This document shows, piece after piece, positions 1 through 38,169 of a stretch of 38,169 nt of DNA. Origin of the DNA: a virus. Where the stretch lies: the IMG/VR virus record IMGVR_UViG_3300008117_000119, positions 1 through 38,169 of that record; one strand, given 5' to 3'. Positions within the stretch are counted from its first letter, which is position 1; the number at the start of each line of letters is the position of its first letter. A program made the position numbers and the translations under genes. The notes under the pieces were generated by a model that was not told the origin of the DNA, ran no database searches, and worked only from the letters and a program-made list of their open reading frames with translations.

Positions 1-862
1 ACTATCACCACTTGTTCCTGAACTACCGCTAGTTCCTGAAGAACCAGATGTACCTGAAGTACCACTAGTTCCTGATGTACCTGACGCACCATCTACACCA
101 CTTGTACCAGACGTACCACTTGAACCACTAGTACCAGACGTGCCGCTTGAACCTGATGTTCCTGAACTACCTGAAGTACCTGATGAACCACTTGTACCAG
201 AAGAACCTGATGTTCCACTAGAACCCGAAGTACCTGATGTACCAGAACTTCCTGATGTACCACTTGAACCTGATGTACCAGAACTTCCTGATGTTCCTGA
301 TGTTCCTGAGGAACCCGAAGTGCCCGAACTTCCACTAGTTCCACTACTACCACTTGTACCGCTAGTCCCTGAAGAACCAGATGTACCTGATGTACCACTT
401 GTTCCACTTGTACCTGAACTACCTGAGGTTCCTGACGAACCTGAAGTACCTGATGAACCACTAGTACCAGACGTGCCACTTGAACCTGATGTTCCTGAAC
501 TTCCTGATGAACCGCTTGTTCCTGAAGTACCACTAGTTCCTGAACTACCTGAAGTACCGGATGTACCACTTGTACCCGAACTTCCTGATGTACCTGAAGT
601 TCCACTAGAACCTGATGTTCCTGAGGTACCCGAAGAACCGCTAGAACCAGAAGTACCGGATGTTCCACTTGTACCAGAAGAACCACTTGTACCAGAAGAA
701 CCGCTAGTTCCAGATGTACCAGATGTACCAGCCGAACCCGATGTACCTGAAGTTCCATCAACACCACTTACGCCAGAAGAACCTGATGTACCGCTAGTAC
801 CAGACGTTCCTGAAGAACCACTAGAGCCTGACGTACCTGATGTACCACTTGTTCCAGATGTC
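1..862. repeat. Collagen-triplet DNA repeat (GTS/GSS codons)
   Basis: This is a tandem degenerate 9-nt-based repeat (units such as CCTGATGTACCA and CCACTTGTACCA on the plus strand) encoding Gly-Thr-Ser and Gly-Ser-Ser triplets on the minus strand. Synonymous third positions vary, so selection is on the protein. The low complexity leaves long open frames on both strands; these are mirror artefacts. Arrays of the same type in the adjacent gene lie at about 2071-2400, 2909-3006 and 3404-3720, giving scope for recombination between the two fibre genes. Confidence 0.85.
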
Positions 863-1635
863 ATGGCTGAGAATGGAACACCATCTATAACCAAACTACC
901 ACTTGTTATATTAACCGACCCACTAACGAATACTGAGCCAGTAAATTGATGTGTGTCGTCTGATGTGTCACCAAACTTCGTTGAACCCGATGTGTATAAA
1001 ATTGATGACGATACAATTGTAACATTATATTGTGTTGCTGTTATTGTACCATCAACGATTAATGAACCTGTTATTTGAAGGTCATTTGTTGTTGCATAAA
1101 AAGAACCTGTTTGTTGGAATAACGAACTTGCCGCCTGAAAATCAGCCAACTCGGTAATTGTGTTACCGATAATATCATCAATCCAATAACCTAAGTTTGT
1201 AAATGCACCTTCATTTTGTTGGAGGTTTCCTAATTTTGCTGCACCATCTACAACTTCATAAAAAATACCATATTGGTTTTCTTCAGGGAAGTTATTTGGT
1301 GGGTCATAATTAGAATTAATATATTCTCTTAAATTAGTGTCTCTTAATTCTATTGTTACACTAGTATCGGTATTACCTGTTACACCAATTACATCATATA
1401 TTTTTGATGATGGTAATGCAAATTTCATACCGACTAGTATGTCATTTGCGTTATATAAATTTAAATTAAGATTTGAATCTGGATATGCACCTTGTTGAGG
1501 TATTATAGTGAAATCACATATAAAGGACATATACACTCCATTATATGAATCACCTGAAGAATACGTTTCATTTGGAACTATTCCACCAAAATTAATACTA
1601 CCAATTATCAGTTTATCAGGAGCCTCTAATGCCAT
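1..1635 (-). CDS. Collagen-like tail fibre protein, 3' end outside window
   Basis: The reading frame starts at ATG 1635 (MALEAPDKLIIG...) and stays open to the left edge, so the C-terminus is missing. The first ~255 residues are a non-repetitive, beta-rich N-terminal domain, probably for virion attachment. They include a stretch of short Thr/Ser-rich beta repeats (SGSLIVDGTITA-like) typical of phage fibres. From about residue 258 the protein becomes an uninterrupted Gly-X-Y array built from GTS and GSS triplets, with rare GVD, GAS and GSA triplets. This resembles collagen-like phage fibres, but X and Y are Ser/Thr rather than Pro. It lies 14 nt downstream of the stop of another collagen-like gene with the same MAL start, so the two are probably cotranscribed paralogues. 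Tail or head fibre is an inference; the exact location on the virion is unknown. Confidence 0.8.
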   Translation of the reverse strand, partial: MALEAPDKLIIGSINFGGIVPNETYSSGDSYNGVYMSFICDFTIIPQQGAYPDSNLNLNLYNANDILVGMKFALPSSKIYDVIGVTGNTDTSVTIELRDTNLREYINSNYDPPNNFPEENQYGIFYEVVDGAAKLGNLQQNEGAFTNLGYWIDDIIGNTITELADFQAASSLFQQTGSFYATTNDLQITGSLIVDGTITATQYNVTIVSSSILYTSGSTKFGDTSDDTHQFTGSVFVSGSVNITSGSLVIDGVPFSAMTSGTSGTSGTSGSSGSSGTSGTSGTSGSSGVSGVDGTSGTSGSAGTSGTSGTSGSSGTSGSSGTSGTSGTSGSSGSSGTSGTSGSSGTSGTSGSSGTSGTSGTSGSSGTSGTSGTSGSSGSSGTSGSSGTSGTSGSSGTSGSSGTSGSSGTSGTSGTSGTSGSSGTSGTSGSSGTSGSSGTSGSSGTSGTSGSSGTSGSSGTSGSSGTSGTSGSSGTSGSSGTSGSSGTSGSSGTSGSSGTSGTSGSSGTSGTSGVDGASGTSGTSGTSGTSGSSGTSGSSGTSGDS

Positions 1636-1649
1636 TTTTGTTCTCTATG

Positions 1650-3866
1650 TTAAGTTGTTATACCAAATGTTATTATTACATTAGTACTACCCGAACCGGC
1701 AGCACCTGTATTTGTTGATGTTATTGAATAAATCACCATACCTGTCCAATTACCACCCGAATATTGTTGGAAAACACTATGTTGAGCAGTAGTTGTACCA
1801 TTTGGTGATTTGGATAGAACTTCTCCACCATTAACACCATGTGTCATTATATTCACAATAGGTTGTGATTGTAAACCGCTTGGTCTACCAACTTGTAATC
1901 TATTTAATGCAGGTATTGTAAAAGACCATCCATCAGATTCTAATGTTGCTTTATTTTCACCATTAGGACCTAATACACTTGCAATTGGTGTTGTTGGGTC
2001 TAAGGAACCTCCTGTCATATTTAATACAACTTGATATGATTTTACAGTTGCATCAACATAAAGTGGAGATGTTCCTGAAGTACCTGACGTACCGGCTGTT
2101 CCTGATGAACCATTACTACCACTTGTGCCCGATGTACCACTTGTACCGTTTATACCCGAAGTACCTGATGTACCGTTTACACCTGAAGTACCTGATGTAC
2201 CAGACGAACCATCAACACCACTTATACCCGAAGAACCTGAAGAACCGTTTGAACCTGATGACCCACTAGAACCTGAAGTTCCTGAAGAACCGTTTGAACC
2301 AGAGGTACCTGAAGTACCGCTTGTTCCATTAACACCTGATGTACCTGAAGAACCGTCATTACCACTTGTTCCACTTGTACCTGATGAACCGGCAATACCG
2401 TGTTCACCCATTGTAATTAATAAAAATTCATCATCATCAGAAGGGTCAACACCATTAACCGCAATTTGTGATACCACAAATTTTTCATAACCTACTTCAT
2501 AAGGTGTTGTGGATGTAATCTGTAATATTTTATAAACTGAAGAATCGGTTGACTTAATTAATTTTAATATTGAACCTTCACTTAAACTATCTAAGTATGA
2601 AGAAAAATCTACACTTGGTGAAAAACTATAATTACTAAAAGCAATACTGTTTGTTGTCGTTCCCCAAGACGCACTATCAACTTTGAAATATCCGTTTGAT
2701 GGTGCAACATTTGTATTTGTACTTGAATTGAATTTCCAAATAGCCAAATGTCCTTGATATCCTGCACTACCTGAACCTCCACCTCCTGTTATTTGTACTG
2801 TAACATTTCCACCACCATTATCAACAACAGTTGCACCACTAAAAGTGATACCTGAAATATTGTTAATTGGTGAACCACCTTGTTGTTTTACATATATTGA
2901 AGAAGATGTTCCTGAAGAACCACTAGAACCTGAAGTTCCTGATGTACCATTAACACCAGATGAACCTGATGAACCTGATGTTCCTGAACTTCCTGAACCT
3001 CCACCTCCACCAACAATAGTAACTCTCACATCACCACTTCCTAAATCAGAAATGGTTGCACCAGAAAATATAATTTTATCTACGTTGTTTATGGTGGTAG
3101 AACCATCCGCAACTGTGATTGACGAAACACCTGCACCACCACTTGTACCTGACGCATATAAATTTACAGTCCAATCGTTGTGTGAACTTGCACCTGATAC
3201 ACTTATAACTGTGAAAACTAACTGACCACTTACACTACTATATGATACAACACGACCAATTAAAAAGTTGTTTACATCATATGCAACAACTATTAACTGT
3301 CCAACTGAATATGATAATTGTGTATCAACAAAAATTGTTTGTGTTGTTGATGTTAATTCATCAATATCAGTTAATGTGGTATTTGATGTTGTTAAATAAA
3401 TTGCACCTGACGTACCTGATGTACCTGAAGAACCTCTCGCACCTGATGTACCAGATGAACCTGAGGAACCTGATTGACCGCTAGAACCCGATGTTCCTGA
3501 TGTACCATTGACACCAGATGAACCTGATGTACCTGAAGTACCATTAACACCAGATGAACCTGATGTACCTGACGTTCCTGAAATACCTGATGTACCGGAA
3601 GTTCCTGATGTACCTGATGAACCTGAACCGCCAGAGGTACCTGATGAACCTGAAGAACCCGCAGCACCTGTAGCTCCTGATGTGCCAGAACTACCCGATG
3701 AACCCGATGTTCCACTACCACTACCTGATACGTTTACACCATTTACTATTAAGCTATCGGTATATACGGCGGTCAACGGAGTTGAAGAAGAACCAAGACT
3801 GACAGCGGACCCTGAAGGGACATATTCACTATTAATTTGGTCCCAATTTATCTGTTGTAATGCCAT
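1650..3866 (-). CDS. Collagen-like multidomain tail fibre protein
   Basis: 738 aa. A short N-terminal segment (1-50, MALQQINWDQINSEYVPSG...) is followed by a Gly-Thr-Ser/Gly-Ser-Ser collagen-like array (about 50-155). Globular beta-rich domains (about 155-285, 325-480) alternate with further triplet arrays (about 295-320, 490-605). A C-terminal globular domain (about 608-738) ends the protein and could be a receptor-binding or trimerisation head. The repeated segment 'GATISDLGSGDVRVTI' / 'GATVVDNGGGNVTVQI' marks two related beta-domains. The architecture is that of a long trimeric phage fibre. The gene follows a strong terminator and starts just after a 9-bp hairpin, so it probably begins its own transcript with the fibre gene downstream. 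The binding target cannot be read from the sequence. Confidence 0.8.
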   Translation of the reverse strand: MALQQINWDQINSEYVPSGSAVSLGSSSTPLTAVYTDSLIVNGVNVSGSGSGTSGSSGSSGTSGATGAAGSSGSSGTSGGSGSSGTSGTSGTSGISGTSGTSGSSGVNGTSGTSGSSGVNGTSGTSGSSGQSGSSGSSGTSGARGSSGTSGTSGAIYLTTSNTTLTDIDELTSTTQTIFVDTQLSYSVGQLIVVAYDVNNFLIGRVVSYSSVSGQLVFTVISVSGASSHNDWTVNLYASGTSGGAGVSSITVADGSTTINNVDKIIFSGATISDLGSGDVRVTIVGGGGGSGSSGTSGSSGSSGVNGTSGTSGSSGSSGTSSSIYVKQQGGSPINNISGITFSGATVVDNGGGNVTVQITGGGGSGSAGYQGHLAIWKFNSSTNTNVAPSNGYFKVDSASWGTTTNSIAFSNYSFSPSVDFSSYLDSLSEGSILKLIKSTDSSVYKILQITSTTPYEVGYEKFVVSQIAVNGVDPSDDDEFLLITMGEHGIAGSSGTSGTSGNDGSSGTSGVNGTSGTSGTSGSNGSSGTSGSSGSSGSNGSSGSSGISGVDGSSGTSGTSGVNGTSGTSGINGTSGTSGTSGSNGSSGTAGTSGTSGTSPLYVDATVKSYQVVLNMTGGSLDPTTPIASVLGPNGENKATLESDGWSFTIPALNRLQVGRPSGLQSQPIVNIMTHGVNGGEVLSKSPNGTTTAQHSVFQQYSGGNWTGMVIYSITSTNTGAAGSGSTNVIITFGITT

Positions 3867-3867
3867 T

Positions 3868-3889
3868 TTATGTAAAGTCTTTTACATAA
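3868..3889 (-). promoter_or_regulatory. Perfect 9-bp hairpin abutting the fibre gene start codon
   Basis: The inverted repeat TTATGTAAA - 4 nt - TTTACATAA ends one base before the ATG at 3866. In the mRNA it would form a stem-loop directly against the start codon. It could be a translational control element, a 5' stabilising hairpin or a DNA operator; the sequence alone does not decide. It lies between the terminator at 3914-3945 and the fibre gene. Confidence 0.5.
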
Positions 3890-3913
3890 ATACTTTTATT
3901 CCACTTATGAGCA

Positions 3914-3945
3914 TAAAAAAAAGGGATTTTATTCCCTTTTTTTTT
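3914..3945 (-). terminator. Rho-independent terminator after glutaredoxin gene
   Basis: A 12-bp perfect stem (A8-GGGA at 3915-3926 with TCCC-T8 at 3933-3944) encloses a 6-nt loop and sits immediately after the TAG stop of the glutaredoxin-like gene. Read on the minus strand, the hairpin ends in eight T. It is A/T-symmetric and could act in both directions, but the only transcription reaching it from annotated genes is on the minus strand. Confidence 0.8.
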
Positions 3946-4218
3946 CTAAACGTGTTGTTTAATTATATTTAACCCTTCATCATCACTCATAAAATCCACA
4001 CCGGCAACATAAACCGGTCCTGTATCTGAATTGTTTTTACGTATAAAAATTGTTGGTAATGAGTTGTGTCCTGTTTGATTTACAACTTCATCCCATATTT
4101 TTTGATTATCATTTATTTCTATTTCATGAAAATCAATTGACTCAAGTTTAAGTCTTTTTTTAAGGGATTTACAATGTATACAATTATTTAACGTGAATAG
4201 AATTACATTAACCGACAT
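3946..4218 (-). CDS. Glutaredoxin-like thiol-disulfide protein
   Basis: 90 aa, the usual glutaredoxin length. The N-terminal strand VNVILFTLNNC leads to a CIHC active site (C13, C16). A cis-proline motif follows (SLPTIFI, P55), as does a late Gly-containing loop (YVAGVDF), all in the order expected of the thioredoxin fold. It probably reduces disulfides in the cytoplasm, for example recycling a ribonucleotide reductase elsewhere in the genome, as phage glutaredoxins such as T4 NrdC do. Its ATG lies one base before the stop of the upstream thioredoxin gene, so the two are cotranscribed and end at the terminator at 3914-3945. The CIHC active site is not the classical CPYC, so substrate preference is uncertain. 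Confidence 0.8.
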   Translation of the reverse strand: MSVNVILFTLNNCIHCKSLKKRLKLESIDFHEIEINDNQKIWDEVVNQTGHNSLPTIFIRKNNSDTGPVYVAGVDFMSDDEGLNIIKQHV

Positions 4219-4219
4219 A

Positions 4220-4528
4220 CTAAGTTAAACTATCTAAAATTTTAGTGTAAACACTATCAACATTGGCACCGATTGATTTACTTACCACTGTTTGACCATC
4301 ATAAACGATAATGGTAGGTACGGTTGTAATCCCTAATTCAGCAACATATTCCTGATTTTCATCTACATTAACTTTTAAAAATCTAACATGTGGGTATTTG
4401 CTCTCTAATGCTTCTAATCTTGGCATCAATGCTTTACATGGTCCACACCATGGTGCCCAAAAATCTACTAATAATCTTTGGTTTTGTGATTGTAATTGTT
4501 TTACTTGTAATCCTACTGCGTTTTCCAT
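4220..4528 (-). CDS. trxA: Thioredoxin
   Basis: 102 aa, full thioredoxin length. The classical active site WCGPCK is at residues 27-32, preceded by LLVDFWAPW, and the cis-Pro motif TVPT is at 69-72. The C-terminal region has the usual strand GQTVVSKSIGA. It should reduce protein disulfides in the cytoplasm; in phages thioredoxins usually serve ribonucleotide reductase or, as the host protein does in T7, a polymerase. It sits between an AAA+ ATPase gene (5 nt gap) and a glutaredoxin-like gene in one minus-strand transcript. An ATATTTATAA motif lies about 60 nt upstream, inside the ATPase gene. Family assignment is secure; the phage-specific partner is unknown. Confidence 0.93.
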   Translation of the reverse strand: MENAVGLQVKQLQSQNQRLLVDFWAPWCGPCKALMPRLEALESKYPHVRFLKVNVDENQEYVAELGITTVPTIIVYDGQTVVSKSIGANVDSVYTKILDSLT

Positions 4529-4533
4529 TTTTT

Positions 4534-5607
4534 TTAAAATCCTATTTTATTTCCTCGATTTATTGTTTTAAACACTTCAGTGTCTATGTTATAAATATCC
4601 GCCAATACCATACCTTCCTCAACAACATAATCTTTTTTTAAAGATTTTAAAAGTGTATTGGTGTCATCAACTGATAATTTTTCAAATTTATGTTCAGCAA
4701 TTAGTCTTCCTTTACGTAATAGAGCTTGATCTATTTTTTCTCTCTTCATGTTAAAGGTTGCAATAACTTGAATGTTTAAACAATCACCCAAAATACCATC
4801 AGTTAAGTTTAATATGTTTGAAACACCCGCAGGTGATCCATTACCTTCTCTATCTGAAATTACACGTTCAGCATCTTCAATAATTAAAATTGAATTTTTG
4901 TGATCCATCAAAAAAGGGATGATTGTTGGTTCAGATAACATTTCAGCCATTGATGGTGGAATAAATAATATATCCTTTTCTTTTACTAAACTTGTTAAAT
5001 GTTTAATATAAGAAGTTTTACCAGTACCAGGGTCACCGTGAAGTAATATAATTCCTTTATCGTGTGATTTATTTAATCTTTCAATTATTACTTTATGTAT
5101 TTTTTTGAATTCTTTTCCGTAATTCAAATCTAAATCAACTGGCGGTACCATTAAATCATAATCTTCGGTGTCTAAATGTCCCATATCACTTTTGACTAAG
5201 TGTATGTTAGCCTTTTTCTTTTTAGTTTCATATTTTTTAAGGGACTTTAAATCGAATTGGTCTTTTAATTCACCATTTACAATATCATAAGTAAATTCCA
5301 ATTGTATATTCCCTAATGTTGATTTTTCTGTGGATGTAACTGACCTAATGAAAATTTTCTTTTTTTGATTGACAAATAAAGATTGTGAGTGTGAATCGTA
5401 TCTTTTATTATTTGTTAAAATTCTTAAATCTTCATCAAATCCTAATTTTAATATTTCAGATATTACTAATGGATTGTAAACAATTTTACTATCAGTAAAT
5501 TTCGAAGGTAGTCTACCAAAAGAAATTAAATAATATTGTTCAGTAGGTATTTCATTTCCATATACACTATCATATAAAGGATAGTCAAGTGTTAGTTTTT
5601 TTTCCAT
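4534..5607 (-). CDS. AAA+ family ATPase
   Basis: About 357 aa from ATG 5607 (MEKKLTLDYP). An in-frame upstream start at 5655 would add 16 hydrophobic residues and overlap the upstream gene, so the internal start is preferred. The N-terminal ~170 residues are of unknown type. The C-terminal half is a clear AAA+ module: Walker A HGDPGTGKTS at about 190-199, Walker B ILIIEDAE near 240-247, sensor-1 VIATFN near 282, and an arginine-finger-like ALLRKGR. The layout resembles BCS1-like AAA proteins found in many T4-like marine phages, whose role is unsettled (remodelling of a protein or nucleic-acid complex). It follows the NusG-like gene and a small hypothetical gene and precedes thioredoxin on the same strand. 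Confidence 0.85.
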   Translation of the reverse strand: MEKKLTLDYPLYDSVYGNEIPTEQYYLISFGRLPSKFTDSKIVYNPLVISEILKLGFDEDLRILTNNKRYDSHSQSLFVNQKKKIFIRSVTSTEKSTLGNIQLEFTYDIVNGELKDQFDLKSLKKYETKKKKANIHLVKSDMGHLDTEDYDLMVPPVDLDLNYGKEFKKIHKVIIERLNKSHDKGIILLHGDPGTGKTSYIKHLTSLVKEKDILFIPPSMAEMLSEPTIIPFLMDHKNSILIIEDAERVISDREGNGSPAGVSNILNLTDGILGDCLNIQVIATFNMKREKIDQALLRKGRLIAEHKFEKLSVDDTNTLLKSLKKDYVVEEGMVLADIYNIDTEVFKTINRGNKIGF

Positions 5608-5642
5608 AAATAAAAATAAGTAAAATAATTTTATAAATGAAA

Positions 5643-5981
5643 TTAATTCAAACAAATCTTTCCAAAATTTGGATATTCAATAAAAATATTTGGATTTTCT
5701 TCAACAGTAATGTCGATATTTTCCTCAGGTCTAACAAAAGGTTTTTTATTAGATTCACTTTTTAAATCACTCATAGTTTTTCTTAATGATTCAAATTGTT
5801 CTTTATTTAACATTACTTCACCGTTTTTTTCAAAATTGATTTGTGAAATTTCTGAAAGGTGTTTGTAAAATATTTCTTCGTCGACATTTCCCAAAAAATA
5901 ATCATGTGCTTCTTGATTATTTTGAAAATAATGTTTTACCGACTGAATGTACATCAAAACTTCTGGAGATAATTTTCCCAT
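5643..5981 (-). CDS. Hypothetical protein, coupled to NusG-like gene
   Basis: 112 aa, not recognised. It is predicted helical in its first two thirds (MGKLSPEVLMYIQSV; EQFESLRKTMSDLK) with an acidic, Pro/Asn-rich C-terminus. No membrane segment or metal-binding motif is visible. Its ATG overlaps the TAA stop of the NusG-like gene (TAATG at 5979-5983), so translation is probably coupled. A role alongside the NusG-like factor is possible but rests on position only. Confidence 0.75.
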   Translation of the reverse strand: MGKLSPEVLMYIQSVKHYFQNNQEAHDYFLGNVDEEIFYKHLSEISQINFEKNGEVMLNKEQFESLRKTMSDLKSESNKKPFVRPEENIDITVEENPNIFIEYPNFGKICLN

Positions 5982-6505
5982 TAAGGTTTTCTTATTTGAT
6001 CCAAATGTAACGAAACTAATGTATTTCTACCAAAAATTTTAATTTCAACATCAACCTTCTCACCTTTGATTTCTTTAATAACACCATTAAAATCATTAAA
6101 AGGTCCATCTGAAACTATAATTGTTTCACCTGAGTCAAATTTTAATTTTTTACTCTCAATATGTTCCTCTAAAGTATCGTCTTTTAAAATTCGACGTACA
6201 TCCGTTTCTTTTAATAACAAAGGCATCCTATCTCCCATCATACCCATAATGTTAGGTATGGTTGATATTACTTTTAATTCTTCTTCTACCAATCTTTTTG
6301 GTGCTTCAAAATACAAATAACCACTATATAAAACTTTTTCTCTTATTACTTTTTTGTTTTTGACTAAAACAAATTCTTTTTCTGTAGGACAAATAAATCT
6401 TACAATATTGTTTATTTTACCTAATGAAATTTCTTTATTAAACTGTTCAGCTAAACTTCTTTCTTTACCGGGTAAAACTTTTACCACATACCAAATGTTT
6501 TCCAT
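5981..6505 (-). CDS. NusG-like transcription elongation factor
   Basis: 174 aa, about the length of bacterial NusG. An NGN-type domain (1 to ~110) begins WYVVKVLPGKERSLAEQF and carries the strand YSGYLYFEA (about 60-68), comparable to the NusG YPGYVFV element. A KOW domain (about 124-172) holds VSDGPFNDFNGVIKEI, the KOW hallmark around an invariant Gly. Between them lies MPLLLKETDVRRIL, similar to the linker before the KOW domain in NusG proteins. It should bind RNA polymerase and alter pausing or termination. A phage-encoded copy may act on host polymerase like the specialised paralogues RfaH and LoaP. An ATATTTATAA motif lies just upstream of its start. Family assignment is good; antitermination is an inference. 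Confidence 0.82.
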   Translation of the reverse strand: MENIWYVVKVLPGKERSLAEQFNKEISLGKINNIVRFICPTEKEFVLVKNKKVIREKVLYSGYLYFEAPKRLVEEELKVISTIPNIMGMMGDRMPLLLKETDVRRILKDDTLEEHIESKKLKFDSGETIIVSDGPFNDFNGVIKEIKGEKVDVEIKIFGRNTLVSLHLDQIRKP

Positions 6506-6509
6506 AATT

Positions 6510-6521
6510 TTTATAAATATT
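6510..6521 (-). promoter_or_regulatory. ATATTTATAA motif before NusG-like gene
   Basis: The motif reads ATATTTATAA on the coding strand and ends about 6 nt before ATG 6505. The same 10-mer occurs near 4589-4598, 30651-30660 and 32967-32976. It could be a promoter element or part of an AT-rich translation start; at this distance a -10 box for this ATG is unlikely unless initiation is unusual. Confidence 0.3.
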
Positions 6522-6522
6522 A

Positions 6523-7365
6523 TTAGTAATTCATTATTAGTACTTCAATTCCTTCATTTTGAGTACCGTCTTTTTTTGCTGCCGCCGCCTTTTTAAAACT
6601 TTTTTCCGACCATTTATATTGTTCTTTTGGAAACCATTCTAAAAGTTGTGGGAATTCATAATAAGATAAACTAAATTTACCTTTAATGGTTTTTAAACAA
6701 TCGGCCAATCTTTTGTGTGTATCGATTGTAAAAATATGATTTGAATAATAATTTTCAGTTTTCCAATATGGTGGGTCCATATAGTAATATGTTGTTGGTG
6801 AGTCATACTTTTCAACAACTTCTTGAAAATCCATATTTTCAACAAACGTTATTTTATCAAAATGTTCACGATATTTTGGGTGTTTCAATTTGTCCATGAA
6901 AATTAAAACCTTACATCTATATTTTCCTTTATAATCCATATAAGATGCAGTTTCAGGTTTCGAACCGGAAAAAACTTGTGTCAAAACGTAAACATATTTA
7001 CATGCAATTTCTAAACTATTTTCGTCAGTAATAACCAATTCATCACTAAACACCTCTTTCTGATATTGATTAAACATTTCTTCAAATTCAGGTGGTGTAT
7101 CTACAACATTTAATTGTTGACATGGGTAATGGGATAATGCCTCATGTAAAACATCATATTGTTTAGCCCATTTCATCAGATTAGAATTTAATCCGTTATA
7201 ATCGTTATAAACAACTGTCTTTAAATTAGGATATTTTTTTAAATCCATATTAAAGAACACCCAAAACATACCAGAAAATCCTTCTACATATGTTTCAATA
7301 TCTTTTGGTATATGAGGAACTATCCATTTACCAATACGAGCCTTACCTCCAATATAACTTATCAT
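6523..7365 (-). CDS. dam: DNA adenine-N6 methyltransferase, D12 (Dam) class
   Basis: 280 aa, the usual size for D12-class enzymes. The N-terminus ISYIGGKARIGKWIVPHIP is the family's first motif (K-G-G-K region). FSGMFWVFFN at about 30-39 is the SAM-binding FxGxG-like motif, VYND at 52-55 binds the adenine of SAM, and the catalytic motif IV is DPPYW at 197-201. The C-terminal NEGIEVLIMNY matches the family end. It transfers a methyl group from SAM to adenine N6, probably in a short palindrome. It may protect phage DNA or mask regulatory sites. It is the first gene on the minus side of the divergent promoter region at 7366-7437. In the Gly-rich SAM loop the usual second Gly is Trp (GMFW), a mild deviation. 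Confidence 0.88.
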   Translation of the reverse strand: MISYIGGKARIGKWIVPHIPKDIETYVEGFSGMFWVFFNMDLKKYPNLKTVVYNDYNGLNSNLMKWAKQYDVLHEALSHYPCQQLNVVDTPPEFEEMFNQYQKEVFSDELVITDENSLEIACKYVYVLTQVFSGSKPETASYMDYKGKYRCKVLIFMDKLKHPKYREHFDKITFVENMDFQEVVEKYDSPTTYYYMDPPYWKTENYYSNHIFTIDTHKRLADCLKTIKGKFSLSYYEFPQLLEWFPKEQYKWSEKSFKKAAAAKKDGTQNEGIEVLIMNY

Positions 7366-7437
7366 TAAACATTATTATTTATTATAAAATATAACCAAAA
7401 TATTTGAAAAAAAGAAATTAAATCGATATATTTTAAT
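7366..7437. promoter_or_regulatory. Divergent promoter region between dam and the plus-strand unit
   Basis: These 72 bases separate the only head-to-head gene pair in the window and must contain at least one promoter for each side. The sequence is almost pure A/T and includes TATATTTTATAATAAAT on the minus strand and ATATTTGAAAA on the plus strand. Both are near-matches to the Bacteroidota -7 box TAnnTTTG, though neither is exact. No inverted-repeat operator stands out. Confidence 0.5.
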
Positions 7438-7590
7438 ATGGCATGTTCAAATTGTAAAGAAAAAAAAGAGATTAAAGAAGAATTAATTAAATCAGGTGAG
7501 TTTGTAAGTAAGGGTATAATATGGTTTGCAGTAATATGGTCATTACTTGGTGGTTACGGTTTAATTACTTTGATTTCAAAATTTATATGA
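7438..7590 (+). CDS. Small CxxC membrane protein
   Basis: 50 aa, too short for many gene callers. MACSNCKEKKEIKEELIKSG gives a CSNC pair at residues 3-6 and a charged amphipathic helix, followed by one hydrophobic segment (about 25-48, GIIWFAVIWSLLGGYGLIT). It is probably a single-pass inner-membrane protein with a cytoplasmic thiol or metal-binding N-terminus. Its TGA overlaps the ATG of the next gene (ATGA at 7587-7590), which supports both being translated. It is the first gene of the only plus-strand unit. Function unknown; small phage membrane proteins of this type may act in superinfection exclusion or lysis timing, but nothing here proves it. Confidence 0.65.
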   Translation: MACSNCKEKKEIKEELIKSGEFVSKGIIWFAVIWSLLGGYGLITLISKFI

Positions 7591-8231
7591 AAAAAGAAAA
7601 AAAGTATTCTATTGTTCTTTTTTGTAATAAAAAGAGAGTTCGTGTTTTATACAGTTGTATGAAGAGAACGACCGTATATGAATATTGGAGGGAATTTAGA
7701 ACTCAATTGAAACCGAGATTTACCAAACAACAAACGGGTTCAAGAAAAAACAAAGATTTAATATATGAATTAGCTTTAATATTTCCCAATAATAGATGGG
7801 CAACTGATATTTGGGTAAAAGATAGTTTAGGTAGAAATCAAAAAGCTAAAATTGAGAATGACAAATATAGAATTAAAGAGATAATACCGTATTGGAAAGA
7901 GGAATTGGTATACGATTATAACACAAAAAAAAGAATTAGATATAATCAGGTTTTAGATTATATCATGACAATTAATGATGTTGCACAAATTTTCACATTA
8001 AATAAAAATTTATTTGTTCAAATTGAAAATGACGTTAGACTATTTGGTAATAAAAACAAAAATGATGCTTTAAGATTATTAGAGTTGCTGAGAGAAGATT
8101 TATTAATTAAAAAAAGAGGTAATTTCTTTTTTGTGAAAGATATAACCACTCATCAAAGAAGACTTTTATATAAATTACTTGAATCTAAAGGTTTTAATAA
8201 AAACGATTTATTTAGACATTACTCGTATTAA
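7587..8231 (+). CDS. Hypothetical protein of the plus-strand unit
   Basis: 214 aa from ATG 7587 (MKKEKKYSIVLFC). A longer open frame starts at 7521, but that would overlap the small CxxC gene by 70 nt, whereas 7587 gives a neat ATGA coupling. The protein is very basic and aromatic. The first third looks beta-rich (KYSIVLFCNKKRVRVLYS). The middle contains RNQKAKIENDKYRIKEIIPYW, here noted only as charged. The C-terminal third (about 130-214) is helical with a winged-helix-like order: NDALRLLELLREDLLIKKRGNFFFV is too long to be certain. No catalytic motif was recognised. A nucleic-acid-binding role fits the charge but is an inference. Its 3' end overlaps the convergent minus-strand gene by 20 nt. 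Confidence 0.75.
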   Translation: MKKEKKYSIVLFCNKKRVRVLYSCMKRTTVYEYWREFRTQLKPRFTKQQTGSRKNKDLIYELALIFPNNRWATDIWVKDSLGRNQKAKIENDKYRIKEIIPYWKEELVYDYNTKKRIRYNQVLDYIMTINDVAQIFTLNKNLFVQIENDVRLFGNKNKNDALRLLELLREDLLIKKRGNFFFVKDITTHQRRLLYKLLESKGFNKNDLFRHYSY

Positions 8232-8445
8232 AAATTATATCTACAGTACCAATATTAATTGTGAATGTATTTTCCGGTTTTTCCATTTTTCTACCATACT
8301 TCTTTTGAATATTTTCAAATGTTTTCATAAAATCCTGTTCAGATAATTCTAAAATTATCGTTCTAGTTTCAGTTTCAGCATTCAATTTTTCTAATAAGTC
8401 AGATATAATAGCTAATTGATTTAATAAGTCACCTTTTTTTTCCAT
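8212..8445 (-). CDS. Hypothetical small protein
   Basis: 77 aa, not recognised. The N-terminal half is helical (LLNQLAIISDLLEKLNAETE), then a strand TRTIILELSE, a helix, and a C-terminal strand FTINIGTVDIIF. No cysteine pairs or membrane segments. It overlaps the end of the plus-strand gene tail to tail and is overlapped at its start by the upstream small gene, as is common in dense phage gene arrays. Confidence 0.6.
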   Translation of the reverse strand: MEKKGDLLNQLAIISDLLEKLNAETETRTIILELSEQDFMKTFENIQKKYGRKMEKPENTFTINIGTVDIIFNTSNV

Positions 8446-8632
8446 ATCCTAATATCTTTAATATTTTACTTATTATAGATATTTTATTTTTTGGTTTTGG
8501 TTTAAACATTTCGGTTTTATCTAATGATTTAATTTCTTTAATCATCTGACTCTTGTGTGTCTGTATCTCCGTAATGTCCCTCTCCATCTCCTTCTCCAAC
8601 CATTCCTTCGCTTGTTGTAATCTCTTGTCCAT
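8429..8632 (-). CDS. Hypothetical small basic protein, start uncertain
   Basis: The longest frame gives 67 aa (MDKRLQQAKEWLEKEM...), but it overlaps the upstream gene by 95 nt. An internal ATG at 8545 (MIKEIKSLDKTEMF) would leave 38 aa with only an 8-nt ATGATTAA overlap. The C-terminus is Lys-rich with a hydrophobic patch (ISIISKILKILGYGKKR). No family was recognised. It may be a real small gene with either start; the evidence is only reading frame and position. Confidence 0.4.
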   Translation of the reverse strand: MDKRLQQAKEWLEKEMERDITEIQTHKSQMIKEIKSLDKTEMFKPKPKNKISIISKILKILGYGKKR

Positions 8633-8993
8633 TGTTCTTAATTAAATTGATATCTTTTAATTTTTCGAGAGATTCATTTTGAAATAAGAGTTGTAACTCT
8701 TTAACTTTTTCTTGGAATAATCTTTGTTTTTCTTCCTCTTCTTTATTTTTATTTACAATCTCATTTGCACACGCAAATACAACATCATATCCATTTTGTG
8801 TTGCCTGTGCAATTAATGATATTAAATTGAATTTTTCATTTTTATCTTGAACTTTGACTGCGATTGAACTGTATGGTTTCACAACCTCATCAAACTTCCA
8901 TGACAATGGTAGTTTTATATCTAAACTAACATTGTCTTGTATTTCTCTCAAAGAGTGAAAATGTGGTCTTAAATTTTTTATGTTATCAAACAC
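8538..8993 (-). CDS. Hypothetical protein with GTG start and acidic tail
   Basis: 151 aa. The only sensible start is GTG at 8993 (MFDNIKNLRPHF...), which lies 4 nt after the TGA of the preceding small membrane gene. The N-terminal half looks globular (DIKLPLSWKFDEVVKPY; FNLISLIAQATQNGYDVVFA). Residues ~85-115 form a charged coiled coil (NKNKEEEEKQRLFQEKVKEL), and the tail is Gly/Glu/Asp-rich (EGDGEGHYGDTDTQESDD). The acidic tail is reminiscent of proteins that mask DNA-binding partners, but no function is assigned. Confidence 0.65.
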   Translation of the reverse strand: MFDNIKNLRPHFHSLREIQDNVSLDIKLPLSWKFDEVVKPYSSIAVKVQDKNEKFNLISLIAQATQNGYDVVFACANEIVNKNKEEEEKQRLFQEKVKELQLLFQNESLEKLKDINLIKNNGQEITTSEGMVGEGDGEGHYGDTDTQESDD

Positions 8994-8997
8994 AGTA

Positions 8998-9177
8998 TCA
9001 AATTAAAATATAGGTTATTATATATGCCGAACTAAGATATAGAAACACTTTCTCCAATTCTTTAACTACTAATGGTTCCGGATTCTCTTGTGTTAGTTTA
9101 AAAACAAACTCAAATACAAATCTTAGAGTATAAATTAAGCTCAATACAAATAAAAATAGTTTAATCTGTTCCATCAT
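8998..9177 (-). CDS. Small two-helix membrane protein
   Basis: 59 aa starting MMEQIKLFLFVLSLIY (ATG 9177, or the adjacent ATG 9174). A strongly hydrophobic N-terminal segment (5-27) and a hydrophobic C-terminus (about 43-59, VFLYLSSAYIITYILI) flank a short charged linker (TQENPEPLVVKELEK). A hairpin membrane topology would fit a holin-like or superinfection protein, but there is no diagnostic motif. The start overlaps the end of the H1-like gene by 17 nt, and the next gene begins 4 nt after the stop, so the frame is embedded in the transcription unit. Confidence 0.55.
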   Translation of the reverse strand: MMEQIKLFLFVLSLIYTLRFVFEFVFKLTQENPEPLVVKELEKVFLYLSSAYIITYILI

Positions 9178-9349
9178 GTTTTTTCATTTCTTCAAGGATT
9201 TCTTTACGGTAAACTCCAATCAATTGTTTAATTTCCTGTGCGTATTTTCTCGCTCTGATTGAAGCACTACGATTACCTTTCTCATAAACCTTTTGAGTGT
9301 CCACCGACATTTTCTCAACAAGTTCCTTGATTTTTGCTAAGGTTTCCAT
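9161..9349 (-). CDS. Histone H1 (Hc1)-like DNA-binding protein
   Basis: 62 aa. The central segment EKGNRSASIRARKYAQEI (about 23-40) followed by YRKEIL (47-52) matches the conserved core of the small Bacteroidota/Chlamydia histone-H1-like proteins (KGN...A...RARK...EIEK...FRK). The first ~20 residues form the amphipathic helix typical of that family (LAKIKELVEKMSVD). These proteins bind DNA through basic residues and help compact the nucleoid. A phage copy might condense phage DNA or perturb the host nucleoid. The Lys/Ala/Pro-rich tail of chlamydial Hc1 is absent, as in Bacteroidota homologues. It lies in a run of small genes; its 3' end overlaps the next gene by 17 nt. Confidence 0.7.
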   Translation of the reverse strand: METLAKIKELVEKMSVDTQKVYEKGNRSASIRARKYAQEIKQLIGVYRKEILEEMKKHDGTD

Positions 9350-9389
9350 AATTTATTTCGGTTTTTAATACGAATATATGGAAAAAATT

Positions 9390-9845
9390 TTACTTTTTCA
9401 AGTTTTGGTCTAATAATTTATAAATTTCGGTCAACATATCTAACTCCGACCTTGTTTTTCTATGGTTAAAATCGAATAAAATATAAAAGTATTCTCTTAT
9501 TCTCATTATATTACCATCTAATTGTGAGTAGTAAAAAGCCTCTAAAAAGAAATTCCAAAAGTATTCGTAGGCATTTCCTCTCTCCCTAAAAAATATTTTT
9601 TCTTGATTAAAATTTTCAATCACCTTATCCCAACACCAAGTGAAATGACTTCTTTGGTCTTTTTCGGTATTAATAACATCAACACCTAAATAAGTCTCCG
9701 ATATTAAATCATGTAATGAAACCAAAAAGTCATGGAAAAGCTCTGTCTTTTCACGACATATGTTGTATGCCCTGAACCAAACATCGATTTGTTGCTTGTA
9801 ATTTTCGGATGTAATGAATTCCAAATATCCTTCTCTATTTTCCAT
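9390..9845 (-). CDS. Hypothetical protein, aromatic-rich
   Basis: 151 aa, not recognised. It is mostly helical and unusually rich in Trp, Tyr and Phe (WFRAYNICREK; HFTWCWDKVIENF; YEYFWNFFLEAFYY), without a clean membrane span or signal peptide. It starts MENREGYLEF at ATG 9845 and is flanked by gaps of about 40-50 nt, so it may have its own start signal. No catalytic motif is visible; function unknown. Confidence 0.65.
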   Translation of the reverse strand: MENREGYLEFITSENYKQQIDVWFRAYNICREKTELFHDFLVSLHDLISETYLGVDVINTEKDQRSHFTWCWDKVIENFNQEKIFFRERGNAYEYFWNFFLEAFYYSQLDGNIMRIREYFYILFDFNHRKTRSELDMLTEIYKLLDQNLKK

Positions 9846-9896
9846 AACTCATTATATATTAATAATATAAGGAGAAAAGAAAACAAAAAGAAGGTA

Positions 9897-11036
9897 TTAC
9901 TGAGTTTTCTTATTGTAAGATGAAATCTTTTTCATTTTCTCAATTTCTTCGTTTAGAACGTTTGAGAAACTAACTTTAGATTCATTTACTGTTGTAACAG
10001 GAACGGCTTCTTTATCGTATATTTTTCTTTCTTCCTTATCCTTTTCTCTATCTTTCATTTGTTTTTCCATCTTCTCAACAGCAACTTCGGAAGGAACTAC
10101 GTTAGCAACATCTTCTGAATTGTTACCCATTAGTTTATCTCCTTCGATTGCCATTTTCAATCTTTTCTTAAATTGTTCAGATGGTTCAATATCATATTCT
10201 AAATTTTGAAGTCCAGCAAAATTCTTTGCAACTTCTTCATCTTGTTCTTTTGTATTTTGTCTAGCAACTTTCTCACCCTTACCAATTTGTTTTGGAAATT
10301 CAGGATTGTCATTACCTTCAAATGTCATAGACTTTTTTATCTTTTGGTCAACGTCTGATAAATTAGATTTGTTTTCTTTACCACTATCTTTATGTGCACT
10401 TTCATATGCTTTAAGACCCGGTACAGATTCATTTACCATTTTAACAATTAGTTGTGTCAACTCACTTTCAGTCAAACGTAAAACTTTCTTTTTTGATTCA
10501 TTCATCATCGTACCACACTCACATATTTCTTTACCACATTTTTCACATGTTTTCTTTTCTTCTTCCATATAAGAACCACCACATTCATCACATTCTTCTT
10601 CCTCCTCCATTTGTTTAGACCAACATTCTTCTACATCATATTCTTTACCATCAACAGTGAATGTTTTTTCACCAGCTTCTCTAGCAGCTTTAAGAGCTCC
10701 TGAGAACTCATTACCTTCCATTGGTTGTTTTTCAGTATTTTCCATATTTTCAGTTTCTTCTAATTGGTCATTCATCTCATCAAGTTTATTCATCATATCG
10801 TCATGTGATTCATAAACTCCCTTTTCGATGATTAATTCTTTACCTGGATGTTTTTCTTTATAATCAGGTAATGCATCTTGTGCTTCTTTTTCTGTCTCAA
10901 ATGTAGCTAAAGGAACACCTTCACATTTGATGTGGTATTTTTCCATTTTACCTTCCTCAACTTGTTCCATAATAGTTTTTTTAACTTCTTCAGAAACTGC
11001 TGATTCAATAATTTGTTTTAATTCACTTATTTTCAT
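9897..11036 (-). CDS. Acidic probable virion/scaffold protein with zinc ribbon
   Basis: 379 aa, strongly charged and largely helical. It opens with MKISELKQIIESAVSEE and has a related helix at about 186-204 (LRLTESELTQLIVKMVNES), a motif type recurring in virion-associated proteins of marine and Bacteroidota phages. Residues 145-175 hold a zinc-ribbon-like set: CDEC (149-152), CEKC (164-167), then CEC (172-174). The rest is low-complexity Glu/Lys (MEEEEE; DREKDKEERK), resembling a scaffold or prohead-core protein. It is next to the DUF5661/ParB-like protein gene (2-nt gap) and two other probable structural genes. The structural role is inferred from composition and context. Confidence 0.6.
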   Translation of the reverse strand: MKISELKQIIESAVSEEVKKTIMEQVEEGKMEKYHIKCEGVPLATFETEKEAQDALPDYKEKHPGKELIIEKGVYESHDDMMNKLDEMNDQLEETENMENTEKQPMEGNEFSGALKAAREAGEKTFTVDGKEYDVEECWSKQMEEEEECDECGGSYMEEEKKTCEKCGKEICECGTMMNESKKKVLRLTESELTQLIVKMVNESVPGLKAYESAHKDSGKENKSNLSDVDQKIKKSMTFEGNDNPEFPKQIGKGEKVARQNTKEQDEEVAKNFAGLQNLEYDIEPSEQFKKRLKMAIEGDKLMGNNSEDVANVVPSEVAVEKMEKQMKDREKDKEERKIYDKEAVPVTTVNESKVSFSNVLNEEIEKMKKISSYNKKTQ

Positions 11037-11038
11037 AT

Positions 11039-12226
11039 TTAAATAAATATCTGTTTAATCTCATTTAATACGATTTCTTCCACCTTATCACGTGAAATTC
11101 CGTATTTTTTTGATGTATACTCGATGGCCTCTTGTATATCACGGTCTTCCTTAATAAACTCAATTGCCCCTGTGTTACCCTGATTACAATAAGGAAACTT
11201 CTTACATTTCTCTTTTACTTTAACAAATACCGCATCCGGTCCTCCCCATTTTGGAAAGTTCTTATCCTTTACCGCCCTACCTTGATATTCACTTTTCTTA
11301 CCGTCAATCTTTAGTGGGTTTTTACGTCCTCCTTTTGTTGTTTTTCCAAAAGCAGGAACATCAAATGCACCTGAAGAAGATGATAGTGTTGCTTCACCAA
11401 CCTCTTCATCTTCAGTTAAATCCATATTTGGTATTTTTGATATTGGTCTTTTAATTGTACTTGCTTTACCAAACAAAGGTGCCGAATAGGCTCCAGATGA
11501 ACTTGAATCGGTTTCTTTTGCTTCTACTTTTTTCAATTTCGTATAGTAAGATGGGTCTTCCCATAAATGGTCCATAGCTATTTCGTGAGCTTTCTCCTTA
11601 CTATCTGTATGTTCCATTTCGACTTTCATACCCATTTCTAATTGCTTTTTTAATGATTTTACCATATCCTGAATATGATAATATCCTTTTGCATCATGTT
11701 TTTTTGCCATTTGAACCAACGTTTTATTATCGGCCAAACCACCTTTTAATATTTCAGTTTCGTTCATTTTTTTCTTTTTACCTTGACAATGTGCTCTTTG
11801 ACTGAATCCTTTTGGATTACTACAATCAATTGAGTCTTTATATTTTTGGGACCATTTTTCGGTCATCTCTTCTTTTTTTGTTAAATCGACTACCCATATT
11901 TTTGGATTCATACCTTTACTAACTAATCCCGCTAATCTTGTATTTCCACCTAATAAATCATAATCATTTTCACTAAATCTAACCGCAATTGGTATCTCTA
12001 TTTCACCCTTATCAAATGCACTTTCAAATCTTTTTCTTTTATCCTCATCAAGTGATTCATAATCTAAATCCACATTGTTAAGTATATCCTTAATTTTTTC
12101 GAAATTTGTAATATCAAAATTTTTATTTGCAACTTCTAACCAACCTTCTCTACCCATTTTTTCAAATTCACGGTATCGTAAAGCCTCCATCCATTCCTCA
12201 TTAAAATTTGGTTTTAAGTACTTCAT
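11039..12226 (-). CDS. Multidomain phage protein with ParB-like and DUF5661-like segments
   Basis: 395 aa. Residues ~80-115 read like a ParB/sulfiredoxin-type fold (IPIAVRFSENDYDLLGGNTR, with GGNTRLAGL at 93-101). Next is SNPKGFSQRAHCQGK (136-150), a Cys-containing motif common in phage virion-associated proteins. Residues ~195-233 resemble DUF5661 (MEHTDSKEKAHEIAMDHL then EDPSYYTKLKKVE). Two similar Ser-rich motifs follow, SSSSGAYSAPLFGK and SSSSGAFDVPAFGK, the latter leading to a conserved Lys/Trp region (NFPKWGGPDAVF). Such composite proteins are usually found among head/scaffold genes of marine T4-like phages. The TAATG-type overlap with the 79-aa gene upstream indicates coupling. Exact function unknown. 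Confidence 0.65.
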   Translation of the reverse strand: MKYLKPNFNEEWMEALRYREFEKMGREGWLEVANKNFDITNFEKIKDILNNVDLDYESLDEDKRKRFESAFDKGEIEIPIAVRFSENDYDLLGGNTRLAGLVSKGMNPKIWVVDLTKKEEMTEKWSQKYKDSIDCSNPKGFSQRAHCQGKKKKMNETEILKGGLADNKTLVQMAKKHDAKGYYHIQDMVKSLKKQLEMGMKVEMEHTDSKEKAHEIAMDHLWEDPSYYTKLKKVEAKETDSSSSGAYSAPLFGKASTIKRPISKIPNMDLTEDEEVGEATLSSSSGAFDVPAFGKTTKGGRKNPLKIDGKKSEYQGRAVKDKNFPKWGGPDAVFVKVKEKCKKFPYCNQGNTGAIEFIKEDRDIQEAIEYTSKKYGISRDKVEEIVLNEIKQIFI

Positions 12227-12465
12227 TACTTAACAGTCTTTAATGCACCTTCCCAGAATGACTTTCTTTGCCATAATGTTTTAAATAATTCTACAACAAC
12301 CTTAGTCGATAAATCAACAATTTTGTCATCAATTTTTCTTGTTCCCAACTCATCTTGAATAATTTTAACAACAATTTTATGTGCGTTTGTTGTATCCATG
12401 AAGTCTTTTATTTCCTTCTTGGCTATTCTTTCTATTTCTTTTTTATCTTGGTCAGTAAGTGCCAT
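12226..12465 (-). CDS. Small probable structural protein
   Basis: 79 aa, helical and Lys-rich (MALTDQDKKEIERIAKKEIK). The C-terminus LFKTLWQRKSFWEGALKTVK is amphipathic with Trp residues, a pattern often found in small virion or prohead-associated phage proteins. Its stop touches the ATG of the 395-aa gene and it begins 2 nt after the 174-aa gene, so all three are translated from one message. No enzyme motif; function inferred only from its neighbours. Confidence 0.6.
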   Translation of the reverse strand: MALTDQDKKEIERIAKKEIKDFMDTTNAHKIVVKIIQDELGTRKIDDKIVDLSTKVVVELFKTLWQRKSFWEGALKTVK

Positions 12466-12467
12466 TG

Positions 12468-12992
12468 TTAATTATTATTTCTTTGTGTAATTAATGGTTC
12501 CATGCTTGTTTTGAATGTCTCTTCGAATTTCACCAATTTTTCTAATGCGTTACCTACTTCAGTTTCTAACTTCAACATATCCGCATTTATATAAACACCA
12601 CTTTCTTCACCTGCAATTAAAACAAAACTTATGTCTTCATCTGTTAAAACCCCATCTAATCTTATCTGTTTTTGATTGATTGTCATACCTGGATCAAAAT
12701 CTACAATTTGTGAAACTTGTTGTCTGAAATTGTCTATAAGATTTGAAATAGTTTCTTTTTGGTCATCTTTCAATTCCATATCCATTTCATCGGTTGACAA
12801 CATTTTAACCTCCACATCGTTAATGATTATAAAATCACTATCTTGTTTTTGTGTCTGTTCAGGTTCTACTTGTTGTGGTATTTCTTGTTGTTCTCTGATT
12901 ACACTATTAGATGTCTTGTTTTCATTAAGTTTTCTTAATGTGTTTAACATCTTTTTTGTTTCATCATATCCCGTTATTTCTTTCTTTTGCAT
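12468..12992 (-). CDS. Hypothetical probable virion/core protein
   Basis: 174 aa. The N-terminal ~55 residues are polar and Gln-rich (REQQEIPQQVEPEQTQKQ), likely disordered. The remainder has mixed alpha/beta content, with acidic helices (DMELKDDQKETISNLIDNF) and a beta segment (DISFVLIAGEESGVYINADM). It resembles accessory head or core proteins in size and composition, but no family was recognised. Its start lies inside the 3' end of the amidase-like gene (29-nt overlap). A TATTTATA motif sits 42 nt upstream on the coding strand. Confidence 0.6.
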   Translation of the reverse strand: MQKKEITGYDETKKMLNTLRKLNENKTSNSVIREQQEIPQQVEPEQTQKQDSDFIIINDVEVKMLSTDEMDMELKDDQKETISNLIDNFRQQVSQIVDFDPGMTINQKQIRLDGVLTDEDISFVLIAGEESGVYINADMLKLETEVGNALEKLVKFEETFKTSMEPLITQRNNN

Positions 12993-13584
12993 TGTTAAAA
13001 AATATTCTAAAATTAAACGAAGGGTTTATATCTGTATAAATACTTGAAAAGTTGGATTTACATACAATCCCGTGGAAATTAGACGCCTTTTCTATGTAAC
13101 CTTGTGATGGGACTATTTGCTTGAAAATACCATGTTTGTCACACAAATCCTCACATAAATCGGCCAGAACATTCATTTGACTCTCAGTATAAGAATCCCA
13201 AAAATAGTAGTTTCTCCAATTTCTGACATATGGTTCGGACCTATAGGGATCACCAATCCAATTATTAAGGACACCGGTAATTGTATTTTTATTCAACCAA
13301 CCCAAGTTTTCAATTGCAACTTTAATTTGTTTTTTACTGATTTTGGGGTCATTAAAGGTATTTGAACTATGGTTAGTGTCAAATAGTTGGTATACCATAC
13401 CTAATTTAGAAACAACAAAATGGGGAACATCGTCGTATTCCCCATTTCTTCTGTGCTTTATTTTACTTATAAAATCATCTAATCGTCTTTGTGTGTCATA
13501 TAGAAAAATTTGAGTTTTTTTAGATTTTTTTCTAACTACATTCAATTTTTTCTTATCTAAATTTTCTACGTCTTGTACTAACAT
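12964..13584 (-). CDS. N-acetylmuramoyl-L-alanine amidase-like protein (type 2 fold), divergent metal site
   Basis: 206 aa. The order of elements follows amidase_2/T7 lysozyme: a first strand IFLYDTQRR, then DDVPHFVVSKLGMVYQLFDT (family pattern GYHFVI..DG.vyqL), a central AIENLGWL corresponding to the 'IGVCLVGG' strand, and late FHGIVCKSNF and INPSFNF (family H...DPGP.F / CPSF). Only the second zinc ligand His (in NFHGIV) seems retained. The first His is replaced around FLYDTQ and the last Asp/Cys before Pro is Asn. It may be an endolysin with an altered site or a non-catalytic peptidoglycan binder. It overlaps the membrane protein upstream by 32 nt and is about 4 kb from the spanin-like genes. 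No signal peptide. Confidence 0.6.
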   Translation of the reverse strand: MLVQDVENLDKKKLNVVRKKSKKTQIFLYDTQRRLDDFISKIKHRRNGEYDDVPHFVVSKLGMVYQLFDTNHSSNTFNDPKISKKQIKVAIENLGWLNKNTITGVLNNWIGDPYRSEPYVRNWRNYYFWDSYTESQMNVLADLCEDLCDKHGIFKQIVPSQGYIEKASNFHGIVCKSNFSSIYTDINPSFNFRIFFNNAKERNNGI

Positions 13585-15247
13585 TTCTCGATATTACCTT
13601 TAATGGTGTAGGTGTCGGTGTAGGAGAAACTATAATTTCCTCCTCAGATGTTGGTATTATTACTTTATTATTTTCCAAATCATATATTATTTGATTTGGA
13701 TTCGTATCATCCTTTTCCCAATATAAATCTTCAGTTTGAGATTGTGTACTATAATCTGTTGATTCTGACGTTTCCTCTGTTTCTAAAACCTCCGAAATTT
13801 CCGAATCCAACATTGGTTGTTGGAACTCTATTAAATTTTTTTTTTCATCTTCTTCTGAAGATGTGTTGTTTAACGTGGTAGGTTCTTCACTAAATGTTTC
13901 AGTTTGAACTTCGTTTAAGATTTCATTTACTTCATTCTCAGTTAAAAATGGTTCGGAAATTGTTTCATTTTCCCAATCGTTAAACTGACCATCGTAATCC
14001 TCATTTTGGAAAATATTCTCAGAATTTGGTTCTATAGTAGAAAAATTTTCCATCTCATCTTCTTCAGATGGTTCTATGGTGGAAGAATTTTCATCTATCA
14101 ATCCGTCAGTGTAACCCTCTGCAGGGAAGTTAAAAAAATTGTTTTCTTTTGCTACTATATCAATTTTGTCAAGATATGTCGGTGTAGGGGTTGGAGTACC
14201 ACTTTCTGTTGGTGTTGGTGTAGGAGTTGGTGTTTCTGTAGGTGTAGGGGTTTCTGTTGGTAATGAGGTTGGTGTGGGTAACTCCTCTTTAATTAACATT
14301 TCTTCAAATGGTTTTTTCTTTTCAATCTCTTGTTTGTACTTCTCTGACGCTTCTTTTAACTTGTCGTTAGGTGGTGGTGGGTTTAACAAAACTTCTTCAA
14401 GTTTTTTTAAATCATTTTCACTTAATCTTAATCGGGAAACTTCCGCAACAATATCTTTTGCTTCAACTACCGGTTCTTCTTTTTCATCACCTTTTCTGTT
14501 CATAAGTAAACCATTAAAGGCTATGATTAATGCTACCGCCAATGGGTCGAATACAATTACGATTATGAATATAAAAAATTTAACTACAGTATTAAGTTGG
14601 ACACCAAAAGCTTCGGCAACAAAACGAAATCCACCAACTTCTCTTTCTAAATTTATATTATTGTTTTTAATTGCGTTGATTGAATCTAACGCAATGTTAT
14701 TTTGTTTTGTTAATTCATCTATACGTTTAGATATTGAACTAATTTCTTTATCCGCAGTTCTAATCATTTGTGATACTCTCGCAGTTGATTTATCTTTATC
14801 AATTTGTTTAGATAAATTTGACTCTTGTGAGTTACGAATATTTTGTTGATTATTTAACTGTGTTGTATAACGTTGAATTTCACTTTCGTTTTTTGTTATT
14901 TGATTTTGATAAACGGCAATATCTCTTTCTACTTTTTGTAATCCTAAATTTTGTTGTTGGAACGCATTTGAAAGATAACCAAAGATACCCGCTGATGTGA
15001 TTAACATTAATGTTCCAACTGAAATAGTTAAATACCATTTATTAAAACCTTGAATTGAATCCCATTCTTGTTTCAAATAAGTTGCCGCAACTAATTTTGC
15101 CAATTCTAATGAACCGGCCATCACCATAACTGAAATAGCTGCACCTGCAAATAAAACGCCCAATCCTGTAACAGAAAAATACGCAGCACATCCGGCAACC
15201 AATACTGCCGATACACCAACTAAGTATTTTAACCAATTTTTATTCAT
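13553..15247 (-). CDS. Four-TM membrane protein with coiled coil and Pro-Thr tail
   Basis: 564 aa. Hydrophobic segments at about 7-26, 28-48 and 73-93 are followed by a ~105-residue coiled coil (about 98-203, rich in Gln/Asn/Lys). A fourth hydrophobic segment lies at about 221-248, ending in NGLLMNRKGDEK. The C-terminal ~310 residues are hydrophilic: a TPT-repeat (about 328-357, [20 protein letters not shown]), a long acidic Glu/Ser/Asn region, and a final SPTPTPTPLKVISRNVSTRRRKFR basic end. The topology suggests an inner-membrane protein with a large coiled-coil loop and a flexible tail. The function is unknown; similar multi-TM coiled-coil proteins are frequent in marine T4-like phages. Its ATG directly follows the sigma-factor stop (3-nt gap). 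Confidence 0.7.
   Translation of the reverse strand: MNKNWLKYLVGVSAVLVAGCAAYFSVTGLGVLFAGAAISVMVMAGSLELAKLVAATYLKQEWDSIQGFNKWYLTISVGTLMLITSAGIFGYLSNAFQQQNLGLQKVERDIAVYQNQITKNESEIQRYTTQLNNQQNIRNSQESNLSKQIDKDKSTARVSQMIRTADKEISSISKRIDELTKQNNIALDSINAIKNNNINLEREVGGFRFVAEAFGVQLNTVVKFFIFIIVIVFDPLAVALIIAFNGLLMNRKGDEKEEPVVEAKDIVAEVSRLRLSENDLKKLEEVLLNPPPPNDKLKEASEKYKQEIEKKKPFEEMLIKEELPTPTSLPTETPTPTETPTPTPTPTESGTPTPTPTYLDKIDIVAKENNFFNFPAEGYTDGLIDENSSTIEPSEEDEMENFSTIEPNSENIFQNEDYDGQFNDWENETISEPFLTENEVNEILNEVQTETFSEEPTTLNNTSSEEDEKKNLIEFQQPMLDSEISEVLETEETSESTDYSTQSQTEDLYWEKDDTNPNQIIYDLENNKVIIPTSEEEIIVSPTPTPTPLKVISRNVSTRRRKFR
14175..14275 (-). repeat. Thr-Pro repeat tract in membrane protein
   Basis: An imperfect 6-nt repeat (GGTGTT/GGTGTA on the plus strand) encodes alternating Thr-Pro with Glu and Ser interruptions. 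It is the same kind of linker as in the tail genes at 31700-31900 and 33220-35000, here inside an intracellular or membrane protein. Confidence 0.75.
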
Positions 15248-15250
15248 GTA

Positions 15251-16060
15251 TTATAAATAGTTTAAGAGACCAAAACTTTCGTTTCTGAGTTTCTTAATCG
15301 CCTTATCACGTAATTGTCTTATACGTTCTTTGGTACACCCAAATTGTTCACCTAAGTCTTCTAAGTTTGATTCAATACCTGTTAAACCATAATATCTTTC
15401 GATGATTACTTTCTCCCTCTCATCCAACACACTCAACATTTGGTTTACTTTCTTTTTAATTTCTTCTGGTGAATTAAGAATGGCGTCAGGTCTTTCTGCC
15501 TCCATGTTTGGTATAATATCAATCAGTTGGTCTCCTTCTTCATTAATCTCTCTATAAAGACCGATACAATATGGTAAATTACTATGTACAGGTTCTTCAT
15601 TATTATTTATAAAGAAATTGTCCTCTTCTTCAATTTCGTCTTTTTTATATTTTTGTGCTTCTTGTACTAAATTAGATGGTAGTCTAATTGTTCTTGCATT
15701 GTCATTAAGAGATGCCATAATTGATTGTCTAACCCACCATACGGCATATGATATAAATTTTAATCCACTCGTTGGGTCAAATCTTTCAGCCGCTTTAATT
15801 AATCCGATATTACCCTCAGATATCAAATCCATTATACTGAGTCCTTGGTTCTGATACATTTTTGCAACAGATATCACAAATCTTAAATTACCTTTAACCA
15901 ATTCATCATATAACTTTTTCTTTTCTTGTTTTGTGATTGATTTGTCGTTAAGTAATTCAAAAATTTCATCCTGTCTATCGTGTGAAATGACCGGAATTTT
16001 TTTGATGTCTTTAATGTAATGTTGGATTTCCTCGGGATTGGTTACTGTAGATTTTTTCAT
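15251..16060 (-). CDS. RNA polymerase sigma-70 family factor (RpoD-like)
   Basis: 269 aa. Sigma region 1.2 appears as EEIQHYIKDIKKIPVIS, resembling the start of group 1/2 sigma factors. Region 2 (about 56-115) is textbook: GNLRFVISVAKMYQNQGL, DLISEGNIGLIKAAERFD and KFISYAVWWVRQSI, i.e. core-binding, -10 recognition and melting elements. Region 3 is short (about 120-200) with an acidic insert. Region 4 (about 208-262) contains LDEREKVIIERYYGL and the HTH LEDLGEQFGCTKERIRQLR for -35 contact. It should redirect host RNA polymerase to phage promoters. This is closer to primary sigma factors than to T4 gp55. A 15-nt leader element is shared with clpP. Very secure family call; target promoters are not known. 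Confidence 0.93.
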   Translation of the reverse strand: MKKSTVTNPEEIQHYIKDIKKIPVISHDRQDEIFELLNDKSITKQEKKKLYDELVKGNLRFVISVAKMYQNQGLSIMDLISEGNIGLIKAAERFDPTSGLKFISYAVWWVRQSIMASLNDNARTIRLPSNLVQEAQKYKKDEIEEEDNFFINNNEEPVHSNLPYCIGLYREINEEGDQLIDIIPNMEAERPDAILNSPEEIKKKVNQMLSVLDEREKVIIERYYGLTGIESNLEDLGEQFGCTKERIRQLRDKAIKKLRNESFGLLNYL

Positions 16061-16068
16061 TGGTGTAG

Positions 16069-16083
16069 TAAATTTAGTTGTAT
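16069..16083 (-). promoter_or_regulatory. Leader element shared by sigma and clpP genes
   Basis: On the coding strand this is ATACAACTAAATTTA, just before ATG 16060. The clpP gene has ATATAACTAAATTTA at 18649-18663, at nearly the same distance from its ATG. Fourteen of fifteen bases agree. It may be a shared initiation region or a binding site; no further copy was found by eye. Confidence 0.35.
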
Positions 16084-16105
16084 GTATAAAAATACGAAAA
16101 TTTTT

Positions 16106-16552
16106 TTACTTTTCAAAATTGTCAAGGAAGTTTTTTTCTTCGGGGGTTAAAGCTTCTAAACCCAATTGGTTCAATTTATCTAATACATCATCTAAATTGA
16201 AAAATTCTTGTGGTTTCTTTTTATATTCTATTTTCAACATAGAGTGTTCAGGTGCATCAGATTTGAATATAAAATCATTTACGGGGTCGGGTACATTAAC
16301 ACTGATAATTGAATGTCTATTGATTAAAAAATAATATTTTACACTTTCGTTGATACAAAGGTTGTATATTTCTTCAGACAATTTTCCATGGTCTAAATCG
16401 GTATCAAAAACAATTATTATATTCTTATTACCTTCGACCACATATTTTAAGGATTTTAGTGATTCGGATTGTCCGATGACTTCCAAACAAAAAAATTCAA
16501 TGTCTTGCTGGTCATCAAATACTCCATATATGAATAAAATGTAAGTATTCAT
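16106..16552 (-). CDS. Hypothetical protein with Bacteroidota-type C-terminal motif
   Basis: 148 aa. The N-terminal ~95 residues are alpha/beta (MNTYILFIYGVFDDQQDIEF; NIIIVFDTDLDHGKLSEEIY) and resemble a small single-domain cytoplasmic protein. The C-terminus, DVLDKLNQLGLEALTPEEKN followed by FLDNFEK, matches the LDKI...G..SLTPEEKEFL tail seen on many Bacteroidota proteins, including rhomboid-family proteases. That tail points to a Bacteroidota-adapted protein. No catalytic motif is seen. It lies between the membrane-anchored gene at 16569-17222 and the sigma gene. Confidence 0.65.
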   Translation of the reverse strand: MNTYILFIYGVFDDQQDIEFFCLEVIGQSESLKSLKYVVEGNKNIIIVFDTDLDHGKLSEEIYNLCINESVKYYFLINRHSIISVNVPDPVNDFIFKSDAPEHSMLKIEYKKKPQEFFNLDDVLDKLNQLGLEALTPEEKNFLDNFEK

Positions 16553-16568
16553 TTATGACTTTATAGTT

Positions 16569-17222
16569 TTACTTTTTCTTAAAATTTACTCTCCAATAAA
16601 CGCCACCACCTAAAAATGGTACTAATACACCGTTTACTCTATCGGGGCCTGTTTGATTTGAAACACCAACACCTAATTTGTATAGATGTCTATCATCTTT
16701 ATCTTTTAATATTAATCCAACACCAATTAATTGCATAAGATTTGGTTTATCAAATCTAGTGTCAACACCAAAATATAATTCATTTTTTCTTGGTAGTGGT
16801 GTGTATATTGTGTCTTTTATAACTTTTTGTTTTACCTTACTTGTAAACGAACGACCAATAATTCTATTATTAGAAATTGTATCAAATAACGTTACCGAAC
16901 CTATACTACCAGGTAATTCTATCACGTCTTTTTTAAATTGTTTATTCTCTGAAAATAATTTAACAATTGCCTGAGTATCGACCGATTGTTGTACTGGAAC
17001 TTCGACTAATTTTTCCACAGGTACTTCAACAGGAACTTCTACCGGTACTTCGACTTCTACCTCATATGGAATCGTATCATAAACTGGAAACGGTATAGAA
17101 TCTATTTGTGTTACTGTGATAGTCCTATTTGGCATAAACCCTTTTGGATTGATAAATTCCAAAAGGGCTATTATTACCAATATAACAATTATAATGTTTT
17201 TTAATTCGAAATATTTTTTCAT
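16569..17222 (-). CDS. Membrane-anchored protein with VEVPV repeats and beta-rich C-terminus
   Basis: 217 aa. A single N-terminal hydrophobic helix (about 8-24, NIIIVILVIIALLEFI) anchors it, probably with the bulk in the periplasm. Residues ~52-79 are a repeat of Glu/Val/Pro (VEVEVPVEVPVEVPVEKLV). The C-terminal ~75 residues look like amphipathic beta strands ending in an aromatic residue (YFGVDTRFD; LIGVGLIL; LYKLGVGVS; GGGVYWRVNF), reminiscent of a small outer-membrane beta-barrel fragment. The gene is 1 nt downstream of the spanin-like pair, so a role in the cell envelope at lysis is plausible but inferred. Frequent Val-Pro-Glu repeats also appear in many phage coiled-coil proteins without known function. 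Confidence 0.65.
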   Translation of the reverse strand: MKKYFELKNIIIVILVIIALLEFINPKGFMPNRTITVTQIDSIPFPVYDTIPYEVEVEVPVEVPVEVPVEKLVEVPVQQSVDTQAIVKLFSENKQFKKDVIELPGSIGSVTLFDTISNNRIIGRSFTSKVKQKVIKDTIYTPLPRKNELYFGVDTRFDKPNLMQLIGVGLILKDKDDRHLYKLGVGVSNQTGPDRVNGVLVPFLGGGVYWRVNFKKK

Positions 17223-17223
17223 T

Positions 17224-17652
17224 TTACTTTAACAAAAGTGCTGATGTTGCAACAACACCAACAAACGTTCCTACTTTATAGAGAAATGTCTTTCTTCTTT
17301 GACCTTTCAGTTCTTTTAATAAACTTTCAGATTTTTGTCTCTCTAAATCAAATTGTTGGTCTTTCTTAGTGATAATTAATTCGAGATTCGAAATCTTTTG
17401 GTCTTTCAAAGTATCTTTTTGTTTCATTAAAGAAATCTGACCATCTTTTAAAGATATTACTTTATTCAATTCTTTAACTTCCACAATTGCGTCATCACCT
17501 TTAATAAGGTCTTTTATCACTAATTTAGCGATTGGAACTTTTAGCGGTACTATCGTGTCCTGAACCACCGATTTCTCGTCCTTCGTAACGGTCTGAGAAA
17601 AACTTAGCAAGGTCACTAAAAGTAAACTCGTTAACAGCATTAACTTTTTCAT
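17224..17652 (-). CDS. Spanin-like protein: signal peptide, coiled coil, C-terminal TM
   Basis: 142 aa. The N-terminus MKKLMLLTSLLLVTLLSFSQ is a Sec signal peptide with a SFSQ end typical of Bacteroidota. There is no lipobox Cys. The middle is a coiled coil (about 60-118, Lys/Gln/Leu-rich), and the C-terminus is a hydrophobic span (about 123-142, FLYKVGTFVGVVATSALLLK). A periplasmic coiled coil between an exported N-terminus and a C-terminal anchor is the layout of a unimolecular spanin, except for the missing lipid anchor. The gene begins inside the upstream i-spanin-like gene and overlaps it by 128 nt, as in Rz/Rz1 pairs. The role in outer-membrane disruption at lysis is inferred from topology and overlap. 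Confidence 0.6.
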   Translation of the reverse strand: MKKLMLLTSLLLVTLLSFSQTVTKDEKSVVQDTIVPLKVPIAKLVIKDLIKGDDAIVEVKELNKVISLKDGQISLMKQKDTLKDQKISNLELIITKKDQQFDLERQKSESLLKELKGQRRKTFLYKVGTFVGVVATSALLLK

Positions 17653-17914
17653 CTGTTTGATTTTTAATAATAGTTATGTTTTTTGTTACTTTATCAATGT
17701 CACCATCGATATTGTCAATTTCCTTATCGATTGTCAAAATTTGAGTGGTGATTTCTTTATTCACCATTTCAACAGAATCGATTTCATTTTGGATTGAATC
17801 TATCTTTGCGTTATATCCCGCAACATCGGTCTTAATACCTTTCATTTGAAAGATACTATATCCCGCAAGAAGAACAACAATCACTAATAAAATGTCGGTC
17901 TTATTAATCTTCAT
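17525..17914 (-). CDS. Rz-like inner-membrane spanin candidate
   Basis: 129 aa. A short cytoplasmic start (MKINKTD) precedes one membrane helix (about 8-23, ILLVIVVLLAGYSIF) and a ~70-residue heptad-rich region (KIDSIQNEIDSVEMVNKEI, then more), followed by EFTFSDLAKFFSDRYEG. A FxDRY-type motif near the C-terminus is common in Rz-like proteins of Bacteroidota phages. N-in/C-out topology with a periplasmic coiled coil is the hallmark of i-spanins. The last third is overlapped in another frame by the signal-peptide gene at 17224-17652. The final ~20 residues (GREIGGSGHDSTAKSSNR) are polar and appear constrained by the overlapping frame. Confidence 0.6.
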   Translation of the reverse strand: MKINKTDILLVIVVLLAGYSIFQMKGIKTDVAGYNAKIDSIQNEIDSVEMVNKEITTQILTIDKEIDNIDGDIDKVTKNITIIKNQTDEKVNAVNEFTFSDLAKFFSDRYEGREIGGSGHDSTAKSSNR

Positions 17915-17968
17915 ATATACGTTTTATAATAAATATGAAGAAACGACATTTAATCTTTAATGACTACC

Positions 17969-18643
17969 TTATTTCTTCTTTTTAACTATTTCGTCAATTA
18001 TACCGTAAGAAAGAGCTTCTTCGGCGTCTAACCATAAATCCCTTGAGGCGTCGTTTTTGACTTGTTCTGCGGTCTTGCCACAGTAATCACCTAAGAGTTT
18101 GAATAAAATATCGTTGATTTTTTCCCATTCAAGGAATGTAATTCTTGCATCTTGAATGTTACCCACCGCACCACCTGATGATTGGTGTAACATGGTTCTT
18201 GAGAATCTCAAAGACCCCCTTTTTCCCTTAGTTCCTGCTCCAAGTAACACTGAACCCATAGAAGCCGCCATACCCGTATTAATAGTCCTAATGTCTGAAC
18301 TAATATATTCCATTACATCCACCATAGAAAGTCCTGATTTAACAGAACCACCCGGACTGTCGATATGCATGGTAATATCGTTGTGGTCTAAACTATCTAA
18401 GAACATTAACTGAGCCTGAACTATGGTTGACATGTGGTCATCGACCCCGCCAGCAACCCAAATAATACGTTCCATCATCAAACGTGAGAAAACATCCATT
18501 ACGGTAACATTCAGTGACCTCTCTTCTAAGATGTAGGGTGTTAAACTATTTTCAATTCTTTTGTTGTAGTGATGTAGGTTTAATGAACTCACACCGTGGT
18601 CTTTAGCAAATAGACCAAAATCCAAATAATCTTTAGGTTTCAT
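17969..18643 (-). CDS. clpP: ClpP-family serine protease
   Basis: 224 aa, full ClpP length. The complete catalytic triad is visible: Ser128 in GMAASMGSVLL, His153 in RTMLHQSSGG, and Asp202 in SRDLWLDAEEAL. The N-terminal part contains SLTPYILEERSLNVTVMDVF and RLMMERIIW, strikingly like Bacteroidota housekeeping ClpP, and the oxyanion loop DSPGGSVKSGL is intact. ClpP forms a tetradecameric chamber fed by Clp ATPases; no ClpX/ClpA gene is in the window. It could degrade host factors with the host unfoldase, compete with host ClpP, or serve in head maturation as ClpP-like proteases do in some phages. It looks like a host-derived acquisition. A near-perfect TATATTTG box and the shared leader element precede it. 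Confidence 0.92.
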   Translation of the reverse strand: MKPKDYLDFGLFAKDHGVSSLNLHHYNKRIENSLTPYILEERSLNVTVMDVFSRLMMERIIWVAGGVDDHMSTIVQAQLMFLDSLDHNDITMHIDSPGGSVKSGLSMVDVMEYISSDIRTINTGMAASMGSVLLGAGTKGKRGSLRFSRTMLHQSSGGAVGNIQDARITFLEWEKINDILFKLLGDYCGKTAEQVKNDASRDLWLDAEEALSYGIIDEIVKKKK

Positions 18644-18648
18644 TGGGA

Positions 18649-18673
18649 TAAATTTAGTTATATCACAAATATA
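18649..18673 (-). promoter_or_regulatory. Candidate clpP promoter and shared leader
   Basis: TATATTTG (18673 to 18666 on the coding strand) exactly fits the Bacteroidota -7 consensus TAnnTTTG and lies 22 nt before ATG 18643, leaving room for a short leader. The following ATATAACTAAATTTA (18663-18649) is almost identical to the leader of the sigma gene. A convincing -33 TTG box at the usual spacing was not identified, so this remains a candidate. Confidence 0.4.
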
Positions 18674-18689
18674 AGAAATTAATTCTAAA

Positions 18690-21026
18690 CTAAGAAATTT
18701 TTGTTGTTATGAAATCTATCGTAGATATGTTATCCACTTTTTTAATCATTATAATATTATCTGACCAATTACGTATCAATGGATTATGAGAAATAACTAT
18801 AATATGTTCAAAATAATCTTTGATTTTCTTAAAAAATTCCCCTACCATATCAAGATTTTCATCTGCAATTTTACCAAAAACTTCATCCATAACCACTATA
18901 TTTGGTTTAGGTAATGACGATATTTTGGTTAGTACACTACGAAGTGCCAATGAGGAGATTGTTCTTTCATATCCAGACCCCGAATTGAGTGGTTTCACCA
19001 CACGGGTCTCAGTATCAATCATAATGAACTCAACTTCATTTTTATCATTTACATTTAATTCTAAAATAAAATGACAACTATCAACCAATAAACGGTATAA
19101 TTCTTGATTTAATAACGGTATCATATTTTTCATAATAATCTTTGATATACCGTTTTTACCGTAGATTGTTAAGTATATTTTGAATACGGATAATAATTCT
19201 TCTTCCTTTTTGATTTTATCGATTAACTCATTATTAATATTAATTTTTTCTTCCATATTTGAGATGTTATTTGTATGTTTCTCAATTAAGGAATTTGTTT
19301 GTTTAATATCACCGTTTGCAGTTTCAATTTGAGTTTTTAATTTAATAATTAATGCATCAATTCTTTGATTTTCCTCTAACTTCTTTTTATTTTCTTCAAA
19401 CTTATCTAATCTACTTTGTTTAGTATCAATTTCTAATTGTTTCTGTTCGACTTCTAATTCGTATCTCGCTTTTCTAAGTTTATTTCTTTCGTAATTATCA
19501 AACTCAGTTTTTAACTTCTCATATTCTTCAGATTGTTCTTTTAATGAATCAAATTCAGTTTGATTTAATTCCATATCACGGACAATATTTTGAATTTCAT
19601 TTTGTAATTTTTCAATTTCATCTGTGTGGTCAACATCATCTAACGACCTTTTACATGTGGGACAAATGGTCCCTTCTTCCATTTGTTTGATTAATTTTTC
19701 TTTTTCACCTTTTTCATACTTACATGCAATATCAACGCCTTGTAAGTTCGCCATCTGACCTTTTAATTCTTTATGTTGTTCTTCGTCATAAAATTTAGTT
19801 GGTTCTATAACATCAATATTATCAGCGTTTAATTGGCTACCATTTCTTTGAGTGATTAAATCTTTGATTTCTCTTTCCAATAAAGTAGGATTTGTATTTA
19901 CCAATTCTTTATCAACATCATTGAAACGAGACAATAATGAATCTTCTTTTTCTTTTTCTAATTTAGATAAAGACTTTTCATATTTTTTTAATTCTTTATT
20001 TAATCTTACAATTTCACTATTCGAATTTGTAATACTATCACTAAAAGTATTATTATCAATTTCTAATTGTTTTATATTGTAATTGTTGGAAATAAGTTTT
20101 TTACTCCAATCATTGTACAATTCTTTTGCAATTTCTTCTTTGATTTTTAAACTTTCTAATCCTAAAAATTTAGTAAGTATTTGTCCTCTGGCGGTTGGTT
20201 TAGATTCTATTAACTCTTCCATATTATAACCAGTGGTTAAAATGGTTGATAAGAAATCTTCTTCTGTTCCTATTGCTGAAGCAATAAATGTTTCAGTTTC
20301 TCTTCTCTGTTCACCAGATAAATTTTCAATTGTACCGTCTTCTTTTCTCTTATAAAATTCTAATTTATTAGTGACAGTATAATCGTTAGATTTTGTTTTT
20401 TTCCTAACTACTTTTCTCTCAATAACATAATCGTCCCCGTCAATTGTGATTTCACCTCTAACATTTACTTCATCACTATTTGAAAATTTATTAAAAATTT
20501 CTGAATTTGTTTTTGTTTTAGTTGTTGTGTTAAAAAATAAAAACATTAACAAATCAACGGTTGATGTAGATTTACCTCCAAAGTTTTTTGGTGTGGATTC
20601 AACTACAGTAATGCCAGATAAATCTGTAAAATCAATAGTATTATTATCACCAAATGAAAGAAAGTTAGAAAATTCAACTTTTTTAATATACCATTTATTA
20701 TATCTAACTTTGTTTTGATTCTGTTCATCTATTTGTGTGTTGACTTTATTGTCTAACCTATCAATTAATTCCCATTTTATATCAATATCATTATCCTTAA
20801 TGAAGTCTTTCATTAATTTCTTTTGGTACTGATGGTCTAAGATATTATCTGAAGCCTCTAATGATTCTAAACGTGTGTTGTTGACATTAGTTAAACTCTT
20901 GGTAATAACTTGTACGTTTTTACTTTTATACTTATCTTGGAAATAAGATTTAACTCTTTTTATTTTTTCAGAAGTAAAATTTTCGGGAACATCTTCCCAA
21001 GTTACTTTTATAAATGGATTTGACAT
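18690..21026 (-). CDS. Recombination endonuclease subunit gp46 / SbcC-Rad50-like ATPase
   Basis: 778 aa, longer than T4 gp46 (about 560) because of an extra ~110-residue N-terminus. The ATPase head begins at YIKKVEFSNFLSFGDNNTID (about 113-132), then a Walker A STPKNFGGKST (144-154). Long coiled coils (about 300-450 and 465-640) flank a zinc hook CPTC (455-458). The C-terminal head has an ABC-signature-like NSGSGYERT, Walker B NIVVMDE (709-715), a D-loop and the switch HNPLIR. With gp47 it would form an Mre11-Rad50-type complex that resects double-strand ends during recombination-dependent replication. Walker A lacks the canonical first Gly (Pro instead). Its gp47 partner lies 3.2 kb upstream in the same strand. 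Confidence 0.9.
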   Translation of the reverse strand: MSNPFIKVTWEDVPENFTSEKIKRVKSYFQDKYKSKNVQVITKSLTNVNNTRLESLEASDNILDHQYQKKLMKDFIKDNDIDIKWELIDRLDNKVNTQIDEQNQNKVRYNKWYIKKVEFSNFLSFGDNNTIDFTDLSGITVVESTPKNFGGKSTSTVDLLMFLFFNTTTKTKTNSEIFNKFSNSDEVNVRGEITIDGDDYVIERKVVRKKTKSNDYTVTNKLEFYKRKEDGTIENLSGEQRRETETFIASAIGTEEDFLSTILTTGYNMEELIESKPTARGQILTKFLGLESLKIKEEIAKELYNDWSKKLISNNYNIKQLEIDNNTFSDSITNSNSEIVRLNKELKKYEKSLSKLEKEKEDSLLSRFNDVDKELVNTNPTLLEREIKDLITQRNGSQLNADNIDVIEPTKFYDEEQHKELKGQMANLQGVDIACKYEKGEKEKLIKQMEEGTICPTCKRSLDDVDHTDEIEKLQNEIQNIVRDMELNQTEFDSLKEQSEEYEKLKTEFDNYERNKLRKARYELEVEQKQLEIDTKQSRLDKFEENKKKLEENQRIDALIIKLKTQIETANGDIKQTNSLIEKHTNNISNMEEKININNELIDKIKKEEELLSVFKIYLTIYGKNGISKIIMKNMIPLLNQELYRLLVDSCHFILELNVNDKNEVEFIMIDTETRVVKPLNSGSGYERTISSLALRSVLTKISSLPKPNIVVMDEVFGKIADENLDMVGEFFKKIKDYFEHIIVISHNPLIRNWSDNIIMIKKVDNISTIDFITTKIS

Positions 21027-21032
21027 AGTTTT

Positions 21033-22133
21033 TTATTTGTCAATGAAACCTTTTGTGATTAAAACATTATTTATTAAATCGGATCTTAAATTGTACGCAC
21101 CATTTGTTGAAACAAATGAAACATCAGACCAATCTGTCTCCTTTAATAAATTACTAATTTTTTCTTTTTCGTTTAATATTACAATACCGTATCCTGTCTT
21201 TTTAGGTAGGGATTCAAAGTTATCATAAATTTTCATATTATCCTTACCAAAACAGGTTAAAGGTAAGTATATATCACACTTATCAATCATATTTTTGTTT
21301 CTAGTTGTTGCAACAGAACCACCATCAGACAATGAATATATCTTAATGAATTGATTACATGTGTTAGTATCTTTTTCTATTTTATAATTCTTTGACCATA
21401 TTTGAAATATTACATTTACTTTAACTTCTTTTCCGTCAGGAAAATAAAAATTTGGATTAATTTTTGAACTGTATATTAAATTTAACCCGTTTACTCTAGA
21501 TTTTGTGGACCCTTTTCCATCACTATCGAATAGTTGTGGTAAGATAAATCCAACAAAATCAGCATAATTAGAATGATTAAGAAACCTTAATGCTAAGTTT
21601 GACCTTAAACCAAAAGGTGGGTTCCCAATAACAAGATATTTTTTATTTAAATCGTTGGGGTTCCATTTCAAATAATCACTAATAATAACTCCCTCAATTT
21701 TACTTTCAATATCAATACCTATCCTTCTATCTTCAGGAAGAAAATTATAAAAACTCCCATCTCCTACTGAAGGTTCAACATAAATGTAATCGTCTAAATT
21801 TTCAACGTGTGATTTAACCACATCATTAAAAATTTTCAAACAATATTCTGCAGTTTCTTTTGATGTATAAAATTGGTCTTTGTCTTTAGCCGACAACTCT
21901 GAATAGTTTATGTCAATACCTAATAAATTCGATAAATCAATTTTATAATAATCAGGAACATTTTCTAATTCCATCCATCTTTTGGTTGTACCATCACTGA
22001 TGTTTATTTCTTTAGAAATATGTTTAATACCTTTTCTACCTAATGATATTTTTTCTTTTATTGTTTGGTTATCATTAAATTCAACCCCTGAAAATTTTTC
22101 AATACATTTATATAATATCTCTAATGTTGACAT
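21033..22133 (-). CDS. Adenine-specific DNA methyltransferase with N-terminal HTH
   Basis: 366 aa. Residues ~27-57 look like a helix-turn-helix (RKGIKHISKEINISDGTTKR, then WMELENVP). From ~90 an N6-adenine methyltransferase follows: motif X-like FYTSKETAEYCL, SAM-binding motif I VEPSVGDGSF (119-128), an acidic motif II GIDIES, and catalytic motif IV NPPF (171-174) in VIGNPPFGLRSNLA. The C-terminal ~170 residues are probably the target-recognition region. It should methylate adenine within a specific sequence. The ATG overlaps the stop of the upstream putative nuclease (TAATG at 22131-22135), suggesting a coupled restriction-modification-like pair in which the HTH could provide autoregulation. 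The second adenine methyltransferase in the window is the unrelated D12-class enzyme at 6523-7365. Confidence 0.82.
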   Translation of the reverse strand: MSTLEILYKCIEKFSGVEFNDNQTIKEKISLGRKGIKHISKEINISDGTTKRWMELENVPDYYKIDLSNLLGIDINYSELSAKDKDQFYTSKETAEYCLKIFNDVVKSHVENLDDYIYVEPSVGDGSFYNFLPEDRRIGIDIESKIEGVIISDYLKWNPNDLNKKYLVIGNPPFGLRSNLALRFLNHSNYADFVGFILPQLFDSDGKGSTKSRVNGLNLIYSSKINPNFYFPDGKEVKVNVIFQIWSKNYKIEKDTNTCNQFIKIYSLSDGGSVATTRNKNMIDKCDIYLPLTCFGKDNMKIYDNFESLPKKTGYGIVILNEKEKISNLLKETDWSDVSFVSTNGAYNLRSDLINNVLITKGFIDK

Positions 22134-22819
22134 TAAATCAAAAATTTCTTTATATGATTATGTACAGTTGATAATGGTGTTTCATTATGAATTTTTAATG
22201 TCAAACCCGCATCGATTCCTTTTTCTATTTGTGTTGGTCCGAAATCCATTTTAAAACCGCTTTTACTATCTTTTCTAATATGTGGAGTCACACCAAATAC
22301 TGGATGTTTACTTTGAATATCAAAGTCTGTTGACATAATAGTTAAATATATTAAATGTGGTGTGTAATCTAAAAATACCACTAAGTCACAATCATCTTTT
22401 TGTTTTATATTTTCGTGTTGGAATCTACCGTTTATATCTAATCGTGCGGTTTTATTTTCATATCTATACTTATATCTTTCCACTCTTTCAGTTAGAATTA
22501 AGTATTTTGGGTTTGTCACGACAACATTGATTCTGTTTTCAGTTGATAATGAAATCGAACCTTCGTATATACCATCAGGTTGATTTGTATTATTCTCATC
22601 ATAATCTATATTGATTTCAGAACAGTTTTTACACCACTGAAAAAAAGTTTTTTCACCCACTTTACCACTCTGGTCGATAGTGAGATTATTCATCCCTTCA
22701 TGTGGAGAACCTAACCAAACATTATGTCTTAAATCATAATCGATGGCTTCTTGTAGATTATTTAGTGATATATCAAATGCGGTAACGTGATATAAATCAT
22801 TAATTATATTTCTATTCAT
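22133..22819 (-). CDS. Putative restriction-type endonuclease
   Basis: 228 aa. SGKVGEKTFFQWCKN (51-65) resembles the GK.GE..f..w element that opens many PD-(D/E)XK restriction enzymes. It is followed by QPDGIYEG (80-87), a possible PD strand. The segment TARLDINGRFQHENI (125-139) then DDCDLVVFLDYTPHLIYL is similar in pattern to the 'R....g.fqWe.I...D..v.lgi.P' region of several restriction-like families. No ExK pair can be pinned down with certainty. The coupling to a sequence-type adenine methyltransferase (TAATG overlap) is the strongest support. If active, it could degrade host or competing phage DNA while phage DNA is methylated. Alternatives are a recombination nuclease or a non-catalytic DNA-binding protein. 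Confidence 0.5.
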   Translation of the reverse strand: MNRNIINDLYHVTAFDISLNNLQEAIDYDLRHNVWLGSPHEGMNNLTIDQSGKVGEKTFFQWCKNCSEINIDYDENNTNQPDGIYEGSISLSTENRINVVVTNPKYLILTERVERYKYRYENKTARLDINGRFQHENIKQKDDCDLVVFLDYTPHLIYLTIMSTDFDIQSKHPVFGVTPHIRKDSKSGFKMDFGPTQIEKGIDAGLTLKIHNETPLSTVHNHIKKFLI

Positions 22820-22821
22820 TT

Positions 22822-23133
22822 TTACTTACTTGGTCTGTATTCTTCGAAGAACTCGATTATGGCATTTATTGCCCAAACAGAACCAGCGGTAAACATACCG
22901 TCAAAAAATAAATCAATAATCCATATCGTATGAAAATATTGTGCAGATAAACTACCTAAAAAAAGTGACATGAAAAATCCAACCCAAGTTGAGGTACATA
23001 AAGTACAACTAATCAAATCACCAAAAAATTTAGAGTTTCTTTTTATCCATTCTCTTGTGGACTCAAAGATTGACCCCCATACTAATATGGAGGTCATTCC
23101 GTAAGCTGCCATCATATAAAATAATAACATCAT
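22822..23133 (-). CDS. DUF1360-like small membrane protein
   Basis: 103 aa. Three hydrophobic segments (about 1-20, 48-66, 70-92) surround a CTLC pair (C43, C46) in LISCTLCTSTWVGFF. This cysteine motif followed by W-V/G-F is characteristic of DUF1360-type proteins found in bacteria and T4-like phages. It is an inner-membrane protein; its function in phages is not known. It lies between the two nuclease-like genes with gaps of 1-2 nt, so it is part of that transcript. Confidence 0.65.
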   Translation of the reverse strand: MMLLFYMMAAYGMTSILVWGSIFESTREWIKRNSKFFGDLISCTLCTSTWVGFFMSLFLGSLSAQYFHTIWIIDLFFDGMFTAGSVWAINAIIEFFEEYRPSK

Positions 23134-23134
23134 A

Positions 23135-23674
23135 TTACAAAATTGTTTCTAAAACGTAAGTACCGTTTATCAGATTGTATACTTCAACATCTTCTCTTTT
23201 GAATGATCTCCATTCTTCAGTTTCTCCTGTTGTAATCCATTTTGTTTTAAAATGTGCCTCATAACATTTTGCAGGATTTGCAAATGTTTCAGGTCTAATT
23301 AAAATAATTTGTGAAAAATCTTGATTTGTTCTAACAAATAAATTTTTATTCCAACCAGCAGTTTTGCTTGGGTCCCAATATTTGGATTTTCTCCACCATG
23401 GGATGTTTACTGTTTTGAATCCTAAATCTGTTTTTTGATTTAAGTTTTTGTTTGCATCTGAAAAGAAATCACCTGTCCAATTTTTGGAGTGTTCAATTTC
23501 ACATCCCCAAGTTTGGTCTTCTTCAAATAATAAATCAATCCCGTACTTGTTGGGATTTTCAATCATCTGAATGTTCAGTGTCTCTTTTAAAAAGTTTATG
23601 ATTGCTTTTCTCGAAGTGGAGTCATCGTATCCACCCGTGTTGTAGACCTTTGGTCTATACGTTGTAACTGACAT
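23135..23674 (-). CDS. Putative PD-(D/E)XK-like nuclease
   Basis: 179 aa from ATG 23674 (MSVTTYRPKVYNTGGYDD). A GTG at 23704 would add 10 residues but is less likely. The core KYGIDLLFEEDQTWGCEIEH places Asp47 and Glu59-x-Glu61 as in PD-(D/E)XK nucleases with an ExE variant. HSKNWTGDF and FKTVNIPWWRKSKYW follow, a pattern seen in restriction-like phage nucleases (EvE.r..W ... vnip.RK). The lysine usual in the motif is not at its normal place. A 5-bp GAAA-tetraloop hairpin sits at 23700-23713 upstream. Role in recombination or DNA degradation is inferred from the fold and the gp46/gp47 neighbourhood. Confidence 0.5.
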   Translation of the reverse strand: MSVTTYRPKVYNTGGYDDSTSRKAIINFLKETLNIQMIENPNKYGIDLLFEEDQTWGCEIEHSKNWTGDFFSDANKNLNQKTDLGFKTVNIPWWRKSKYWDPSKTAGWNKNLFVRTNQDFSQIILIRPETFANPAKCYEAHFKTKWITTGETEEWRSFKREDVEVYNLINGTYVLETIL

Positions 23675-23699
23675 AAGTTTCTTTTTTATATGTCGTTTA

Positions 23700-23713
23700 T
23701 ACACTTTCGTGTA
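23700..23713 (-). promoter_or_regulatory. GAAA-tetraloop hairpin in leader
   Basis: TACAC-GAAA-GTGTA on the coding strand forms a 5-bp stem with a GNRA loop, 26 nt before ATG 23674. A second GAAA-capped hairpin is at 26963-26980. It may stabilise the mRNA 5' end; this is a weak structural observation. Confidence 0.3.
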
Positions 23714-23764
23714 ATAGTAGTATAGATATATTTTTTAGTAAACGGAAAGAAAAGTTGCCGGAAA

Positions 23765-24319
23765 TTATTCGTCGTAAAGTGAACCTAAATTGCTACTCTT
23801 AATAAATCTTCCACCACGACTCATGTTATTGATGGAATTTGTTATTTTATCTAAATCACTTTTTAATTTTTCGTTTTCTTTAGTGAGTCTATTGATTTCA
23901 TCCATATTAACCACTTCTTTTACAACCTCAACAATTTTTTCGACAGGTATTTCTTTAATAACTTCTTTTACAACTGTTTTGGTTTTTCCTTGTTTCTCAA
24001 CTGTAACCTCTTTAACAACTTCTATTGGAATTTGTACTTCGACTATTTTTTCAATTGGGACTTCTTTAATTACTTCCTTAATAACCTCTACAGGTATTTC
24101 AACTATTCTTTCCACCTCTTTGATCACTTCAACTTCTTTTTCTATCTCAACAATCTCTTTAATTCTATTTCCTTGTGGAATTTCACCATATTTTAATAAG
24201 GCAAATCCTCGAGAAAATGTCTCTTTAGCTTGTTTTTGTATATCGGGGATGTTGTTTAATTCACAATATTGTGTGAATTCTTTATCCAAGGTTAAGGTGT
24301 ACTTCTTTTCCATCTTCAA
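23765..24319 (-). CDS. KEV/VEIPVEV-repeat coiled-coil protein
   Basis: 184 aa. A folded N-terminus (1-50, KYTLTLDKEFTQYCELNNIP, RGFALLKYGEIPQG) leads into ~85 residues of alternating Val/Ile/Glu/Lys repeats (IEKEVEVIKEVERIVEIPVE and on), with Pro at regular spacing. A leucine-type coiled coil (about 140-165, INRLTKENEKLKSDLDKI) and a short Ser/Gly tail follow. The repeat resembles a long thin rod. It starts inside the 3' end of the gp47 gene (38-nt overlap), between the two recombination subunits, so it may act with that complex. No known family was recognised with confidence. Confidence 0.65.
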   Translation of the reverse strand: MKMEKKYTLTLDKEFTQYCELNNIPDIQKQAKETFSRGFALLKYGEIPQGNRIKEIVEIEKEVEVIKEVERIVEIPVEVIKEVIKEVPIEKIVEVQIPIEVVKEVTVEKQGKTKTVVKEVIKEIPVEKIVEVVKEVVNMDEINRLTKENEKLKSDLDKITNSINNMSRGGRFIKSSNLGSLYDE

Positions 24320-25091
24320 TATCTTTAATGTCTTTTATTGAGAAATGAAGAAATGGATTTTCATTTTCCAAATCGTAAAATTTATATTCATCAGACTCAA
24401 CATCATAAATACCATATCCGTGATGTTTTACAGTTTCACCAAAATTTTGTTGTATTAGACTTCCAACCATAATCGCTTTACCTCCGTTAGGTAATTGAAA
24501 CTGTTGTCTTTTATGTATATCACCACATAATAATAAATCCAAATCAACAAAATTAAGTCTATCATAAGCATCTTCAAATTCATAACCTAAATCAGTTGAT
24601 AATCCCATAATTGGTCCATGAAATAATCCCACGTATAATTTACCATTATCTTCTTTTATAAAATCTGGTTTTTTATTGTGTTCATATAATGAATAAACAA
24701 CCCAATTAATGTTACTATCTTCATATACTCCAGTATGTTGGTAATATTCAATATCTAAACTATCTAATAATTCAACGACAGGTGTTATACTATCTAATCT
24801 CTGTGTATTGTTTTCCAAAAAATCATGATTACCTGGTATGATAACTACAACTCCAATTTTTGTTAACTCTTTTAAAAACCAAGACGTTAACATTAACTGT
24901 TCATTTGATATGTTAATTTTTTGATGTGCGATATCTCCTGCAATTACAATTCTAATTTCATTGTGATTATAATGACCACTTAATTTATCTTTTAAATCGT
25001 TTAAAAAAAATTCAAATTGTTTTTTATATAAATCATGCATTTGAATTGTACGGATATGAATATCTGCAATGTGTACTATTTTTTTGACCAT
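24282..25091 (-). CDS. Recombination nuclease subunit gp47 / SbcD-Mre11-like
   Basis: 269 aa. Metallophosphoesterase motifs are complete: D10-x-H12 in IADIHI, GD at 52-53 (VIAGDIAHQK), GNHD at 87-90 (IIPGNHDF), a FHGP motif near 158, and GDIHKR near 190 followed by GSLIQQNFGE. It should be the manganese-dependent nuclease of an Mre11-Rad50-type complex with gp46 (18690-21026), resecting DNA ends for recombination-dependent replication. It is somewhat shorter than T4 gp47 (about 340 aa), lacking much of the C-terminal capping region. It overlaps the exonuclease gene upstream by 16 nt and the KEV-repeat gene downstream by 38 nt, indicating a tightly coupled recombination operon. Confidence 0.9.
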   Translation of the reverse strand: MVKKIVHIADIHIRTIQMHDLYKKQFEFFLNDLKDKLSGHYNHNEIRIVIAGDIAHQKINISNEQLMLTSWFLKELTKIGVVVIIPGNHDFLENNTQRLDSITPVVELLDSLDIEYYQHTGVYEDSNINWVVYSLYEHNKKPDFIKEDNGKLYVGLFHGPIMGLSTDLGYEFEDAYDRLNFVDLDLLLCGDIHKRQQFQLPNGGKAIMVGSLIQQNFGETVKHHGYGIYDVESDEYKFYDLENENPFLHFSIKDIKDIEDGKEVHLNLG

Positions 25092-25945
25092 CTTGAAATA
25101 TATTTTGATAAATCCATTGTAAGGATTGCATTATTAATTTGTGGTGGTACTTTATATTCCACAAATGTTCCATCGTCTTTTAATAAAACAATTACATTAC
25201 CCAACAACTTTGTGTCTTGATATTTTGTACCTTCTAACATCTTACGTAACAATCTTCCATATAATGGTAATTGTAAATAATAATGTCCTAATGCATTATC
25301 ATGATAATTGTTAAATGGTGGATATAATCTACCTGTATAGTGATGAACTTCAAAATTTTTAGGTTGGTTTGTTTTCCAATCTGTAATAACAAAACCAAAA
25401 CCATCTTTTTCTTTATTGTGCATCAACCAAACTTTATCTGGTTGACCTGTGTATTGTTCAATTGGGTCACCTAATACTATTTCCGTATCTAACAACACTC
25501 CTCCTCTTTCTAACATTAAATCAAGAAATTGTTTTCCTGCATTTATCATATTATCACTCTTAATTTGTTGTTCTTCATTAATTGTGAAAATAGGTTGTCT
25601 AACTTCTTTATAGTTATCAAAACGACCAATCAATTCTGATTCAAGTTCAAAGTGAACACGACTACCCATATTAGTTGATAACTCACCGGCTTGTTTCCAT
25701 TGTTCTTGTAGTTGTCGAGCACCCTCAGGGTCACCATTTGACATTTTTAGTGCCATCCCTTCGGCATCAAATGGCTTATGAAATTTCTTAACTATTTTTG
25801 AAACTGACGGAAAATTCTTTTTTACTTCTCCGTCCACATCTTTCATATAATAGATGTGTTCTTCTTCAATAAATTTTAATTCTAATTCTTGTCTTCTTTT
25901 TTCTAATAAATCATTTATCTCTAATGAGATTTCTTTTAAATTCAT
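25076..25945 (-). CDS. PD-(D/E)XK exonuclease (RecB/Cas4-like)
   Basis: 289 aa. The motif order fits the RecB-family nuclease domain: His98 in GSRVHFELE, Glu155 in LLDTEIVL, Asp170 in TGQPDKVWL, D189-W-K191 in FVITDWKTNQP, and a QxxxY-type helix in HYYLQLPLYGRLL. FPSVSKIVKKF near the N-terminus is also typical of phage members (the T/S-V-Ixx region). It lacks the four cysteines of Cas4 iron-sulfur enzymes. It probably degrades single- or double-stranded DNA ends during replication/recombination or host-DNA breakdown. It sits between primase and gp47 with overlapping or abutting ends. Confidence 0.82.
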   Translation of the reverse strand: MNLKEISLEINDLLEKRRQELELKFIEEEHIYYMKDVDGEVKKNFPSVSKIVKKFHKPFDAEGMALKMSNGDPEGARQLQEQWKQAGELSTNMGSRVHFELESELIGRFDNYKEVRQPIFTINEEQQIKSDNMINAGKQFLDLMLERGGVLLDTEIVLGDPIEQYTGQPDKVWLMHNKEKDGFGFVITDWKTNQPKNFEVHHYTGRLYPPFNNYHDNALGHYYLQLPLYGRLLRKMLEGTKYQDTKLLGNVIVLLKDDGTFVEYKVPPQINNAILTMDLSKYISRWSKK

Positions 25946-26890
25946 TTAATCTAATTGTTTTATATCTTTTTCATTTATTTTTCCTTGTAAATCGGCAATA
26001 TCTTTATTACCTTCTAATTTTACTATCCAAACCTTTCCCATCAATTTACCACAGTTTATTTTATGGTATAGTCTTTCGGCATCATTCCATGCATCAGGGT
26101 CTAACACAATAATTATTTTTTTTGCTTTTTCATATAGTGTCATGAACAAGTGGTCACTCATAAACTTACCTAACATTGGAATGGCATTAGGTATGAATAT
26201 ACTATCAAACGCACCTTCCACTATATAAATTGTTTTATCCCAATCAATCAGATGTTCGTTGAATATTATTATCTCTTTTTGAGCTTCGGGATTTTTATAT
26301 TTCATTTTTGTTTTTGTCAAAAATGAACGAGCAATAAAATAATTTAAATGTTTATTCTCATCATATGATGGAATTATAATTCTATTTTCATAAACACCTG
26401 AAGCACAATAACCTATGTTATAAATTTGTAACATCAAATCGGTTATATTTCTACTTTTGATGTAGTTATATGCTTGTTTATATGTCGGTGTCAATTTTGT
26501 TCCAAAACTAGCATCTTTAAATGATACAAATTCTTTTGGTAGTTTGACTGTTTTATATACTCTGTTTCTACTATCTTCGTTTTCTTCTGGTTTTAAAAGT
26601 AGGTACTTTTTTAATTGTTTTGGGTTACCATATTTTTTTATTAACTTATGTATAGAACCATGAGTATCATGTGTTTCTGCACAAACCCAACACTTATAAA
26701 CACCGTATTTGTAATTAATTTCTAAGTTTCCTTTACCGTCACCACTATCTAATCCTTTTATATCATAAGAACACACAGGACAATCAAAAGATACTTGGCA
26801 ACGATAATCATTATGATTTTTGTATTCACCGAAAATATCTTCTAATATCTCAAAAACTGCGGTATAATCTATTTCTTTGGTGTCCATCAT
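25946..26890 (-). CDS. DnaG-type DNA primase
   Basis: 314 aa. A zinc-binding domain has C37-x2-C40 (FDCPVCSYD) and C67-x2-C70 (YKCWVCAETHD). The central region contains RIIIPSYDE and YFIARSF, typical of the primase core. The Toprim domain shows VEGAFDS (224-230) with the key Glu225 and VLDPDAW (264-268) with the Asp pair. It should synthesise RNA primers for lagging-strand replication. It is short relative to bacterial DnaG (about 600 aa) because the C-terminal helicase-interaction domain is absent, similar to T4 gp61-like enzymes. It starts MMDTKEID just downstream of the structured RNA/terminator element and abuts the exonuclease gene. Confidence 0.88.
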   Translation of the reverse strand: MMDTKEIDYTAVFEILEDIFGEYKNHNDYRCQVSFDCPVCSYDIKGLDSGDGKGNLEINYKYGVYKCWVCAETHDTHGSIHKLIKKYGNPKQLKKYLLLKPEENEDSRNRVYKTVKLPKEFVSFKDASFGTKLTPTYKQAYNYIKSRNITDLMLQIYNIGYCASGVYENRIIIPSYDENKHLNYFIARSFLTKTKMKYKNPEAQKEIIIFNEHLIDWDKTIYIVEGAFDSIFIPNAIPMLGKFMSDHLFMTLYEKAKKIIIVLDPDAWNDAERLYHKINCGKLMGKVWIVKLEGNKDIADLQGKINEKDIKQLD

Positions 26891-26916
26891 AAAATAAAAT
26901 AAGTAAAAAATGTGAT

Positions 26917-26952
26917 AAAAAAAAATGGGAGCCAGACACCACCCTGACTCCC
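26917..26952 (-). terminator. Strong rho-independent terminator before primase
   Basis: On the minus strand GGGAGTCAG - 8-nt loop - CTGGCTCCC forms a 9-bp stem with a single G-U pair, followed by A and nine T. It ends transcripts coming from the UDP-sugar dehydrogenase side and lies 27 nt before the primase start, so primase probably depends on readthrough or a new promoter in the short gap. It may also be the 3' end of a small RNA (see next entry). Confidence 0.85.
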
Positions 26953-26992
26953 TACCAACTAAACTTGTATTTCTACAAGTCCCGTCCTTTTA
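26917..26992 (-). ncRNA. Candidate small structured RNA
   Basis: About 75 nt between two genes are clearly richer in G/C than their surroundings. Read on the minus strand: an A/T-rich promoter-like stretch (CTTATATATATTTATTAAAA), then GGACGGG. Next come a perfect 7-bp hairpin ACTTGTA-GAAA-TACAAGT (26963-26980), a single-stranded linker TTAGTTGGTA, and the 9-bp terminator hairpin. A GNRA-capped hairpin plus terminator is a common plan for small regulatory RNAs, but it could equally be a stable 3' UTR or an attenuator for primase. It is not a tRNA: no T-arm or acceptor stem is present. Confidence 0.45.
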
Positions 26993-27042
26993 ATAAATAT
27001 ATATAAGATTTCTTTTTATGTAAAATAAAAATTGCCTAATTT

Positions 27043-27867
27043 TTATATTACTGCCCTTCCTTTCATCTTTTCCCAATCTCTATCATTTCTAACAATGTCG
27101 TTTGTTTGTTTTGTTGCATTTAGTACGTTGTTTAATGTTCCCAATTCATTGGTTAAAGAAATTAAAGCCGATAAATCTTTTGGAAAACAATGACCACCAA
27201 AACCAAAATCACCATCATGACCTGGTACGGACCAATGTGAATTTCCTAGTCTTTCATCATGTGTTGCATATTCAACAACTTTATCATAATCGATATTCAA
27301 TTTATTACACAGTTGATATATCTCATTTGCAAAAGAAACTTTAACTGATAAAAATGTATTTGTTAAATACTTTACCATTTCTGCGTGTGTTGAATCGGTT
27401 TTAATAATTTCAGCTTTAGGAAAAACTTTACTGAACACTTGTTTTAATATAGTTGTTGCTGGTCTTGGTCCTCCTAATATAATTCTACCTTGATTTTCAT
27501 AATCCTCGACCGCATTTCGTTCAGTTAAAAACTCAGGATTAAACGCAACTGTAACATTATTATACTTAGAATTAAGTGTATTTGTTGTATTAGGTGGAAC
27601 AGTAGATTTGATTACTACAATTTTATTTTTAGTTTTTTCATCAATCTTTTTTATTACACCTTCAACAATGTCTATATTACAGCTACCATCACCATTCATT
27701 GGTGTTGGTAAACAAACAAAAATGATTTCAGATTTTTCAAATAATTCGTCTTCTGTTGAATTACATTTAGAATTGTCTAAATCAAATGTTAAAACATTAA
27801 AATAGTTTTTAAACTTTTGGTAGACTGCGTTTCCAACGAAACCTTGCCCTATGATACCTATAATCAT
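27043..27867 (-). CDS. UDP-glucose/GDP-mannose dehydrogenase-like, short form
   Basis: 274 aa. The NAD-binding start is IIGIIGQGFVG (GxGxxG at 7-12). Further family motifs: VCLPTP (51-56), STVPP (89-93), FNPEFLTE (109-116), a central helix with KYLTNTFLSVKVSFANEI, and the active-site FGFGGHCFPKD with catalytic Cys227. The enzyme oxidises the 6-hydroxymethyl of a nucleotide sugar to the acid using NAD+. Typical family members are about 400-450 aa; here the whole C-terminal UDP-binding domain (~130 residues) is missing, though all catalytic residues remain. It could act with a partner or have a different sugar substrate, perhaps for DNA or glycan modification. It overlaps the resolvase gene stop by one base. 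Confidence 0.85.
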   Translation of the reverse strand: MIIGIIGQGFVGNAVYQKFKNYFNVLTFDLDNSKCNSTEDELFEKSEIIFVCLPTPMNGDGSCNIDIVEGVIKKIDEKTKNKIVVIKSTVPPNTTNTLNSKYNNVTVAFNPEFLTERNAVEDYENQGRIILGGPRPATTILKQVFSKVFPKAEIIKTDSTHAEMVKYLTNTFLSVKVSFANEIYQLCNKLNIDYDKVVEYATHDERLGNSHWSVPGHDGDFGFGGHCFPKDLSALISLTNELGTLNNVLNATKQTNDIVRNDRDWEKMKGRAVI

Positions 27868-28478
27868 TATTTAGAAGTTGATTTTGTCATATTAACATAA
27901 CCAATTACACAAGTTGCAGCATCGGCCATATCGTAATTTTCTTTTTTCAAGTTACCCGTTTTTCCATATAACCAATTTACATCGGGACATACTGCGTTTA
28001 CGTGTTCCCAAATTACATGTTTTTTATCAATATCTTTTGGGTAACCACCAAATAAAACATTACGTCCTTTATCGTTAGCACCAACCAAATCAGGAAAAGC
28101 ATATTTTCTTGAATTGTATGTTGAAATAAAAGTTGGTAATACTTCTAATACGTCATAACATGCTTTCAAAATTAAGGTATTATAACGTAATAATGTTCCT
28201 ATTGTATAAATGTTATTTGATTGTAATAATGGTTCTTCAATAACAATTTGAACGATACCCATGTTTTTATACCCTTCCAAATGTTTTTTAAACGCTTCTG
28301 CCTTTTTAATTAGTTCCTCAATTTTTTCTTCTGGTTGAGGTTTAATCTTTGGTGAAAAGTGAGTTAATTCCAATAACTTTGAACCTGTCATATCAAACAG
28401 GGCAAATCCGATTGTCTTGGTTGAAATGTCTAAACCCAAAATTTTCGGCTTATTCTTAAATTTTATATCAATACTCAT
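27867..28478 (-). CDS. RuvC-like Holliday junction resolvase
   Basis: 203 aa. RNase H-fold acidic residues are placed as in RuvC: Asp17 in ILGLDISTKTIGFALFD, Glu81/Glu82 in IVIEEPLL, and Asp183/Asp186 in NYDMADAATCVIG. The length is close to RuvC (about 170). It probably resolves branched DNA intermediates before packaging, a task done by gp49 in T4. A region YNSRKYAFPDLVGANDKG with a KxxxW-like segment (KKHVIWEHV) resembles that of phage RuvC-like proteins. It begins the DNA-metabolism block, 39 nt after the last tail gene, and its stop overlaps the next ATG. Confidence 0.8.
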   Translation of the reverse strand: MSIDIKFKNKPKILGLDISTKTIGFALFDMTGSKLLELTHFSPKIKPQPEEKIEELIKKAEAFKKHLEGYKNMGIVQIVIEEPLLQSNNIYTIGTLLRYNTLILKACYDVLEVLPTFISTYNSRKYAFPDLVGANDKGRNVLFGGYPKDIDKKHVIWEHVNAVCPDVNWLYGKTGNLKKENYDMADAATCVIGYVNMTKSTSK

Positions 28479-28517
28479 AGAGTAAAAACTAATATAAAAT
28501 AATTGAAATGTAAAGTG

Positions 28518-30647
28518 TTAGAAATCTAATTTAATAGAAAAAACTTGTGTACCTGTTCTTCTAATTGGTGTTGGTGTTTTAGCAATAACTAATGGATTTT
28601 TTCCACTGTCAAGTAATGTCACTTCAGTAATCATTGAATCACCTGTTGAATACGTTGGGTTTTGTGATTTTGTAAATTTACCTGAAGGTAAATTAATTAA
28701 AAAATTCATTTGTTCCACGTCAGTTGCTCTAATTAATTTAACACTACCAGGGAATGGTTGTTCATCTCCAAATTGTGGTTCTGTTGTTGACCCACTATAT
28801 CCAAGATAATCAGTTCCCATATAAGTTTCTAAATCAAAATAGGACGCACCAGTAAACATAGTTTTATTAATCGTAATTGTATTTCCGGTAAGACCTGATG
28901 GTTCTAAATAACCACTACCATTTGTTGTTAATCCAGTTATTGGAATTATTTTCCAACTATCAGGATTTGGTAATTGATTTGTACCTGTACTCTGTAGTAA
29001 AACAAACATCTGTTTTGCTGTATAACCTAAATTTACACTAGATAAAGATGTTTTCATGTATCCAAATTCATTACCGAATTTCAAACTAATATTTGAAGGA
29101 TATGAAACCGAACAAGAATCTGTATTAGTATTTACTTCAACCTTTGTAAAATAATTACATGGTAAATAATTTAATGGTGATGTTCCACCAGTTACATTTG
29201 CAAACATATAAGTCACCCAATATGTTTGTGCTGTTGTACCCGATATTAAAGAATTATCTGCAGATACATCACTCGGAACAACATTTACTTTAGGTGCTGG
29301 TAATGTAAATCTTCTATTACTTCTATAATCTAAAATTGCCACAAGTTCTTGGTCATCAAAAACCACAACTTTATTATTAACAAAAACTTTACCAACTTTG
29401 TTCCCATCTTCATCTAACAAATATCTAAATTTCAATTCGAATCTTGATTCTGTCAAACCTGTTGTTGGTTTTATATAATAATCAACAGTATCCATTGTAA
29501 AATATGCACCTAACGTACTACCTGTTGAACTGTTTCTATGGTAACAAATAAAAGGTAGATAAACTTCAAAATAATCAGCATCACTTATATCATCTCCCTC
29601 ATAATCAACGGCAACAGTATCTGTCGTTCCTGTTAAATGACTTATATAATCATCATACTTGAAAAATCTTTCGGGGTCGGCAATTGTATCACCTAATTCG
29701 GAATAATGTATTATTGCTACACATCTTTGTTCACTTGGTTTTACTTCTACTAATTCATTATCAGAATTCATAAAACCAGAACTATAACTACTTGAACTAA
29801 ATCCTGAAATAGTTCCTCCTGTTAGATTGGTAAAAATTTGACTTTCTTTTGTATAACCTAAGTATTCTTTAGTTGAAACATATCTGTTACTTGTATACCC
29901 AGATAAACTTTCATCTATACTACCTGTATCTGCACCAATTGGTTTAGATGTCCATACAGTATTTAAAGTCCATGGATTTAATTGACTTTCATTGTCAATT
30001 GGAAATGGTAACGCATCGACTGGTAATGAACTTTCAGGATATTCTAATTCACAATTATTACAAATTACAGTACCCGTTATTGATGTTGATGATAAATTAG
30101 GTAATGTTCTATCTAAGTAAATTGTGTTACCAGTTATACCTGTAACCTTATAAATTAAACTATTATAATTTTGTGTTATTTGATTATTAGTAATACTACC
30201 TAACACAACAGTAACATAATCACAATTTTCAAACAAACTACCTGTTGATGAAACTGTGATTGTTGTTCCTCCACTAAAAGATGCTGGTGCAATAGAACTT
30301 GTTACACATGATATTGTTGATCCACTTACACTTCCTGAAATAAAACCAGCAGGTCCCATAACATTTCTAATTGTATATGAATCCGAGAATTGTACAGGTT
30401 CACCGTAAGTCGTTGTTAAATCTGCGTCATATCCTATTGGGTATTTTACACTTGTGTTATAATCTAACGGTGAAAAAACTTTTTGATGTGTTGTTGAACC
30501 TGTTAATGAATTAAAATTATAATCATATTCAGAATCTCCAATTTGAAAATAATCAATATTGAAACTACCTTTTGCAATAGCATTTCTTCCCTTTTGGGTT
30601 ATTCTTGCCGAAAGAAACTCTGAATGATTATCACTTAAAAAACTCAT
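28518..30647 (-). CDS. Large virion structural protein (tail/baseplate)
   Basis: 709 aa. The N-terminus SEFLSARITQKGRNAIAKG (9-27) followed by FNIDYFQIGDSEYDY is a conserved start of structural proteins in marine T4-like phages. The remainder is beta-rich, full of Ser/Thr/Gly with SGTT-type turns. It has no membrane segment, signal peptide or enzyme motif. The end is ...GTQVFSIKLDF, an aromatic terminus common in tail proteins. It is the last gene of the tail block. Its precise position (tail tip, baseplate or fibre connector) is not determined. A ATATTTATAA motif lies 4 nt before its ATG. Confidence 0.7.
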   Translation of the reverse strand: MSFLSDNHSEFLSARITQKGRNAIAKGSFNIDYFQIGDSEYDYNFNSLTGSTTHQKVFSPLDYNTSVKYPIGYDADLTTTYGEPVQFSDSYTIRNVMGPAGFISGSVSGSTISCVTSSIAPASFSGGTTITVSSTGSLFENCDYVTVVLGSITNNQITQNYNSLIYKVTGITGNTIYLDRTLPNLSSTSITGTVICNNCELEYPESSLPVDALPFPIDNESQLNPWTLNTVWTSKPIGADTGSIDESLSGYTSNRYVSTKEYLGYTKESQIFTNLTGGTISGFSSSSYSSGFMNSDNELVEVKPSEQRCVAIIHYSELGDTIADPERFFKYDDYISHLTGTTDTVAVDYEGDDISDADYFEVYLPFICYHRNSSTGSTLGAYFTMDTVDYYIKPTTGLTESRFELKFRYLLDEDGNKVGKVFVNNKVVVFDDQELVAILDYRSNRRFTLPAPKVNVVPSDVSADNSLISGTTAQTYWVTYMFANVTGGTSPLNYLPCNYFTKVEVNTNTDSCSVSYPSNISLKFGNEFGYMKTSLSSVNLGYTAKQMFVLLQSTGTNQLPNPDSWKIIPITGLTTNGSGYLEPSGLTGNTITINKTMFTGASYFDLETYMGTDYLGYSGSTTEPQFGDEQPFPGSVKLIRATDVEQMNFLINLPSGKFTKSQNPTYSTGDSMITEVTLLDSGKNPLVIAKTPTPIRRTGTQVFSIKLDF

Positions 30648-30649
30648 CT

Positions 30650-30661
30650 ATTATAAATATC
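30650..30661 (-). promoter_or_regulatory. ATATTTATAA motif before 709-aa structural gene
   Basis: GATATTTATAATAG on the coding strand ends immediately before ATG 30647. The same core precedes the NusG-like gene and the gene at 32321-32947. Because it touches the ATG it may be an AT-rich translation-initiation context instead of a promoter. Confidence 0.3.
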
Positions 30662-30678
30662 TTTTTTTTATTTTACTA

Positions 30679-32238
30679 CTAACATTCACCATATGTGCCA
30701 ATTGGTGATGCTGTTACATTAGTATCGCCAGGACTTCCATTTAATTGGAATTTACGCCAATAGAAAGTTCCACTAATTCTTTGTCTGACATAAATTATTG
30801 AATTTAATACTAATTCGGAACGGAAACCTGATGATAATAATACCATTCCCGTTGCATCTCTAATATCAGAACCCCACACAGTGAAGTTCCATGCAACAGT
30901 ACTACTGGTACCATCACCAATTACATATTCAGGTGATGTACAAACGGAAACACCGGCGTCATCTACTAAACTTATTGCTAAAGGACCACCAATAACCGTC
31001 GATGTTGTAAAATCATAACCCAAGAATGTACTAACAGGTGTTGGGGTTGGACATGCTGGTGTTGAAGCTACTGCACCTGTCGAACCGTTCGTTACGTTAT
31101 ATACTGTATTATAATCCGGATAGTAGTAATAACCAGCAGGTACTGGATTTGATAATACGCCCCCAGTATTAGTACGATATAAAGATTCACCTATTTGTAT
31201 ACTAGCACCAGTGAAGAATAATGTGATTCCACCAACACCTCCCTCACAAACTTCACTAAGTGTACTACCACTGGAAACGTTACTTAATGTTGTTACTGCG
31301 ATAGTTGGTGTAGGTGTAGGTGCAAGTGTTGCAATTCCACCACACGTTAATGTAAATTCATAACTATCATTTTGTGGATTCAACGGATTTTCTGGTGCAA
31401 TTTCAACTTTTAATTCATAAGTTTTTGAACTATTATATGTAAATGAAATTGTACCAGTTGCGGAACCTGGATTGTCATATGGAGCATTTGGATATGTATT
31501 GTCTGTACCCACCCAACCTGTATTAGTACCTGAAACAGTTGTTAAACCATCTTCAAATACATAAAATCTATTTAATCTTGAGTATGCTTGATAAGCAATA
31601 AATATTGTCCCACCATTAGTTGCCGACGATAAGTTTAAACAATGTGTTTGTAATAAGAATCCACTATCTGTGGTACCACTCGTTACAGTCGATGTACTAC
31701 AATTAACACAAGTTGGTGTTGGGGTTGGAGTTGATGTTGGACCTGTCAAAGTTGGTGTTGGGGTTGGAGTTGATGTTGGAGGTGCTGTTGGAGTTGCTGT
31801 TGGTGGTGATGTTGGTGGTGATGTTGGTGACAATGTTGGTGTTGCTGTTGGTAATGATGTTGGAGTTGATGTAGGTAATGGTGTTGGTGTATATGTTGGT
31901 ATATTTGTAATTTCAATATTTTTACATATTGGTTTTTGACATTCCATTTCCGCCGTACCATCAGCGATATTATCCACTTGTATTTGAATCCACTTTATTT
32001 GACTACCTATTGGGTCATACGTTAAACCTGTCAAATTTATAACACTGTTTGTTGTTAAACCCGTTACATTTTGGTAATTAGTTAATGCTGTACATCCCGT
32101 CAAATAATTACAATTTAGTAATTTTTCTGCGGTGGTACCTGTTATAGATGGATTTACACCCGTACATCCATAAAAATCAAAACTAAGTAATGATGTTCCT
32201 ATGGTACCTACATTAACTGATGCATTAAATGTTGACAT
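30679..32238 (-). CDS. Pro-Thr-linked multidomain tail protein
   Basis: 519 aa. The N-terminal domain (1-115) has paired Cys (FDFYGCTGV; LNCNYLTGCTAL; MECQKPICKN). A Pro-Thr linker (about 117-175, [20 protein letters not shown]...) leads to a beta domain (about 177-305) starting CVNCSTSTVTSG. A second short linker (APTPTPTIA) and two further beta domains follow, separated by CPTPTPVST near residue 398. The C-terminus ends GTYGEC. Cys-containing beta domains joined by Thr-Pro rods suggest a flexible surface fibre or adhesin-like decoration. The gene follows the terminator at 32268-32297 and has AGTATTTATTGTAAT ahead of the start, so it probably opens a new transcript. Confidence 0.7.
   Translation of the reverse strand: MSTFNASVNVGTIGTSLLSFDFYGCTGVNPSITGTTAEKLLNCNYLTGCTALTNYQNVTGLTTNSVINLTGLTYDPIGSQIKWIQIQVDNIADGTAEMECQKPICKNIEITNIPTYTPTPLPTSTPTSLPTATPTLSPTSPPTSPPTATPTAPPTSTPTPTPTLTGPTSTPTPTPTCVNCSTSTVTSGTTDSGFLLQTHCLNLSSATNGGTIFIAYQAYSRLNRFYVFEDGLTTVSGTNTGWVGTDNTYPNAPYDNPGSATGTISFTYNSSKTYELKVEIAPENPLNPQNDSYEFTLTCGGIATLAPTPTPTIAVTTLSNVSSGSTLSEVCEGGVGGITLFFTGASIQIGESLYRTNTGGVLSNPVPAGYYYYPDYNTVYNVTNGSTGAVASTPACPTPTPVSTFLGYDFTTSTVIGGPLAISLVDDAGVSVCTSPEYVIGDGTSSTVAWNFTVWGSDIRDATGMVLLSSGFRSELVLNSIIYVRQRISGTFYWRKFQLNGSPGDTNVTASPIGTYGEC
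31700..31900 (-). repeat. Thr-Pro repeat tract (GGTGTT-type)
   Basis: An imperfect 6/12-nt repeat encoding (T/S)PT units. It creates spurious long frames on the other strand. The same repeat type recurs in the neighbouring 1679-aa gene, making recombination or length change by slippage plausible. Confidence 0.8.
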
Positions 32239-32267
32239 ATTACAATAAATACTATTAATTAAAAATT

Positions 32268-32297
32268 AAATAAAAAACCCCTTATAATAAAGGGGTT
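32268..32297 (-). terminator. Rho-independent terminator inside the tail block
   Basis: AACCCCTT - 6-nt loop - AAGGGGTT (32276-32297) forms an 8-bp stem whose minus-strand continuation is a T-rich tract (GGTTTTTTATTT). It lies 24 nt after the stop of the 208-aa structural gene and separates it from the 519-aa gene. Confidence 0.85.
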
Positions 32298-32320
32298 ATT
32301 TTAATATTTTGTTAGAAAAA

Positions 32321-32947
32321 TTATCCTTCAAAAATGTTAATTACAACCGAATCACCATCATTAATATGTCCACTTACCGTACCGTTTAGTGGATCACCAA
32401 GACTAAAGTTAAAAACGTCTACAGATGTTGAATTTACCATCAATTCTACACTACCAACGTCTCTTGCATTTCCACTATTACCTGTTGTTTTTTGAACTGT
32501 AAACGTTACTGTGGTGCCAGACACACTGTCAACGTAAAATCTATTATTACCATATACGGTCACACCATTAATACTTGTAATTGTATTTGTAGTACCTCCA
32601 GAAGTATCATTTGATATTGTAATAACATCGCCGGATGCAATATTAATATAAGTAACTTGACTCATTAAACGTACAAGTCCGCCAGATACTGTTCCTGTTC
32701 CAACTTCCCAAAAAATTTGATTAGTACAAACTCCGCCACTTTCAGAACCTGTACTTGTGATTGTACCTCCGGTAATTGAATCTGATATACCTGTTGCAGT
32801 GTATCCTGTAGTTAATTGTGCTCTAGTTATGCCAGACGCGATAAAAACTCCGTTTAATGTACCACCACTTGTGGTACCTGATATCGTGTAATTACCCGAT
32901 TGTGTAATACCTGAATATTGGGAGGTTAATGTAAATGTTATTGTCAT
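32321..32947 (-). CDS. Beta-rich virion protein
   Basis: 208 aa, almost wholly Ser/Thr/Gly/Val-rich beta structure (MTITFTLTSQYSGITQSGNY; TYINIASGDVITISNDTSGG) with a single Cys and no membrane or signal segments. Its composition and position between two tail genes suggest a tail-associated or decoration protein. It ends INDGDSVVINIFEG. It has its own terminator downstream and a GATATTTATAA motif about 20 nt before the ATG, so it may be a separately transcribed, highly expressed protein. Confidence 0.65.
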   Translation of the reverse strand: MTITFTLTSQYSGITQSGNYTISGTTSGGTLNGVFIASGITRAQLTTGYTATGISDSITGGTITSTGSESGGVCTNQIFWEVGTGTVSGGLVRLMSQVTYINIASGDVITISNDTSGGTTNTITSINGVTVYGNNRFYVDSVSGTTVTFTVQKTTGNSGNARDVGSVELMVNSTSVDVFNFSLGDPLNGTVSGHINDGDSVVINIFEG

Positions 32948-32965
32948 ATGTTTTGTTTATTCTCT

Positions 32966-32977
32966 TTTATAAATATC
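32966..32977 (-). promoter_or_regulatory. ATATTTATAA motif, best-spaced copy
   Basis: GATATTTATAAAAG on the coding strand lies about 20 nt before ATG 32947, in the only intergenic gap of this class with room for a promoter plus leader. It is the most plausible of the four ATATTTATAA copies to be a -10-like element. Confidence 0.4.
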
Positions 32978-32997
32978 AGTTTATTTTTAATAATTTA

Positions 32998-35900
32998 TTA
33001 TTGTTGAACGCACTTAGTACCATCTGTACATCCACCTTCAACACCATATACTGTTGGTAAATCATTTGTATTTTCAGGTGCATTTATGTCTGTAATTGTA
33101 TAACAAGCTCTTACACCTGTATTCATAAATCTGACAACATCATATAATGTTAACGACAAAATACTTCTATAGTTAATACCTACACTACCGTCACAAGGTG
33201 TTAACGTATAGTAATTGTATGCCGGTGGTGGTGGAGTTGATGTTGGTTCGGCTGTTGGAGTAGCTGTAGGTTCTGGTGTAGGTGTTGCTGTTGGTGGTAA
33301 TGGTGTAGGTGTTGCTGTTGGTGGTAATGGTGTTGGAGTTGCAGTTGGTAACGGAGTTGGAGTCGCTGTTGGTACCGCTGTTGGGGTAGCTGTTGGTAAT
33401 GGTGTTGGTGTTGCTGTCGGACAAGAAAAACATACGTCAAGAGCGGTCGCTGTATTCGTACTACCATTCTTTTGGTATTGTCTTATACTTCCGCCAGAAC
33501 TTAACCAAAATAAACCATTGGAATCTATTTCAGATAAGATAATTGAGGCACTAACAGTAGTTGAATTACATAGTCCGCTTCCACTACCATAGAATGAGTA
33601 TGAACCAAATGTTAATCCATCACAATTACATGTACTTCCTTCACTAAAATTACCAATACATGCCGTAAATGGTGCTATTGTTGGAGTAGGTGTAGGAGTC
33701 GCTGTTGGTAATGGTGTTGGTGTTGCTGTTGGTGGTAATGGTGTAGGTGTTGCAGTTGGGGTTGATGTTGGTGTAGGTGTAGGTGTAGCCGTTGGTGGTA
33801 ATGGAGTTGGAGTTGCTGTTGGTGGTGCCGTTGGAGAAGGTGTAGGTGTTGCCGTTGGTAACGCAGTTGGTGTAGGAGTTGGAGTTGCCGTTGGACATGA
33901 TACACAATCACCTTGTTGTGTTGCGGTGCTTGTACTACCATTTTTTCTATAATATCTTGAATTGGTTCCATCGCTTACCCAGAAATATCCATCATTAGTT
34001 ATTTCTGACAATATTATACCTGCAGTAATTGTTGTTGAATCACATAATCCACTACCATTACCTTGGAAACTAAATGAACCATATGCCAATCCATCACACG
34101 CACAGGCACTTCCTTCACTAAAATCACTTATACATGCCGTAAATGGTACTGGCGTTGGAGTAGGTGTTGGGGTTGAAGTTGGTGTTGGTGTAGGTGTTGC
34201 CGTTGGTGGTAATGGTGTAGGCGTAGCAGTTGGTGGTGCCGTTGGTGATGGAGTAGGAGTTGCGGTTGGTGATGGGGTAGGTGTGGATGTTGGTTCTAAT
34301 GTTGTAGTTGCAGTTGGTGATGGGGTAGGTGTAGATGTTGGTAACGGAGTTGGGGTTGGTGTACTCGTTACAATTATTAAGTCAACATCGAAATCACATA
34401 CGGGTGTAGGTGTTGGGGTTGGTGGTGCTGTTGGTGTAGGAGTTGGCGTACTAGTGATTATTGTTAAATCAACATCGAAGTCACACACTAGTGTAGGTGT
34501 AGGTGTAGGAGTCGGAGTTGGTGTAGGGGTTGGTGGTGCAGTTGGTGTAGGTGTGCTAGTGATTATTGTTAAATCAACATCAAAGTCACATACTGGTGTA
34601 GGTGATGGAGTTGGAGTTGGTGTACTAGTTATAATTGTTAAATCAACATCAAAATCACATACAGGTGTAGGAGTCGGAGTTGGTGTAGGTGTGCTAGTGA
34701 TTATTGTTAAATCGACATCAAAGTCACATACTGGTGTAGGAGTTGGTGTACTAGTTATAATTGTTAAATCAACATCAAAATCACACAATAGTGTAGGTGT
34801 TGGGGTTGGAGTTGATGTCGAAGTTGGTGTAGGGGTTGGTGTATTAGTTGCCGTAGGTGTTGGAGTTGATGTTGGTGGTGCTGTTGGTTCGGCTGTTGGA
34901 GTTGATGTTGGTGGTGCTGTTGGTTCGGCTGTTGGAGTTGATGTTGGTGCCGCAGTTGGAGTTGCTGTTGGTGGTACTGTAGGAGTTGGTGTAACTAAAA
35001 TATATTCAGCCGTACCTCCTGTAAATGTACATCCAGTATATCTTGTATAAGACGAAGTTCCTCCACTAAATTTACAATCAACCCTATCATTGTCACCAAT
35101 ACCGACTAACATGAAATCAAAATTATCCATTATTGTACAATCATTTGGACCGTACTTGTAAGATGTAAATTTTATTCTTTCTTCACCATTTCTATCAATA
35201 TAAAAATCGTAACTTATTAATGGAAATATTTCGGTTGAACCCGTAATACCCGAATAATTTATATAATCACCATAATCATTATTGTAACCCAACTGATCAC
35301 GAGTATAACCCGATGTTGAATTTATATAACTTATTACATTAGGTATTTTACTTCTCCACAACGACTTAATTTCATCATAATCAGGGTCTAACGCATTTGA
35401 ATTTGTTGCACCAGTGTATAGTTGTGCACTAACACCAGATATTGTTGTGTCTCCAGATATTAAAACATAATGATTTGAATTGTTTGTTTGTCCTGAATAT
35501 ATAACACCGTCGATATTAAATGCCGGATAAAATTTTATAAAACCATCATGTAACGCTTCACCATATTCTTCAACTTCAGTTGTAAAATGTAATAAACTAT
35601 CGTAATATAATATTTCTTCCTCAAAATAATTTGATGTTTCTCCGGTAGGTTGTGGATAGACATAATCATTTATAAAAATAGGTTGACACCCGTATCTATA
35701 TTGATACTTTGGTCTACCGAAAACTCCGTTACTAATTAAATTACCTCCAGTCCATAATGTTGTTGCAGGTATAAATTGTTCTAATATTTGAACCCAATAT
35801 GGTGTGATTTTATTTATAAACTCATTAACATCAATAAAATTATAAGGTGTGAAACCTGTTTGTGTTATATAATCTTGATAAATGTCTTCAAGTTTAATAT

Positions 35901-38037
35901 AATTTTTTTTGTATTTTATAATGTGTGAATTTTTTATTTGTTTGTTCATCACACTATTAACAAATTCAGCAAAGGTTACACCTGTTTGTGGTTCTAAAGA
36001 ATTTGTACCAAAAGTAATTTCAAGTTCTCTTGATTTTCTCCATATATCATAATCAACACCTTGTGCTGGTGATATAAAAATATTAATGTTTTTTCTACCT
36101 AAAATAAGTGGTGAGTTGTCATCAGATAAACTTGTAAAGTCATTGTCTATTTCACTCTTTAATTCATAACCCGTATCTAAACCTGGCAGTGTTCTATAAT
36201 AATCAAAATAATCTTCACCATATGTATATGGTTTATTTTTTGTTACCACATCTTTTATTCTGCCAGTTAATGTTGAATTTTCTTCATCTATAATTGTAGA
36301 TGATCTATGTTGTAAAGTTAAGTCATACCAACCCGCACCTTTCTGATAAAAGTAATCTCCTGTTGTTCCGGTAATTGCTCTCGGGAAAAATGTTTCTTCT
36401 TCAACGGGATACCCAGCACGATTTAAAACTGTTGAACCTGTTGTTGTACCGGTTGCGTATGAATATGCCCCATATGTTACTCCATTTCTTGTTCCACCTG
36501 TTGGAAGGAATTCTAATGTTGTGTATGTTTTGGTTCCAGCAATTACTTCATATATGTCACCTTCTAAATCATTTGATTTTGGAAAAGATGTTACACGGTA
36601 AATGTATTGGTCCACCTTAATTAAAGGTTCGGGTGCCCCTAAAAATCTAAGGAAAAATTCAATCGATTTTCTAGTTCCCTTTGATTTGTATAGATGTGCT
36701 AAATTTACAAGTAATCTTCTATAAAATTCATGTTCAGCTTCGGTGGCCGACATTGATGAACCAACTCCATCATAATTTGTTGTTACCTTAGTGTACAACA
36801 AATCATCTAATGAATTACTATTAATTAAATCGTATGTTTCTAAACCAAGTGTATTTGATAAATTTTTAAGTAATAAATCGGGTAAATTATTTATACCATC
36901 ATAAGTTACATTTCTCATGTAAACTATGTTGTCAATGTATTTCTTTACATTATCAAAACTCTGTCCATATATTTGAAATATTGATTTAGTTCTTTGGTCA
37001 TCAGTATCAAATTCAAATAATTGAGGTGATGCTAAAAATCTTACAAATAAATTTGATTTGTAATCATCAATTTCATCCGCAACATTAATTAAGTCATCAA
37101 TATATTTTTCATATGAAAGACCAACAATTTGTAAGTTCCAATTGTCTTTATCTGAAACAGGCCAATTATATTCTATTGAAACTATTTCAGTTTTGGAACC
37201 ATCGAAAGTATCTCTTGGAACTCTGAAAGATGCTGTATATATTGGTGAGGATTCTCTATTTAATAATGTACTCTCCAAATCATCAAGAGATTGGAAAAAT
37301 TCTTCTGTTACTCCATCATTTGGTCTTATTAAAATATTTTCACTATAACCTGTAGAACCACTAAACGGATTTCCAGATACTTTTAAAGTTGAAACGTTTT
37401 GACTTGTTGGTTCAGTATAATTTAATACATCATATAACTCATTGTTTAAATCTAAAACATATTTTTTATATGATGAGTAAAACTTTCTTAATGGATTTTC
37501 AACGTCAGGTTCCTCATTACTTAATGGTTTTTCAATTAATAAATCAAAAGGATTATATAACATGTTAGTTTCAAAACTAAATGTTGTTGTATTGGTATTA
37601 GTATCATAATTAATACCATATGCCGTGTAACCACTTACCGAAACGTAACTATCCTTATCAATTAAAAGTCCTGCAGGAAAATTACCTATTATATTTTTTA
37701 CCGAAACATAAATTCTTTCTCTAAGTGAACCAAACAATGATTTGGAGGCGTTGTTTTTGTCTCCGTTGAATTTTATTTCTTTATTTTTTGAATTGTTTGA
37801 TACTGTTCTATTTTCACCTGTAGATGTCTCTCCCTTCAAATCATCTAAAGTAAGAAAATCCGAAAAGGGATTGGTCTTGAATTTTTTTGGGTCTTTCTGT
37901 GTTACTAATGTATCTAAAGCAAAGTTCGTATTAGACAATTGGCTAGTACCGTCGGTAATTTGTCTACCGACTAAACTATCACTAAAAGTTTCACCTCCAT
38001 TAACTGCACTACTAGGAACTTTTCTTCTAACTGCCAT
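32998..38037 (-). CDS. Giant baseplate-like protein with repetitive C-terminal extension
   Basis: 1679 aa. The N-terminal ~1000 residues look like a structural baseplate protein. Around residue 445 is [20 protein letters not shown] followed by LGAPEPLI, matching the 'yrsKGT...ie.fl' element of P2 gpI-like tail proteins. The C-terminal ~670 residues are a different world: Thr-Pro linkers, six copies of CDFDVDL(T/I)I(I/V)TS, then two ~78-aa Cys-rich modules (starting [12 protein letters not shown] and [12 protein letters not shown]) separated by more Thr-Pro rods. A final domain [14 protein letters not shown] ... CVQQ ends it. It may combine baseplate anchoring with a long cell-contacting arm. 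The ATG overlaps the stop of the upstream gene (TAATG). Domain-level function beyond this is inference. Confidence 0.75.
33220..35000 (-). repeat. Thr-Pro linkers and repeated modules in the giant gene
   Basis: Thr-Pro tracts lie at about 33223-33420, 33682-33894, 34147-34375 and 34800-35000, built from GGTGTT/GGTGTA/GGTGGT units on the plus strand. Between 34375 and 34800 six near-identical ~45-nt blocks encode the CDFDVDL element, spaced by variable Thr-Pro runs. Two ~240-nt blocks at about 33425-33670 and 33890-34145 encode duplicated Cys-rich modules. The differing linker lengths point to repeat expansion and contraction. Confidence 0.85.
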
Positions 38038-38169
38038 TATACATTAGTAATTGTGTCAAAGTCTAATGATTCATCTATATCAGTTCTTTCTTCTCTGATT
38101 TCATAAAGTGTCTCGTTAAGATCATCTTTGATTTCATATAAGTTATATTGTTTATAGATTGCATTATCG
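38037..38169 (-). CDS. C-terminal end of an unknown gene, cut by window edge
   Basis: The frame is open from the right edge and stops at TAA 38037-38039, overlapping the ATG of the giant baseplate gene (TAATG). The visible 43 residues are acidic and helical ([20 protein letters not shown], then a tail ending FDTITNV). Too little is present to name a family; given the order it is probably another baseplate or tail gene. Confidence 0.7.

Follow-up and report, generated by a model that had tools for sequence, protein, structure and literature searches.

Type II restriction-modification (R-M) systems whose DQFYT-type DNA methyltransferase (MTase) carries a fused, helix-turn-helix (HTH)-like N-terminal domain occur in Mollicutes (L138, L140, L143, L151, L152, L154 and L159), where they combine proteins of the PDLC03498 and PDLC03280 types. 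In T4-type phages, free-standing homing endonucleases lie beside replication and recombination genes and are gained or lost between relatives. Type II enzymes are known from phages but have been termed rare (PMC4081073), most phage Type II systems in a survey of gut phages are methyltransferases only (PMC10711547), and R-M is listed among the weapons that jumbo phages direct against rivals (PMC7824862). Large viruses of eukaryotes, the chloroviruses and marseilleviruses, carry complete Type II R-M systems which, according to the part of PMC7253447 drawn on here, are thought to exclude rivals or to degrade host DNA; chloroviruses package restriction enzymes, which contribute to the degradation of host DNA, and the marseillevirus system does not degrade host DNA. 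This part of the source describes no swappable slot comparable to the one reported below. In the open-licence literature, searched mostly through titles and abstracts, we found no paper on an exchangeable R-M cassette slot in a phage lineage; the swappable slot therefore looks new, whereas phage-borne Type II systems themselves were already known.

The locus that we compare with these systems lies in a 38,169-base virus record (IMG/VR IMGVR_UViG_3300008117_000119, positions 1 to 38,169), the whole of which we call the window. The window also encodes gp46-like and gp47-like proteins, an exonuclease (PHROG 298), a DnaG-type primase, a sigma factor and a head-maturation protease. Because this protease is 64% identical to its counterpart in a 634,780-base uncultured phage, and because relatives found through gp46 lie on contigs of up to 335,630 bases, we regard the window as probably a fragment of a large phage. 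An earlier note on this DNA, made without database searches, had proposed two overlapping genes, a restriction-type nuclease and an adenine MTase with a built-in HTH. Both open reading frames are present on the minus strand at 22133-22819 (228 aa) and 21033-22133 (366 aa), and the overlap is real: in TTTAATG, one base is common to TAA and ATG. Together the two genes occupy the entire stretch from a DUF1360-family gene to gp46, leaving gaps of only a few bases. We consider it likely that they constitute a phage Type II R-M cassette, consisting of a PD-(D/E)XK restriction endonuclease homologue and an HTH-fused adenine-type MTase, held in a slot that exchanges R-M-like cassettes (Table 1).

Table 1. 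Features of the nuclease-MTase pair, its slot and related loci (window coordinates unless a locus is named)
Feature	Coordinates	Strand	Basis
PDLC03498-type homologue of Type II restriction endonucleases (228 aa), predicted PD-(D/E)XK	22133..22819	-	bacterial-only profile 5.8e-16
GKVGE, residues 52-56; Glu56 in the predicted first helix of the core	22652..22666	-	15-row alignment
Glu86 (codon GAA), aligned with the catalytic Asp of the family	22562..22564	-	Asp nearly invariant in other rows
Insertion of about 20 residues (97-116) before ExK	22472..22531	-	alignment A1 with syntenic phage homologue
Predicted catalytic ExK, Glu121-Asn122-Lys123	22451..22459	-	E and K invariant, 15/15 rows
Adenine-type DNA methyltransferase, 366 aa, N-terminal HTH-like domain and DQFYT...NPPF catalytic domain	21033..22133	-	PDLC03280, PHROG 5172
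MTase N-terminal HTH-like domain, residues 1-85 (GTTKRW at 21975-21992)	21879..22133	-	found by N-terminal profile of bacterial homologues, 2.2e-11
MTase motif I, EPSVGDGSF, SAM binding	21750..21776	-	positions conserved in alignments A3 and A7
MTase motif IV, NPPFG, catalytic	21609..21623	-	invariant in alignments A3 and A7
Cassette slot between DUF1360-family gene and gp46	21027..22821	-	MTase in 24/80 gp46 loci; ten or more mutually unrelated cassettes
gp46-like (SbcC/Rad50) recombination exonuclease subunit, downstream slot border	18690..21026	-	PHROG 77 2.7e-52; 80 relatives
DUF1360-family protein, upstream slot border	22822..23133	-	PF07098 above cut-off; kept adjoining slot
Small gene and MTase pairs directly downstream of gp46	L066:10362-11629, L070:8660-9923, L072:10365-11760, L080:2787-4047		

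The nuclease is strongly diverged. As a sole query it found no relative in Pfam, PHROGs, NCBIfam, PADLOC or the sequences of the PDB, and no match by tblastn against phages and plasmids or in a scan of viral contigs. A scan of genome contigs with two phage nuclease copies gave no match, searches of PDB sequences with nuclease family profiles found no relative, and an early nuclease profile matched nothing in 398 Pseudomonadota genomes, a search that we deem uninformative. The family was instead widened through Mollicutes: relatives of the MTase led to neighbouring genes that resemble the nuclease, and a search with this family found more. A profile built from the Mollicutes homologues only, with phage sequences excluded, finds the window nuclease at 5.8e-16, with the next window ORF at 1.8 and every unrelated target at 1.1 or worse, a separation that argues against a chance match. 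A profile of the HTH-associated subfamily ranks the window nuclease first among 313 targets (1.3e-19). PADLOC REase_II PDLC03498 recognizes ten of the 11 rows in the first wide alignment, at 1.1e-48 for the best of them; only the window copy stays below the PADLOC report limit, and it also falls under the Pfam threshold. The syntenic phage copy of L031 matches PDLC03498 at 0.0012. By sequence comparison, then, the window nuclease is a divergent member of the Type II restriction-endonuclease family PDLC03498. The neighbour of the MTase in Helicobacter phage Pt11470_1 (L003) was also tried as a nuclease homologue and rejected (BLASTP E 0.07).

Structure prediction was informative for a family member. 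An AlphaFold model of the window nuclease itself, based on three phage rows, was of low confidence (pLDDT 29.5), and the model of the Mollicutes homologue L138, based on 15 rows, reached a pLDDT of 87.7 and a pTM of 0.85. Foldseek returned no match below 0.001 for the L138 model. VIA-align placed the homing endonuclease I-Ssp6803I first (Z 9.2), followed by the restriction enzyme 3ndh (7.9), NhoI (7.7) and Hjc (7.2), with DpnI (6.6), PvuII (5.6) and EcoRV (5.4) at lower Z. Since Z values of about 8 often arise for models that match nothing clearly, we place weight on the top rows belonging so uniformly to a single superfamily and on the conserved E...D...ExK order. The L138 model resembles PD-(D/E)XK nucleases rather than presenting a non-nuclease core, and the fold is accordingly predicted for the family on this homologue, not on the window protein. 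The restriction-type call, which the earlier note had named as its weak link, now has behind it both the family profile match and the homologue's fold.

The catalytic residues had been placed less accurately. Both motifs cited for the nuclease exist, GKVGE at residues 52-56 and PDG at residues 81-83, and in the 15-row alignment G52 is invariant, G55 nearly invariant and position 56 mostly E or Q. The family's catalytic Asp, however, aligns with Glu86 (in IYE), and the Asp of PDG lies four residues upstream of it. The conserved catalytic signature E121-x-K123 (in YENKTARL) had been missed. Of the predicted Asp...Glu-x-Lys center, the window copy keeps the ExK and has the acidic Glu86 in place of the Asp; it also keeps F133, Q134 and H172. 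The nuclease of L031 retains the catalytic Asp. Judged from these residues, the window copy may still cut DNA, may have changed in activity or may be inactive.

Assignment of the MTase is more direct. It matches PADLOC MTase_II PDLC03280 (1.1e-56, residues 79-355) and PHROG 5172 (8.4e-32), and within this homologous domain it has both the SAM motif and the NPPF/Y motif that characterize NPPF-type MTases. These are the motifs on which the adenine-type call had been based, EPSVGDGSF (residues 120-128) and NPPFG (residues 171-175), and the call holds. Motifs related to NPPF can also yield N4-methylcytosine. In alignments, the MTase is 74% identical to a syntenic phage copy and 39-49% identical to the HTH-bearing copies of Mollicutes. 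As candidates for the closest relatives we also looked at the MTases of the Cronobacter GAP32, KIL and Atu_ph07 phages, which are 27-28% identical and have no HTH, and set them aside. Residues 1-85 are missing in four other aligned phage relatives and present in the Mollicutes homologues. A profile of the Mollicutes N-termini finds the window MTase at 2.2e-11, against 0.0032 for the next window ORF, and the HTH-MTase fusion is therefore common to phage and bacteria. What is homologous here is the N-terminal domain as such; that it is an HTH, as claimed earlier, is weakly indicated by its sequence pattern and by low-scoring Pfam matches of single members (YdaS 0.01, HTH_11 0.018, terminase small subunit 0.13).

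The two genes stand next to each other as a pair, as in Type II R-M systems, and the same pairing is found in Mollicutes and in sister phages. Phage and Mollicutes systems have in common the homology of both proteins, the adjacency of their genes, the HTH-MTase fusion and the E...D...ExK core order. They differ in gene order, the MTase coming first in Mollicutes and the nuclease first in the phage, and in that the Mollicutes copies reside in cellular genomes and lack the Glu-for-Asp replacement and the insertion of the window nuclease. Within phages, the pair is syntenic in L031, L033, L037, L056 and L057, with identities of about 31% for the nuclease and 73% for the MTase. The coupling of nuclease and MTase that had been proposed from the overlap is backed by homology, by the structure predicted for a family member, by repeated joint occurrence in Mollicutes and by synteny in phages. 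Helicobacter phage Pt11470_1 provides a more distant parallel: its MTase belongs to the same broad family and is overlapped by a putative nuclease gene with a PD...ExK-like motif of its own, but the MTase has no HTH, comes first, and accompanies a nuclease not detectably related to that of the window.

We gathered 80 loci by means of gp46 and read the stretch from the DUF1360 gene to gp46 in each; many of these contigs are near-duplicates, so our counts refer to loci and not to independent events. A slot MTase is present in 24 of the 80, and in every one of the 24 a partner gene precedes it, in the same order throughout; the slot of L024 holds two MTases. The partner genes fall into ten families that have no detectable mutual similarity. 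Four are recognized as restriction enzymes: the window/L031 type, EcoRI (L028; Pfam PF02963 above cut-off, EcoRI chains 0.009), a BsuBI/PstI-like enzyme (L024; PDLC03445 1.3e-23, with PF06616 at just 0.016) and PDLC03550 (L036; 7.5e-11). The other six have no database match and are counted as putative restriction enzymes by position alone. When the partner genes of the other cassettes were sought in plasmids and phages, no match was found. MTase_II models give strong matches for most slot MTases and a weak one for L047 (3.3e-5); the MTase of L058 scores best with IIG/PglX-type models.

Cassettes are replaced between near-identical flanks. In L031 and L047, the flanking DNA is 95.5% and 96.5% identical, and the cassettes between have no DNA similarity; much the same picture, near-identical flanks around unrelated cassettes, is seen in L026, L020, L024 and L025. 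Counting across the gp46 loci gave 30 MTase-like genes, with a slot MTase in 24 loci and the slot accounting for 8.7% of bases. The remaining six MTases all belong to a more distant clade and lie downstream of gp46, where a small gene precedes the MTase in each of the five cases read. The downstream pairs of L070, L080 and L082 are of the L036 cassette type, the L070 proteins being 51% and 75% identical to those of L036 and the first protein of L080 57% identical. The L036 type thus lies upstream of gp46 in one clade and downstream in another, and the partner-then-MTase unit can occupy either side. Across one lineage of large phages, in short, a single address is filled by ten or more different nuclease-MTase-like pairs, swapped between near-identical genomes, and the slot offers a hunting ground for new restriction enzymes.

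The 56 loci without a slot MTase hold another gene in some cases (g189-like or HNH-like) and only the DUF1360 gene in others. The g189-like genes resemble the slot's 189-aa neighbour in the window (23135-23704), itself without a family match, and fill the R-M slot in 21 relatives (L010-L018 and others). By eye, the 189-aa protein has an acidic pattern, GIDLLFE...EIE, and could be nuclease-like. Three other occupants (L019:7516-8004, L043:7052-7999 and L070:5134-5976) resemble, again by eye, Cys-rich HNH-like, DHH-phosphoesterase-like, and asparagine synthetase or aminoacyl-tRNA synthetase-like proteins. Also kept upstream of the slot is a 184-aa repetitive protein with VEVIKEV-type repeats, probably a coiled coil (23765-24319).

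In our preferred reading, that of an exchangeable R-M cassette, whole cassettes would be swapped, most simply via recombination in the conserved flanks. The MTase would mark the phage's own DNA at a recognition site common with the nuclease, and the nuclease would cut unmarked host DNA and, above all, that of rival phages sharing the cell. The HTH may tune expression or DNA binding, and a change of cassette would bring a change of specificity. Unlike the free-standing homing endonucleases of T4-type phages, the nuclease of the window has an MTase partner, with which it travels as one unit.

A somewhat unlikely alternative holds that the MTase is the selected part, shielding phage DNA from host restriction of the same specificity, and that the window nuclease is a decaying passenger that does not cut. 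The Glu in place of the catalytic Asp and the insertion before ExK would suit such decay, but an uninterrupted reading frame is present both in the window and in its syntenic relatives, the conserved residues E121, K123, F133, Q134 and H172 are kept, and L031 retains the Asp. The faster divergence of the nuclease relative to the MTase points the same way, although restriction enzymes usually diverge fast. The predominance of MTase-only systems among gut phages (PMC10711547) fits a passenger as well; against this, no MTase-bearing slot among our loci is without its partner gene.

It is rather unlikely, in our judgment, that the nuclease serves mainly to degrade the host chromosome for nucleotides, as proposed for the restriction enzymes of chloroviruses. 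Its surroundings, which include genes for replication and recombination (gp46/gp47-like, exonuclease and primase), are compatible with this function, as is the contribution of the packaged chlorovirus enzymes to host DNA degradation (PMC7253447). Against it, the marseillevirus R-M system does not degrade host DNA (PMC7253447), and breakdown of the host needs no frequent swapping of specificity, which is easier to reconcile with conflict between rivals. For this last reason we hold that the cassette more probably serves to exclude rival phages than to break down the host.

Quite unlikely is the proposal of a dedicated R-M exchange slot at the side of gp46, in which cassettes would spread by cutting unmethylated co-infecting relatives and being copied in through gp46/gp47 repair, combining drive with rival exclusion and a fast-changing specificity. 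Least probable are selfish, drive-like cassettes, whose nuclease would cut unmethylated siblings in mixed infections and which would spread by gp46/gp47 repair from the cassette-bearing genome: whole-cassette exchange between conserved flanks, always beside gp46, the homing endonuclease as best structural match and the presence of one cassette type upstream of gp46 in one clade and downstream in another could all be read this way, but the position may merely reflect good recombination flanks, and resemblance to I-Ssp6803I is common to many PD-(D/E)XK enzymes. With natural sister phages that differ mainly in their cassette, the purpose of phage-borne restriction becomes directly testable.

Three further genes of the window lie outside the slot. 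A second DNA methyltransferase gene is found at 6523-7365 (PHROG 56, 1.5e-40). A 564-aa protein encoded at 13553-15247, without a PHROG match, resembles the TacA1 antitoxin over residues 262-305 (PF08681 3.3e-6), and a 1679-aa ORF at 32998-38037, without a Pfam match, has a weak PHROG match (0.00055).
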